From Schizochytrium sp. TIO01 (Eukaryota; Sar; Bigyra; Thraustochytrida; Thraustochytriidae): a stretch of 64,000 nucleotides of DNA. The position numbers and the translations under genes are program-made. A model generated the notes under the pieces. It was not told the DNA's origin, made no database searches, and saw only the letters and a list, made by a program, of their open reading frames with translations. The stretch is from assembly GCA_004764695.1 (NCBI GenBank), contig SMSO01000008.1, positions 216,001 to 280,000 of the forward strand, in the 5' to 3' direction. Shown piece after piece: positions 1-64,000 of the stretch. Every line of letters begins with the position of its first letter. Position 1 is the stretch's first letter.

Positions 1-2
1 GC

Positions 3-647
3 TTACGGAATCACATTCGAGACGGCATCTCCAAGATGGACAAAAGCCTACAGATGAAGCAGGGGAGAAATCTTATTATGCGCATGAGTGGGTCTGTCAT
101 TGAGGCTCTTGGACAACGTGGTTTAACTACGAGCCTTGAACAAGGTTTGCTGGTTGACCTGCATCAAGCAATGCTGCATGCGGTCCCAGTTTGGGTAGCA
201 GATCGTACTTGGACAACCCTGTACAAATTTGTTGTTGCTGCTAAGACGGCAGCAAAGTGGCATGTTTTGGTCCATAAGGACGTTCCTCCAAATGTACAGG
301 TATTGAGCCAGATAATTTTAAAAGGTTCTCGTATTGCATATGATACCCTTTATGCAGTTGTAGCCATAAAAGCTAGCGCGAATGTCATAGAAGGACTGTC
401 TGGGGAAAATATTTGGATGTATTTATCCCCGTCGGCAATAAGAGAATCTCGATCAGAGGCTGACGGGGACGAGGCTAAAAAAAGTACGAATCGGGGTTCT
501 GCAGTTAAACGCTCAGCTACAGACGGAGGGCAAAGACACTCGTTGCTTTTCAAGGATTCCCCGCGCACGCCTCGAAAACTCTTAGAGGAGGCACGGCGAC
601 TTGATGCCTCTCTGAACCCACACGAAGTTGATGGGAACATATTGTGA
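3..647 (+). CDS. 3' part of an unidentified gene running in from the left edge
   Basis: The frame is open from the first complete codon at base 3 to a TGA at 645-647, so this is the C-terminal part of a larger protein. The first ATG inside the window is at 36 but need not be the start. About 214 residues are visible. The first 145 or so mix hydrophobic and charged stretches as in a folded helical domain (for example TWTTLYKFVVAAKTAAKWHV and DTLYAVVAIKASANVIEG). The last 65 residues are polar and Ser/Arg/Lys-rich with SPRTPRKLLEEARR, probably a disordered, phosphorylatable tail. No family was recognised. The reading frame itself is secure because of its length, composition and contrast with the following AT-rich DNA. 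Confidence 0.7.
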   Translation, partial: LRNHIRDGISKMDKSLQMKQGRNLIMRMSGSVIEALGQRGLTTSLEQGLLVDLHQAMLHAVPVWVADRTWTTLYKFVVAAKTAAKWHVLVHKDVPPNVQVLSQIILKGSRIAYDTLYAVVAIKASANVIEGLSGENIWMYLSPSAIRESRSEADGDEAKKSTNRGSAVKRSATDGGQRHSLLFKDSPRTPRKLLEEARRLDASLNPHEVDGNIL

Positions 648-1537
648 TAGTCATACTGACACATTTCGATTAATAGAGTTTGCGCAATTTATCAAGATGT
701 ATGATAGCAGTTTCGAAGAATCTCTGTTCATCCAAATTGTATTAGCTGCAAGCAAGTAGGTAATGATAATGTAAGAGGAGGTGGCCAGAACCAGATGTAA
801 GCCACACTTCCTCTATGTCCTTTCGCTGTATGAAGGGTCAAATTTCTTACTTGTAGTCGCCATCTTTCAATAGTTAAATCCTGACCATTTGCTGTTAGCT
901 TTCTTCATTTTATGTCTTGGCACATGCTAACTAATTTGCCGCATTTTGCCGCCATTTGCCAGACGAATTTGAATACAATGTTGATTACAATTTATGGAGG
1001 ATGCGACTGTCACAGCTCAAAGAGCCTCCCAAAATAAAATAAAAGTCTATTTTCTTCACACTAGAACTTAAATTACTTGAGGAGTTCGTCTCTGGTGGTG
1101 GTGGTGCCAATGCTTCCATTCTCACTTAGCACATTTCCATTAGTGGAATCACGGGGCTGTGGCATTTTGAAGAGATTACTTCGAGAACTCACGACAGAGC
1201 AGACTGAGAAGGAGGTTTTGGGAAATCAGCACCCAACTGACAGCATTGCAGGTAAACTTCCTTGATAAGTTCAAACCAAGATGCAAATGCTCTCTGCAAA
1301 CCTTTGATCACATTCTCCTCATTTTAGCTCTGGGTTATTTGCTTCCTTAGTATGTTGTGCTATCCATCGGTCCTTTTCGACGCTCGCCATCGAAGCCTTA
1401 AAGCTAAGAGCGAAGATAAGACAAGAAATTTAGCAATTATCTACTACTGAGGAGGTTTTCTGCGTGTGGTACGTAGGAAAACAAACGCAGGCAGGTAGGT
1501 AGGCACCTACAGAGCTGTCAAGTACAGTAAAGGCATC

Positions 1538-1622
1538 AGATATTGAGTGATTGTTTTGACATGAGTTCTTTACCTAAGGTAGAAGATTTTAACTCTGTAC
1601 CATTGACTAGTGAGGGTGAAGG
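1538..1622 (+). repeat. Diverged copy of an about 85-bp dispersed repeat
   Basis: The copy begins with a GAGTGATTGTTTTGACATGAG core and ends with GACTAGTGAGGGTGAAGG. It aligns along its length with the copy at 2319-2405, which has GCGATTGTTTTGGCTTGAG and GACTAGAGAGTGTGAG at the corresponding places. The middle has drifted. No coding capacity was found. The nature of the family is unknown; a short non-autonomous element remnant is one possibility. Confidence 0.4.
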
Positions 1623-2096
1623 CATCCGAGTCAGGCATATGCCTCTATCATAGAACTTACTACCAAGGAAGACACCTTACCTATAGCTATAGCTAGCTAG
1701 CAACCTTAGTATCACTAGCTAGTACCTGCCTACCTACCTTCCTAAAGGGACATTTGAAGAAAGACACACATCGACTTACCAAATGCCATTTTCTCCAAAT
1801 GTACTTGAAGAATGGCGTAAGTCGTAGTTACTTTTCACAGGGGCGACGCCGTATGTACTAGGGCCGTCTTCAGTCTCAATACTCACTGATTTCCGGGCTT
1901 TCCTTTTTTGCTATTCCAGCTCTCGGGGCAGCTTTGCTTCATACACGAAAGAGGATACATACATATTCAATCGTCTAATGGCAGTCAAAAGAATCAATCA
2001 TGGGGCATAATAGCAATAGATAGGTACGACTACTCTACTCTGCATACTCAAACATTCCCAAGTAATTCGCTTTATTTTATTTTGCCTGAGCATATA

Positions 2097-2132
2097 TTTT
2101 AATTTTAATTTTAATTTTAATTTTAATTTTAA
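2097..2132. repeat. TTTTAA hexanucleotide array
   Basis: About six tandem copies of a TTTTAA unit are followed by an A-rich run. It is a simple AT microsatellite in the gap upstream of the PH-domain gene. Confidence 0.9.
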
Positions 2133-2270
2133 ATTAATTAAAAAAAAAATTAAGAGTCACCCGTCACCGTCTTATCATTGCTTTGGAAAAAAAGGAAAAA
2201 GAAAGAAAAAAGAAGGAAGCATACTCTAAAAGTCTACAAAGTTTTGATCGATTTTGCAGTATGTAGGTAT

Positions 2271-2307
2271 CTACCTACCTACCTACCTACCTACCTACCT
2301 ACCTACC
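2271..2307. repeat. CTAC (AGGT/ACCT) tetranucleotide array
   Basis: About nine perfect CTAC units sit directly before the dispersed repeat copy at 2319. The same tetramer in shorter runs occurs in many gaps of this window. Confidence 0.95.
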
Positions 2308-2318
2308 AAGCCTTGTCA

Positions 2319-2405
2319 GTAATTAGCGATTGTTTTGGCTTGAGTTTCTATTCTACCCGAGTTGAAAAAGCATTTCAACTGATTGCCTCTGACTAGAGAG
2401 TGTGA
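2319..2405 (+). repeat. Reference copy of the about 85-bp dispersed repeat
   Basis: This copy carries GATTGTTTTGGCTTGAGTTT, then CTACCCGAGTTGAAAA, then TTGCCTCTGACTAGAG. The same three blocks, with some indels, are found on the minus strand at 15190-15120 and in weaker form at 1538-1622. It has no convincing reading frame of its own. The CTAC array just upstream may mark its border. Confidence 0.5.
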
Positions 2406-3200
2406 GTAAAGTCTTGTTTGTTCTTCAAAATTATGAAAGGATGAGTGCGTGCGTGGGCCAGGAGGGCAGACTGCTGGACTAATACCTTCGCTCTCACCTA
2501 TACTTACCTCATCTGAACATCGGTCAGAACGATGATAATGTTTCTTGTTGCTTGCTCCTTCATTCATCTCTCCACTCTTCCCAAATAAATCAACAGTCCA
2601 TCAATGGTGATCAAAGTAAAATCATTTGACTGTCCGAACATGTTAGGAAACAGAGTAGGTACTATCCTAGCCATAGGTAGTACGTATCCTACCTAGGTAC
2701 CCTATTTGTCAATCAAGGTCTTTCGTTATTTTATTTACTCAGCACCCACTGGTCCCTCTTTCCCAGACCTTCATCTACTCGGTCAGCGTGAGCGGCTCTC
2801 GCCGTGTGTTCTGAGCCCACCCAACTCCTTCATCAGCTCCTTCTTTTGCCGACAACTCCACCATCGCCACCACCGCTGGTGTTGTCTTGGTGCAGTGGCA
2901 GTACCTGAAGGGTTTGCAGCGCGTGCAGACTTAAACAGGACAAAAGGGTGACTTGAAGGAGGGCTCGATCGCCATCATCGATTCACTCCACCAGCTGTTC
3001 TGTACTGTAACTCTTGAACCTCTGTTGCTTGACAGAAAGGGGGTAGGGTTAAGGACCGAGTGAGAGAGAGAGCTTGGCAGGTGGTCAGTCTCCACGCCGA
3101 TTCTCACTTGTTCTTCAATTCTTACATGCCGCAAACTTGTCAGGAGTTTTGAGCACTAGTAGTAGATTTAATTCAGGTTCATATATATCAATATCAAACT

Positions 3201-5063
3201 ATGGAGGGGCTTCTTGAGGTGCCTAAGAGCGGTCGCTGGCGTCCTGGGTACGCACGATACTTTGTAGTGGACTTTGAGCGCAAAGCTGTCTGCTCAGGCA
3301 AAGATGAGGCTCAGGCCAAAGGGGATGCCGCTAAAAAACTCCCGGGGTATAATTTCGCTGCCGTTGAGCTAACAGGGAGTGTCCCTGGTGAGTTTCATGT
3401 GCTCACGCGAAAGAGGACATATGTTTTTCGTGCAGCATCCGCACGTGAAGCCCGAAGATGGGTCCGCGCAGTGCAAACTCTAATGCAGGACCTTGCAGGT
3501 CTAAGTGACCACGTTCGTACCGCCTCTGGAGGAACTAAGTCACTCTCATCCGAACGGAATGGTATGCTCATTTTGGGGTCCATCTTTGCAACTATTTGTT
3601 TCACGCTAATTTATCTAACGGCCCTCATTTCACCGAGATCACCATCATTAATACGACCAACACCATCCTCGTCATCTTCTGCTCAAGAAGACAATCTCTC
3701 GAATGACTACGCAGCCTTAAATGACCTCCCTCTTAAACAAGATGGAGGAAACAGTAACAGTGGCGGGGGACTTTTACTTGTTCTAATTCTCCTCGGCCTT
3801 GGCTGCACGACTGCGCTCTTTAAAGATAAAATTTACGAATATTTTGATACCGAAATGCAGCGAATCCGATGCGCAATGGAAGACACATATAGGGAGACCC
3901 TTGAAAGCTGGCGAACTCCATATGATGAATTCATTCAGTCATGGTTTGGTGCATACGACGAGGTCAAATCTTCCGGGCGGCAGTACTTCAATACCTTCTG
4001 TGCATCACTTCCACACTTCCTTCTCGCTGAGAATAGTGAAAAAGAAGAAGACTCAGAACCCGCCAAGAGGCGTTCAAGGCGCTCACAGAGAAGCTTTGCG
4101 TCTAAAATTGATATTGGCCCACGTGCTCTCGGACCAGATCAACGACGGTCCTTCGAGCGAAGACTGATGGCACATCACAACTCCTCCGCTGCTATGAACT
4201 TAACAAGATCCTCTTCGGCTCCGGAAGGTCTTTCTGAGAATTCAGGTTCACGTCAATCTTTTAGAAGGGAACCTCGGCGACTCGTTTTCGACAACGAAAG
4301 AACAAATGCATTGCAGTCTATGCTCGCAAGCAGAAGCGCCACATCGTCGGCCTCTTCCTTCGCTTCTTCTAACTCTGAAACGCACTCAACACTTTCTCTT
4401 CAGGAGGATTTTGATGATCTTGAAAATGAAGACTCGCCTATCGAGAGCGAGGTGTCACCAGCGAAAGGTCGTTCTGCAAAGTTAAAGAAATCAAAGAGCT
4501 TTCGCTCTTGGTGGGGTAGAAAGCGCCAAGGAAGTCAAAGTAAACTGACAGCGGCTGCTCCAATTGTTACAGAGATTGATCCAGAGCCTGTACCTGGGCA
4601 CAATAAAAGGTCTCGGCAACCACCTCCCCTTCCGAAGCGAAAATCATCCGCCAAACGCTATTCACGTCGGCCATTCGAGACTTCCGAGTCAGCCTTATGT
4701 AGTGAAGCTGACGAGGAGACCAAAGACGACGACCTCACGCTCAATGAAGGCACCACTCCAGCTTCGCGCATGGAGAACGCCGGACCTGAGTACGCAAAAT
4801 ATGCCAAAATGTTACGAAATGGCGTCCCAGAGGGTGCCGTGCGAAATGCACTTGCGCGGGATGATGTAACAGAACCTTATGGAGTTTTTGAAGATGATGG
4901 TCTTTATTCTCACTCCAAAGCAACTAAGATGCAACAGCATATTAATCATGCAAAACAAAACAAATCGAATGCACCTCGCAGATCTCTTCGGCAAGAGCCG
5001 AGTATGATTGATGAATTGAGACGACGTCAACTAACTCTTGGCATTGTCCCGGTGGAAGAGTGA
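3201..5063 (+). CDS. PH-domain protein with two predicted membrane segments
   Basis: The product has 620 residues. Residues 1-97 look like a pleckstrin homology domain: a basic GRWRPGYARYF start, alternating strands, and a final helix EARRWVRAVQTLM with the conserved tryptophan at 87. PH domains bind phosphoinositides or proteins at membranes. Hydrophobic segments at about 121-144 and 190-207 look like two transmembrane helices, so the protein is probably membrane-anchored with a long C-terminal side. Residues 270-520 are Ser/Arg-rich and disordered, with a proline motif RQPPPLPKRK that could bind an SH3 domain. Near 529-556 a motif YAKMLRNGVPEGAVRNAL resembles the short motif of WASHC3/CCDC53 and related actin regulators. 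The start is the first ATG of the frame. There are no signs of introns. A role in membrane-cytoskeleton signalling is inference. Confidence 0.8.
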   Translation: MEGLLEVPKSGRWRPGYARYFVVDFERKAVCSGKDEAQAKGDAAKKLPGYNFAAVELTGSVPGEFHVLTRKRTYVFRAASAREARRWVRAVQTLMQDLAGLSDHVRTASGGTKSLSSERNGMLILGSIFATICFTLIYLTALISPRSPSLIRPTPSSSSSAQEDNLSNDYAALNDLPLKQDGGNSNSGGGLLLVLILLGLGCTTALFKDKIYEYFDTEMQRIRCAMEDTYRETLESWRTPYDEFIQSWFGAYDEVKSSGRQYFNTFCASLPHFLLAENSEKEEDSEPAKRRSRRSQRSFASKIDIGPRALGPDQRRSFERRLMAHHNSSAAMNLTRSSSAPEGLSENSGSRQSFRREPRRLVFDNERTNALQSMLASRSATSSASSFASSNSETHSTLSLQEDFDDLENEDSPIESEVSPAKGRSAKLKKSKSFRSWWGRKRQGSQSKLTAAAPIVTEIDPEPVPGHNKRSRQPPPLPKRKSSAKRYSRRPFETSESALCSEADEETKDDDLTLNEGTTPASRMENAGPEYAKYAKMLRNGVPEGAVRNALARDDVTEPYGVFEDDGLYSHSKATKMQQHINHAKQNKSNAPRRSLRQEPSMIDELRRRQLTLGIVPVEE

Positions 5064-5713
5064 AAATTAAGAAAAAAGTTCCATTGGGAATGATATATAG
5101 GAAATTGCTCAACGTTGGTTGATATTTCACAATGAACACGTAGTTACAGTCATATATATATATTCTAGCCAATTATTTTATGTATTGCATTATCCAAATG
5201 AGGAAAGAAAGTGAGCAATTCTGAGGTTTGAGATTTCCACTCGTAAACTTTGATTTAGTCGGCTGCCTCTTTCATCCACACAGGTAGGTTCTTTCCTTTT
5301 CTCAATGCCAGTTGGAACATGTGGTATTGGGATGGAGAATAATTATTTGAACAATAGTAATTTAAATAAAAGTGATGTCATCTTTTTAAGAAAAAGTGAT
5401 GTGGCTGTGAGTGGGCAGGCACATTTTGCTAAGGAACATGGCGATCCTTTCAAAGCCATACGATTAAAATAAAATTATATATATTGAATGCTGGAGATGG
5501 AGAATGCTAATTTTCATAGATAATCCCTTATTTAATATGAGCCTTACCACTTGTGATTTCCGTATGTTTGCAGATTGTGGAAGACTTAATGGGTAGGGTA
5601 ATCAAAACGCGGGTTGGCTATGCCAAATAAGCTCTATCACTGTAAGTTGCGATAGGTGAAAGTAAGTAACGCCCCTATATGATGTGCTTTGATTAATTTG
5701 TCTGTTGTCGCTT
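5064..5713. other. Intergenic region between convergent genes
   Basis: This 650-base AT-rich gap lies between the stop codons of a plus-strand and a minus-strand gene, so it should hold two 3' untranslated ends. A few AATAAA-like A/T runs are present (for example near 5365). No gene was seen. Confidence 0.6.
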
Positions 5714-8700
5714 CTACAGAGGAGACTCTATATGGCGAATCTGCATCGCCGGGGGTTGGTGGCCAGCTCGAAATGACATTTCAAGAGGATACGACATCTC
5801 TCGCTGAGTCTCCTGCACAAGACTCTTCAGAGCCTGCTGGCGCAGTTGCTTCTGGATAGAAAGGTCCTGTGTGAGGTCAAGCAGCTGGCGAGAAGCATAA
5901 TCCCCTGCAGAGCACTCATCCTTATACCCTGTTGCAGCGTGCCGAATTTCAGTCACAGAGCGCTCGAGTAGATCGCACAACCCCCAAAGTCCTGCGTTGG
6001 GTTGTCCAGGAGTCATTTCGTTCTGGGAACTTTGTCGTGGCACGGATTCGCATACAATGTTGCCAGGCAGGGCAAACAGGCGATCATGCTCTGTATATGC
6101 ATGTATGCGCGACCCAGGGACAGCTTTGCGAGAAGAAGTGCTGGGACGCTGCCGTTCAAGGATGTGACAGTTACGTTTAAACATATCAAGTGATGGATTA
6201 TTTTGTGGTGCTTGATTGATATGTTCCCGAGCAAGGCTTTCAACCGTGCATGATTCTAGGTCTGCTGTGAGCTGCAAGATGACCTCGAGGTCATCCGAAA
6301 ATGAATCGTGCGTGTGTTCTCCAATCGCTTTCCAATCGTGTAAAAGGTCATCAAAAAGGCCCTTTTGATCTTGTAAGGCCTCTTGTTGCTCCAAGAGTAG
6401 GTTGGCATCGTTGGCGAATGACTTGATGCGCTTCGCAATGTCTAAAGAGCGTGTGCGAGCGTGAAGGAGATCCTCTTGGAATTTGGCACGAGCTGCAGGA
6501 GTACTTGCTTGCCGTGCTCCCACACTGTATTTTCCGACTGCCAAGAGTAGTGTTCGCTCAAAGCCCTCCAAGGCAAGTTGCTGCTGACTTATTTCCGATA
6601 GTTGGCTTTCAAGTTGTTGAATTGCGTCTCCTAGCGTCTCAATAAGGCTTTCAAGCTTGGATTGGGTAACATCATCTTCAAATAGCTGTGGAGGTGGCAG
6701 AGAGCTCATGTCCAAAGTTCGCTCTAAGTCTTCAACATAAGCTCGATATATTTGTACATGGAGATCAAGCGCCTCTGAAAGTTTGTTCTGCTGTTCGAGC
6801 TCTTCCTGGAGATTGTTGGTCTCTATATAGTGGGGAACATTTGATCTGGATGCTGCCCAGTCTTCTTCTACTGAAAACACCCAGCGGCCAAGTCTAGATG
6901 TCCAAAATTTTCCTGCTCTCACGCACATCTCAAGTTCATCCTGGCTTTGGCAGCGCGTGATCGGTTGAAACTCAAAACATTTGACAGGCGAATATGCTGC
7001 ATCAGCCGAAAAGGGGACGCCCCCGAGCTGCTCTGCCCGTGATACACGTTTCGTATCCTCACTGTGACGAACAGAATGAGGAAAACGCAGGTCCATAGAT
7101 GAGTCATCTAGTCCTAAGGACTTAGAGCTACTTCTCAAGGCGCGTCTGAGCTGTCGGAACAGAAAGTGTGCACTAGGGCCAGTTGAACCCCAAGAGAAGA
7201 GCACAGTTCGACCAGTTCGGTCATCTAGACCTGCGCAAATCGTAGTGTTGGGACCGCATGTGAGTTTTCGGACTTTGATGTTGTCAGCAGTGTAGGTGCG
7301 TTCTCCACGTGGCCCAAAGTCACTCGATGGGAACTCGACTCGGGATGGCATATAAATAAAGGCTTCCATAGTATTAAGTCCTGTTTGTCCATGACTGTTA
7401 CTGCCCCAGGAGTATAGTTGGGCGCCATGAAGATCGTCCGTAATTGCGCAAAAATGACCAGAGCCAGCGGCGACTCTTACAACTTGTTGAAATCGTGGGA
7501 AGACCTGAACACGAGGGCTCGGGTGATTTTGAACATCAAAATTTTTAGACTTGTTTCCAAAAAACCATGATGTGTTCCTTTCATCAGATACTAAGTCGGT
7601 GGCATTTTCATCACTGTCCAAGTCAGAGCTGTCATCTTCATCGGAGCTACTGCTGATGCTTTCCATTCTTTGTTTATTTCTATCCGCTGGGGCTGGCCCA
7701 AATGAAACACCCTGCTGCGTAAGAGGATCACGAAGACTTTGCAAGCGCTTTGTATCCAAAGTAGAATGAATGTGATGTGCTTCCAGCTTTTGTGACATAC
7801 CCGGGTAATCATCACAAGGTGCTAACATCACGAGCTCCATGGCAGAAGGTTCAGGTATGTTTACAGAGTTACTCATTCCAGAAGAGTAGCGTTTCTTGGG
7901 GTTCAAACTGCTCGTCCCACTTCCCTTTGATTTGTTTGATGAAACGTTGGTTTGTGATGAAAGGCTAGCGGTGCTGTGTCTTCTAGCAGTACCTGATCGA
8001 GGTGTGCTGCTCATAACAATCCCCGAAGTTCCAAGAGTAGAATTCGCAGGTCCTGGCGACCTCGGCGAGTCCATAGATGGCTTGCTAAAGAAACGAGATT
8101 TCTTCCGGTCCTTCGTTGTAGAAGATGAAGTGCAGCTAGGGGGTGACGCATTTGCTAGTGGCGGGGTTGCTACAGAAGGGCATGTTGGTGAAGAGGTTTG
8201 CATAGGTCTGGGAGGAGCGCCTCTCGCAGAGCCCGAAGGCGCTAGATTTGGGGGTGTCGGGGGCGAAGGTGAGGAAGGCGCCCGCAGTGGAGTTACAGGG
8301 AGGCTACTCCCGGTCACCGCCCTGAGGGTATTGTCCGAATGTGATGATCGATCCTCATGTTTTATTACAATACTAGATGCTTTGTCAATCGTAAGCCAGG
8401 ATGATTGTGACTGATCTTGCTTGGAATTAGGTTCGTGCGGTAGTCCGTTGAAAGAAGAACCAAGCTGGCTCGAGAACGAGTTTGATCCAGAACCACCCAA
8501 AGATTGTAGTTCACCTGCAGACGAGTTCCCGAATCCTGGGACTACGAGTTGGCCATCTTCTAGGAGGATGACAGCGCTTGTATCGGTACACGCAATTTGC
8601 CTGATTGGCATTCCTTGCACTTGGAGTGCTGCAAGGCGCGCCTTGGTTGATTGGAGTGCATAGTCTTGATCGGGACGAAGTTTACGCCGTCTCAAGCGAG

Positions 8701-9796
8701 AGCGCTGCGAATTTGAGGTAGCCTCGTGCAAGTATGATTCAATAAGGACATTCAGCGCTTCGATACCATTGCCTTGACGATCTAGAATTGTCTGGCGAGC
8801 CATAAAGCTGTCATCACTAACGCCAAGCTCTTCCCTTTGGAAAGCATCAATAACCAATTGCTGTCTTGCTACGTATCCTGGGTATTTAGTTTCTACCCAC
8901 AGAGGACTTTTTGATTGGTGCATAGGCGAGTGACCAGTGTTCCCTAGCTGAGACTCACTCCTGCTATGTTCTCCTGTGCTGCCTCCTCCCGCCCCAACCC
9001 CGAGTGAAGCTGTCGTGAATGTTGTTGTTGATGTCGGTGCTGGTGCTGATGATAAAGAAGAGGGTGGACCATACGCATTCACTATTCCGGCTGCACCTGC
9101 TTGTGGTGTTGCGTGTCCACTCATCCCCCCTCTCATTAAATCCTGAGCGATTCGAGTGTCCTTCTTAGTCCCTCCAAAGCGTGGAGACACAAACCGCCGT
9201 CGTGGGGTGTTGGGTATACTTGGGTTTGTGTTTTGATCAAGGTGGCTGTCCAAGACATCGAGTGCATTTGCAAAATAGCCTGCCATACCCCAGTGCATGA
9301 CGTGGGACCCAGGACAGTTTGCGTGTGCGATATTTGCATTAGAGTATTCAAATGCCAGTTCGTCATTAGTGAAAGTTCTCCCTCCATTGAAGGAGACCGA
9401 CACAGGTAGCCACTCAATGTTTTGCGGGACAGGTACTGACATGCAGAGGATCTTGGTCTCATCGCAGAAAAGTGGTCTCTGCATGCGATCTCCAAAGCTA
9501 ACAAAAACTAAGGAGGGGTCTCGCGCCGCAGGAAAGCGTCCGCGTAACGTAACAAGCTCAAACCCAAGTCTTGTGCCAGAAGGAGGCTCAATCTTTTCAA
9601 TTGTCCAGCGACTTGGGCCACCAGAAGCGTCTGGAGCATCTCCATCATCATGAAGCTCCAGCTCTTCGCAGCTTGCCTCCACGCGGCGAACCTGTGCACT
9701 GAGGCCAGTTACAGCACATATACCCGCTCTGTCACGCACGAACGCGAGCGAAGCAGGTTTAGAAGCTCCTGAGAAAGAAGAACCGGCGTGCGCCAT
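5714..9796 (-). CDS. Large protein with IPT/TIG-like domain, RCC1-type repeats and coiled coil
   Basis: The product has 1360 residues and starts at an ATG on the minus strand at 9796. Residues about 65-152 read as an IPT/TIG-like immunoglobulin fold (IEKIEPPSGTRLG, later VSFNGGRTFTNDELAFEY). RCC1-type propeller repeats follow, split by a long insert. One lies near 395-440 (CTDTSAVILLEDGQLVVPG). Clearer ones lie near 770-880 (AAGSGHFCAITDD, LYSWGSNSHGQTGLN, LFSWGSTG). The insert of about 300 residues is Ser/Pro/Thr-rich and ends in an acidic patch. Residues about 1000-1220 are strongly helical and charged, consistent with a coiled coil. IPT and RCC1 folds are mostly protein-interaction modules; RCC1 proteins include GTPase exchange factors and E3 ligases. 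No catalytic domain was recognised, so a scaffold role is the safest guess. Confidence 0.75.
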   Translation of the reverse strand: MAHAGSSFSGASKPASLAFVRDRAGICAVTGLSAQVRRVEASCEELELHDDGDAPDASGGPSRWTIEKIEPPSGTRLGFELVTLRGRFPAARDPSLVFVSFGDRMQRPLFCDETKILCMSVPVPQNIEWLPVSVSFNGGRTFTNDELAFEYSNANIAHANCPGSHVMHWGMAGYFANALDVLDSHLDQNTNPSIPNTPRRRFVSPRFGGTKKDTRIAQDLMRGGMSGHATPQAGAAGIVNAYGPPSSLSSAPAPTSTTTFTTASLGVGAGGGSTGEHSRSESQLGNTGHSPMHQSKSPLWVETKYPGYVARQQLVIDAFQREELGVSDDSFMARQTILDRQGNGIEALNVLIESYLHEATSNSQRSRLRRRKLRPDQDYALQSTKARLAALQVQGMPIRQIACTDTSAVILLEDGQLVVPGFGNSSAGELQSLGGSGSNSFSSQLGSSFNGLPHEPNSKQDQSQSSWLTIDKASSIVIKHEDRSSHSDNTLRAVTGSSLPVTPLRAPSSPSPPTPPNLAPSGSARGAPPRPMQTSSPTCPSVATPPLANASPPSCTSSSTTKDRKKSRFFSKPSMDSPRSPGPANSTLGTSGIVMSSTPRSGTARRHSTASLSSQTNVSSNKSKGSGTSSLNPKKRYSSGMSNSVNIPEPSAMELVMLAPCDDYPGMSQKLEAHHIHSTLDTKRLQSLRDPLTQQGVSFGPAPADRNKQRMESISSSSDEDDSSDLDSDENATDLVSDERNTSWFFGNKSKNFDVQNHPSPRVQVFPRFQQVVRVAAGSGHFCAITDDLHGAQLYSWGSNSHGQTGLNTMEAFIYMPSRVEFPSSDFGPRGERTYTADNIKVRKLTCGPNTTICAGLDDRTGRTVLFSWGSTGPSAHFLFRQLRRALRSSSKSLGLDDSSMDLRFPHSVRHSEDTKRVSRAEQLGGVPFSADAAYSPVKCFEFQPITRCQSQDELEMCVRAGKFWTSRLGRWVFSVEEDWAASRSNVPHYIETNNLQEELEQQNKLSEALDLHVQIYRAYVEDLERTLDMSSLPPPQLFEDDVTQSKLESLIETLGDAIQQLESQLSEISQQQLALEGFERTLLLAVGKYSVGARQASTPAARAKFQEDLLHARTRSLDIAKRIKSFANDANLLLEQQEALQDQKGLFDDLLHDWKAIGEHTHDSFSDDLEVILQLTADLESCTVESLAREHINQAPQNNPSLDMFKRNCHILERQRPSTSSRKAVPGSRIHAYTEHDRLFALPGNIVCESVPRQSSQNEMTPGQPNAGLWGLCDLLERSVTEIRHAATGYKDECSAGDYASRQLLDLTQDLSIQKQLRQQALKSLVQETQREMSYPLEMSFRAGHQPPAMQIRHIESPL

Positions 9797-11707
9797 CTCT
9801 GCGTCAGGTTCAAAAGGGGCTTGGGCAAATGCTCAAGGTTCTGATGAATTAGGATCGCGTTCGCATACGATTGTCAGAATCGAATTGGCTCTCGAATTTT
9901 TCTGAATTCGGACTTGAGACTTGATTATTGAATTTCTAGTCTCGATTGCAGTGTTGTCGATTTCAATAGAGGTGCTAGTGTTTGGCCATGAACGGGTATG
10001 GTTGGCGCTGGTAATGGCGATGACAACGAAATGGCTGAGAAAAGCAGAGCAGAGCGAAGAAGAAGAAGAGGAAGCCTGACAAGTTGCGGCAGGTATCTAT
10101 CGATGACGATGGGCTTGCGTGAGGTTGTGAGGTTACAATCCCTCTCTCAAGAAGCCAGCACTTAGAAGGCCAAAATGATCGTGTGGGGTTACTTTAACAG
10201 GCACATATCCTCCATTGAATAGATAGTAGCTCTGCTAGAACAAGCCACTCTCGCAAACGACGGCTCCGCAATTTCTTTCTACACAAGGTTTGTTTGACTA
10301 GAAAGTTTTTATTTGATATGATGATATGATACCTAGGCCTACCTACCACCTAGTACTCACATGGACTTTACTATAGCCAGCAAATCGATGAACGAAATAA
10401 GGATAAAGAAGAAACTCGTAATAGTCAACCATGGATATGAGAAATTTTCGACCAAGAAACAAAATTTGATCAACGTGATGCTAAAAAGGTATAACTAGGT
10501 AGTATCTTTTGAGCTAAATATACAGTAATTAATTAGCACGAGTAGTGCATTGTACTTGAAGTTAATCAAACATCTTGTAAGTACCATTGGAGATAGAAAT
10601 TGCATTTTGATGGTAAGACGTTCATGCGGTACTTGAATTTGTATCTTTACAGGCCTGAAGTGCTACCGTATAAGTTTACATTTTGGATCTAGGAGCAATA
10701 CACCTAATGTGTTTCTGATTATAAACATTTTGCAATCATAGCGATCATAGTAAAGTACATATCCACACTCAACCTAAGTTACAAGCCGGACCAACAAAAT
10801 GAATAAGATGTTTATCAAATCAAGCTGATTTTCTCTAGATGTAAAAAAGAAATCAATTCAAGTCAAGACAGATTTTGCTCAAAAAGAAAGTGGTCTCATT
10901 TGAAGTCTTCAAAATTCTAAGCTAGTGAGCCAAAATCATAATGCGCTCGCACTGGTGGCAACAGTCTCAACAAGCAGCCCTTCCACATAGTTAGAGTCTC
11001 CAGTCAAAGCGAGACGGCAATACAATCAAACCATGTGCAGAAAGATACCAAAATGATATGTGCCTTATTCTTATCCGAACCAAAGTGGGCTAGACTTTGG
11101 TGTGAACGAACACTTTAGTAGTTAATTACAAGCTGATCAAAACTTCCTCGGGACTTCTCGATGGGCAAGCACCTGAATTGAGTCGACTAAGCTTGATCAT
11201 TTAAAATGAAGGGTTTTAGTATCATAATCTGCAATTCGTGAATGGTGTGTTGCTGGGTGAGCCGTATGATCATACTCTGTTGAGAAGGATCAGTGTTTTA
11301 AAGTGCCTTGAACTTTGCCCTTATCTCAAGTGATGTCCTTACCCAAGCAAGAAGAGTATATTCGTGCCCAAATTAGTGAATTGTCGAAGCGTGCATAGCA
11401 GCTAGAGCTGCCAGCTTTTTATTATTTTCCATCGTCCCATGGTCCCATGAAATGAGCGCATTACCTAGGTTCGTATTTCCAATGCTAGTGAATGTTATAG
11501 AGTTTAGTTAAAACTACTAATCTCCTAAGCTCATATCACTCCTGCCTACCTCTTTTATTGCGAACCGTTAAGATGTGAAGACAGGGGATTATGAATGCAC
11601 GATGAGAGTGTAGGAGCCAGAGCCCAATTGATGTCATCACTAGTCTCCCCACGCAGGCAAAGTGAAAAATAGAGGATCGTGTGATCCTTGAAAAGCAACG
11701 CAGAAGG
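9797..11707. other. Divergent intergenic region
   Basis: This 1.9 kb gap separates two divergently transcribed genes, so it should hold both promoters. It contains TACCTAG/CTAGGTA motifs near 10330, 10495 and 11463. A low-confidence spliced minus-strand frame lies at 10235-10432. A plus-strand ATG at 11333 might begin an upstream exon of the E1-like gene. Otherwise nothing was recognised. Confidence 0.5.
10235..10432 (-). CDS. Possible small spliced gene or 5' leader exons
   Basis: On the minus strand an ATG at 10432-10430 opens 24 codons ending at 10361. They run into a GTGAGTAC donor. A TTTCTAG acceptor at 10304-10298 then leads, in phase, to 20 more codons and a TAG at 10237-10235. The implied intron is 63 bases and contains the AGGTAGG/CTAGGTA motif. 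The 44-residue product starts MVDYYEFLLYPYF and matches nothing known to me. It lies 440 bases upstream of the IPT/RCC1 gene on the same strand, so it could instead be a spliced 5' untranslated leader of that gene. Short frames like this arise by chance. Confidence 0.2.
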
Positions 11708-12967
11708 ATGATTCCAAGAGTGCTAGGTGTCGTCGGTTTGGCGACGAAGGAAGAAACAGACACTGGGTTGTTCTTCGAGGTCTGCCAAACTCTCAAGCGG
11801 GGAATTGCAAATGGCAAACTTCACGGCTGGGGTGCGCTTCGCGCATTGCACCCGAGTGAGGTTTCTGGACAGGAGCAACTACAGGGCCTGACAGCATTAC
11901 TTTTGGTCCAACTTCCAAGACACCAGTTACTTCGCCTTGACGAGATTGCACGAGCAGTAGGTGTCGAGGTCATCATTGCAATTAATCTTCATGGCTTTGT
12001 CTTGCGCGTGTTGTATGATCAAGGAGATATGACACAACCTGATTCTAATAAATCAACTGATGACGAATTAGAATCAGATCGCATGAAAGCTTACACTGTG
12101 GAACCACAGTCTGCACAAAGTATCAGGCGTGTTATGCCTTCTGGAGTTATTGAGGTTTACGACGACTTGGCGTTTACTTTTGAGGTTGGGCAACACGTCA
12201 TATTTTCGGCGTTGAGGCCTGTAAATGCCAATGATGCAAGTCATGCAATTGCTATTGAGGATGCTGGCGCATTTGAGATTATTGAAACTCGCCCATCGCG
12301 ATCCCAGTTGAAAATAGATCGCAGGGGAATTCCATTTACAAGAATAGCATCAGAGGCTGGAGTCGTAGAGCGGGTACACTTGGTGGGTCAGTCTATCGAA
12401 TCAGGTGACACAAGGTATTCTGAAGAAGCAAAAGATAGGGAAATGACGCTTACAAAAGTAAGAAAATATTATCGGCCACTGCGTGAGGTCATGGTGTGGC
12501 CTCATGATAAGGAAGGGCATGCAAGTATATGGCCTTTACAACAAACCGATCCTCAGCTATGGCAAACTCATGCATATTTGCAAGGACTCGCGGGGTTCAT
12601 TCAACAATATGGATTTACACCATCGCCTCGGAATGCAGATGGTGTACGTCTGTTTGCAGATCAATATTTACTAGATAATCAACTTGTACTTGGGGCTCCG
12701 CAAAGTATGCCTCCAATTTTGGAACCTGATCTATGTGAGTTTCTGACCCAATATGTAAACATCGAACACCCAGTTCTGGTGCGGGCACTGCGTCGTTTGG
12801 TTATAGCCATACTTTGCGGAGAGAAGTCAGAGTTTAAGCCTGGGCAGCAGCAGCTCCTGATATTGTTCCCCCTGCAGGATGTTTTAGAACTGGGCCCTGT
12901 GGATTTGGACGACCCTGAAATCGATGAGCTTTTGCAGTGTAGATTACCCCCTTATATGCTGCAATAG
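11708..12967 (+). CDS. E1-like protein (ubiquitin-activating enzyme N-terminal half), no catalytic half
   Basis: The product has 419 residues if it starts at the ATG at 11708; the frame is open back to 11666. Residues 1-110 resemble the inactive adenylation region of E1 enzymes (LLLVQLPRHQLLRLDEIARA, then GFVLRVLYDQGDM, like the LFG...DFGD stretch of Uba1). Residues about 142-225 (GVIEVYDDLAFTFEVGQHVI) resemble the first catalytic-cysteine half-domain. Later helices (YLQGLAGFIQQYG, LVRALRRLVIAILCGEK) resemble the four-helix and adenylation segments. The protein stops at LLILFPLQDVLELG, where Uba1 has its conserved YFDALE-type stretch. The active adenylation domain, the catalytic cysteine domain and the ubiquitin-fold domain are therefore absent. 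The N-terminal Rossmann start is also missing or in another exon. It may be a regulatory E1-like subunit, in the manner of the Aos1/NAE1 partner proteins, or a decayed gene. Confidence 0.55.
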   Translation: MIPRVLGVVGLATKEETDTGLFFEVCQTLKRGIANGKLHGWGALRALHPSEVSGQEQLQGLTALLLVQLPRHQLLRLDEIARAVGVEVIIAINLHGFVLRVLYDQGDMTQPDSNKSTDDELESDRMKAYTVEPQSAQSIRRVMPSGVIEVYDDLAFTFEVGQHVIFSALRPVNANDASHAIAIEDAGAFEIIETRPSRSQLKIDRRGIPFTRIASEAGVVERVHLVGQSIESGDTRYSEEAKDREMTLTKVRKYYRPLREVMVWPHDKEGHASIWPLQQTDPQLWQTHAYLQGLAGFIQQYGFTPSPRNADGVRLFADQYLLDNQLVLGAPQSMPPILEPDLCEFLTQYVNIEHPVLVRALRRLVIAILCGEKSEFKPGQQQLLILFPLQDVLELGPVDLDDPEIDELLQCRLPPYMLQ

Positions 12968-15006
12968 GAGATGATATTGTATGTGCTGGGTCCCTAAGTC
13001 CTCGCTTTTAATAGGAGAAACACAGACTCGATGCTGCAATCTTAAAGAAGCCTTTATAGGGATGCGATCTTTTCTGTTTCTCATTGGCTTTCTACCTTTG
13101 GTGTACAAAGTTACTTTGTGTTTCTTCAACAGTACCTTTGATGTTGAGAAGAAAAAGAAGATAAAGCACGCGTGCAGATCGTGTATAGATATTCACATGG
13201 GTAAGAAACAGATATTCTCCTTTAAAAAAAAGCGCAAAAAGTCAAACAAAACTCAATCTACTATTGTAGCGCTGGTTGAGGGTGATTATAATCTAGAGCG
13301 AATATATTGAATAAATATTTAGTCTGTTACTCTGGCTCCATGCACGAGCTGATTCGCACAAGTATCCTGATTATTTCAATTGGTCTTGGAGGGTTCACCA
13401 CTGAAAGATATTGTCATTGCATCAAAAGGAATAACAACAGAACGCATTTAATGAATGTGGCAGTCAACCTCAGTCATACACACGGGAAAAAGTGCCAGCT
13501 GGCCAGCTAAAAAGCCATATTTAAAGTCCAGAAACTCACTCAACTCATCTGTAAATACGCTCCAATGAGACCATGTGCTACTCAGCTACTTATTGAGTAA
13601 TCTGTCTTCATGTTCTGCGGAGTGAGTTTGCAGTTTTCTGTCATCTGGAGAGACATGATCTTTTCTTATTCGAATTTAAAATAATCACTTTGTCTAAACT
13701 TTGACTTGAACTTGAGTTGAACAGGAAAAAGAAAAGTACTGTTTGTGACCTCGGTTTTTATACGAAGGAGGCCAGTCAATGCCACTTATCAAGAATTAAT
13801 TCTTTCAGATCTTGTTGGAGTTTTTAATAAAGCGTTGATGCCCAAACAAGAACTACACAGCACCTACCTACCAACGTATTCTCAGTCCTAGGTAAGTGCT
13901 TTGGCGTGAGGATGGAAACTACTTGCTACCTACTAATACCTGATTAACCGATAGCTGGTACCAACTGGACCAAACAAAACACTGGGAAGCCATAGGGGGC
14001 ATCTGCTGACATCTAGTCACGGCTTCCAGATGAATGTTTCTCTGTCAACTGGCCTTTCTCTTTCTTATTCATGAATAATAGCTAGTATGAGGAACTGGCT
14101 GCTAATAGGGCTATAGAGGCCTGTGACAGAAACAATACTACTCATTCTCTAAAAAGATCATCTTAGAAAGCTGATCACTCTCTCTTATCAGTCAAACAGG
14201 TTTCCTATCATTAAGGCATATCTAAAAGCGTATTCTCATAGAGTTCTTTCATGCTCTTGTTTTCATTCTGAGGGAAAAGCAAACACCATCGTTACTTTGT
14301 TCAGATCTAAAAGTAAGTTAAGTGAATAAACCATTTTTTCTTGTTTCTTCAATGAGCACCTTAGCAAGTTGGCAAGCCAAAGCAATCACTACTTAAATAT
14401 ACTTTGAAAACATTCAAAAGGTGCCACCACTGGCATGGGAAAACTCAAAGAAACTATGAATTTTTTTGAAATTTTTGGCTTTCTAGTTTTAAAAACATTA
14501 TTCTAATATTATACATTTAAAAAAAGAACAAAAAAAACAGTGCATCTCTGCTCAGGTAGTAGTATGGTATGTGGAAAGCCCCGGTCCGATTAAGTGATTT
14601 GGTTCTTCAGGTGTAGTAGGTCTACTGCAGAAAAAGACCCTCACCATCAGAGCCAAGCTGCTTCTCCTTTATTGATAACTATGATGCTTCAACCAAAGAA
14701 GGGCATAGGTCAGTCGGGCTCTTTCTAATTCTAATTTATTCTAATTTATTTTCTCTACTTCTACTTCTGTTCCTAGGCATGCAGGTATTTGTGGTCTTTC
14801 TTACTATTGTGTATTTGGTAGCACCTAGTATGAAGGTATGTAGGTATGTAGAGCAAGTGCGGTGGCTTTCTTTTAATTTTCTTTTAATTGTTTTATTAAT
14901 TCTTGAAACTAAATAAAAATCTATTTTATTTTGTTTCAATTATCATTATCTGGGTCATGCTACTTTTAAAATAGAATAAAATAGAATTAGAAGAAGCTAA
15001 GTATAC

Positions 15007-15051
15007 TTAATGTTAATGTTAATGTTAATGTTAATGTTAATGTTAATGTTA
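15007..15051. repeat. TTAATG hexanucleotide array
   Basis: About seven tandem TTAATG units are followed by an ATT run. It is a simple microsatellite. Confidence 0.95.
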
Positions 15052-15119
15052 GTAACAGTAATTATTATTATTATGAATATAGTACTATTAGTATACAGTC
15101 CTATGTTAATAAAGCAAAC

Positions 15120-15190
15120 AAACAATCTCAGACAGAGGCAACTATTTTCAGCTTGGGTAGAAACTCAAGCTAAAATAATCACTCACCTGG
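15120..15190 (-). repeat. Minus-strand copy of the dispersed repeat
   Basis: Read on the minus strand it gives GTGATTATTTTAGCTTGAGT, then CTACCCAAGCTGAAAA, then TTGCCTCTGTCTGAGATTG. These match the copy at 2319-2405 block for block, with two deletions. The orientation is opposite and the distance about 13 kb, so this is a dispersed and not a tandem family. Confidence 0.5.
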
Positions 15191-15862
15191 AAGCCCTTGG
15201 GTTCATTCTTGGCAAACCCAATGAACTCTGCTTGTTCTCAAAAGTTATTAAGTCAAACTTGGAGCGGAAGATGGAAAATAACTGACTCAGACCATCCCCA
15301 CTCAGTTTAATTTTATTCGTGTAGAAGGTCATAGTCCTATAGGCGTATCAATCAATTAATTAAAAAATACACCCAAAATGGCATATTAATATTTTGAGCT
15401 GTCGTAGCCCTGCTAGCTTTACCTCTAGCACGAGATTTGAAGAATTAAAAAAAACAATGTTAGTTAGTACTAGCTAGCAATTACCGAACTATTACTGCCC
15501 AAGTTATTTCTCTATAATAATTAAATTAAAATTCTTACGTATGATAATTTCCCCCCCAGAAAATCAACTCCGCTGCCTATATCTTAGAGGCCATAGAGTC
15601 TACCTTGCGGATTCCTAATGCTACTAGTAATACTACTTTTCCTATTACTACTACGACCAGTATTTCCAAAGAGTTTTATGTATGTATCTGCATAGGTGGG
15701 CTAACTGAAGTGGTAGGTAGGGGACTAGTATCCCTCATTTTTATTTTTTTCAAAGCTTGCTTAGTATTGATACGTATACATGTTACATACATACATACCT
15801 AGGAGACTTGATTTTTTTCTTCTTTTCCTCAGCATAAGTAAAATAGTGAGTGGGTGTAGTAT

Positions 15863-15887
15863 ATCTATCTATCTATCTATCTATCTA
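15863..15887. repeat. ATCT tetranucleotide array
   Basis: About six ATCT units grade into ACCT at their end. Confidence 0.95.
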
Positions 15888-16160
15888 CCTACACAAGCAA
15901 GTGAATGTGCGAGTATCTATCATCGCATTCTCATCAGGTTTGATGGCCTCGACAGAATGAAACAACGAAGAAAGGTGCGAGTGAGTGAGTGAGTGAGTAG
16001 TTGAGTGAATGAATTCAAAACTAGCCCATGGATCGGTTGTGATAGTAGGCTGATTGATCGATTGATAGGTTGATTGATAGGTTAAGCTCGTTGGTTTCCT
16101 GCTTCTGCTTCTGCTTCTTCTTTTCCTTGTTCTTTTCCTTCTCCTCCGACCGAAATCGAT

Positions 16161-16290
16161 CACATACAAACATAGATACATACATAGATACAAACATAGA
16201 TACATACATAGATACAAACATAGATACATACATACATACATACATACATACATACATACATACATACATACATACATACATACATACATA
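16161..16290. repeat. CATA tetranucleotide array with a compound left part
   Basis: A compound CATA/GATA block (16161-16221) leads into a pure CATA run of about 17 units (16222-16290). It causes artificial Cys-Met-Tyr-Val frames on the opposite strand. Confidence 0.95.
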
Positions 16291-16486
16291 CACATATATC
16301 ATGCTCCAGAGAGCTTACATCTCTAGAGAGGGAAAGGGAAAGGAAAGCAGGCCATGGACTACCTACTTAGTACTATTACTACTGCTCCTATCAAGAGGCA
16401 AGATAGTGGTATTAAGAAGCAAGATAGTAGTAGTAGCATTGGTATTGTTAGTGCTACCATCGGTATTAGTAGCATTGGAGATGAAT

Positions 16487-16535
16487 AAATAAATAAATCA
16501 ACAAATAAATAAATCAACAAATAAATGAATAAATA
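16487..16535. repeat. AAAT-type array before the RRM gene
   Basis: AAATAAATCAAC-type units repeat two to three times about 170 bases upstream of the start codon of the RRM gene. This places the array in its promoter or 5' leader. Confidence 0.85.
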
Positions 16536-16701
16536 ACTTTATTTAAATAAATATATATTAATAAATATGTTCCTACATTGGTGAGAAGGGCAAAGAAAAC
16601 AAGGAAAGCAGAGAAAGCAGAGAAAGCAGAGAAAGCCAAAGAAAGCAAACGCTATCGAGCGCCCTCCGAGGCGCAGAGACCCATCGCAGCATAGGCACCG
16701 C

Positions 16702-19431
16702 ATGGCAACGGATACCATCGCGGGCGCGGAAAAGCCCTCCGCGACCGCCTTCGCGGCAGGCTCTGCCTCTTCCCCCTCTTCCTCCTCTTCCTCTTTGCCC
16801 GTCGCTGATGCTGGCTTGCACGCCGCCATGGGCCTCCACGAAGAGCACAGCGCCCACCAAGACGGCAACGGTGTGAGCGACCTCGAGACTCACGGCGGGA
16901 AAAGGCCTGACGTTGACAGGAATGAGGACGATGTCATCGGCAAAATTAGCTTCAGCAACGGCCAGGATGCAGATGTCACCATGGCCAGCTCCACCGCAGG
17001 ATTCTCACCAGAGGAGCAGCAGCAGGGGCCAGGATCTTTCGCATCAACGTCGACCGCAGAGCAGTTTCATCAAACTCAGCACAAGGACGAAATCGAAGAC
17101 GAGGACGATGAGGGGCTTGAGGGCTTCGCTGATTTCGAGCGGGAGTTCGAGCACATCCACAACGAACAGGATCAAGACTATCACCATATTCACAATGGTC
17201 TCACAGATATCGGATTCCGTCAAGATGGCCAGCAACAGGCAGGAGATCAGAGCGAGGAGATCAGCCGCGACGAAACCGGAGGCATCGCGCAAGTAAGCGA
17301 TGACTTTGGAGTGCTCAAGCTCATTGACGAGGGCCAGGACGCATCCAACGCGGAAGCTCTAGAACGGCAAATGCACATGCAAATTCAGCATATGAATGGC
17401 ATTTCAACCGAGGGTGATCATGAGGACGCTAAGTCTCGCACTAGCGATCATCTCCCCGATATGCACAACACTAACACTAGCATCAGCAGCAGCCGTGGCA
17501 GCAATAGTCGCAACAGCAACAGCAGTCACGACAGCCTCGGAAGCCATGGCGGTCTGGTCTCTGCAACCTTACCCCCTCCTCCTCCTGTTCTCTCTGACGA
17601 CCTCGAACCTCTGCGCCCCCCCTCCTCTCCACTGGAGCCTCGCTCCGCGCTCTCCGCAACCCTTGGTCCTAGTGCCGCTTCCTCTCCAGCCGGTATGAAC
17701 GGCCTCAGAGCTGGTAGCAACAATAACACCAACGCTAACGGCGGCTTTGGCGACATGGATCCCGTACGGTCTTCGCGTAGTGTCAGCGGATCTCCTGTTT
17801 CATCCTTGAACTGGGATGCGCCTCTAACTGGCGGCAGCAGTGGCGTGAACTCGGTACTTGGGGATGTACACTCTCCGTTGGGCTTCAGCAACCCGTTCAC
17901 GCCTGAAGAGCTGTCTCGCGTCCCCCGAAGTGGAACCGAGGCCCGCAAGAACCGCCGCTGGACCGTAAACGTACCTTCACTTTCTCACTTTGGTACTGAA
18001 GGCGGTCTTGACGGTCTTGACGGTCTTGATGGCCTTGATGGTCTCGACGGCCAGGACAATGGCCTATATAGTCTTAACCTTCCTCCCGTGGGGGAGGGCT
18101 CAGGCTCTTCAGGTTCAAGCTCAGGCCAGCGCGGCGGTCTCACCCTCGGGGACCAAGGGGGCTACCTAAACGCGAATACGATGCGGGAGCTAGAGCACAT
18201 TGAACGCGAAGAGACACGGTTGAGCCTTCGACTCAGGGGACTGCGGCAACGCAAGCTTCAAATCCTCGCAAGTGCAGGTGTACCGCTTGCCAACGAAATG
18301 GCGCCCCTCGTCGTGCCCAACGTCACGCCACCGCCGCCTCCTCCGCCTGACCTCAGCCCGCCGCCAAGCCCAAGCCCAGCGCCTGTGTATCAACCGCACC
18401 AAATTCACCGGCTCCACCAGCAGCTCCACCAGAACAGTGCTAATAACAACACCAACGTGGCGACGCGACGATTCTCCGCTTTTGATGCGGGATCCTCAGG
18501 ATGGGTGACGCAGGCCGGTCAGTTCTCACAAGGAGCGGTTGCATCGCAAGCGGCGCTGCGCAAGACAAACAGTGACGAGGCATCCTCAGCTGCAGGAGGA
18601 GCCATGGGTGAAGACAGTTTTCCTATCCCATCTCTGCACACAACGCCTCTGAATGCGACGTCCTCTTCGTGGGAGGCAGGGCGCTCACGCAGACACACTG
18701 TAGGAGGTAACCCTCCGGAGACACCAGGGATGCCTTCCGCAGGCTTCTACAATCCTGGATTTGAAGCAGTGGGTCCAGACGGACGCTTTCATGTAGGATA
18801 CATGCAGGGGTCTATGCAGCCTCAGCAACAGCAGCAGCAACAACATGGTCCTGGGGAATACTATTATGGATCGCAGGTGGGCCAAAACTTAGCCCAGCAA
18901 GGACACCCTGGACGTGTGGGTTCTCCTATGGGTTATGTATCTCCTTCCCATGCGGGACAGCCTATGGATCAACGGATAGACGGAAGCTCGCCCAATGGAC
19001 AGAATATCTCTGGGCTCTCGCGTCACCGCACGCCGCAGCCAGGCGCACCTCCACAACATCTTGTGCAACAGCAACAGCGCCAGGTGGCTGCTCATAATGG
19101 TGCTGCCAACAGCATGTCTGCTGCGGCAAAACAGGCAACTGGACCCTCTGGAGCTAATATCTTCGTGTTTAACTTCCCACGCAGCTTCGAAGACAAGGAT
19201 CTGGAGGCCGCATTTGCGCCTTTCGGCAACATCCTTTCAGCTACTGTCTTTATTGATAAGGCCACATCCAAATCCAAGTGTTTTGGATTTGTTTCTTACG
19301 ACAGCGTGGAGAGTGCCCAAGAGGCCATTAATAAAATGAATGGGGCTACTCTTGGTGGGAAGGTGGTGAAGGTCCAGATCAAGCGGGAGCGAAGCGCTCG
19401 CAGTGATAACCCACAGGACCATGGCGCCTAA
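16702..19431 (+). CDS. CELF/Bruno-like RNA-binding protein with a single C-terminal RRM
   Basis: The product has 909 residues. The only folded domain is an RRM at about 815-893. It has RNP2 IFVFNF, RNP1 KCFGFVSY, and the signature GPSGANIFVFNFPRSFEDKD leading to FGNILSATVFIDKATSKS, as in the third RRM of CELF/Bruno/ETR-3 proteins. That RRM binds U/G-rich RNA to control splicing, translation and decay. Unlike CELF proteins, which carry two more N-terminal RRMs, residues 1-800 here are low-complexity. They include an acidic stretch, five GLD repeats near 434-449, a helical segment near 494-525 (MRELEHIEREETRLSLRLRG), polyproline, and polyglutamine near 706-713. These regions could drive condensate formation, which is inference. 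The start at 16702 follows a purine-rich leader. Nuclear or cytoplasmic location cannot be read. Confidence 0.85.
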   Translation: MATDTIAGAEKPSATAFAAGSASSPSSSSSSLPVADAGLHAAMGLHEEHSAHQDGNGVSDLETHGGKRPDVDRNEDDVIGKISFSNGQDADVTMASSTAGFSPEEQQQGPGSFASTSTAEQFHQTQHKDEIEDEDDEGLEGFADFEREFEHIHNEQDQDYHHIHNGLTDIGFRQDGQQQAGDQSEEISRDETGGIAQVSDDFGVLKLIDEGQDASNAEALERQMHMQIQHMNGISTEGDHEDAKSRTSDHLPDMHNTNTSISSSRGSNSRNSNSSHDSLGSHGGLVSATLPPPPPVLSDDLEPLRPPSSPLEPRSALSATLGPSAASSPAGMNGLRAGSNNNTNANGGFGDMDPVRSSRSVSGSPVSSLNWDAPLTGGSSGVNSVLGDVHSPLGFSNPFTPEELSRVPRSGTEARKNRRWTVNVPSLSHFGTEGGLDGLDGLDGLDGLDGQDNGLYSLNLPPVGEGSGSSGSSSGQRGGLTLGDQGGYLNANTMRELEHIEREETRLSLRLRGLRQRKLQILASAGVPLANEMAPLVVPNVTPPPPPPPDLSPPPSPSPAPVYQPHQIHRLHQQLHQNSANNNTNVATRRFSAFDAGSSGWVTQAGQFSQGAVASQAALRKTNSDEASSAAGGAMGEDSFPIPSLHTTPLNATSSSWEAGRSRRHTVGGNPPETPGMPSAGFYNPGFEAVGPDGRFHVGYMQGSMQPQQQQQQQHGPGEYYYGSQVGQNLAQQGHPGRVGSPMGYVSPSHAGQPMDQRIDGSSPNGQNISGLSRHRTPQPGAPPQHLVQQQQRQVAAHNGAANSMSAAAKQATGPSGANIFVFNFPRSFEDKDLEAAFAPFGNILSATVFIDKATSKSKCFGFVSYDSVESAQEAINKMNGATLGGKVVKVQIKRERSARSDNPQDHGA

Positions 19432-21885
19432 TTAATCGCTCATCTTGTCTGTGTTGTCTGTGCCGTTCGAATATCTGGTTACTGGCTTGTCTGAATATCC
19501 GTCTGTATGTCTGTTGTGTCTATACGATCTGCGGAGTGGATTGTTTTCTTCTCTTCTTCTCCTGCTCCTATTACACCACCACCTCCTCCTCCACTTCTTT
19601 CTATTCTTTCTTTTAACTTCATTTTGCTCTCATCAAGTGAGCGTGCAAGGCTGATATATCTGAAAATTGAGACTCTACTTTAGCCAGCAGGTCAGTCAAC
19701 CTACTTCTAAAGCTGCTTTGACGCCGAGAGGAGCAAGTTTGCTTTCTTGATTTCCTTCTTCTGTTTTTTTTTTTTTTTATAAAATAAAAGAAAGAAACAT
19801 AACGAAACAATCTGCCAAACAGAGATTTACTCTTTGCATTTTCTCTCTCCCGACGCTTTTATGTAGGTAGTACTGCAGTATGGCCTGTGTTCATAATAAC
19901 GCTTCCAGGCTGGTCTTTGTTTTGCAACAAGCGCTTATTCACTGAAGCTAAAGTAGAATTACTCGCTGCATGGCATGCTGCTAGTTTTCCCAACTCCGTT
20001 TCTCGTTTTTTTTTTTGCAAAGTCTTTCTCTTCACCTTCTATTTTCGGATTATTTCCTGCGCATTTCCTGACGCTGTTTTGTATTTGATGAGAGGAGGGC
20101 CTGTATTGCATGTGAGAGTATGTCATCGTCAAGCCTAAGATTGTGTCAATTTACGAGATTGATTATATCCGTGTGTACGCCTTGGAGACTCAAATCTTTT
20201 ATCTGCAACATGCGTCCATATTTTTTTTCTAAGAAAGTGTGGTTCACAGTCCCTCAGATCTCGATTCATTTATTTACCCATTTGTGCACACTGACTCATT
20301 CCTGATTTCAGCCTCTATTCACCGCCCCTACTACTACGACCCACACTGATTTGTTTCTTCCCGGCATGCTTTGATCGATTAACTTTGTGTGTTTCTCTAT
20401 GATCAATTTAACCATCCTGACTACGGGGTTTTGGCCTGTACCGCATACTATTGTTTTTTGCTGCAGTGGCTACTATTACATGTTCTACGTCATTGAGTTC
20501 TCTCCATCCCCGTAGGATTATATTCCTTCTCCTTTTACAATTTCATTCCTGCCCAAACAATGTTCAGACATCTTGTGCGTGCTTGCATGTGTACATGCCA
20601 GCAGGCTCGCACCTTCATACCCGTTTCTGCCTTTCTTTTGGGGAATATCTTCGTGCTCGCCTGCGCCTTTCCGACAACTAGCTAACTTCGCTGAAATTCA
20701 GCCGGCTTTCTCGAGATAGACCCATTGATTTTGGGAAAGTGTAATGTTTCCTACAATCTAAATCTGTCTGAGATGAATGAATGCGCTTGCGATAGGCAGG
20801 TTCACCCCAATTATACCTACAATTCTTTGATTGACTGTGAGAGAAGAGACATGTCGTGGCTATTATTTGCCGAGCTACACGCTGCTGTTCTGTGTCTTCC
20901 GTTCAAATGTTATATGTTTGTTCGTTTCTACGTTTCGCGCACGCGCGTCCTGTGCTTGTTCTCGTCTTCCTCTATGTAGCACAAGCCTTTCACGACATTC
21001 GGAAAATATCAACGTCTCTCTCCACCGTGTGCTTTGCATTCCCATTCGTAACCTTTCCAGTATATCATCTTTGTGTGAGATTTCAACTTTTTAATCTTGT
21101 CCTCGTCTCCCCAGCCATATGTTCAAGTAGTGGATTACTATAAAACTTTATACATTGCTTTGCATAACGTTCTTTTACGTTGAAAAGACCTTGAATGCAT
21201 GAAAACTTCGAAGAGTGTACCACCATGGTACATCATTTCCATCAAACACTGCATGGCATTTGATGACATTTGGTGACTAGAAAATTCAAAAGTCTTTTAG
21301 AAGCCGTAAATAAATGTTGGTGGGTTTAAGGGAAAGCTATCTTTAAAAAAAAGATTCCTACCTTGAGTCGCAGATTTTTAAAAAATTCAATGCATGAATT
21401 TGAGGTAGGAAGGATGGCAGAGTGGAAATTTATATATGCAAGCACTCAAACTCACAAAAGGGAGATCTTCTCTATTTGAGTAGAGTATGCTTCTACCCTC
21501 CTTTTGTATTACAAAGACAAACCAAGCTAAGTTATGCAAAGAAAAATATATGAAAGAGAACAGATATCTTGTTAGGTCGACAACCAGCTTTTTGCTTATA
21601 TTCTTACTATCTATAATATATGTTACCGCTGTTGAGAAAGAGGGTGCATACAACGTATAACTACCTAACTAAATGCAAAGGACAGGTTTGTTTACCTACA
21701 AAGCAGTCAGTCAGTTAGCCAAATATGTGTGGTGAGGCTAAGACTTGATGTTTGCCGATCTCCCCCAACAGTTAAGCAAGCAGTGCAAAGATGATATGGC
21801 AAGCTCACGCAAAGAAAGCAAGGGGCGGCCCATCCATGAACGTAGACAAATAATGGGCTGATTTGTGATTAAGCACAACCTACAA
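19432..21885. other. Pyrimidine-rich region between convergent genes
   Basis: About 2.4 kb lies between the stops of two convergent genes. The first 1.7 kb is strongly T/C-rich on the plus strand, as in a long 3' untranslated region. Several 60-95 codon frames exist but have T-rich, non-coding composition. No gene was recognised. Confidence 0.5.
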
Positions 21886-23242
21886 TTATGCAGCCATATT
21901 ATCATCCTCGCAAGACTCGCCAAGCATAGCCTCCTTCTCACGCATGGTCTCTTCCATAATTTCACGCATCAGCTCGTCCTCAGCAGCCTTGCGCTCATCC
22001 TTAATACCATGTTCAAGTAGCCAGCGTTCAGCATCGAGAGCAGCCATCGCGCCTGTTCCTGCAGAAGTAATCGCCTGGCGATAGACTGCATCTGCGACGT
22101 CTCCAGCAGCAAAGACACCCTGGACAGAGGTGCGTGTAGATGGGCCCGGGACCACGAGGTAGCCTTGTGCGTCCATCTGAAGTTTTTCACGAAAGGGCCA
22201 AGTGTTCGGGGTATGACCGATGGCCACAAATGCACCACTGACAGGGAGCAAAATCTCTTCGTTAGTATCCACCTTACGGAGCTTTGCATGTGTGAGAAGT
22301 TCAATATCTTCCGTAGTATCAGCACCCTGAGCTGCGGCGTGCGGGTCGTTGCGAGCCTCATCCGCGTTCTCGGTGTGACCCTGGAATTCCTCCACCACAG
22401 CATTCCAGATCACTTCGATCTTGGGATGTTCGAGAACCCGCTGCGCTAAGATACGTGATGCCTTGCTAAAGGTATCTCTACGGTGTACGATGGTGACCTT
22501 GGAACACATGGTTGCAAGGTGCAAAGCCTCTTCCATCGCAGTGTCCCCGCCACCAACCACCATGACCTCCTGATCGCGGTACAGGTATCCGTCACAAGTG
22601 GCGCATGCAGAGACTCCGCCACCCTTGTATTTGTCCTCGGTCTCAATACCAAGCCATTTGGACGCTGCACCGGTTGCCACAATAATGGTGTGCGTAGATA
22701 TCACTGAAGAGTTTGTGTGCAGCTTATGTGGCACTCCCGTGGTGTCACTGAGCTCTACAGCGGAGACAATATCGTCACTGAAGACGGCACCGTAACGCGC
22801 AGCTTGCTTCTGCATTTCGTAGACTACAGCAGGGCCAGTAATGTCGATGGCTAATCCAGGGTAGTTCTCCACGAGCACGCCCTTTCCACAGAGCTGGCCA
22901 TCATTAGGCGGACCCACCACCACGGGCCGCAGACCAGCTCGAGCTGCGTAAACGGCAGCACTCAGGCCTGCAGGCCCAGCACCAATGATAACAATACGTT
23001 CAGAAAGACCATCTGCATCAGGGGAGTACATGGTGAATGAGGGGGCGTCCTCCTCGTCACCGTCCTGGGATGCAATGTCGTCGTCGTCACTTTCCTCCAT
23101 TTGCGCCTCCATCTCGGCCTTGCGCTTCTCAAGTTCCTCCTCGAGCGCCTCGAGACTTGCCAAGTGAAGGTTTGCCTGAGGCGGCTCGCTCTGGGTCTTA
23201 CGCGAAGAAGAAGATGATGACACAGGGGGGGGGGTCCTGCTA

Positions 23243-23274
<32 letters not shown>

Positions 23275-23970
23275 GCTGCTGCTACTGCTGCTACTCTTAG
23301 CACCATCTGACGAAGATGAGGACGACGAAGAGGACTTTGCCTCGGGGTCGTACCGCAGAACAGTCTCAGGCGCAACACCATATTTCTTCTTCAGAGCCTT
23401 GACGAGGCTGCGATGGCCCTTACCTCCTTCTTCGCCGCCTGCCTTCTTCAAGACCTTATCAATGTTATCCTGAGTTGCCTTTTCTGGAGCGTGCTCCTGA
23501 TAAAATTTTTCGAGAGATTCTCTAGTGACTTTGATGTTGGTCTCTCGAAAGTCCTTCGCCATGCGAGCAGCCCATGACTGGAGTTGCTGCAGATCGCCTC
23601 CGGAGAACTGGTGGCGCTTTTTGCCGTCCTGATAGAACTGAAATGTCGGCATGCTGCGGATCCTCTGGATGGAGCTGGTCTCGCGGTTGCCATTCACATC
23701 GACCTTCGCAAAGACTACCTTATCTGCGTACTGCTTGGCCAAGTTCTTGTAGTGTGGCGCAATCTGTCTGCAAGGGCCACATCCGTCGGAGTAGTAGTCG
23801 ATGATGACGCCGAGTCCCGTCACGTCGCGATGGTAATTTAAGAGCCGCGTGAACTCTTTCTGCGTGCGGAGGTTGCGCACGAGAGGGCGACCACTGACGC
23901 TGGCGAGAGCAATGCCTAAGACCACGAGAACCAGCACCAGGCTAGACTGCAGGCACCCTTGACGCACCAT
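21886..23970 (-). CDS. Fusion of thioredoxin (N-terminal) and NADPH thioredoxin reductase (C-terminal) with signal peptide
   Basis: From the ATG at 23970 the product has 694 residues. The frame extends 23 codons further upstream without an ATG. Residues 1-27 form a signal peptide or anchor (core LVLVLVVLGIALASVSG). A thioredoxin fold follows with the active site CGPC at 64-67 and the cis-proline stretch SMPTFQFY. A helical segment ends in LVKALKKKYG. A serine-rich linker occupies about 215-260 and an acidic stretch follows. The C-terminal part, about 325-670, is a low-molecular-weight thioredoxin reductase: the FAD-binding IVIIGAGPAGLSAAVYAARA, the redox pair in ACATCDG near 456, the NADPH-binding VVGGGDTAMEEA, and GVFAAGDVAD near 622. 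The polypeptide should pass electrons from NADPH through FAD and the CATC pair to its own thioredoxin. The plant/cyanobacterial NTRC has the opposite order. A secretory-pathway location is inferred. Confidence 0.9.
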
Positions 23971-25004
23971 ACTTGCTGTCTTGGACCTGGCGGAGAGACA
24001 AAGTTTGATCAGCGGCTTTGCCAAGACGCAAGTGAACAACCAAGACTTTCTAGGTCTTGCTTGCTTTAGTCGTTTAGTTGACAGGCACGCAGGCCCGGTC
24101 CAAGAAGATCAAGCTCGTAGTGACGAGAGAGAGTGACAGAGAAAAAGAGAGAGAGTTGAGAAAGCGAGAATGCGGTAAACCGCCTCCCCGTTTCTCAGTT
24201 TGTAATTGAGATACTGGTAGAGATACCTAGTAGCGCTTGTATGTTATTAATGTATTTCTTGTTGCCGGTGATGCTTTTCTAATTTTTTATAGTTTTTTGT
24301 ATGGTACAAACTTGAATATCATACTACTACCAGGCAGGTACCCACTGGTAGCTTTAAAAACAAAACAAAATATTTTTAAAATCAAAAAATACTATTAAAA
24401 AAATGCGGAAATCATCGTCACTTACTTGAATTACTATCTTATCAGGAGTAACTCGCTAAACTGGAAAGCCTACTGCTGTCGCATGGATCTTCTCAACTGT
24501 ACAGGTACAGACAGCTCAAGCCCTAAGATTGATAAGGCTTTTGGTCACTCGCCTTCTCTTCCACTCTACCGCACTTCATAAGTTTCGATGCATGCGTCGC
24601 GCCCTTTTCGAAGTTGATTGCGAGGTTTCATAGAACGTTGAAAAACAAATGCCAGGAATTGCTTCATGACGTCCTTCCTTCTCTTCGTGAGATGCGAGTA
24701 AACCGACCATCATCATGGACACACCAATGGAATACATTGCAGATTACCAGGTCGGCTGCATCGCAGAAATCAAACTATCTGTTTCCACGTGTTTTGCCTT
24801 CAAACACGCGCTGCGCTTTGGGCCCCAATTCCATTCCTTTCAACTAAAATAATAATATAAAGATATAAAGCCTTTTTCCGAGTCCGTAGTAGATTGGGCT
24901 CTTTGGTCTCTACTCTTTTTAAAAATTAAAGCTAAAAAATAAAAGAAAGAATCAGACTACTTCTGCTAAAAGCTAGTTAGTTAGTTAATTAGTTAGTCAG
25001 TCGG

Positions 25005-25005
<1 letters not shown>

Positions 25006-25075
<70 letters not shown>

Positions 25076-25126
25076 TAGTATTATTATTATTATTAGTAGT
25101 AGTAGTGGTGGTAGTAGTAGTAGTAG
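25006..25126. repeat. GATA array followed by TAG/TAT trinucleotide run
   Basis: About 17 GATA units (25006-25075) pass into interrupted TAT/TAG triplets. It is a long pure tetranucleotide run and probably length-variable. Confidence 0.95.
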
Positions 25127-26966
25127 AACAATCGTACGAGCCTTTTAGTGCGTTGCCGTACTATCTTAAGAGTTAAAAAGTCTTCCACGCTGGCATCAGA
25201 CACGCTAGAAATGCTGCTACGTGGGTATGTAGGAAGGGCGCTGGCTAATACTTACTTACTGAGGCTGTTCTATGCCCTATCTATTTGAACGAAAAGCAGC
25301 CAAGCACTGCCGCTGGTCAGATGCGATCCTTTAACATGAGCAATCATTCAAGGCTCAGCGCGCTAGGCGCTCGTAAGCGGCAAGCAATTCAAGTGATAAA
25401 TTGCAAGCCAACCTAGAGCAAGTCACTCAAGCGATATGTTTTGACACATTTAAAAGAAGGAGCCATCTTCGATTGAGGATGGATGATTCATCCAGTTCTT
25501 AAAACTGAATTAAGTAGGGTAGGGGATTCAATCAAAGCCCCATGGGGTACAATCCAGTAGCCTGCTTCGCGGGCGACTTTGGGATGGGATACGTCAGTCC
25601 CTATGGTCAACAAATCAGAACTCTATTTCCGTTTTTAGACCTTGGGATCATGAATATACTAAATTCAACTACTTTTGCTCCAACTATGCGGCGACAAGCC
25701 CAGCTTCTCGCTGTGATCAATATGGTGGTGATGACTACTGTGATCGCCGACAGTGGCCATCTATATCCATCTTACGCACAAGATCCGCATAGCCTACAGC
25801 AAACAGACTGAAGAGCATAACATGTGGAATCTGGCTGAAGTACCAGAACTTTTATAGTGGTCTTTATTGAAAGGTTTTTGTTTGAACACTGTATTAGTTT
25901 CTTCTTTAGTGTAATGGGTCGTCATGAGAAGCTACATAAAAAGTTTCAACGATGTTACTTGCGTTTGTATAATATTGTGGTATTATCCTGCAAACGTAAA
26001 ATTGATTTGAGCTGGCTTTGTTAGTTAGTCTCCTTTCTAATTGAGCTGCTTGCCTTGAGGCCGAATTTGATCTAGATTCATGTGTAAAACTCTCTGAAAA
26101 CCACCTTTGCTTCTGAGTCCTATGTGCTTGGTTTGATACAACGTACGTTTGCTGCGATTTATAGAGCAAACTAATTTAAAATGCACAACTACAGATATGT
26201 CAGCACAAGCGTTGAGCAAAGGCCTTCCCCATGCACACACTATCAGTGTAGGTAGTGTTGAGCTGTTCGATGTTTGGAGGTCTGGGTAGCAAGCACTAGG
26301 TTTAGGCTGGGTTCAAGACATCATGAGTAACGTCCGAGCAGAAATGAAGGAGTAGCTAAACCCTATGAGCAGTTACTGAGCTTGTGTAAGATGAGGAAAG
26401 ATAACAAAACAGAAATTGTCCATTGCCCAGCCTATCAAACCATTTGACCATCAGCATAAGTATGAAACAAGCTAGTACAAACTTCATGCAACTTGAAGGT
26501 AGGTAGTGTAGGTAAATACTTGTCGTCAACGTAATCATCATTTCATTCAAAGTAGCTAGAAGATAGCAGGTGTATACCCAAAAAGCAAGGGTACAGCCTT
26601 AAATGAGTCCATGCTATGCAAAGAGCTTCAAGTTTGAGAGCATACGGTATAGGTATATTACCTTGAGTTTTAAAGCAAGCAAGCAAGCAAAAGCCTGAGG
26701 TCGATAGGGGTTGTTGCTAGGTAGGTACCCGCCTCTGACGAGTGACCGAGTTGAGAGTTTGCTTTAGGAAGAGTCTGGTCCAGCTAATTAACACCTACCT
26801 AGCTAATTCGCTTAGAAGACATCCAATGAAGGGTGTAAGTAAGTATTAGCAGGCATAGTAGGACAGGTACCTACGAGTGAACTCCTCCCTCTTCCTCATA
26901 GCTCTAGCTAGCTAGAGAGAAGAACAAACACAAGTCACACTAAGTCCCAGATCGATCAGCGTAGCA

Positions 26967-26988
26967 ACAGCAGCAGCAGCAGCAGCAG
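26967..26988. repeat. Short CAG array
   Basis: About seven CAG units lie in the non-coding region upstream of the low-complexity membrane protein gene. Confidence 0.9.
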
Positions 26989-28354
26989 ACAGTTCCTCAG
27001 CTTTCACCGATAGCTTCACAAAGCAGCTATCAAGGTGGCTCGCGCAACGCAGCGTCCCGCAGGCTCCAGGCTCCCCATCCATCTTACCCTGCTGCGTTGT
27101 ACTCGACCGTATCAGCTTTCTTCACAGAGCTGCCTTCTGCGCTTTGGTCTATTTAGCTTTGTCATTCTTTCTTTCTGTCTTTGTGTGAAGCAGCGCATTC
27201 GCCCTTCCGGGACCTGCCTCACGCCTCAACCGTGCTACGCAGCCCTCATCGGGAAAGGGGTTGCTCTCTGAGCTGCCTCCTCTCTCTCTAGCGCCGACCT
27301 TCGCGTATGAATGAGTGGATGGTTGTATGCGTGTATTCTTGCTTGCTTGCTTGCGTGCGAACGTAGAAACCTAGTTCGGTCTCGCTGGCAAGGGCAAGGG
27401 GAAAAAGAACAGCCTTGAAACAGACATGCCAAAAGAACAGAAAAAGGAAACACAGAACACAGGAAAGAACGAGAGAACGTTCCAAGAAGTCCTAGCTAAG
27501 CTATTTATTTTACACACAGAACTTGAAGAAGAGCAGACTTCGTTCATGGAGAAGAGGCAAGCTCCCGCTCTGGATTTGCTTGATTGCTTGCTTTTCTACA
27601 GTGCTGGTTCTTCACTCTGTTACTGCTACTCACGTCTTATCTTCCGATTTGGTTAGGGAAGTCTTAAGCAGCGGCTCTCCAGCTAGGTGTACCTACCCTG
27701 TTATTGGTTTATCTGTGAAGCGTAGGCGGTTTTCTGCCAAAAGTAGCTCACTCTGTGCTATTCCAACTAGCCCGAGGCATTAATAAGGTCCCTTCGAAGC
27801 TCTCCCAAACCCAGGTTGTGCTGCAGAGAGACGGCAATAGAGCAAGAGGGCAACACAAAGGTCTGCTATTCACCTGTTGCTCTTAAAAGCTCATCTGTGG
27901 ATTGATCGCCCTTATCATCTTTGTCTCTCCCAGCAGAAGTAGTAGCATTAGTACTAGTAATAGTACTAGTAAGTATCTGACTGCTATTGAGGAATACTGG
28001 ATACTACTACATCTGAGGTACACACCTGTGACTTTTTCTCTCTTTCTTTAATCCTTCGAGTCTGCCTAGACCTCTCTTACTTTTAATTTTATCATTAAAA
28101 AAGAAAGATAAAGAAGAGGTCACAGGAGAGAACTCACTCAAGGGTTCCTTTTCTTTTGCATTTCTCTCTCTCTTTCTCCTTTTCTTTAACCCCCAGCCCC
28201 GCAATCTTTGTCTTCGCAGCTCTTCTCGTGCTCTCCACACTCCGCTTGGTCAGGGTCCTCGTGACTTTAGGACTGCTGTTAGGTCCTTGAGGGCTACTCC
28301 TTATTGTTCTTCTCATTCCTGAAGACTCTTCGTTCGTTGTCATCGTTGTTAACG

Positions 28355-31300
28355 ATGGGCCGCCAGCGCGGCGGCAGGGGTACTGAGCCGCACGCTCGAC
28401 ACGCGTTTGCAGGAGGAGAGCACAGTCTAAGACATCATTCGAGGCGTCCTAGCAGCGTAGGGACCTCGCCTCGACCCCACGAAGACGCCTCCTCGCTGCA
28501 GGAGCCCATGAGGCCCAACTCCACTACAACGCCTTGGAGCCCAGCACCTATGCAGCGTGGCTGGCGAAGGCGACCATGCGCAACAGAGAATGGCACTGGA
28601 GAAATAAGAGACACGAGCAACTCTGTAATCATAGATGAACATGAGGCTATGAGCGGTAGGGACGCATCGACGACAACACAAGATAGGCCTTATGGGGGAC
28701 CAAATGGAGCTCCCCCCGTCGGAGAAGGCAATGGCACAGATGAGGACAGACGCCCTGAGGAGGATGACGCTAAGGAACAGAATGGTGCAGAGAAAATACA
28801 AGCAAACCTCAAAAGAAGTCGCGGAAGAAGGCGCAGAAGAACACAGATACAGATCGAAGGAGGGCTCGAAGGGCTCAGTATATACGGAAAACTGGAAAGT
28901 CAGCAGAAATCAGAACCTCGTGCTACTACAGACTGGGCTATCTCGGCAGCGCCAAGAACATCGGTTAGAGGGACTGCGAACGAGATCCCTGGAAGCTGGT
29001 GGAGGTACTTTGCGCCAGAACTGACGGTGTCTGCTGTGGTGCTGGTGGCAATAGCGACGCTGTGGAAGGCGCAGGAGGCGCGTTTTTTGGCGGCGGACGC
29101 CATCTTTCAACCAACCTGGCCAACCTGCTCGGTAGCAGGTCTATCTTCTGATTCAGCAGCAGAGCCAGCTATATCAGCGACAGCGAGGGAGGAATACGAC
29201 CCTTTTCTACTCCAAGCAGCGCTTTCAGTTTGCATAGGTGTGATACTCGGCGGTATCCTCGCACCTGAGCCTTCTCAAGATCTATCTCTTGAGCACGCTT
29301 TAGAGAAGAAAGAAGAGCTGGAACAAAGGGAACGCCCACGCGCACACTTTGTAGGAAACAGGGGTACTCAGTCACAAGGGACCCCAAGGTGCACACTCAT
29401 CAACGGATCTGCCGCGGCTCAGTGTGGCCCGTGCTCAGCAAGGACTTCGGAGGGTAGTAATATAAATAGTGTAAACAGTAGTCCTGAGTGGACGGTATAC
29501 GGGACCAGGTGGCACTCTTCGCGCCTTTTTCAGGTCCCAGAGACCGACTCGGACAGCGTCGTTGCGGACAGCGCAGAAGCAAGATTCCAAGGAGGAAGTG
29601 GAAGCGGCGAGGATCTGAGTTGCTGGAGCTGCTCGAGCTGTTTGGAGCAGCAGTCTTGCTATCGAGATCGCAGTACTCGTTACTGTTGCTGGAAGAGCTC
29701 AGCAGGTCATGAGAAGCAACGGCCTGAGGAAGAACTTAGAGGAGTTCAACAACAACAACAACAAGAACAACAACAAGAAGAAAGAGAATCTGTATCTGTT
29801 GACAGCAACCAGGAAGACCACTTTGAGAAAACCGGGGTCTGTTTTTGCTGCCAGCAAACCAAGAACTACGAGAGGGCAATCTCGCGGTCCTCCTCCTCAT
29901 CGTCTTCGTTTGAGTCGAGGTTGTCGTCGTCTTCGTCTTCGTCTTCGTCTTCTTCCTCGTCTTGCTGTAGCTCAACTTGTTCATCTACGAGGAGAAGGAG
30001 GAGGAGGAGGAGGAAGTCCACTGATTCTGAGGAGGTAGTATCTGATAGAACTCTAACCAAGTCCACCAAGCTCAACTTGTTAGAGGCCAGCAACTGTCAC
30101 TTCTTCGACCCAAACGACTCCAGAAACGGGTGCACGGCCGCCCCGAGTCAGCAGCAGCCCCCTCAGCAGCGTCTTCATCAGCCTCGATCGAGCGCCATAA
30201 GCAGCTCCAGCAGCTCCAGCAGCAAGAACCAGAAGAGCAAGCAGAGCAAGCAGAACAAGCAGAACAAGGGCAGACGTATTACCATTGGTACTGCTTTAAG
30301 TTGCTGCGATTCTCTGCCTGACGCTCTGTACTGCGCTCCTCACATCGCTCAATATAGGCGTACTAGTGTTAAGGGTAGAAGGGCCATTGAGAGTTCTCTT
30401 CTTGCAGAGACCAGCAGAGGTTCTACTGATAAAGGTAGAAAGGCTACTGGTAAAAGGAGGAAGAAAAAGGGAGAAAAAAAGTCCGCTGATCATCGCACTT
30501 TTCTGGCTTCTCTGAACCAATCTCGATCATTTCAAAATCGATCATCTCAAAATCAAGATCAACTTCGAAACCAAGGCAAACATCAATCTGCAGGATCCAG
30601 AAACCAAGACCAGAGCCGACAGCTGCAAGACAGCTGCGAGCCCTGCCGGTGTAGATACCTGCAGAACCCAGCAGAAGCTGACTGGTTTGAGGAGAACGGA
30701 ACAGCGGCAACACAGGAGGCCTGCTCACCCGGCTCTCGAGGAGGTCGCCGTGGTCGCAGACGCCTTCTTCTCCAGCACCAGTCGCAGGAAGAGAACAACT
30801 CTTTGCTGGGTGCCAGCGCCAAAGAGGGCAGCTACGCCGGGACCAGTGGCGGGAGCGTGATCAAAGACGGAGAAGAAGCAGAACCGAGAACCACACAGGC
30901 ACGAGCAGAAGCGGCGGTATTGGCGAAGCAGCAAAGCAAAAACACTAGCAGCAGAAGCGGCATCAGCAGCGAAGGTGGAAGCACAGGAAGAAAATCCTCT
31001 GTTAGCCTGGCTCGTAGGCTTCCTTTCCCTCGAGAGCTTAGCGACAAGTCTCCTCTGAGTCTGCATTATAACAAGAGCGCCAGAACTCGCGGAGGCTGGG
31101 AAAATCAGGTTCAGCCACAGAAAGGGGATCGAGTTCAAGTTGTCAAGCGAAAAGACATCCTTCAGCAGCAACAACAACAAGTAGTACAGCAGCGACGGCA
31201 AGCACGGCAGCGACTCAGTTCCATTGGTAACAAAAAGTGGTGCGAGGTAAAGCGGAAAGAGCAAACAAGTTTGAAGGCAGAAGAAGAAGAAGAAGAAGAA

Positions 31301-32350
31301 GAAGAAGAAAAAGGTGAAGGAGGAGAAGAGCTTAGAGTACTAAGAACCCACTGGAGACAGGTCCGGGTGGCCTTGGGAGAGCTCAGTTCTGCGACGGCGT
31401 GGAGTGCAGTCTGCTTAGGAGCAGGAGTCGTTCAAACCTCTACGTGCTTGTGGAGAGTAGCGCTCAAGCAAAGGAGCATTTGCAGTCGAACAGCGAGAAA
31501 GGACTCCTGCGCACAGCTCTGCCATTGTGACGTTGCAAAAATGGGTCAAGACCTCGCCAAACTTCATCAACTGCAGCAGCAGCAACAACAACAAGAGGGC
31601 GGAGATGGCAAGAACAGAATGGGCAAGAAAACACTCTCGAGGAAAGGCTCCTGCCTTGATGAGCTCCTGAGTGCAACTGGATTCCCGCCACTCAGGCGTA
31701 CAGATAGCAACCAGACAATGATGCCTTCAGACGATGAAGCCGACCACGAGTCAGATGATGATGATGCAGAAATTGCATCTCTCTACAGGAACTCGAAGCA
31801 CCGTGACTTTATCCTTGAGCAACTCAACTCAACGCCGACAAAGCCCAAACGCAAGTCGCGAGCCTCAAGTATGCCCGAAAGCTCAAGAGCATCAAGAGAC
31901 TCGCACGCCCTAAGTGATCTCCTCAGTGTTCACGACATCGACGACGAAGAAGACCTGGAGCTCCTCTCGCACCTCAACAGTGCTTCAGAATACAGTGATG
32001 ATACATCTGAAAGCAAACTATCTGAAGACGAGGAGCTCGCACTTTTACGGCGAGCAGCCCAAGCATGGGAAACCAACGACATGGGCGCTATCCACGCTTG
32101 TGAACGTGAAATCCGCGTTCGTTTGCTCGATCCAACCAAGGACACTCGTTCGCGCCTAGAACGCGAGGTGATGCTCCTCCGCCAACAGCTTGAATCTCAG
32201 AGCACAGAACTTCTTAAGCTTCGGGTATCCCAGGCTACATCGCCGTATCACTCCCGCAACGCTGCCGGGTCAGACTCCACATCTGTCACCTCGGATATTC
32301 ACTCCGAGTCTGATGCCTTCTCCTCAGTATCAGGCGCAGGCTTTTTGTAA
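28355..32350 (+). CDS. Low-complexity protein with two N-terminal membrane segments
   Basis: From the ATG at 28355 the product has 1331 residues; the frame extends 17 codons further upstream without an ATG. Residues 1-210 are polar. Hydrophobic segments near 217-235 (ELTVSAVVLVAIATLW) and 282-300 (LLQAALSVCIGVILGGIL) look like two membrane helices with a short Cys-containing loop. Residues about 330-1080 are extreme low complexity: runs of Ser, Gln, Arg, Glu and Lys encoded by drifting triplets. The last 250 residues look better conserved, with acidic Ser-rich blocks (DDEADHESDDDDAEIAS), a helical EDEELALLRRAAQAWE and a final coiled coil LEREVMLLRQQLESQS. The middle could hide unspliced introns, since other frames are also open there. 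No family was recognised, and membrane anchoring of a large disordered tail is inference. Confidence 0.65.
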   Translation: MGRQRGGRGTEPHARHAFAGGEHSLRHHSRRPSSVGTSPRPHEDASSLQEPMRPNSTTTPWSPAPMQRGWRRRPCATENGTGEIRDTSNSVIIDEHEAMSGRDASTTTQDRPYGGPNGAPPVGEGNGTDEDRRPEEDDAKEQNGAEKIQANLKRSRGRRRRRTQIQIEGGLEGLSIYGKLESQQKSEPRATTDWAISAAPRTSVRGTANEIPGSWWRYFAPELTVSAVVLVAIATLWKAQEARFLAADAIFQPTWPTCSVAGLSSDSAAEPAISATAREEYDPFLLQAALSVCIGVILGGILAPEPSQDLSLEHALEKKEELEQRERPRAHFVGNRGTQSQGTPRCTLINGSAAAQCGPCSARTSEGSNINSVNSSPEWTVYGTRWHSSRLFQVPETDSDSVVADSAEARFQGGSGSGEDLSCWSCSSCLEQQSCYRDRSTRYCCWKSSAGHEKQRPEEELRGVQQQQQQEQQQEERESVSVDSNQEDHFEKTGVCFCCQQTKNYERAISRSSSSSSSFESRLSSSSSSSSSSSSSCCSSTCSSTRRRRRRRRKSTDSEEVVSDRTLTKSTKLNLLEASNCHFFDPNDSRNGCTAAPSQQQPPQQRLHQPRSSAISSSSSSSSKNQKSKQSKQNKQNKGRRITIGTALSCCDSLPDALYCAPHIAQYRRTSVKGRRAIESSLLAETSRGSTDKGRKATGKRRKKKGEKKSADHRTFLASLNQSRSFQNRSSQNQDQLRNQGKHQSAGSRNQDQSRQLQDSCEPCRCRYLQNPAEADWFEENGTAATQEACSPGSRGGRRGRRRLLLQHQSQEENNSLLGASAKEGSYAGTSGGSVIKDGEEAEPRTTQARAEAAVLAKQQSKNTSSRSGISSEGGSTGRKSSVSLARRLPFPRELSDKSPLSLHYNKSARTRGGWENQVQPQKGDRVQVVKRKDILQQQQQQVVQQRRQARQRLSSIGNKKWCEVKRKEQTSLKAEEEEEEEEEEKGEGGEELRVLRTHWRQVRVALGELSSATAWSAVCLGAGVVQTSTCLWRVALKQRSICSRTARKDSCAQLCHCDVAKMGQDLAKLHQLQQQQQQQEGGDGKNRMGKKTLSRKGSCLDELLSATGFPPLRRTDSNQTMMPSDDEADHESDDDDAEIASLYRNSKHRDFILEQLNSTPTKPKRKSRASSMPESSRASRDSHALSDLLSVHDIDDEEDLELLSHLNSASEYSDDTSESKLSEDEELALLRRAAQAWETNDMGAIHACEREIRVRLLDPTKDTRSRLEREVMLLRQQLESQSTELLKLRVSQATSPYHSRNAAGSDSTSVTSDIHSESDAFSSVSGAGFL

Positions 32351-33837
32351 ATGATTAGAACATTCATGCGTGCACCTTTTCACTTCCGGTCGCTTTCACA
32401 ATCCATTTCTCGTCTTCTAACTGCGAAGCGGCTTGCGCACCCCAAGGCTCGACGCGTCGATCCTCTGGTGAATTTAATAATGATTGTACAATTGACCGAA
32501 AGATCGAAAGGAAGACACATTTAAAAACAGACAGACAATTTGTTTGCTGATTCTGTTGAGTTTTTTTGTTTGTTTTTCTTTTTTGTTTTTTTTCGGTGGT
32601 TATTATTCAGCCATGTTATCATTTCATTGAGGTCGTAAAGCTCGTAAAGCTCGTGCTCGTTTTCTTGATGGGGTTTGGACCCCATTAATTTGACCTGCAA
32701 ACAACCTGGGTCTGCCTATCACCCATCCTTTTACTCTCCGTAGACATTCTTAGCCGGATACCATTGACCCATCATGCCAGCCCTGTTTTAGGTCTGGTCA
32801 TTATATATCTTCCTGCTTCAAGCTTTTGACAATCCCTGACTTATGTTTGCCCCCACCCCCTGTTTACTCTTTCTAAATTCTTAATGCAATGCATTATTTA
32901 CCTTCTCAACATTTAAACTTGATTTGATAATGCGTCAAAATGATGATACGCATTTGGAGAATAGTTGAAACTCGAACATGTAGCTGACGTTGAGCGTACC
33001 AGATAATAATTTCTTTCATTGATCGATCACAATAATAGATGATTGCAACCGTGCCAGTGGAAATCCGCTTTTGTGCGCGGGTGGGCGGGCGAGCGAGCAA
33101 GCAAACAGAAAGATGTGTAATTATTTATCAGCACATAATAAGAATTATTTTGCTGGCATGCTCAATATGCCATGAGTGGGGAGCTAGTTATGCACAGGTT
33201 TCTAAAATACAGGCAGGCTAATCTTAAATAACAATACTTGCTCTTGACTGTTAAATTGTTCGGAGACATTTTTATTTATTTTTTCGAACAGGCTTTGGGT
33301 CGTTCTTCACGACGTTTGTAAAACAACACGTGTGTACGTGACTCTGCTGAATCGTTGTTATGTTGCTTAGAACCTATACTCGGGAAAACTTATTTGCTTA
33401 TTGTTCATATTCCCTTCTCCTTGAGCTTTTGTTGGTGGTGATAGTGGCATCATTTCATTAAAATCTGATCAAACTTTGAAATGCCTTGTTACTTAATTCA
33501 CTTAGACTTGAACTTATAAAAATGGCAAAATTTGCGTTTCCTATGGTGACAAACTAGGGCTAAGACCCAATCGCGGGTTAAAATCTAGCCCGCGACTCAA
33601 ATGCATTCTTGAATCGTGTTCTTGGATGGATAGCTAGCACATGCGGATGCCTCTGGCGGCGGGGATCTCATAATCAAGTACGTGTTTGCATATATATGTA
33701 TATATTTACTTTTTTTTGGAGAGGGGGGGGGGGGGGGGGCATTTAAAAACCTTGGATCACCCGAGCTTGTCGTGGATGGTACCACATTCATTGCATGTTC
33801 TTGAAGTGCAATCCTCGAGACAAATAACCATCTTCCA
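32351..33837. other. Intergenic region downstream of the low-complexity membrane protein
   Basis: This AT-rich region holds T runs near 32560-32595 and a G17 tract at 33723-33739. A minus-strand frame at 33597-33893 with a proline run overlaps its right end; the proline run is the G17 tract read backwards. No clear gene was seen between 32351 and 33590. Confidence 0.5.
33723..33739. repeat. Run of 17 G
   Basis: Seventeen consecutive guanines are preceded by a T run. Homopolymer G runs of this length are rare and prone to slippage. It lies just downstream of the candidate minus-strand gene at 33838-34254. Confidence 0.95.
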
Positions 33838-34254
33838 TCACTGACAAGGGGGGAGCCCGGCCTCGTGAATAATGAGTGCATGTTCGAAACCAACGAACGA
33901 CAACATCATTTGAGCTGTCTTGATTTCTTGCATCTTGTTAACTTGCTGAGTTTTCAAATTCAGGTAGTCTTCACAAAGCCAAAGCACAAGCTTGCAGATA
34001 ATCTCGTTAGAGCGCAAGCCCGGCCTGTTGAAGTTGACCCCTCTACCGATGCCATTGGGATTGGCACGCACCAGCCCGGCATTCGAAATTCTATTTTTAC
34101 TTGGCAGAGGGCACTCTGACGTAGATAATGGTACGGTCGGTGCTGGGTTGCTCGCGGCTGCCGGGACAAAGCGCAGCCATGGGTGCGCTTAACGTCGCCA
34201 CTTGCGATGAAGGTGTACTTCACTTGCAGTATTTCTTGATGGTTCTTTGTCCAT
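33838..34254 (-). CDS. Possible two-exon gene of unknown function
   Basis: A minus-strand frame is open for about 117 codons and ends at a TGA at 33838. The last 70 residues read like a folded protein (GLRSNEIICKLVLWLCEDYL, MMLSFVGFEHALIIHEAG). It lacks a good ATG start. An ATG at 34254-34252 followed by a GT at 34223 and an AG ending at 34188 joins it in phase, giving a 126-residue product beginning MDKEPSRNTA. The implied intron is only 36 bases. Nothing similar is known to me. The frame could be part of a longer spliced gene, because a second frame at 33597-33893 continues downstream. Confidence 0.3.
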
Positions 34255-34850
34255 TCCGGTTTCTTACCTAACCTCCCCTTCCTGAATAACTACAATATAT
34301 CATCTATATGGAATAGTCACTGCCATTTGGAGGTTATAGTCGTAGTTTTGATGTTTTCATAGTACAGTTCCACTCGTAAGCGTTGGAAAAAAATAAGATA
34401 TATAAATATAAAGTCATCTCTTGCATCTCTTGTCTTGTACTCCTCGCGGACAGCACGAGTATTGGGGGACTAGTCGATACCCAGCGCCATCTACTCGAGT
34501 CCCACTCTCTCGCAAGCCTCGCTATCTTGCAAGGTACACACCGTATCATAGTTTGCGCGCACTCGTTGCGGACACCCTTCGGCGCGGACTGACAGGTAGG
34601 TAGGTGGCTCCCTAGGTAGCCATTAATAGTAAGTAAAAGTATTTATAACAACTATTTTCTATTTTTCCAATTAAAATGAGCATACGAGCATGCATGCGAA
34701 TGAATGTCGCCCTGAGCTTTACTGGATTGTAAATCTGCGCAGTGAGATCTTTGGAGAGAACTCTCTGCATGGAAGATTGATAAAGAGGTCTCCTTTGAGT
34801 TGTGCTAGAGCTTAACTTTGGAAAAGTAGGTGGCGCAACCTCTACGACGC

Positions 34851-34871
34851 ATGAGCGATGGCGGGCGATGA
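34851..34871 (+). promoter_or_regulatory. Upstream reading frame overlapping the archaemetzincin-like start
   Basis: An ATG at 34851 opens a six-codon frame that ends in TGA at 34869-34871. It overlaps the main start codon at 34858 in another frame. Scanning ribosomes would meet it first. It could lower translation of the main frame or act as a reinitiation control. Its context (ACGC before ATG, A after) is weaker than that of the main ATG (GCG before, G after). Confidence 0.6.
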
Positions 34872-36612
34872 CTTGGCCAAAGTGCTCGCCAAGCGTGCCA
34901 AGTTTCGTCGCGATGTTTGCGCTCGAATGATTCAACGAAAAATGAGGCCTTGGCTTGCTCGCATAATTCGACAAAGAGCTTTCATAAGCAAAGTATGTGA
35001 GCAAGGGGGAGTTTACGAGCAACTTCGACTACAGGCCATCATCGCGGCTTGGAGACGCTTTACAGATGAGGAGGCTGAACGATGGGCCAAAGGTGTCACA
35101 TTCAACGGGCATCGACCAGGGTACCTATGGCAAGATGGCAACCAGGAAATGAAAGAACGCAAATTTATTGTCTTCTTTGACCATCTCGCAATCGTTGATG
35201 CAAAGTCAGGAGAGACGGTTTCAAACATACAATTCAGCCAGATTCGACGCGTGACGAAAGGAGTAGAACAAAAGAAACATGATGTAACAGTGCAGCTTAA
35301 AACAGGACATAAGGAGATATACAAACTTCTCAACTCAATAGGATTTTTTGCGGCATTCCAGTTCAATCTAATGAAATGGCTGCACAGGGAAGCGAGGAAA
35401 AGCTCAAAGCGCAAGAGTATGCGCAACTTAGATATCTTCCAGGAGGACGCTAAGAACAAGGGGCCTGAGATCATCGATTTCAAACCTAAACCTGCTCCCG
35501 ATTTACCCTTGCCAGCAGAGCGTGCCGAAGCCAGTGGTCAAGATGTAACTGGGCTCACTCCCGCTCTTCGATTAGCCTGCCAGTCGGGTCTGGATAAAAG
35601 CGGCCTTTTCGGACCAGTGCAGCGTCCATGGAAGGACGACTGGATCGCCTTGCGTCAAGACCATACGAAGCGGCAGACCTACCAGGAATGGAAGGACATG
35701 GGTCCTCGAGTTCCATTTGGAAGCAACCAAAACTATATTTACTTGGTTCCTATTGGAGATCTTGAAGAGCATGACGGAGGCTGCGAAATTCGTTGCCTTG
35801 CAGACTTTACTCGAAGCTACTTTCATGGCGTTCGAGTAGAAACCCTACCAGCAATTCCTTTAAGAGGTTTGCATAGGGATCGCGGCATGAGGCTTCACAT
35901 CGAGCTAACTGGATTTGACTCTGAAGCTGCTTGCAAGGATACCAGCGTACCTGTTCAACTCAATGAAATGGAAAAGTATTTACGGCAACTCTTGCCTAAT
36001 AACGCATTTATGCTTGTCGGGGTGACCTTACATGAGGTGTGCGCAGGGCCAGGATACGTACGTGGAAGCCCGTATATGACACTGCCTGAAGTGCGCGAGC
36101 ATGCAAATCGTCGACGCCTGTGCGTACTCAGTTTGTCTAGACTTGATCCATGGTACAGGCGTAGCACAGCCAAAGACTTTTACACAATGGAAACACGCGA
36201 GACCCGCAAGGCACTGCTAGTACGCCGTGCCTGCCGGTGGCTTGGCCATCATATAATGTTGTTTTTCGATATGGATCATTGCGTTTACCACAGTTGCCTC
36301 ATGAACGGTTTTGTCAGTCTTGAAGAAATGCATTATGTACCTCTCCAAGTTTGCCCCATTTGTTTACGGAAGCTGCTCGATGCGATTGGGGTGAAAACGT
36401 CGTCACGCTGCATCGAGCGCTACAGCGCTATGCGCAGGTTTTGTCACGTGAACAACCGGGTATTTGCACGCGAAAAACGTTGGTATGATGTTAGAATTAA
36501 GTCACTTGAGAAACGACATCTGCAATACCTCACTGACAAGGAGCTCGAACGACTCTTTGGCGTGATGCTTCCAGAACAAGAAACTCTCTCGCTGCCGGCG
36601 GTGGCGACATAG
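34858..36612 (+). CDS. IQ + PH-like + archaemetzincin-like protein with a degenerate zinc site
   Basis: The product has 584 residues. An IQ motif lies at 25-35 (IQRKMRPWLAR), a calmodulin-type binding site. Residues about 88-177 form a PH-like domain (ERKFIVFFDHLAIVD, then a final helix with W174). From about 294 the sequence follows archaemetzincins (AMZ1/AMZ2): YIYLVPIGDL, NAFMLVGVTLHEV, and the C-terminal HCVYHSCLMNG, EEMHYVPLQVCPICLRKL and RCIERYSAMRRF. The family has a catalytic HExxHxxGxxH motif followed by four structural cysteines. Here the cysteines C475, C480, C499 and C502 and M482 are kept. The catalytic segment is HHIMLFFDMDHC (464-475): Glu became His, the second zinc His became Leu and the Gly became Asp. 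It is very likely not an active protease, but the frame is intact, so a structural or binding role is inferred. The start ATG has a strong context and is overlapped by a short upstream frame. Confidence 0.85.
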   Translation: MAGDDLAKVLAKRAKFRRDVCARMIQRKMRPWLARIIRQRAFISKVCEQGGVYEQLRLQAIIAAWRRFTDEEAERWAKGVTFNGHRPGYLWQDGNQEMKERKFIVFFDHLAIVDAKSGETVSNIQFSQIRRVTKGVEQKKHDVTVQLKTGHKEIYKLLNSIGFFAAFQFNLMKWLHREARKSSKRKSMRNLDIFQEDAKNKGPEIIDFKPKPAPDLPLPAERAEASGQDVTGLTPALRLACQSGLDKSGLFGPVQRPWKDDWIALRQDHTKRQTYQEWKDMGPRVPFGSNQNYIYLVPIGDLEEHDGGCEIRCLADFTRSYFHGVRVETLPAIPLRGLHRDRGMRLHIELTGFDSEAACKDTSVPVQLNEMEKYLRQLLPNNAFMLVGVTLHEVCAGPGYVRGSPYMTLPEVREHANRRRLCVLSLSRLDPWYRRSTAKDFYTMETRETRKALLVRRACRWLGHHIMLFFDMDHCVYHSCLMNGFVSLEEMHYVPLQVCPICLRKLLDAIGVKTSSRCIERYSAMRRFCHVNNRVFAREKRWYDVRIKSLEKRHLQYLTDKELERLFGVMLPEQETLSLPAVAT

Positions 36613-37361
36613 CCATTTGAATCGTTGCTTTAGATCTGTCGCTCAGATATTGACTCTTATAAACTGCAGTCCCACGCCTTTGTCCATTCCCATTGGCCAA
36701 ACAGTGCCTGGTAATAGTGTAGTTTAACTTGTGCTATACAAGGATCGTTGAAAGATAGCAACATCCCAAATCCAATCTGGGCTTTAAAATTATAATTTAT
36801 TGAATCCTTTTGGTCCTTCAAATGCCAGTTTATAAAAAGCAGATGTCAAAGGAATTTAGCAAGGTTTATAAACCCGATCTCTTAGCTATGAGATCCCTCT
36901 CCCTCTCCCCCTCCACCCTAAAACCCACTTATATACGGCATACAAATATCTTCTTTTGCAACTTTAAAGAAAGTCGCCGTATATACTTAATTTAACCTTC
37001 TCTGTCTTGATCTATTTTTGCGTTGGCTATTTTAGTTACCCCGGATCTCCAATTTCTTGCTAGCAGGTTGCGCACTGATTTGTTGTTGATATTATATCAA
37101 ACACTGTGTAGCTTGGAAGCTGAGATGAATTGAAGGATTCAAGGTAGATATCAGAGTTTAAAAAATAAATTAAAAAATCATTTGACTCGGGTTCTGATGT
37201 AAAAAAAATTATGTCGCTTTTCCTAATCATGGGTCAGGGTAAATCTTCGAGGCCAAACACATTCATAGCACTGACCTCCACAGCAGCCAGGAGGAGTGCT
37301 ATCACTGGCTTCGAAGCACCTCTTGGTTACTGCGCTGAGCGGCACAGCCACGCTCGTGAGA
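36613..37361. other. Intergenic region before the BT1 transporter
   Basis: About 750 bases of AT-rich DNA. It should hold the 3' end of the archaemetzincin-like gene and the promoter of the transporter. No repeats of note and no gene were seen. Confidence 0.6.
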
Positions 37362-39470
37362 ATGCTCACAACGAGCGATGCTCGTGGGCTACGGCGAGAC
37401 GATTCCGGTAGCAGCGAGGAGGCATCTTCATTTTTGGCGGATATCGAGCGACGCGAGCGACATGGGGGCCAAATGCAAGCGATGGAAATGGATCTCGGGC
37501 GTCCGGCGAGTGCTACAGACCCATCTTCATCTCCAAGTTCTTCTTCGTCACTCAGAAATAGCAATTCAGCGACTGGGAAAGCTAATGATACGCACGAAAG
37601 GGTCTCTATTGGCAGAATACTAAAAGATGTAATAACAGCTCCTCTAAACGTAGCCAAGTACTACCGCCGGCTAACTGAGGCATTTGGCTGGAGGTTTGTG
37701 GCAATCGTTTCCATCGTATACGGCCTAAACCAGGGTATGGGTGAAGCCTTCTTCGAGTTTGGAGGCCAGTACCTTTTGTCCGATGAACCGCCAGATGGTT
37801 ACGGTCTAAATGCTAACCGCATGGAATCCATTTCGGGATTTGCAAATGTCCCATGGCAGATTAAGTCGGTCTATGGTATTCTTAGTGATAGTTTCCCTAT
37901 CGTGGGCTACCATCGTAGCCCATACGTCGTTATTGCAGGGATTTTTGGTGTGCTGAGCTGGGGCGCTTTATGGCTCGTGCCGCTCAGTCTTGGCATGGTA
38001 GCTACAATGCTTTTCCTTGGTAACCTCTCAGTAGCTTCACCAGACGTTATGATTGATGCTTCTGTGGCTGAGCGCTGTCGTACGCACCCAAACTTTGCCT
38101 CTGATTTACAGACCCTGTGCTGGGCCAGCTTTGGTCTTGGCAAAATCTTTGCCTCCTCTACCATGGGGGTTATTCTCGCAACCTTTGGATCAAGGTCTAT
38201 GTTTGGGCTTACGTCTCTCACAAGCATAGCAATGCTTCTGCCAGCCATTTTTAATTGGCTTACTGAGGAGCCTCGTTCAGCTGAGAGGCTTCTCAGCGAA
38301 GTCCGAATCCCATCGTCCTCGCCATCAACCGAGCCTTCCACAATGACTCGCAACGAAGGAATACGAGTTAGCGAACAAGAACAACGTCCAGAGAATAGCC
38401 TCTATCATCCGACATCACAAGTGTCGTATGCTTCAGGATACGCATCAGTCTCTGCTATTGAGGATATTGAGTTATCTTCCCAGAGCGATGATACAGGTAC
38501 TTCCAGGATATACGGGCAAGATACTAGCGATTACAGTGAGACTGCTATGGCCCCTCATGGTTGCGTCGGACGCTTGCGACACGCGTTTCGTGACCCTCTT
38601 TCTGGCCCGATCTATTACTTATCATTTATCGTCATGGGCATATCAATCTCCATGGGTTTTGTGGCTAAACAAAGTGAGGACTATTTAGTAGTTTTTGGTG
38701 CGGCAATTCTTACGACATTGGCCATTTCAATTGCTGTACTACGCCTCGAAGGTAAAGTAAGTCTCCGTCTTGCTAAAGCATCTTGTTATATTTTTCTAGC
38801 AAATGCCATTCAACCTACATCAGCATTGTTGTTTTTGTGGTCAAAGCGTGACGAGCGTTTCTGCGGTGATAATGAGAGCGCTTGCCCCGGTAAGTTTTGC
38901 CCACGTCCATGTTTCTCAGAGGAATTTATAGCTATGGTCGACGTAGTTGGGTATGTAGTCTTTGTTGTGGGTACATCAATGTACAACAAATACTTGAGTT
39001 TATGGCCCTATCGTCGCATATGGCGAGTAACCCAGATTGCGTTGACGTTTGTAAGCCTCTTAGACCTTGTGTTTGTATGCCGATGGAACTTAGCCATTGG
39101 AATTCCAGACAAAGCGTTCATTATGGGTGATGAAATCCTCTCTGACCTTATTGCGCGGTTGAACACGATGCCATTATTTGTCTTGGCTGCTGCAACCTGC
39201 CCACCAGGAGTAGAGGCAACACTGTTTGCGCTCAATATGGGCCTTTCCAATTTTGGCGGTACATTGGGCAAGTACCATGGACTAGGGTTAATGTGGGTTT
39301 TTGGTGGTGTGACAGGTCCAGAGTTTGCAAATTTAGACTACTTTGTCCTCGTCCGTAGTTTGATGCGACTTTTACCTATTCTTCTAATACCCATGCTGGT
39401 GCCCACTGGAACCCCTCAAACAGAAACCTTCGAGGAGCCAACCCGAGCCGAGGAGGGCGAGAAAAACTAG
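37362..39470 (+). CDS. BT1-family (folate/biopterin-type) membrane transporter
   Basis: From the ATG at 37362 the product has 702 residues; the open frame continues 22 codons upstream without ATG. Residues 1-95 are a polar N-terminal tail. The transporter follows with BT1 hallmarks: FEFGGQYLLSDEPP, VPWQIKSVYGILSDSFPIVG, then YHRSPYVVIAGIFGVLSWG. About 12 membrane segments are visible in two halves, with a Ser/Glu-rich loop of about 90 residues between them (near 310-400). BT1 proteins belong to the major facilitator superfamily and carry folates or pterins in trypanosomatids, plants and cyanobacteria. Stramenopiles and apicomplexans have many copies. The real substrate cannot be read from sequence. 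A Cys-rich outer loop (CGDNESACPGKFCPRPC) in the second half is unusual and may be disulphide-bonded. Location, plasma or organelle membrane, is unknown. Confidence 0.9.
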   Translation: MLTTSDARGLRRDDSGSSEEASSFLADIERRERHGGQMQAMEMDLGRPASATDPSSSPSSSSSLRNSNSATGKANDTHERVSIGRILKDVITAPLNVAKYYRRLTEAFGWRFVAIVSIVYGLNQGMGEAFFEFGGQYLLSDEPPDGYGLNANRMESISGFANVPWQIKSVYGILSDSFPIVGYHRSPYVVIAGIFGVLSWGALWLVPLSLGMVATMLFLGNLSVASPDVMIDASVAERCRTHPNFASDLQTLCWASFGLGKIFASSTMGVILATFGSRSMFGLTSLTSIAMLLPAIFNWLTEEPRSAERLLSEVRIPSSSPSTEPSTMTRNEGIRVSEQEQRPENSLYHPTSQVSYASGYASVSAIEDIELSSQSDDTGTSRIYGQDTSDYSETAMAPHGCVGRLRHAFRDPLSGPIYYLSFIVMGISISMGFVAKQSEDYLVVFGAAILTTLAISIAVLRLEGKVSLRLAKASCYIFLANAIQPTSALLFLWSKRDERFCGDNESACPGKFCPRPCFSEEFIAMVDVVGYVVFVVGTSMYNKYLSLWPYRRIWRVTQIALTFVSLLDLVFVCRWNLAIGIPDKAFIMGDEILSDLIARLNTMPLFVLAAATCPPGVEATLFALNMGLSNFGGTLGKYHGLGLMWVFGGVTGPEFANLDYFVLVRSLMRLLPILLIPMLVPTGTPQTETFEEPTRAEEGEKN

Positions 39471-39545
39471 AGTCTATGACATATCATTCAAATCTCCATG
39501 CATACACATTCATTATATAATTGTTACTCTAAATTTGGTTGAGTG

Positions 39546-39551
39546 AATAAA
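39546..39551 (+). terminator. Candidate polyadenylation signal of the BT1 gene
   Basis: An AATAAA hexamer lies 75 bases after the stop codon of the BT1 gene and is followed by an A-rich stretch. The region between the two convergent genes is only about 200 bases long, so the 3' ends of both transcripts must be close. Confidence 0.4.
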
Positions 39552-39674
39552 ATAAAAAAAACCCATGTCCTTAGTTTGCATCGCATTGATATATGCAGTG
39601 GCTGTCCGCAAGGTATGAATATAAATCAAATGTATTTATATTAACTAAAACGTTTCAACATCTTCGTAGGTTCT

Positions 39675-41300
39675 TTAGCGGACTCGGAGGCGCTTTGTCG
39701 CTTCCTCATGTTCTTTACGAGATACGTCGCGATCATTACTTCCGAGATATCCGATATCCTCTGCCTTAAGCTGTACTACACCAAGGCCCTCCGGTACATG
39801 CATCATAAACTCATAATACGATTCTAAATGACGCTTACGTATGGGAGGCGGGATAGCACGCTTTGTATTCCCGCGTGTTTTCGACATTAGAGGAACGTTC
39901 CAGCTCAATACTTTACCTTTTCCGCCCATCGAAATGTCAATATTTACTCGATAGTTTGGTTCTTCGTTTGATATTCTCTTTTGGCTTCCGACGTTTTCTG
40001 TATCTTCAACAGACTGGCCAACACACTTTGAGAAGGTGATGCGATAAACAGCAATCTGAATAGAGATTGACCATGAGTTATTCTCGAGTTTCTCGAGAAT
40101 AATAATGGATTCAAGGTCTTTGCCTTTGCGAAGCTTGAGCATCTTTGTATGCAGACTGCCAGAATTTACTTTAAAAACAAGAACACGGTTTCCCGAGCTT
40201 GAAGAATGCTGAACCCAATTGAGCGTTTCGGTTTCTCCAGGTTGCTCACCGTCACTGTGGCTTACGTTCGTAGTCGTTGTGAGTGTGAGTTTTGATATGT
40301 CCTCATCAGACATAGCAGGAAGACACTGCCCCGAATGACGAATATATTTTAAAGGGGCAAAATTTGGACAGCATGCTACTGGTTCTAGTTTTAGCCCTGA
40401 GCCATGATCCACTCCAAGGTTGGGTATGGCCTTCGCAGCTTCTTTCAGGGTATCGTGGTCTGTTTCAGAAGCTCCTTCATTGCGGCCATCTTGTGAATCG
40501 TTTTCGGCACGACCGCTTTCATCAGAGTCGTTTTTTAGACTGCTCAGGCCGGCCCGTTGCTCCTTGGCGTCGGGGTTGATCTTTGAGTGATTTCTGTCTT
40601 GATGACTACTGGAAATATTTCTGTGATCCTTACGGTCGTTCACATCATCTTGGACTTTAGAGGGCGCCCCGGAACCCACCTCCGAATCCAACTCTGGGTT
40701 CTGATCATCAATCGCATCCGGCTTCTCCACGACTGAATCCGAATCCTGAGGCAAATGCGAATCTGAAGGGGCAAAACTTGGACAGTATTCTACTGGTTTT
40801 GGCCTTGGGCTATCCACTACCTGGTCGGGTATGTTTTGAGCTTGTCCCCGATGGAGTTTGGCCTTTGCAGCTCCTTTTAGAGTATCGTGGTCTGTTTCAG
40901 AAGCTTCTTCATTGCGGCCATCTTGTGAATCGTTTTGGACACGACCGCTTTCATCGGAGTCGTTTTCTAGACTGATCAGGCTGGCCCGTTGATCCTTGGT
41001 GTCGAGGTTGATCTTTGAGTGATTTCCGTCTTGATCACTACTGGAAATATTTCTGTGATCCTTACGGTCGTTCACATCATCTTGGACTTTAGAGGGCGCC
41101 GCGGAATCCACCTCCGAACACACTTCTGTGCCCAGATCATCAATCGAATCGCATGAAGCAGAAGGGTCCTCCCGCCTCGAATGCAAATCCGGAAGCGGAA
41201 CCGAATCTAAATCCACAACAAGCGGATTCAAACCCCAAAGCCAAGGCGAGCCCGAATCGTGAGATTGGGATTCTGGATAATCATTGCAGTGCTTTTCCAT
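39675..41300 (-). CDS. Unknown protein with a duplicated acidic/serine block and a conserved-looking C-terminus
   Basis: From the ATG at 41300 the product has 541 residues. The N-terminal 320 residues are hydrophilic and contain two copies of a block of about 135-145 residues. Both copies have APSKVQDDVNDRKDHRNISS, then NDSDESGR, ENDSQDGRNE or its variant, and SETDHDTLK. They end with YCPSFAP and CCPNFAP respectively. The last 200 residues look like a beta-rich domain (SGNRVLVFKVNSGSLHTKML, SWSISIQIAVYRITFSKCVG, KVLSWNVPLM) and end in a basic tail. No family was recognised. The two repeats are still close at DNA level, so the duplication is fairly recent. The gene converges with the BT1 gene 204 bases away. 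Confidence 0.7.
   Translation of the reverse strand: MEKHCNDYPESQSHDSGSPWLWGLNPLVVDLDSVPLPDLHSRREDPSASCDSIDDLGTEVCSEVDSAAPSKVQDDVNDRKDHRNISSSDQDGNHSKINLDTKDQRASLISLENDSDESGRVQNDSQDGRNEEASETDHDTLKGAAKAKLHRGQAQNIPDQVVDSPRPKPVEYCPSFAPSDSHLPQDSDSVVEKPDAIDDQNPELDSEVGSGAPSKVQDDVNDRKDHRNISSSHQDRNHSKINPDAKEQRAGLSSLKNDSDESGRAENDSQDGRNEGASETDHDTLKEAAKAIPNLGVDHGSGLKLEPVACCPNFAPLKYIRHSGQCLPAMSDEDISKLTLTTTTNVSHSDGEQPGETETLNWVQHSSSSGNRVLVFKVNSGSLHTKMLKLRKGKDLESIIILEKLENNSWSISIQIAVYRITFSKCVGQSVEDTENVGSQKRISNEEPNYRVNIDISMGGKGKVLSWNVPLMSKTRGNTKRAIPPPIRKRHLESYYEFMMHVPEGLGVVQLKAEDIGYLGSNDRDVSRKEHEEATKRLRVR
40358..41165 (-). repeat. Tandem in-frame duplication inside the unknown coding sequence
   Basis: Two copies, about 40358-40730 and 40771-41165, share long identical stretches. 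For example the segment ending GTTCACATCATCTTGGACTT occurs near 40640 and again near 41072. The spacing changes from 413 to 432 bases along the unit, so small indels have accumulated while the reading frame was kept. Confidence 0.85.
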
Positions 41301-42952
41301 TTCAAAACTCCACCTTAATGCCGCCACTCGAAGCAAAGTCTGGAATTAAGCGACCCCCCACTCCGTTCTAAGCGATGCCTCTCCTTTTTGCGTGCTCCAA
41401 AGCAGCAATCGTTCTGCAAAGAGCTGTCGAGGCTTATTATCTACAAGTCTTCAGGCCGAGAGCGAGAGCGAGAGCAGGGCAAAGAACGTCAACACCACGC
41501 AGGAAAGAAAGCCTGAACAAGGCAAAGCTGAGGAGCAGACCTGTGTTGGCACGAGGGGTTTGTCAGTCAAGAGTTAAGGATCTGCTTTTCACTTGCCACA
41601 AAAGTTAACGCTCTCAAGTCTGATTATTCCTACTAGGTCCCTTATAAATCTACAATATAAAACGAATATTTGTATTAAAAACAAAAGTGAACAGTTAATT
41701 AAGAGTTCCCCGTATTCCCAAAGTCATTTCTTTAGACCAAAAAACCATTAGATAAGCTTAAGGCGCACTACAAATCAGTCTAAAATTGAAAATGCCCAAT
41801 GACGCAACGTTGAGGAAATGTCGGAGATCATTGTGCTTTAGGTTTAGTTATAGTAGTATTGAGTGATAATGGTCTTGGCAGCTCGTTGTCTTGTTAAATC
41901 GGTTGGGTCGATTCGGGTTGATTCGGGCTGATTCGGATCTGCTTTCGCCTCTTGGTGCTCGATTTGTTTCCTTCGTTCCCTAGCACGGGTGTGGCAGCCG
42001 TAGTGCGCGGGCCATCATGCCCCTAGTCACAACGGTGCTCCTTTAAGCCTTGCAAAGCCATGCCGTAAGGTCTGCGTTCCTTTTCGGTATTTGATCATAA
42101 AAAATAAAAAATGGTTAGGCCTGTTTTGAAAATTAAAAATGACTTTAAAGTAAATCGAAGTCCCACCTTTATGCAAACTTCATTGGGTGCGTGTGTTCAA
42201 TCTTAGGTTTAGCCTATAAGAGTTGTGCATAACCTCTGACAATAATTAAGCAAGTCTTCTCTTCATCAGAATCTAACATTAAAGTCAACCAAGCTGCCAA
42301 GAGTACGACATTAATAGCACGATGATGACTTGAATAGTTTGAAGAGGAACACCAGTTTGTCGAACAATAACCATCTTCTTTCGCATAGTTTGTCTTGATC
42401 TAAGTTTTGAGCGTTTCCCATTCAGGAATGTAAAGATCAAGCCCTATGGCTTCCATATTCCTCAAAGTGCTTGTAGCATATTTGTTGTCTTTAGCTGTTG
42501 GACAATTTCCAATGCGATATGAACAATTGCAAATAGATAGTTAATTACTCACAGGTCGCTGGTCAAACATTGCTTTGTTCTAAATGCATTGTTCGCAACC
42601 ATTAAAAATTGAGAATTATTTTGTGGAACGATATTTTGCTAGCTTGCCAGACAGCAACGAAGAGGATCTAAACAATATAAAATATAAAAGTAACACTGAT
42701 GGAAGATATTTACTTTTGCTGCCTGCTAGCTATGGCTTTCCCGAGCTTGTAGGGATACATACCCAAAATAACAAATTAGAAATTTGTTGCTGAACAGCTT
42801 GACATACAATCGGTATGTAAGCAGGGGCGTATTACCTAAAAATCCCCGTTAAGATTTGATTTACAAAAATCCTGGCGTTGCGCCGCCTCACCCCGCCCTC
42901 CCCTTCAAATGAAGAAATGGACAAACTAGTGGCGAGGATGAGTTAGACTATA
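41301..42952. other. Intergenic region
   Basis: About 1.65 kb between two minus-strand genes. It should contain the promoter of the unknown gene and the 3' end of the WD40 gene. A TTCGGGTTGATTCGGGCTGA direct repeat lies near 41910-41935. A 69-codon frame at 42584-42793 is not supported by anything else. No gene was recognised. Confidence 0.5.
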
Positions 42953-45900
42953 TTAGATCCCGTTGATGAGATGAGAATTAGGAACTAGAGCCACACCACA
43001 TAGAAGACAGCATGCACGGCTCGGTAAGAGAGATTGAAACACGGATTGTTCAATCCTGGGTGGGGATGCTATGTCTGGCGACGCATTCGCAGTAGCTTGC
43101 AAAGAAACATATGCTTGTGTTCCTACGCCGCATATATCACATATGAGCATATCATATTCAAAAAGTTCTTCAAGTGTGTACATGTCACGTGCAAGTAAAT
43201 CCTCTTGAAGACCAGTAGTTTCTAAAGAAAAATTAATAGGCGGAACATCTGCGCCTCGTTGCGGGTAAGGATTGTACGAATCTACAGTCTGTTTTTCACC
43301 TAACGCTTTGTAAACAGAGTTTATCAATGACACTTGATCTGTCGACAATAGATGCTTATCTTGATTGGTGTGCATGGCATGTGCCAGATCAAGAAGGGCA
43401 AGGGTATATGCCTTTTCTTGTTCCGGTAAATATTTGTCTAGAGTTTTGTTGTTTACATGGGAGATGATGCTTGCGGCAATTGTCTCAATCCATTCGAGCA
43501 TAGACCGCATGCGTTGTATATAGATGTCATTTGGCTGGATGGCATGATTAAAAGCTTGCAGACCGACAAGCTGCGCAATGGAACATAAGGCCATACGAAA
43601 GAGCTCCGGGCTAATATTACTAGGAGTTCGGGGGTGGGAAACACCCCCCTTGATGTAGGCGTTCCAATAACCTAGGAACTCTTGTTGAAGAACCATGGAG
43701 CGGGAAATCCACCAAGCAATAGCATGCAATCCCAGGGGCTTGCCCATGGAAACACATTCGTTGAGCATAATGTCAAGATTTCCCATGAGAGGGTGTGCGG
43801 AGAGGATGTGGTGGGGTCCGGGAGTCCTACGGTTTGACTTTTCTACCAGTGTGGTGCGCTGCAGATGAAATGTGAGTACTGCTGCACCATGGCGTGTGAC
43901 CACAAGCCCACTTGTGGCGTTCGCATCGCCAATTGATCCTGCTCTCTGGGCATTACTGCGAAATATTTGATCGTTTCGGAGTACGGCCTTGGTCCAACTT
44001 AAATTAGGCTGCCAAGCTCTGATAGTACCTGCTTGGTCAGTTGCGATCAAGGAAGGTGTTGCTGCTGCGGGAACAAGGTCGCAACCTGTAATCACATGGC
44101 TCATCGTGGTCATGAGGCGGATATCGCGTTCTTTCTCATCTTCCGCATGGACGTTCTTCCACCATACGATCAGATTGCCAATGGTAGCGACTAGATTTCC
44201 AGATGAAGCTTGGAAGCAGAGCGAGGATACAATAGCATGTCCGCTTGGTGGTCGTAGCACGCGAGGCGTATCCTTTCTAGATAGGGTGCCATCCTCGTCA
44301 TCGTATTTGAGCTCCCACAGCAGAATGCTTCCGTTGCTGTATCCAACAGCAATGTAGTCTTGCTTCGGTAAACTATCCTTCTTTGGTTTCGGCGTGCACC
44401 AGGCAAGGGCAGTAATCCATTGTGTTGCGTCGAAGGATTCCTCCAAAGAACAAAAGTGTAACAGGCATTCGCTGCGAGGCGTTTTATTCTTCCTTTCTTC
44501 ATTATGGCTTTGTTCAAGGTCTCTGCCCGCAGAAGCCTTCGATATAAGAGGAGTGATATCATTCTTCTCATTGTCATTGAGGAAGAGTCTCCAAAAGCTC
44601 AAATGACCAGCCATAATCCGGGAGCCACAGGCAAGAATTGCGTCATGCGGGTGCCAGGCTAAACTTGCAATGTATAAAAATTTTAAAGGCATGAAGTCGG
44701 GATCTTTTCGAGGGACAGGAGGCAAAGCAATGTTATTTGCTACTACTCCAATTTTTGTTGAAGCTAACATTTTGTTTGTATCCTGCTGATGGGCGGATTT
44801 TCCTTCCACATTGCTTCCACCAACGTTATTTTTTGAGGTCTGTTCATTATGAGGAGTTAACGGAGGCGGGTTAGGTGCCTGCGCCTGCGCAAGCGCTGCA
44901 AGTTTATCAGCTTTACGAGGCCGACCTCGTCCTCGTTTAACCGGGGTTTGAGCAGGGGTTTGAACCTGCGAAATTGGTTTAGGCTTGGGTCTTGGTTTGG
45001 GCTTAGGCTTAGGCTTGAGGCGGCTTGTCGTTTTGCTCATTGTGCCAGCGGGTGGTTTCGGGCCTATCGTCTTGGAGGTGTCGGAGCTTTCATCATCAGC
45101 CGAGGATGGGACTCGTTCACCATCATCTTGCTGAGTAAGCTTTTCTAGCGGCAATTCATCCGCAGCGGGGGTGTCAAGTGTTGTGGCTGATACTGTTATC
45201 GGCCCTGCGGAGACTGCTTCTTGCACATCCGTGGCATTTGCAGAGGAAGTCCCCATGGAAGAATTTTGTGCACTTTCTACAACCCCCCTTTCTTCTTCTT
45301 CTGTCGTAATCACATTGGTCACATTGCTAGGCTTCTCAGCTTGGTCCACATTAATGTTATTGTTGACATTCGGATTTTTGTTGCGGTTAGTTTTGGTTTT
45401 GTTTTCGTCATCGCTGCCATCAATTGCGCCCCCCTGTTTCGCAGCGAGTTTAGGCCAAGGAATGAGCATTTCGCACTCGATTTTTTTCAATTCAGGAGAA
45501 TGTCCATATTGGGGCACACGGAAAAATTCGATATTTCCAGCACTTGAGACAGTAGCGATAAAAGAGCCGTCTGGGCTGCTGGTGCAATCATAGAAGTCAG
45601 TGCTAATTGAGTCTGCTTTGGGTTTGCCTGGAGGCCTTACGAGCCAATCTTCATGGCCCCGCATATACTGGAATTCAAGTGCTTGGTCGCGCAGGAAAGG
45701 GCTGTCCCATATTGGGCGAGGCACCTCAGCAACAAGAGTCTGGCCCAATTCATGATACGCTCCAGGTAAACGGAGCAGACCTCCCATACAATTTGTAGCT
45801 GCATTTGGTGCACCTGTGAGCGAGTATACTAATAGCGTGCTACGGAGCATGATCATAACAGCATCAGGTCCAACTCTTTGCATCAATGATCGCCCAGCTA

Positions 45901-46435
45901 GGGATGATCGAGTTCTGTACGCCTCTAGCAGCATCCAGCGGTCAATCCTTGTGTCATTTTGATTATGAATGCCGAGGATTTGTGCACCGAGAACACCTTC
46001 GCCGTCATCTTCCTCTAGATATGTCTGGTCATGTTCTTGTAAAAGTCTGAAGACCTCCAAGTTTGGGTCAACAGGGTACTCGACTTCATCATTTGCGTCT
46101 TTTGCTACGTCTTCGTTGTCGTTTGTTTGATTTGCATTTGAAGGTTCCTCACCTCTGTTTTTTTCGCTTACAGTATATGTATCTTTGTCACTTTTTTCAA
46201 GGTTATCAATCCTATGATCAACTTCATCCTTTTTGTCCTCTTCAACAAGTTCATTCGTCTCGTCGACGTTGGTGACGTTGTTGACTTTGTTTTCTCCAGT
46301 TTCGTTAACTGGATATGCCGAGGGAGATGTAGACAGTGTGACCTGGGCAAGGCCGGATTGGTCAATCCCAGTGCCTGCTTCGCCATCCGTTTGAGATTTA
46401 GCTTCTGTTCCAGCGACTGCTGTAGATCTTGCCAT
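42953..46435 (-). CDS. WD40-type protein with AT-hook and C-terminal cysteine pairs, possibly a TFIIIC subunit
   Basis: From the ATG at 46435 the product has 1160 residues; the open frame runs 27 codons further up without ATG. Residues 1-120 are acidic and disordered. Propeller-type repeats follow at about 170-310 (STDFYDCTSSPDGSFIATVS) and 590-870 (IASLAWHPHDAILACGSRIM, YIAVGYSNGSILLWELKYDD). They are split by a low-complexity insert with an AT-hook KRGRGRPRK near 500, which binds the minor groove of AT DNA. The last 330 residues are helical and end with CDIC near 1095 and CCLLCG near 1143, probably a zinc site. A propeller followed by a helical region and a C-terminal zinc finger is the plan of the 90-kDa TFIIIC subunit (GTF3C4) of RNA polymerase III. 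That assignment is an inference. Another chromatin-linked WD40 protein is the alternative. Confidence 0.6.
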   Translation of the reverse strand: MARSTAVAGTEAKSQTDGEAGTGIDQSGLAQVTLSTSPSAYPVNETGENKVNNVTNVDETNELVEEDKKDEVDHRIDNLEKSDKDTYTVSEKNRGEEPSNANQTNDNEDVAKDANDEVEYPVDPNLEVFRLLQEHDQTYLEEDDGEGVLGAQILGIHNQNDTRIDRWMLLEAYRTRSSLAGRSLMQRVGPDAVMIMLRSTLLVYSLTGAPNAATNCMGGLLRLPGAYHELGQTLVAEVPRPIWDSPFLRDQALEFQYMRGHEDWLVRPPGKPKADSISTDFYDCTSSPDGSFIATVSSAGNIEFFRVPQYGHSPELKKIECEMLIPWPKLAAKQGGAIDGSDDENKTKTNRNKNPNVNNNINVDQAEKPSNVTNVITTEEEERGVVESAQNSSMGTSSANATDVQEAVSAGPITVSATTLDTPAADELPLEKLTQQDDGERVPSSADDESSDTSKTIGPKPPAGTMSKTTSRLKPKPKPKPRPKPKPISQVQTPAQTPVKRGRGRPRKADKLAALAQAQAPNPPPLTPHNEQTSKNNVGGSNVEGKSAHQQDTNKMLASTKIGVVANNIALPPVPRKDPDFMPLKFLYIASLAWHPHDAILACGSRIMAGHLSFWRLFLNDNEKNDITPLISKASAGRDLEQSHNEERKNKTPRSECLLHFCSLEESFDATQWITALAWCTPKPKKDSLPKQDYIAVGYSNGSILLWELKYDDEDGTLSRKDTPRVLRPPSGHAIVSSLCFQASSGNLVATIGNLIVWWKNVHAEDEKERDIRLMTTMSHVITGCDLVPAAATPSLIATDQAGTIRAWQPNLSWTKAVLRNDQIFRSNAQRAGSIGDANATSGLVVTRHGAAVLTFHLQRTTLVEKSNRRTPGPHHILSAHPLMGNLDIMLNECVSMGKPLGLHAIAWWISRSMVLQQEFLGYWNAYIKGGVSHPRTPSNISPELFRMALCSIAQLVGLQAFNHAIQPNDIYIQRMRSMLEWIETIAASIISHVNNKTLDKYLPEQEKAYTLALLDLAHAMHTNQDKHLLSTDQVSLINSVYKALGEKQTVDSYNPYPQRGADVPPINFSLETTGLQEDLLARDMYTLEELFEYDMLICDICGVGTQAYVSLQATANASPDIASPPRIEQSVFQSLLPSRACCLLCGVALVPNSHLINGI

Positions 46436-48437
46436 GGTCTCACGAGCGCGCACGGGTTCGACTGACGAACGATTTATCTGAATGATACTTGCTGTTCTTA
46501 GTTTTTCCCTCCGCACGACTGAGTCCCAAGCGAGGTCTGTTTGTCAGGGAGGGGGCTAAATGAGCAGAGCTTCTCAGCTCCTTTTACAGGGTGAATGGCT
46601 GTCACTCAATGTTTGCCTGGGCCTCACGCTAGGCTGCGCTGCGCCGCGCCGTGCCGCACCACGCCACGTCGCGCTGCTGCTTCGCCTTTTGGTTTTTGGT
46701 TTCTGTAGAGGGTACTAGGCACTTAAGTCTTTTGAAGCAATGTTGTTACTAGCTAGAGAAATACAAGAACCAAGAAAGTAATTAATGCTTATTTCCTTCG
46801 CATTCTAATATCAAACTTGGGAGGGGTTCGCGTATTTGTTCGTGCTCTTCATAGATCATGTAAACTCGAGTTTTTGCAACTTGGTTCGAATTTATGGACA
46901 TTTCTTTTTTACGTTTTGCGGTATTTGATTGGATTCTAGTTTTTAGTATTTTATCGTCTGCAATATATTCTTCACATTGCGAATCTACATTACATAATAA
47001 AATGGAAGGCAAATACGAACTGAGTACCATCTCATGAAGATAGACACTAGTCCTTCACAGATGCACAAACGGTGACTTTTTTCATTGCACCAGGGAGGAG
47101 AGAACTCGATGCTAACTCGATTCCTCAAGAAAAAGGAGACATGCCAAATTATGAAAAGCATTCTTTCTAATAGCCAATAAATAGCCTTGTAAACAGCGAC
47201 ACATGTTAAAGCCGTAGCATTAAGCAACCTTTCTATGAACATGGTGTTTCCTACCAGATGAGTTTCTAGTAATTGTGTTCTAATTACGGAAAAAGAAACG
47301 AGATCTTGAAGATACTTAATTGAGAACTTTCAGTTTTATAATAAAAAACCCTATTTCTTGAGAGATTCACTTTGCATTGCAGCGATTCTAAGCTGCTAAT
47401 CGGCTACCTCATCCGCTTTATATACTTTGAATAAATCTAGTTTGGGATATTTATCATGAAGTTCCGAGTTATGGCTTTCAGATATTGATACATCGAGTGA
47501 AATCATCATTCGACTTCAGAAGTACTTTAGAACTGGAAGAAATCACCAGGTACCCTCATGGTGGTAGCAAATGGAACGATGTCGCGACAAAATATCTTCG
47601 AGGTAGAGCAAATGCATCTGTTAATGTTCGCAATGTTGAAAATAAAAATACAAAATACTCGAAGTGCTCATGTTTCGTAGAGTCCTCCAAATCTCATCGT
47701 TGAAGCAGCAGAAAATAAAAGGGGAGCTAAAGGCCTAAGTTCGTGCAAAGCTTCTTTCACGATAAACAGAGACAACAACTTGATCCCCACCTTTTCACGC
47801 ATAGTATTAAAAAAAGAAAAGAAAGAAATAAGCATCACAAAAGGCGAGTCCTTTGTTTATTTATCATCGTCTTTTTACTTAATATGCCGATTCAAGAGCA
47901 GCTGTGACAGGGCAGAAGGTAGATGCACAGGGTAAACATCGTATTGTCGATTACCCAATTCACGATGGCTCTTTTTCCAATGGGATAACACAAGCTAGAC
48001 TCGAAGAAGAAGATAATAAAACAATGGACAACTAACTCACTTCTCAATTTCTCAATCTTTCATAATTACAGAACTTACAGGCACCTAACGACCAAAGTGA
48101 AACGACACTATTTATAACTATCCTTAGTCACACGTTACAGAAACCACCTCTGGCAGGCAGTATTTAGGCGCCCATATGCGCCGTATATTAGCAACCCTGG
48201 TTAATAGTGACGTCAGGACTTCTTTAGAGCTAAGTTGACTTAATTTGAGTTTGACAGCGATGTGTACCGTGGGTGATGAAGCATTCATTTCTTCATTCCT
48301 CACGTGTCATTACTGCGCTGCAAAATGCATGTGAGCTGGGGGCTTCGATTCGGAAGGCTCTGTTGCGGGATGCTTAGCTCCGAGGTTTCCTATCTTCAGG
48401 CAGGATTCTGATCAGGGCTCTACGGCGTTCTTTCTAG

Positions 48438-48642
48438 ATGGCATCCCGTTCTAACCAGTTCATTCTAGAGAAGAACAAGGTGCGTACTCACTTACCGACC
48501 TACATTGCTAGCTAGCTACCTGCCTACTCCTCTGCAGGACGGAGTTTTACTCTCCAGTGGTTCGGGTCGCAGTGGAGCACTCATAACAATATCTAATAGC
48601 GTTCCAAAAAGTGCTTATCTGCGGGAGCTGTTCTCCAGCTAA
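48438..48642 (+). CDS. Possible two-exon small gene or internal exons of a spliced gene
   Basis: Exon 48438-48479 reads MASRSNQFILEKNK and is followed by a GTGCGTAC donor. After 58 bases a pyrimidine-rich acceptor ending TCCTCTGCAG (48537) leads in phase to 34 codons and a TAA at 48640-48642. The joined product has 48 residues (middle part DGVLLSSGSGRSGALITIS) and matches nothing known. A TTTCTAG directly before the ATG is also a good acceptor, so the first exon could be internal to a longer gene. The intron carries GCTAGCTAGCTACCTGCCTA, another example of the ACCT motif near a splice site. Confidence 0.25.
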
Positions 48643-49001
48643 GATGGTTTTTAACACTCCCTGAATCTTCAACTTTTCCCTCCAGCTCCTCTGCGCCTAA
48701 TTTTATATGCTCACCCGAAGTTTCTGACTGTATTTCTCCTCTGCCTGATTCATTCAGTCCCCTCTTGAAACGAAATAAATACATAATTTCCCCCAGTCAT
48801 CCTGCTGCCAACAAAACCATACTACGACAACAATACGCACTGCTACTGGACTAAAGATTTTATGTCCTACTGCAACTCCTAAGCTCTATCCAATCTAGCT
48901 TTTAGCAATGCAATCAGAATGATTATCATTAGTATCAGGTAGCGATAGATAAGCAATGTTACATACTATCACCAACTGATCCGATTGTATTGTATCTTTC
49001 C

Positions 49002-49004
49002 GTT

Positions 49005-49072
<68 letters not shown>
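49002..49072. repeat. TTTC tetranucleotide array
   Basis: About 17 TTTC units. Read on the minus strand it creates a spurious Lys-Glu-Arg-Lys repeat frame. Confidence 0.95.
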
Positions 49073-49390
49073 TTGATCACGTTCTTCAAGTTCTTTCTTT
49101 CTGGCAGTGAATGAATTAAAAGATGTAGCCTCCTATATCTTTCCTTCTTCTCCTCCTCACTAATGTATCTTAGTGAACAGTGCTTTCTCTCTTTAAGTTG
49201 ACGCAATCGGCGGCAAAAGCTTTGGGCTCCAGCTATGGCTTCTCTTGCGTGTGGTGTCTCCTCTCCTTTCGTGCACGAGGCTGTCTCTCGGCCATCATTT
49301 CACGCAGTTTCTGCTGAGCGCCGCAAGCATTTCGTGCATGTGAACAAACATCCTGATTCCCAAGCCGTTCTGCAGCGCTGATTTTATGAT

Positions 49391-49443
49391 CATTCATTCA
49401 TTCAATCTAATTCATTCATTCTCATTCATTCATGCATTCATTC
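49391..49443. repeat. CATT-type array
   Basis: Interrupted CATT (ATTC) units in a non-coding stretch. Confidence 0.9.
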
Positions 49444-50147
49444 CCTTCTATCGATCTCATCTTTCATCGTTCATCTTATCCTGCCATGATAGTTTCCTAA
49501 TTTCATTGATTCGTCCGTTCTTTCGTTCTTTCTTGTGTATAGGCCTACAGGCAGCACTAGTGGGTACCCTACCCGCCAGCGGGAGCCGAGTGGAGCAAAA
49601 GGAACAGCGCAGGCAGTTTTTTATGCTTGCTCCACAAACAACTTGAAGCAGAAGGAAAGCAAGAAAGCCTGATGAGCAGGACAGGGCAATGGCTTGTGCT
49701 CCACTTCTCCGTCAAGGCCCATCCATAGTGGGCAATAGAGGGCTCCAGAGCGAGACTGCGGCCATCTCTGAGGAGGAGCTGTCCCACGGAATGTAGAAGC
49801 AAAGAAGAGAAGAGATCAACGACGCCAAAGCGAAGAAGAAGGTAGGTAGCTATAGCTAGGAAGGCACTACGACCTGCTATGCGTAACGGCGCTTGCAAGA
49901 AACCACGAGATGCGATGACCACTTCACTTCAACACGCGAATAAGCTTGCAAAGGTGGTCTTCAAGCAGGCTTACTTACCTGTGCAAGCAGACAGACCTAT
50001 CTTTCAAGTGGCCTTCTTCGAGTGAATGAATCTCCACGCACGCCTTCCTTTCAAGGTGTCTGTTTCTCTCCTCAATTCACCACTTCTCGTGGGTACCTAT
50101 CTATCTGCTGCTATCACTATCTATGGGGGCACTTTCGAGATCGAGCA

Positions 50148-50320
50148 AGGAACAAGAAGAACAAGAAGAACAAGAACAGCAAGAACAGCACGAACAGCAA
50201 GAACAGCACGAACAGCAAGAACAGCAAGAACAACGACAACAACGACAACAAGAGCAGCAACAACAACAGCAACAACAATAGCAACAACAACAACAACAGC
50301 AACAACAACAACAACAGCAA

Positions 50321-50352
<32 letters not shown>

Positions 50353-50390
50353 GCAGCAGCAATAACAACAACAACAACAACAACAATAAG
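50148..50390. repeat. Long CAA/CAG/AAG triplet tract
   Basis: About 240 bases of A/C/G triplets pass from GAACAAGAA through CAAGAACAGCACGAA to CAACAACAG and back to CAA. The three plus-strand frames give Gln-, Asn/Ser- and Thr/Ala-rich peptides. Two frames are open but lack surrounding coding sequence, so I treat it as a repeat and not as a gene. Confidence 0.85.
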
Positions 50391-51267
50391 AATAGGCCAA
50401 GGAGAACAACCTAAGTGTCAGTGTTTCTGTAGGCACCAAAGGTAGATAGATATATATATATGTATAGAGAGAGAGAGATAGTTCTGGTGACGATGAGTAG
50501 GTAAGGCCATCTCAGGATTCTAAATGAGTGAATGAGTGAGTGTGTGATTGAATAATTGAATGAATGAATGAGTGCATGAATGAATTGGTGAGTGAGGATG
50601 CTTTGGATGAGCCAATTGGGCCTCAGCACACGACAACGACTCCATCACTCACTTCACTTCACTCAATCGATCAATCAATCGCTCACTTCACTCACTCAAT
50701 CACCCGAAGTAGGCGGAGTTAGGAGGTAGATAGAGGATACTAGCAGCTTATTTTTATTCAATTCAAAGGACCTGAATCATTGTAGGCATAATTGTTTATT
50801 TAACAAAAAAAAAAGAAAAAAAGTTTCACGTCTTGCGCTGCAGTTGTGATGATAGATCGATCGATCGATGATCTTTAGCAGTTTCGAGGCGTCGGTATCT
50901 GCTGTGTGCCTTAGCAGTGCCCCGCAGCGCCCTATGGGTGTTCGCTCATCTCTCCAATCTCTTCGATTTCACAAGTGGCTTCCTTGAAACTCATAAACTC
51001 ATGAAAAAGGAAAAAAGAAATGAAAACAAGTGAAAGATAGGGAACGCATCATTGGAGCAATAGGAGGGAAGCGCTTCTACCTTCCAATAGGAAACTGGTA
51101 ACGCTAACGGGTTTGGTAGTGCTTACAGTAATGCTCTGGGCCTGTATCCGGAAACTCAAAACAGAAATAAAAAGAGAGATGGCGAGAGATGAATACAAGT
51201 TTTGCGTGATGATGGTGTTTTTTAGCCTTTTTATGAACTAAATCAGTTTTTAATGAGAAGGAAGCTG

Positions 51268-51317
51268 AAGAGAGAGAGAGAGAGAGAGAAGAAGAAGAAG
51301 GAGAAGAAGAAGAGAAG
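51268..51317. repeat. GA/GAAG purine tract
   Basis: A pure purine run of about 50 bases lies about 310 bases upstream of the KH-protein start codon. GA tracts of this kind often sit in promoters, but no function is shown here. Confidence 0.85.
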
Positions 51318-51624
51318 ATTGGGTTGGGCGTTTACTAGCCTGTTCGATGCTTTTGTCTACTGTAGGTGTGACAGTCTGTAAGTGGTTTATAGAGAATAGG
51401 TGACTTGTAGGCGTGGCGGGCAAGTGAGTTATAGCGTCCGCAAGTAGGCGGTTTGGGGTGGCACTGTGCGGTAGTGCCTGCGTGGCAGCAGCAGTACCCA
51501 GTCCGAGCCAGGCCAGGCCGGGAGCGTGGACCTTGCGGACGTACGGACGACCGCTGGCTGCCCACTCTTTGTTCCGCGCGAGAGGACCTTGAGGACCTCG
51601 CGGACAACCCCACCCTTCACCACC

Positions 51625-53991
51625 ATGGACGCCCTGCACGACCCTGCCATCGCCACGGCTCTCGCCGTTGGAGTAAGTGGCATCGCCCTCTTTGTCGGAT
51701 CCCGTCTGCTTGGCGGCTCAGCCAACGCCAACTCCGCCGACACTGCCCTTCTCAAGGCTGACGAGAACCTCCAGAACAACGCCAACTCTGGCTCTGGGTC
51801 CTCCAAGGCCTCCAAGAAGAAGAAGAACAAGAAGAAGAACAAGAAGACCCCCGTCGCCGCTGACACCGAGGTCAAGAGCGAGGACACCCCGAAGACCAAC
51901 AACGTCGAGACTAAGGCACCTGCACCCAAGGCACCTGAGCCCAAGAAGGTTGTCGAGGAGCCCAAGCCCAAGAAGGTTGTTGAGCAGCCCAAGAAGGCGC
52001 CTACGCCGCCCCCCCAGGTGCCCGAGGAGCCCGAGGATGACCTCAGTGGCTTCGAGGAGGTTGCTAGCAAGTCCAAGAAGAAGAAGAACAAGAAGAAGAA
52101 CAAGAAGGCCGCCACCCAGGCCGAACAGCCGGAGCCTAAGGCACCTGAGCCCAAGAAGGCCGCTGAGCAGCCCAAGAAGGCCGCCGAGCAGCCCAAGAAG
52201 GCTGAAGAGAAGCCCGTCGAAGACAACTCCGCTGCCGCTGAGGCCGAGGCTGCTGCCGCTGCTGCTGCCGCCGCCGCTGTAGCTGAGGCCGAAGCAGCTG
52301 AGACTGGCTGGAAGACTGTCCCCGCGCGCCGCAACAAGAAGAAGGCTGCCGCAGTTCCTGTCGTCACCGCTGAAGAGGTCCCCGTTGCTCCCGAAGATGC
52401 CGCCCCCAACAAGATTGCTGTCCAGCTCGACATCGGAGAGTACGCACCCAAGCTCATTGGACCCGGTGGCCAGACTATCCAATCTCTCCAGGAATCCTCC
52501 GGTGCCAAGGTTGACCTCGACAGGGCTACCAAGACCTGCACGATCAGCGGTACCCAAGAACAGGTCGCCGCCGCTCAGGAGTTTGTCATGACTTTGCTCG
52601 CAAACCAGAAGAAGGACTTCTTGGACCTCGGTGCCAAACGTGGTCTCGTCTTCGCCAAGCTTCGTGAGATCCAGGATGCCAGTGGCGCCCGTCTTGACCT
52701 CGAACGTGATTCCAACCTTCTCGAGCTCAGCGGCGAGGTCGCCCAGGTCGTCAAGGCTCGCGAGATGGTCAGTGCCATCCTCGACTCTACCTCCGTCAAC
52801 ACCATCGATCTTGCCCTCCGCGATGTTCCCTGCGTCATTGGTAAGGCCGGCGCTAATGTCAAGGCTATCCAGGCCGACTCTGGAGCCAGCCTCGATATCG
52901 ACTCAGACATCGGCATCGTCAGTGTTACTGGTACACCCCAGCAGGTCGCTCGTGCTACCGAGCTCGTGCGCCTCTTTGTTGAGCATCGTGGACCCCCCCC
53001 TGAGGCCCTCAAGAAGCTTCAGATGCCCGGCCAGGATGCCCGCCTCGTGATCGGAGCCGGTGGTGCCAACGTCCAGCGTCTTGAGAAGGAGACTGGAGCT
53101 CGCATCAAGATTGACCTTGATGGAGACGATGGAGCAGCATCAGTCACCGTTTCTGGCAGCAGTGCCGAGGTCGAGGCTGGTGTGGCTGCGGTGAACAAGC
53201 TCATTGCAGACCACAGCAATGAGGCTTCCGTGCCGGTGGCGAACTCCAGCATCTTCAAGGCCATTCTTGGCTCTGGAGGTGCTACAATCAACTCGATCAG
53301 AGACAAGTCCCGTGCTCGCGTTGATCTTTCCGACGCTGGTGTTTCCATCAAGGGTACCCCTGACCAGGTCGCCAAGGCACGCAAGATGGTTGAGGAAATT
53401 ATCCAGGCCGAGGTGGGACCCCCCAAGGTGCCTGAAGGACAGACCCTCTTTGAGACTGACCTCGGAGCTGCCACCGGAAGAGTCATTGGCGCTGGAGGAT
53501 CCAACATTGCAAGGCTCCAGGATGACTGCAACGTCACCATCAACATCAAGAGGGGCACTTACTGCTACGTCGTGGGTCCTCAGGAGGGCGTTGACAAGGC
53601 CAAGGCTGAGATCATGGACACCCTCAAGCGTCACGAAGAGGCCGTCGCCAAGGCCAAGGCCCGCGAGGAGGAGGCTGCTCGACTTGCCGCTGAGTCTAAG
53701 GCCAAGGAGGAGGAGGAGCAACAGGCTAGAGAAGCCGCTGCTGCCGAGGCCGGAGAGGATATCGAGGAAGCACCTTCTGCTGCTGAGATTGCAGCGAAGG
53801 CTCCTCAGCCTGTGGCCCCTGCTGCCCAGGTTGCAAAGCCTACTGCTGCTCAGGCTGCTGCTGCCCCTACTCAGCCTGTACCAGCTACTGATAACCAGGC
53901 ATGGCAACCCCCTCCCAGCACCTGGGGCGCCAATGATGCTTGGGGCTCAACGAGCAACGCTAACGGCTCCCAGAACGGCTGGGGACTCTAA
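51625..53991 (+). CDS. Membrane-anchored multi-KH RNA-binding protein (vigilin-like) with WG-rich tail
   Basis: The start ATG at 51625 has a strong CACCATGG context; the frame runs 33 codons further up without ATG. The product has 788 residues. A hydrophobic segment at about 8-30 (ATALAVGVSGIALFVGSRLL) looks like an N-terminal membrane anchor. Lys/Pro/Ala-rich low complexity follows with KKKKNKKKNKK repeats. Six KH-type units occupy about 260-670. Five have the GxxG loop (GPGG, GKAG, GAGG, GSGG, GAGG); the second has lost it. A coiled Glu/Ala-rich segment follows, and the tail contains three WG dipeptides (STWGANDAWGS, then GWGL). Vigilin/Scp160 proteins bind mRNA and polysomes at the ER. A built-in anchor would fix such a protein to the ER, which is inference. 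Codons are strongly biased to C/G endings, which suggests high expression. Confidence 0.88.
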   Translation: MDALHDPAIATALAVGVSGIALFVGSRLLGGSANANSADTALLKADENLQNNANSGSGSSKASKKKKNKKKNKKTPVAADTEVKSEDTPKTNNVETKAPAPKAPEPKKVVEEPKPKKVVEQPKKAPTPPPQVPEEPEDDLSGFEEVASKSKKKKNKKKNKKAATQAEQPEPKAPEPKKAAEQPKKAAEQPKKAEEKPVEDNSAAAEAEAAAAAAAAAAVAEAEAAETGWKTVPARRNKKKAAAVPVVTAEEVPVAPEDAAPNKIAVQLDIGEYAPKLIGPGGQTIQSLQESSGAKVDLDRATKTCTISGTQEQVAAAQEFVMTLLANQKKDFLDLGAKRGLVFAKLREIQDASGARLDLERDSNLLELSGEVAQVVKAREMVSAILDSTSVNTIDLALRDVPCVIGKAGANVKAIQADSGASLDIDSDIGIVSVTGTPQQVARATELVRLFVEHRGPPPEALKKLQMPGQDARLVIGAGGANVQRLEKETGARIKIDLDGDDGAASVTVSGSSAEVEAGVAAVNKLIADHSNEASVPVANSSIFKAILGSGGATINSIRDKSRARVDLSDAGVSIKGTPDQVAKARKMVEEIIQAEVGPPKVPEGQTLFETDLGAATGRVIGAGGSNIARLQDDCNVTINIKRGTYCYVVGPQEGVDKAKAEIMDTLKRHEEAVAKAKAREEEAARLAAESKAKEEEEQQAREAAAAEAGEDIEEAPSAAEIAAKAPQPVAPAAQVAKPTAAQAAAAPTQPVPATDNQAWQPPPSTWGANDAWGSTSNANGSQNGWGL

Positions 53992-55753
53992 GTCGGTTTG
54001 GTCCAGAGTTTTGCTTGTTAGTTAGTTAAATTGGGTCATGAATATGAGTTGGCGCTGCTGCTTACTGCTCCTGCTGTTGCACTGTCGCTGGGTCCCATTT
54101 AAAGGCATCTAGTGGGAGTTTGTACGTATCGCAGTCGAGCGCAGTGCTTGCAAGCTGCTCTACTTCGCATCCAACTATTTAGCAAGCTGCAACTTTGAAA
54201 ATTGCATTCTGCATTAGTTTTCTCCATCACAGATTACGCGCATGCAAGTTGTCAAGTCTGGTCAGATGCTTTGTTTTGTACCTCTTAAATTGCATGTGGT
54301 GTAGGGATGATGTTACGCTACTACTGTTGCTCGTTTCTTCTGAGGCTTTCCGCTATATTTGTTTCTTCTTCTCTTCTTTACAATTGTTGCGGTGCGGCTC
54401 CCAGAGCGTGCAAGTAGAATATACTATTCATTCATCTATCCACTTCATTACATGCATCAAGCAAGAGTGTTCATGCTGGACAAACTTGGCACTTGCTGCA
54501 AATATTTTATCTGACTGGATCTATTCAATCGGTCACAGCTTGAAGCCCTGTCTCTATTTACTCGAGAAGGGATCCGTTCATGTATCAGTTGTGTTGGGGC
54601 AGAGGAGGCAGGATGATCTCGCAATGCACATACCCTCATGGAATAGAGGGAGGAAGGGAGGAACTGGCTAAGATCCACCTTTTGTCTTGTCTAGTGCACG
54701 CTCTCTTTACTTATCATGGTTTAATTGACTGACTTTCCTCGCTTCTATACTCACCCACGCTTGCTCGGATTCCCTTAACTCTTGTGCCGGCTAGTGGTTC
54801 ACCTGTCGCTTATTTGCTCCTGCAACCTTCTCCCCTATTCTCAACTTCTTACATCTCTACTCCTCGAATCCCAACGCGCGGATCGAACAAACTTCAAAAA
54901 ACAAAAACAAAAACGTACCTAAAAAAATGATACACAGACTTTTCTTATATCTTTCCAAAAAAAAAACTTCTTTGCTACTGACTGCAGCTTTTCTTTTGCT
55001 CCTTACTAGAGTTACATTCGTAACGGTGATGCTTATACCTGTCCCAACCAATTTTGAGATGATTAGTAGTGCACCAGCTATGGTGACTTGATCTGAAACG
55101 CTGTTCTTCTCTTTTTTTGCCAATACCTTGGTCTGACTTTTCGCCTACATGCTTGCATAAGAGGTAATAATTCCCACCTAGATACTCTTATAAGTGACAT
55201 TCAATCACCACAAACCTTGCTGAATACTTCCCGACGTGGCCTTCCTTGTCGCAATGTCTCATCTATTGCCATCCACTGACCTGGGAGCTCTTTCTTTATC
55301 CTTGTATCAAATTTATGCTTTTGACATTTTAAAATCAGGCAAGTCCCATGCATTCATCCATGTCAAATTTACGCTTTTCTTTAATAGTCTGGTTGACATT
55401 TGCTGCATCAGGATAAAAGCCTACAGCTATTTTAAATGGAATTCGTGCTTTGATCTTTCCGGTTCTTCCTTCAGAACTAGTATCATGCTTGAGATAGTGC
55501 TGATAATACTCTCTTACTTCTCTCGCCTATTTGATGACAAATACCACGAGTCCGAAAGATTAGTCAGTTCTCGATCATTGTCTCCAACAAACTCTTACAG
55601 AATCTAACTGCACATGGTACTGGATACAAATCCAAAGAAGTCGGTTCAGGAATAAATCAATACACTTATGTTTTAAATCCATCACCATTTGCATTTCAGG
55701 GTGTCTACTATAGTATTTCTTCTATATTCCAAGGACCTACTCTACACACACAC

Positions 55754-56374
55754 CTATAACTTTCGTTTCTCTTCCTTCCGGGGGTGTTCGGGGTCGATAT
55801 CTACTATGCCGTTATGCTTGAGTCTTGTTGATACGAAGTCTCTCAAGTCACCCATTTCATGCATGATATCTCTTCCATTCATCAAGTTAGTATCTATCAT
55901 CCAAGCCAACGATAACACGAATCCCGCATTGAGATGATCTCAAGCGCTTCTTTCGCAAACCTCGACGCCATCATAAAATCTTCGTGATCATAACTAGAAA
56001 AGAAGCAATTAATAAATTATAGACTTCACCTATTGCCCAGCCCACATGATTGATGATATCAACCCGTAAGTAAGCGTTGTTCTTGCAACCTGCGAGTTTG
56101 CCTTCGATAACGCCAACAACACCCGCAACGTCGGCAGTCGAGGCCAAGTCAACACCCACCTTCGTGGTGGTCCTTTGCAGTCACAGTGACTCCTGACATC
56201 GCATTACTTACCCTACCTACCTACCTACCTACCTATCTACCTTAGAATTTGCGTGAACAACACGCGCAACACATTCCCGGCAGGCAACAACCCTTCGTCG
56301 TCTAGCACCGTGTCCTCTTGGAGAGATACATAGATGCCTCCAGAGGCTATTGCTGCTGCCGGGCACCAAGTTGC
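55754..56374 (-). CDS. Probable 3' exons of a spliced gene of unknown function
   Basis: Four minus-strand exons join in phase. Exon a ends at 56241 and is open back to 56374 (GGIYVSLQEDTVLDDEGLLP). Exon b is 56172-56030 (KVGVDLASTADVAGVVGVIE, then YLRVDIINHVGWAI). Exon c is 55979-55919 (FMMASRFAKEALEIISMRD). Exon d is 55871-55754 (MHEMGDLRDFVSTRL) and ends at a TAG. The introns would be 68, 50 and 47 bases long. The last has a perfect TACTAAC branch-type motif before its acceptor; the first begins with GTAG repeats. Exon b alone is a 60-codon frame of protein-like composition. Upstream exons, perhaps up to 57553, could not be fixed. I do not recognise the protein. An alternative acceptor at 55995 would truncate it after exon b. 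Confidence 0.35.
56216..56240. repeat. ACCT array at a putative splice donor
   Basis: About six ACCT units. On the minus strand they read GTAGATAGGTAGGTAGG and form the first bases of the proposed intron after the exon ending at 56241. Confidence 0.85.
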
Positions 56375-56468
56375 TTATTCTTCTTCTCAACGGAGTTCTC
56401 GTGGGACCACCTACCTGGGTTCCTGCATCCTGGCGGAGACAGTGTTCATGACGGCAATGACCACCATG

Positions 56469-56606
56469 ACAATCAATCAATGAATCAATGAATCAATCAA
56501 TGAATCAATCAATGAATCAATGAATGAATGAATGAATGAATGAATGAATGAATCAATCAATCAATCAATCAATGAATCAATGAATCAATGAATCAAGCAA
56601 TCATCT
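56469..56606. repeat. AATC/AATG tetranucleotide array
   Basis: About 135 bases of alternating AATC and AATG units with a pure GAAT block in the middle. It would fall in an intron or intergenic spacer of the candidate minus-strand gene. Confidence 0.95.
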
Positions 56607-57831
56607 TGACCATGCCATGAATTGCCGCCAAGGAAATGGATGCCATCCCCAACGTTGGTTGGGCCATGCGTGGTTTCGAGCGGACCCGCGTTGCGTTGTG
56701 TTGCGATGCGTTGCGCTGCGCTGAGTTCCGCTTCTAAGTGAAGCAAACAAACTCAGTCGCTGGAGAAGCTGACAGACAGGGCCCTCCCTGGTCTGCAGCA
56801 GAGACAACGCACACCTGAAGAGTGCAGCCTCTGCAAAGTAAAGATGATTTTGCGTGGTCCTGCGAATCCCCAAGGTGCTCCGCATTTGCTTGCAGGTATC
56901 GAAGTAGGAGTGGCGCAGAATTCGCATTCGTATCTCTGTGCACTCAGCTAGTTCTATGAAGAGAGGAGATCGGTTCAAGGACAGTGTCGTCGTCCTACCT
57001 CGGTTTCTTTCATTTCATCGCTTCATCGGTTCGTCGATTCCTCATTCCAAAAGGTGCGTTGCGCAGCTTCCGTAAGGTCTGTCTGCACAATGAATGTCGG
57101 TACCGTCAAGTATTGATCAGTTTTCATAGACGATAGTCGCAGCAACTGTGCGCTCTTCCACCTCACTAACTAACTTTGGTGCACTCATCTCTGTTGCAGG
57201 AAAGAATGCCGGGCTCTTAAGGCGCCTTAGGGACCGCTACTGGGCACAAGACAAGTCAAGTAAGAGAGAAAAGCTTTTGCAGGCAATGACATCACGGTGA
57301 GGCAGGGCCGTAAGAATACGATTGAAGGGTTCGGCCTGGCATGGAGAAACGAGTTGCCGTCTTGCAAACAGCTGGATAATACAATGGCAATAAATTACAG
57401 CGCACGGCCATTTCGACAACCTAGAGCACTGGGTCTTAATACCTGATAGATAGTGCTAGTAGGTATTGCAATCAAAGGCATGTTTGACATTTGACAGAAA
57501 GCAGCGACCAAGAAGTACATAACAGGCAGACCTGCAACAACGGTGCTGGTCATTGCAGATACCTTGATTGCTGTTGACAGCCGTACTACGGCTCGTGCAA
57601 GTGCTACTGATACTCTTTCAGGTGGTGTCAGTGGGTTGAGGCTTGCTTTTTTTCAGATTGAAGACTTGAGCGTTAGAAGAAAATAAGTTGCACGCCCAAT
57701 ACTACTGTGCAGTTGCCGCACAAGAACGAAGCAGAAAGACCCAGTTTTGTTTGCCTCGACTAGACGTCAACTCCCGTTTGATTCTTGTGCACGTGCATCT
57801 TCATTCATTCAACAGCTTTGAACAAACTGCC

Positions 57832-58713
57832 ATGGCTCTCGAACTCGCTCAAGACCTTCTCGCGGGCTCCATCGCAGGTGGTGTGGGTATCGTGGTAGGC
57901 CATCCTCTCGACACACTCAAGGTCCGTCTTCAGAGTGCTCACAGCAATGTCAGCGCTTTAAGTGTGGTCTCTGCAACTCTTCGAGGTGAAGGTGTTGCAG
58001 GACTCTTCAAAGGCATTATGTCGCCGGTTATAGGCCAGGTGGCCTACACATCTCTGAGTTTTGCTGGCTACAACTACACGTTACAGTACCTGAGCGGCCA
58101 CTCGCTCTACACTGGCACTGCTGACGCCTCACTGCTCAATGTCTTCATTGCCGGCACCACAGGAGGAGCCTTGAGCACCTTGGTGACCACCCCTCTCGAA
58201 ATGGTCAAGTGCAATCTACAAGTCGATCGTGAGCACTCCAGCGCTGGAGGTATTCGCCGAGTCGTACGTCAGAGTTGGGCAAGAGGAGGTGTTCAGGGAT
58301 TATACCGAGGCTTTGGGATCACAGTGGTGCGAGACTCACCTGCCTCTGGTTTGTATTTTGTTGTTTACACGGAGACAAAGAAGCAGGCTGTTGACAAACT
58401 TGGAATGGCTAGGACACCCGCAGAGCTCTTCGCAGGCGGCTTAGCAGGCGTCCTATGCTGGTTTCCAGTCATCCCAATTGATGTCATCAAAACCCGAATC
58501 CAAACTGACTACTTACTTCCACCGGCGGAGAGGCAGAACTACACGAGTACAATGCACTGCGTGCGAAAAACGATTGCTGAAGAAGGCGTGCGCAGCCTTT
58601 ATAAGGGGTCCGGGCCGCTGTTAGTGCGTGCCTTTCCTGTCTCAGCCGTCACTTTCTACGTATATGAGGCCCTCATGCGTTTAATGCGAGAGGATATGAC
58701 ACTCAAAGCCTAA
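57832..58713 (+). CDS. Mitochondrial carrier family (SLC25) protein
   Basis: From the ATG at 57832 (GCCATGGCT context) the product has 293 residues, the usual length of the family; the frame extends 48 codons upstream without ATG. The three tandem repeats each have the signature Px(D/E)xx(K/R): PLDTLKVRLQ, PLEMVKCNLQ and PIDVIKTRIQ. Each is followed by a glycine-rich loop (GVAGLFKGI, GVQGLYRGF, GVRSLYKGS). Six membrane helices are expected. The GGVGIVVGHPLDTLKVRLQ start and RDSPASGLYFVVYTE are typical of the carnitine/acylcarnitine and basic amino acid carrier branch (SLC25A20/29/45/47/48). The exact substrate cannot be told from what I can see. The protein should lie in the mitochondrial inner membrane. 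Confidence 0.92.
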   Translation: MALELAQDLLAGSIAGGVGIVVGHPLDTLKVRLQSAHSNVSALSVVSATLRGEGVAGLFKGIMSPVIGQVAYTSLSFAGYNYTLQYLSGHSLYTGTADASLLNVFIAGTTGGALSTLVTTPLEMVKCNLQVDREHSSAGGIRRVVRQSWARGGVQGLYRGFGITVVRDSPASGLYFVVYTETKKQAVDKLGMARTPAELFAGGLAGVLCWFPVIPIDVIKTRIQTDYLLPPAERQNYTSTMHCVRKTIAEEGVRSLYKGSGPLLVRAFPVSAVTFYVYEALMRLMREDMTLKA

Positions 58714-59737
58714 GAATACAATACGAAACTTCATGGGTTAGCAGAGCAGCTGCAGTAGCAATTCGCTGCGTGCAACCAGGCATTGAATAAAGATCGAGGA
58801 TCGTGTCTCATTAGCGAACTCTTGGCTTATATGTTTGATTCTCAATTTTTGTTTGTGTTGTTAAGAAATGAGAGGGGAGAGATATGCATGAGTTCTTGCT
58901 CTGGAAAACTTAGATTCGGTACAAGTTCTGACTGAATATGGTGTTTAAATATTGACTGTGACTTCTGTCAGCTTTTTAGAAAAAGCAAAGCAAAACCAAA
59001 TTTTTTAGAGTGCAAATTTTACGCTAGGACCTTTGCAAAAAGAGATAAATCGCCATAGTAGAGAACACTGCGAGGTTTAATTTTCTGGTAACGTATTGCC
59101 TAAAATGAACGCCCAAAAATAGACTCACGCAATATCTTTGGTGCCAGTGCTCAGTTTGAAATAATGATAGTAGTATCTTTTGCATGCGGGCACGACTTTC
59201 GTTACGAATCACAGTGGTTGCATCTCAAATGCCTGAGATCAAGGTTTTACTGCTGCTGCGACAGTGGCCTCTCTATCTCTCTGCTTCAAGGACCTTAACG
59301 TAGTACATGGAACAGATATAATATAGTGAACTCATAATGTTTTTATCCCTTAGCCTTTGTTTGATCTTTCCATTCGAATCACGCAAAAGAAAGGAGAATG
59401 CAGATCCTAAATGCTTGCTCATCACATTCGTGATATTTTTAGAGCCCAATACACTCTTCATTAATTTTATTTAGAAAAACCCTTCATTAGAGTGCAACAA
59501 GTGGGCTCTCTCTTTTACAAATAGAACTAGATGGAAAGCTAGGATTAGAATTTCTTGAAACGTTAGGAGATGCCAACGCAGAAGCAAAAAGTCAAGATTT
59601 ATATTTCTTTGGGGGAGAATAGAAATGATACCTAGGTCTTGGTCTTCTTCGCCAGAGAGGCAGCTCATGTCTTCGATTCCAAAGTCCCAAGAGCTAAGGC
59701 TGGACAACGGCTTTTTGATTTTTGATTTTTTTCAATT
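58714..59737. other. Intergenic region between convergent genes
   Basis: One kilobase of AT-rich DNA between two convergent stop codons. It holds the AATAAA near 58786 and a TACCTAGGTC motif near 59630. Small frames of 60-80 codons on the minus strand have no features of genes. Confidence 0.6.
58786..58791 (+). terminator. Candidate polyadenylation signal of the carrier gene
   Basis: An AATAAA hexamer lies about 73 bases after the carrier stop codon, the same distance as the AATAAA behind the BT1 gene. The match of distances supports it weakly. Confidence 0.4.
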
Positions 59738-62383
59738 TTAGTTCAACAGGCGCCATGTGGTAAAACTATCCCTAGCAAGCAGGGTGATGTTCGTTTCTTC
59801 TTCTAAATTCCGATCTGGTGAAGGAGAGCAAATATGCAGGGGTTGAGAAATGCAAGCTGAACGCGTCTGACCTCGCAATTGACGATTTGTAAAAACGCGG
59901 AGTACCCCTGCGTCATCGCAGGACACAATGTGGTTTTGCAAACTAGAACTAAGTGCTCGGACAGGAGACGGCCCTGTATCTGCAAAGTAAGAAACATCAT
60001 CTTGAAAATCAGTTGTCAAATGCAAGATCCCTCCGTCTTGGCAGCCAACTACAATGGCGCGATCCGCAGACATATGAACACAAGTAGCGGGACTGTTTGC
60101 CTTGGCAAGAATCATGAGTTTGGCTCCTTGAGGTGTAGTAGCAAGGCGCCCAGCTAAATCTACCGCAAAATCATCAGCGCTAAACAACCCCGAAGAACAA
60201 GTTTCTGCAACATTTAGATCCATACCTGTTCCAGTGCTGTAAGTTGCCGATGTGCCGTTACGTTGCCGTAGGCGTTTTGCCCTCATTGTAGCGATATCAA
60301 ACCATGTTTTGGCAGGGTTGGTGGATGCTCCTCCAAGAATACTCATTGAACGGATCGACTCTGCATATTTTGAGTTATTATGCACAAGAGTTGATGGGCT
60401 ATTGCTTCCACCAATCGGCGACGTTGCATTTGTGGGTGAGCCTGGTTCAAAGGGAGGCTGCGTCGTGTCTTTTGATAATTCCATAAGAACAACGTGACCG
60501 TCTGGTAGTCCAATAAGATAGGCACGCCCAAAGTCGTCGAGAGGAGACATGCACGAGACTGCAGCTTCGTCATCATCCAAGGCTCCAGGTGATCCTGGAG
60601 ATGTAGGTGAGGTAGCAGGCATATTACCAAGGCCCATCTGCAAAGTTCCTCCTCGGTCTCCATTATTTATACTCATCGACATACGCAGATTGTTGGACAC
60701 ATCAGCTCCAAATTGAGAAGTTGAAGAGATTGCTGTCGATAATGATGGCAATACACCCGCTGCTGTGATACTTGGTGCATCTGTTCCATTTACAGAGCTA
60801 ATGTTGTTATTGTTGCTGTTGTTGGATGGGCTTCCGAGGGCAGGTGAGCGATCTTTCTCACGATCAGGTTTTGTTTCTTTAGGAATACGAAGAAGCACAT
60901 CAAGTTGACATGTCCAAACACAGCGGAGATTTACATCAAATCCTCGTACAACATTCTGAGCACAGCCGATAATTGTGGCAGTAGCATCGGAGTAGGCCAC
61001 ACTGGAGAAAGGTACTCGCGTCATGGGCCGGTCCAAAAGAGTTTCAGAACTATGAATCCAACGCACACCTTCATCCTCTAGGTTAATTTTCATTTTGCGT
61101 ATTGCAGCAGCAGGGTCCTTTTCAAATAGTTGTGAGAGAAGCCTGAAATTGGACATATCCTCTTCTGTCAATGTATCGGGATTGGCGGTTAGGCGGGGAA
61201 GAGCGGCAATATAGCAAAGAGTAAGGTACCCTCGTCCTGTGCGGCTCATGGCAAACAGCAAAACCTTTATCGGGTCACTGCGTATCGATGACGAAGCAGA
61301 AGGAATTGCAGAAAGCTCTACATTTTTTTTGTGAGTTGATGTGGAGGAGTTCTTTGCGGAGGTATTTCTGGTCGAAGTGTTTCCGCCTTTACGAGGAGAT
61401 GAAGCCCCTTTACCAGATTGCTGTTGTTGCTGTTGTTGTTGTTGTTGCTGCTGCTGCTTTGTATTGCTGGACTTTCCCTTTCGCTTCGAGGAGGTTACCG
61501 AGGAACTAGCTGTCTCTGATGAAGCCCCTCGTGTTTCTCGATTCTTGCTTACCGTTGTTGCTACTTCACCAGTGGGTACAAGCCCAATATCTTTGTCTGA
61601 GCCATTATTTGGTGTGTCATCGCCTGTTTGATTAGATCGAGCCTCTGATCTCTGAAGTGCCCTCTCTGATTCCATTTCGTTGATAATATCAATAATTGCT
61701 GAAGGAATGTTTCCGGTTTGCGGGTCCATGCAAACACAAGCGGCAGATATGACGTCTTCAGAATCACTCACATAGATGTCACGCGTGATGTCTGCATAGT
61801 CCACGAGAGTTGGTGCTGGTATTTGCGCAGGAATTGCTTTGCTTTTTCTATTTGATGTACCTTGCGTTGCAGGTTTGTTGCTTGCAGCATCTTCCGCAGA
61901 TGTATTTTCAGTAGCTTGTGAAGAGGCTTCGTCGATAATCACTTGTGCAGGTGTCTGGAGCTGTCCTTCTTTCCACACACCAAGGAATCCGTGGCTCCCA
62001 AGAGTAAACATGAGGTCTAGTTTGGGTATGCGAAAGATGCCAAGCGTCCTGCCAAATGGCATAAAGCATCTATATATTGGTGTTGGCCCAAGGCTTTGCA
62101 CGGATTTTGATTTTCGGAATTGGGTACGAATATGGGCCAGTTCACGTGCCAACGCAGATCGTCTCTGCTGCTCAATGCGGGCCTTTTCTCGCCGTTCGAG
62201 TTCCTCAAACCGAGTTTTTTTCTCGAGCTCTTCTCGCACACGCTGCTTAAGCACAAGAGCATTGTAGTCTTGCTGCCAAGCTAGAGAGGACTCGCTTGGC
62301 TGGAGACTTTCCTCAAGTGCATCAGCTCGTCTGCGGCTCTCGCTTGCCTCTCGCTGCAACTCCTCAAGTTCCGTGCGCCCCAT
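59738..62383 (-). CDS. WD-like propeller protein with N-terminal coiled coil and polyglutamine
   Basis: The product has 881 residues and starts at an ATG at 62383. Residues 1-95 are strongly charged and helical (RELEELQREA-type start, LKQRVREELEKKTRFEELER), a coiled coil. The rest reads as divergent propeller repeats: RIPKLDLMFTLGSHGFLGVW, SVAYSDATATIIGCAQNVVR, AIVVGCQDGGILHLTTDF and NHIVSCDDAGVLRVFTNRQL. Two low-complexity inserts break it, one with about 13 glutamines near 311-323 and one Ser/Asn-rich near 520-600. The repeat plan fits a beta-propeller scaffold, as in many trafficking and cilium proteins, but no specific family was recognised. The gene is intronless over its length. It is transcribed towards the carrier gene. 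Confidence 0.7.
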   Translation of the reverse strand: MGRTELEELQREASESRRRADALEESLQPSESSLAWQQDYNALVLKQRVREELEKKTRFEELERREKARIEQQRRSALARELAHIRTQFRKSKSVQSLGPTPIYRCFMPFGRTLGIFRIPKLDLMFTLGSHGFLGVWKEGQLQTPAQVIIDEASSQATENTSAEDAASNKPATQGTSNRKSKAIPAQIPAPTLVDYADITRDIYVSDSEDVISAACVCMDPQTGNIPSAIIDIINEMESERALQRSEARSNQTGDDTPNNGSDKDIGLVPTGEVATTVSKNRETRGASSETASSSVTSSKRKGKSSNTKQQQQQQQQQQQQQSGKGASSPRKGGNTSTRNTSAKNSSTSTHKKNVELSAIPSASSSIRSDPIKVLLFAMSRTGRGYLTLCYIAALPRLTANPDTLTEEDMSNFRLLSQLFEKDPAAAIRKMKINLEDEGVRWIHSSETLLDRPMTRVPFSSVAYSDATATIIGCAQNVVRGFDVNLRCVWTCQLDVLLRIPKETKPDREKDRSPALGSPSNNSNNNNISSVNGTDAPSITAAGVLPSLSTAISSTSQFGADVSNNLRMSMSINNGDRGGTLQMGLGNMPATSPTSPGSPGALDDDEAAVSCMSPLDDFGRAYLIGLPDGHVVLMELSKDTTQPPFEPGSPTNATSPIGGSNSPSTLVHNNSKYAESIRSMSILGGASTNPAKTWFDIATMRAKRLRQRNGTSATYSTGTGMDLNVAETCSSGLFSADDFAVDLAGRLATTPQGAKLMILAKANSPATCVHMSADRAIVVGCQDGGILHLTTDFQDDVSYFADTGPSPVRALSSSLQNHIVSCDDAGVLRVFTNRQLRGQTRSACISQPLHICSPSPDRNLEEETNITLLARDSFTTWRLLN

Positions 62384-63718
62384 GGTGAGCTACCACAGCC
62401 CTGAGGATGGCCTTGGCTATGTCTTCGTACTCGCACTCACTCTGCGAGACTGTATTCTGTACAAATCTTTGTAGGATGCTTTTGAAGTTATGCAGGGGAA
62501 TGGATCAATTCTTTGGCAATTCATTGTGATTTCTCAACGGATGTCTAGGTAGGGAAAGTACCTAGTAATTACTATTTGATTTAATTAAAAAAAAAAAAAA
62601 AAAAAAAGAATCAAAGAAACAAGAGGGAGTCTCTTATCTAAATAAACCAAACCGGACGCCTCTATCATCACCCAGATTCCAGTGGCAATGGTTTATGGCT
62701 TATTATCTTATCATAGCGCCAGGTCTTAGACTCGTGCGGTTTGTTCGTGAAGCGTCCACGACTATTTTTCGCCTGAATTGGATTTCTCTTCGTCGCTGGT
62801 TGCATTATTTTACATCAGTCCCAAAATAACTGAACATGTCTGCTGTTAAGGAGGATACCTGCATTACAAAGCAAGAATGCTCAGTCAAATGAGTGCCAGC
62901 AATGCCATCATAGCTATGCATGATTACTACAGAAGAGCATCATTGGAGCCTCGAAGATTGTGAGTTGACAATGCCTTGATAATAAAAGATACAGGAGAAA
63001 AATGCGTGGTTAGGTTGTATCATTATACGATCCATTGACCTGAGTCTTTGTCAATAAATTCTACAGTACGGCACTGGTGGCGCTGGTGGTTCGTGGGACT
63101 GCAGAACAACGCCCGGAGTAAGAAGCCCTAATTTTCGAGCGGTCGGTTGATGAAAACAAAACCCCAAACTATCAACAATATTGCTGCAAGCGTCCAAAAA
63201 CCGCAGTAATTAATGTCCACGTCTATAGTCTTTGTTTACAGATGGAGTAGCTTCAAAGGGTTTTATGACCACGCGAAGTAGTCTTAATGTGAGCCGTGCG
63301 CAACACTGATCTTGAAAGACAGTGGAAACTTTACGAAGGTTTTGTATTATTTAATGATTTATTGATTCAAAGCAAAGGCACGAAAAAACCATTATAACCT
63401 TTCAGAGTGAACTGGTCTCATTTTAGAGGCACTCTTTTTAACTAATCCAAGAATACAGGCTTTCGAGAACTAACGGTTGTTAGCCAAAGAGGTGGGAAGA
63501 GGGCGCCATTTAACTAAGACATACCCTATGGATCCTGATTCCACCTGATCACTTTTGAGAGTATTCTTGCCAAGCATAGTCTTCTTTTGTTCTTCCTGCT
63601 ACGTCTCGTCTCTCATTAAGTACATACTCTCCTACTTTCCACACACGTACACAGAGAGAGAAGAGAGAAATGGCATGTTTGCTTCTATGTAAGATCGGGG
63701 GTATACATTATAAATATA
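62384..63718. other. Intergenic region with promoter-side motifs
   Basis: This region upstream of the WD-like gene holds paired CTAGGTA (62545-62551) and TACCTAG (62559-62565) motifs and a run of 21 A (62587-62607). Nothing gene-like was found before the candidate exons that start at 63719. Confidence 0.55.
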
Positions 63719-63996
63719 TCAGCGCTGTGCGCCCTCATTGCTTTTTTGCATACCATTTCTCTCTCTTTCACGAAACGAGAGGTCAGCTTCTGCAGGAGCA
63801 GAGTATTGCTTCTTCGTGATCTGCAGGCGGTCTTCCCTCGGTATGCGGATGTGCAGATATGAAATGAGCCTGGATTCCCGCATCTCTCACTTTCTTTCCT
63901 TGGAGTACTAACAAGAGGCTTGGGTAGTCGTACCTCTGTGTAGAAAGACATTAGAACATGGTCGCTCCCGCATATGTTCATCCTCGTTCACTCACC
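63719..63996 (-). CDS. Possible 3' exons of a spliced gene entering from the right edge
   Basis: On the minus strand a GTGAGTG donor follows base 63996, then a TTTCTACACAG acceptor ends at 63936. A 45-base exon (63935-63891, RYDYPSLLLVLQGKK) runs into a GTGAGAG donor. An acceptor ending GCCTGCAG (63821) leads in phase to 33 codons and a TGA at 63721-63719 (ITKKQYSAPAEADLSFRERE, then a polar end). The introns would be 60 and 70 bases, and both donors match the common GTGAG form. The product is not recognised. An unspliced 98-codon frame overlaps the same bases and is the alternative. Confidence 0.3.
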
Positions 63997-64000
63997 CGCG

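Follow-up and report, generated by a model that had tools for sequence, protein, structure and literature searches.

Members of the archaemetzincin family (M54) that lack a working catalytic site are already known. CarG of Myxococcus xanthus is described as an inactive archaemetzincin, with Gln in place of the catalytic Glu, that forms part of a transcriptional regulator, and vertebrate AMZ1 is described as having its third His replaced and as being of doubtful activity (PMC3427221). The same account gives activity as absent for MkAmzA and AfAmzA in the assays used, reports that a Cys to Ala variant of the MkAmzA Cys4 site precipitated within 12 hours, and states that CarG variants carrying single Cys to Ser substitutions gave no complementation. 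Since Cys variants of MkAmzA precipitate and those of CarG fail, the Cys4 site is taken here to be structural. For AMZ-tk, which cleaves casein, minimal activity is reported for a mutant of the Glu and ~20% for each of the three His mutants (PMC4681839).

The protein compared here with these systems, P0001, is encoded in a 64,000-nucleotide stretch of the Schizochytrium sp. TIO01 genome (the window). Like CarG, as that protein is described (PMC3427221), P0001 is an archaemetzincin that has lost the catalytic Glu and has the Cys4 site needed in CarG; unlike CarG, for which a Glu to Gln change is reported, P0001 is changed at both the Glu and the second His and carries ~200 extra N-terminal residues. 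It is a eukaryotic archaemetzincin like vertebrate AMZ1 and AMZ2, with which it was compared by description alone, and unlike AMZ1, described as losing the third His only (PMC3427221), it lacks the Glu and the second His. Among the papers listed by a loosely matched literature search, none dealt with a dead member of the family from a protist, oomycetes and thraustochytrids included, which is a weak negative, and no paper paired 'archaemetzincin' with 'pseudoprotease'. As far as the literature was searched, what is new is a eukaryotic genome in which the only two detectable archaemetzincins are both dead, one of them with a long extra N-terminal half.

The P0001 gene is a single ATG-started open frame (Table 1), uninterrupted over its 584 codons and lying where the preliminary description of this DNA had placed it. 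One frame of the reverse strand was translated and was found to contain many stops. Codon usage bias was too weak to single out the frame clearly (0.038 for P0001 vs −0.065 to 0.031 for the other frames).

Table 1. Features of the P0001 gene, with positions numbered from the first letter of the window.
Feature	Position	Strand	Basis
P0001 open frame, 584 aa	34858..36612	+	Chance of 584 sense codons at window base composition ~2e-14
Presumed IQ-like stretch IQRKMRPWLAR, residues 25–35	34930..34962	+	Sequence; predicted long helix in low-confidence model
Possible PH-like domain, residues 86–180	35113..35397	+	Inferred by eye and from low-confidence model
Long-form archaemetzincin region, residues 202–551	35461..36510	+	blastp to P0005; hhalign
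Lost catalytic site HHIMLFFDMDH, residues 464–474, replacing HExxHxxxxxH	36247..36279	+	Sequence; alignments
Kept Cys4 site and Met-turn (C475, C480, M482, C499, C502)	36280..36363	+	Sequence; alignments
C-terminal extension IERY...F...W...R, residues 519–551	36412..36510	+	Common to paralogue P0002 and long-form bacterial members

The next long frame 3′ of the archaemetzincin gene encodes a BT1-family transporter (window 37362–39470, + strand). Elsewhere in the window, a thioredoxin domain is fused through a long Ser run to a pyridine nucleotide-disulphide oxidoreductase domain (21886–23970, − strand), and the frame at 3201–5063 (+ strand) gave a match to CCDC53 (WASH complex) just over the cut-off, a weak PH match under the cut-off and, by eye, a membrane-type stretch. 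A KH-domain gene with five KH stretches (51625–53991) is overlapped by long open frames at 51429–52457 (− strand) and 53219–54025 (+ strand), which are most likely shadow frames of this G+C-rich gene.

The assignment of P0001 to the archaemetzincins, made in the preliminary description, was supported by homology over the metzincin domain together with the retained Cys/Met set. A blastp comparison with P0005 (identical with L165), a bacterial long-form member with an intact catalytic motif, gave E 3e-30 with 27% identity over 352 columns; L165 matched P0001 residues 202–551 and a second long-form protein, L164, matched residues 232–550. In hhalign, P0001 aligned with 28 prokaryotic archaemetzincins over residues 292–512, spanning the domain, with E 1.9e-5 and a probability of 78%, and the same 28 sequences against P0001 plus its paralogue P0002 gave E 4.5e-7. 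The curated models scored P0001 below their cut-offs (NCBIfam archmetzin, E 6.3e-5, 23 bits, cut-off 145; Pfam M54, E 0.014, 15.8 bits, cut-off 24.4), and these scores would suit a protein that is no archaemetzincin and matches the family by chance through its Cys content. The blastp match over 352 columns and the domain-wide profile match speak against a chance resemblance, which is regarded as refuted. On these alignments P0001 can be placed firmly as a descendant of the long form of archaemetzincin. Searches of the PDB by phmmer with P0001 or its motif stretch returned only chance matches, and no close relatives were found of P0001 in viral and prokaryote contigs, of P0002 or the P0001/P0002 pair in viral contigs, or of P0001 in phages.

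The long form was met in a survey of one bacterial phylum, in which 76 of 198 genomes had an M54 match at E <=0.001, 75 of them over the cut-off, and which included L164 and L165. A three-row long-form alignment was then searched against 395 genomes and matched 19 at E <=1e-20. Near full-length long-form frames were obtained from seven of these (L176–L182, of which L176 is L164 and L177 is L165); a TGA was reported within the match of L180, and L181 contains unknown residues. The bacterial long-form members are collinear with P0001 from about residue 202 to 551 and share with it DW..Q, P.(D/N)AF, the Cys4 site, CP(V/I)CL.KL and the C-terminal extension. Unlike P0001, all seven keep the catalytic H, E, H and H, and the first 200 residues of P0001 were not seen in them. 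Human AMZ2 has the CLM.GS..L of the long form together with its C-terminal extension. In a tree of 21 rows, P0001 and P0002 were placed with the long-form members (94/91, no star); each sits on a long branch and these branches meet, so that the two may or may not be sisters.

At the catalytic site P0001 reads HHIMLFFDMDH (residues 464–474), in which the first and third His stay, the Glu is replaced by His and the second His by Leu. The motif and the numbering of C475, C480, M482, C499 and C502 agree with the preliminary description. Because HExxHxxGxxH is lacking, P0001 is classed as a homologue and not as an active peptidase of the family. The spacing of the Cys/Met set, C475-x4-C480-x-M482-x16-C499-xx-C502, follows the family pattern; the published form is CX4CXMX17CXXC, and the aligned relatives also have 16 residues in the longest interval. 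As read from the alignments, the catalytic Glu and the second zinc His are clearly gone from P0001 and the structural Cys4/Met set is kept.

Each of the replacements at the site had been attributed to changes of more than one base. At the Glu, GAR to CAT takes at least two changes, and at the second His the Leu codon TTG matches neither CAT nor CAC at any base, as claimed. The claim fails at the Gly, where one change turns GGT into GAT and the close relatives are mostly without Gly: six of the seven close long-form relatives have Ser at this position. The Gly was checked further in a non-random sample of 56 bacterial stretches, 30 taken from the best matches and 26 chosen mostly among weaker ones. 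The Cys pattern was present in 51, all of which keep HExxH.....H; the Gly is absent from 16 of the 51, and three of those 16 have Asp. Since a single base change suffices and relatives do without the Gly, its replacement by Asp is no evidence of decay.

The other five stretches of the sample were of several kinds. Two (L144, L145) were judged by eye to be phosphotransferase-type frames and not M54, and one (L146) shows HExxH as part of a shifted motif. In another, a long-form gene of genome G066 (L152, also L170, L183 and L195), the catalytic site HEVGHMFGLKHC is intact, one Cys of the Cys4 site is replaced and a stop lies within the gene, a pattern that is the reverse of the one found in P0001. 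The last (L147) has lost the catalytic motif, and its longer reading (L166:469–1599, − strand, genome G093) joins TPR-like repeats, which scored at best 26.7 bits and so fell slightly short of the cut-off, to an M54 domain that passed its own (Pfam E 1.4e-10). Like P0001, this bacterial fusion has lost the catalytic site and kept the four Cys; unlike P0001, it retains nothing of the HExxH..H motif and no Met, and the tree groups it with the short form (94/91), on a long branch of unsure placement. It is probably an independent dead archaemetzincin. Among viruses, 21 archaemetzincin matches in IMG/VR contigs (L084–L104) all had an intact-type motif (21/21), under search patterns that favour intact motifs, and in several of them the start of the protein looks hydrophobic by eye, as though phages had copies anchored in the membrane.

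The genome (64.06 Mb, 37 contigs) was searched with P0001, and one further match was obtained (E 0.015), within a 397-codon open frame on the minus strand of contig C4 (1832508–1833701), termed P0002. P0002 matched P0001 with E 5e-8 and 24% identity, and P0005 with E 3e-13. At its site, ALCSIWALFAPC, the three His and the Glu are all lost, and the Cys/Met set follows. Pfam and NCBIfam gave no match to P0002 and hhalign against 28 short-form members gave E 0.11, so that its membership rests on the pairwise matches. The same contig carries a PfaA-type PUFA synthase gene, over the family cut-off, at 608161–617209, and a frame matching a PfaA-type PUFA synthase on the opposite strand at 591651–594563. 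In a protist with a genome of this size and long genes free of interruptions, such a synthase points to a thraustochytrid or a near relative.

An active paralogue, which the preliminary description had set against its own reading, was looked for and was not found in six-frame genome searches by family, protein and homologue, from which an intron-split or unassembled gene could escape. The search with P0005 recovered P0001 (E 4.1e-21), P0002 (6.1e-10) and a weak third match (L198, 0.064), and the pattern CPICLRKL matched twice, in the P0001 and P0002 genes. NCBIfam listed P0001 alone. The sole listing for Pfam M54 at E 10 was a reprolysin, with P0001 absent; since P0001 itself was missed, the Pfam genome search is blind to copies this diverged. 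L198 was rejected as a third archaemetzincin, its match stopping short of the motif and the part of the frame examined holding one HExxH (HEVLH). L107 was likewise rejected as an active archaemetzincin: it is a reprolysin whose motif reads HELGHLFGAHH and which lacks the Cys4 set. This reprolysin-like metzincin (L107:409–2382, + strand, contig C31) has a PAN-type part under the cut-off and, by eye, a signal-like N terminus.

These searches bear on the idea that P0001 regulates an active archaemetzincin, by dimerising with it or sharing its substrate. Regulation of this sort is described as a common role of pseudo-enzymes (PMC11266112), but no active archaemetzincin turned up in these genome searches, and the sole other metzincin met by the archaemetzincin searches was a reprolysin without the Cys4 set. 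A regulatory role of this kind is considered very unlikely.

The extent of conservation was then compared for the two paralogues. Of 99 columns invariant in the seven long-form relatives, P0001 keeps 52 and P0002 keeps 41; at the four catalytic columns (H, E, H, H) the counts are two and none, and all four Cys and the Met are kept in both proteins. Against 32 conserved columns of 25 short-form members, P0001 keeps 12 and P0002 keeps eight. Given 52 of 99 columns, retention of four Cys out of four has a chance of 0.53^4, or ~0.08, for one protein. Cys retention in P0001 by itself would not be very unlikely, and the case leans on P0001 and P0002 together. A Fisher test on hand-picked columns (P 1e-4) was discarded: it included Gly columns not conserved in the relatives, and the two proteins share ancestry.

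It could be that the P0001 gene is in decay, with its function lost recently and no stop acquired so far. The catalytic site is lost and divergence has been fast, with an end branch of 2.49 changes per column, both as decay would have it. Set against this are the 584 codons that remain open, the retention of the Cys4/Met set, CPICLRKL and the C-terminal extension, the same pattern in the second diverged open frame, and the several base changes at the catalytic site, from which it follows that the loss was long ago. P0001 and P0002 are 24% identical and both open; a long-neutral sequence is therefore unlikely. Decay is accordingly judged improbable. The view taken in the preliminary description, of a maintained pseudo-protease and not a fresh pseudogene, is supported by the long intact frame, the kept Cys/Met set and the second diverged open frame of the same kind.

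Alternatively, P0001 may still be a metal enzyme, in which some of H464, H465, D471, D473 and H474 form a new metal site for a hydrolase or another activity. The first and third His are indeed kept, and three more His or Asp side chains lie inside the motif. Note, however, that the general-base position is without Glu, that one ligand is replaced by Leu, that the WNFVFG stretch conserved in the seven long-form relatives is mostly lost, and that the P0002 motif has neither His nor Asp. A new metal-dependent activity is thought unlikely, slightly more so than decay.

For the core of P0001, a model was built on its alignment with P0002 and 25 prokaryotic archaemetzincins (mean pLDDT 75.6, pTM 0.77). 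Five PDB matches to this model were obtained at E <0.001, all of them archaemetzincins (2x7m, 4axq, 3zvs twice and 3lmc). The sequence thus appears compatible with the metzincin fold, in a match that is not independent, the input alignment having held archaemetzincins. The full-length protein, modelled from the single sequence, had a mean pLDDT of 33, with a helix at residues 3–46; the IQRKMRPWLAR stretch of the N-terminal part we take to be an IQ-like motif. A possible PH-like region shows strands and then a helix, by eye and in that low-confidence model. IQ and PH profiles in Pfam did not match the N-terminal part, its PDB matches were short and due to chance, and no second copy was found in the genome, where the best other match had E 0.32.

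Our preferred reading, which we hold to be probable, is that P0001 has been maintained as an archaemetzincin without catalysis and serves as a binding module braced by zinc at the Cys4 site. The Cys4 site would still bind one zinc and hold the C-terminal subdomain, and the catalytic zinc would be absent or bound in another way. By analogy to CarG, the fold may now hold on to a protein or peptide partner that it does not cleave, and the extra ~200 N-terminal residues, with the IQ-like helix and the possible PH-like domain, may place the protein in the cell. P0002 would be a second genomic copy further along the same course.

The function of archaemetzincins is poorly known. A wider and more tentative proposal, less likely than the reading of P0001 itself, is that this lineage turned its archaemetzincins from proteases into non-catalytic zinc-braced binding modules: both members are dead and long diverged, and one has an N-terminal half with IQ/PH-like features that might serve in targeting. 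On this view the family could do without the catalytic zinc site, and what it truly conserves at its core would be the Cys4 site. With catalytic residues lost and the Cys4 site retained in all members detected, the lineage amounts to a natural experiment on which part of the fold is needed without cutting, and a non-proteolytic function of archaemetzincins can be tested directly in it.
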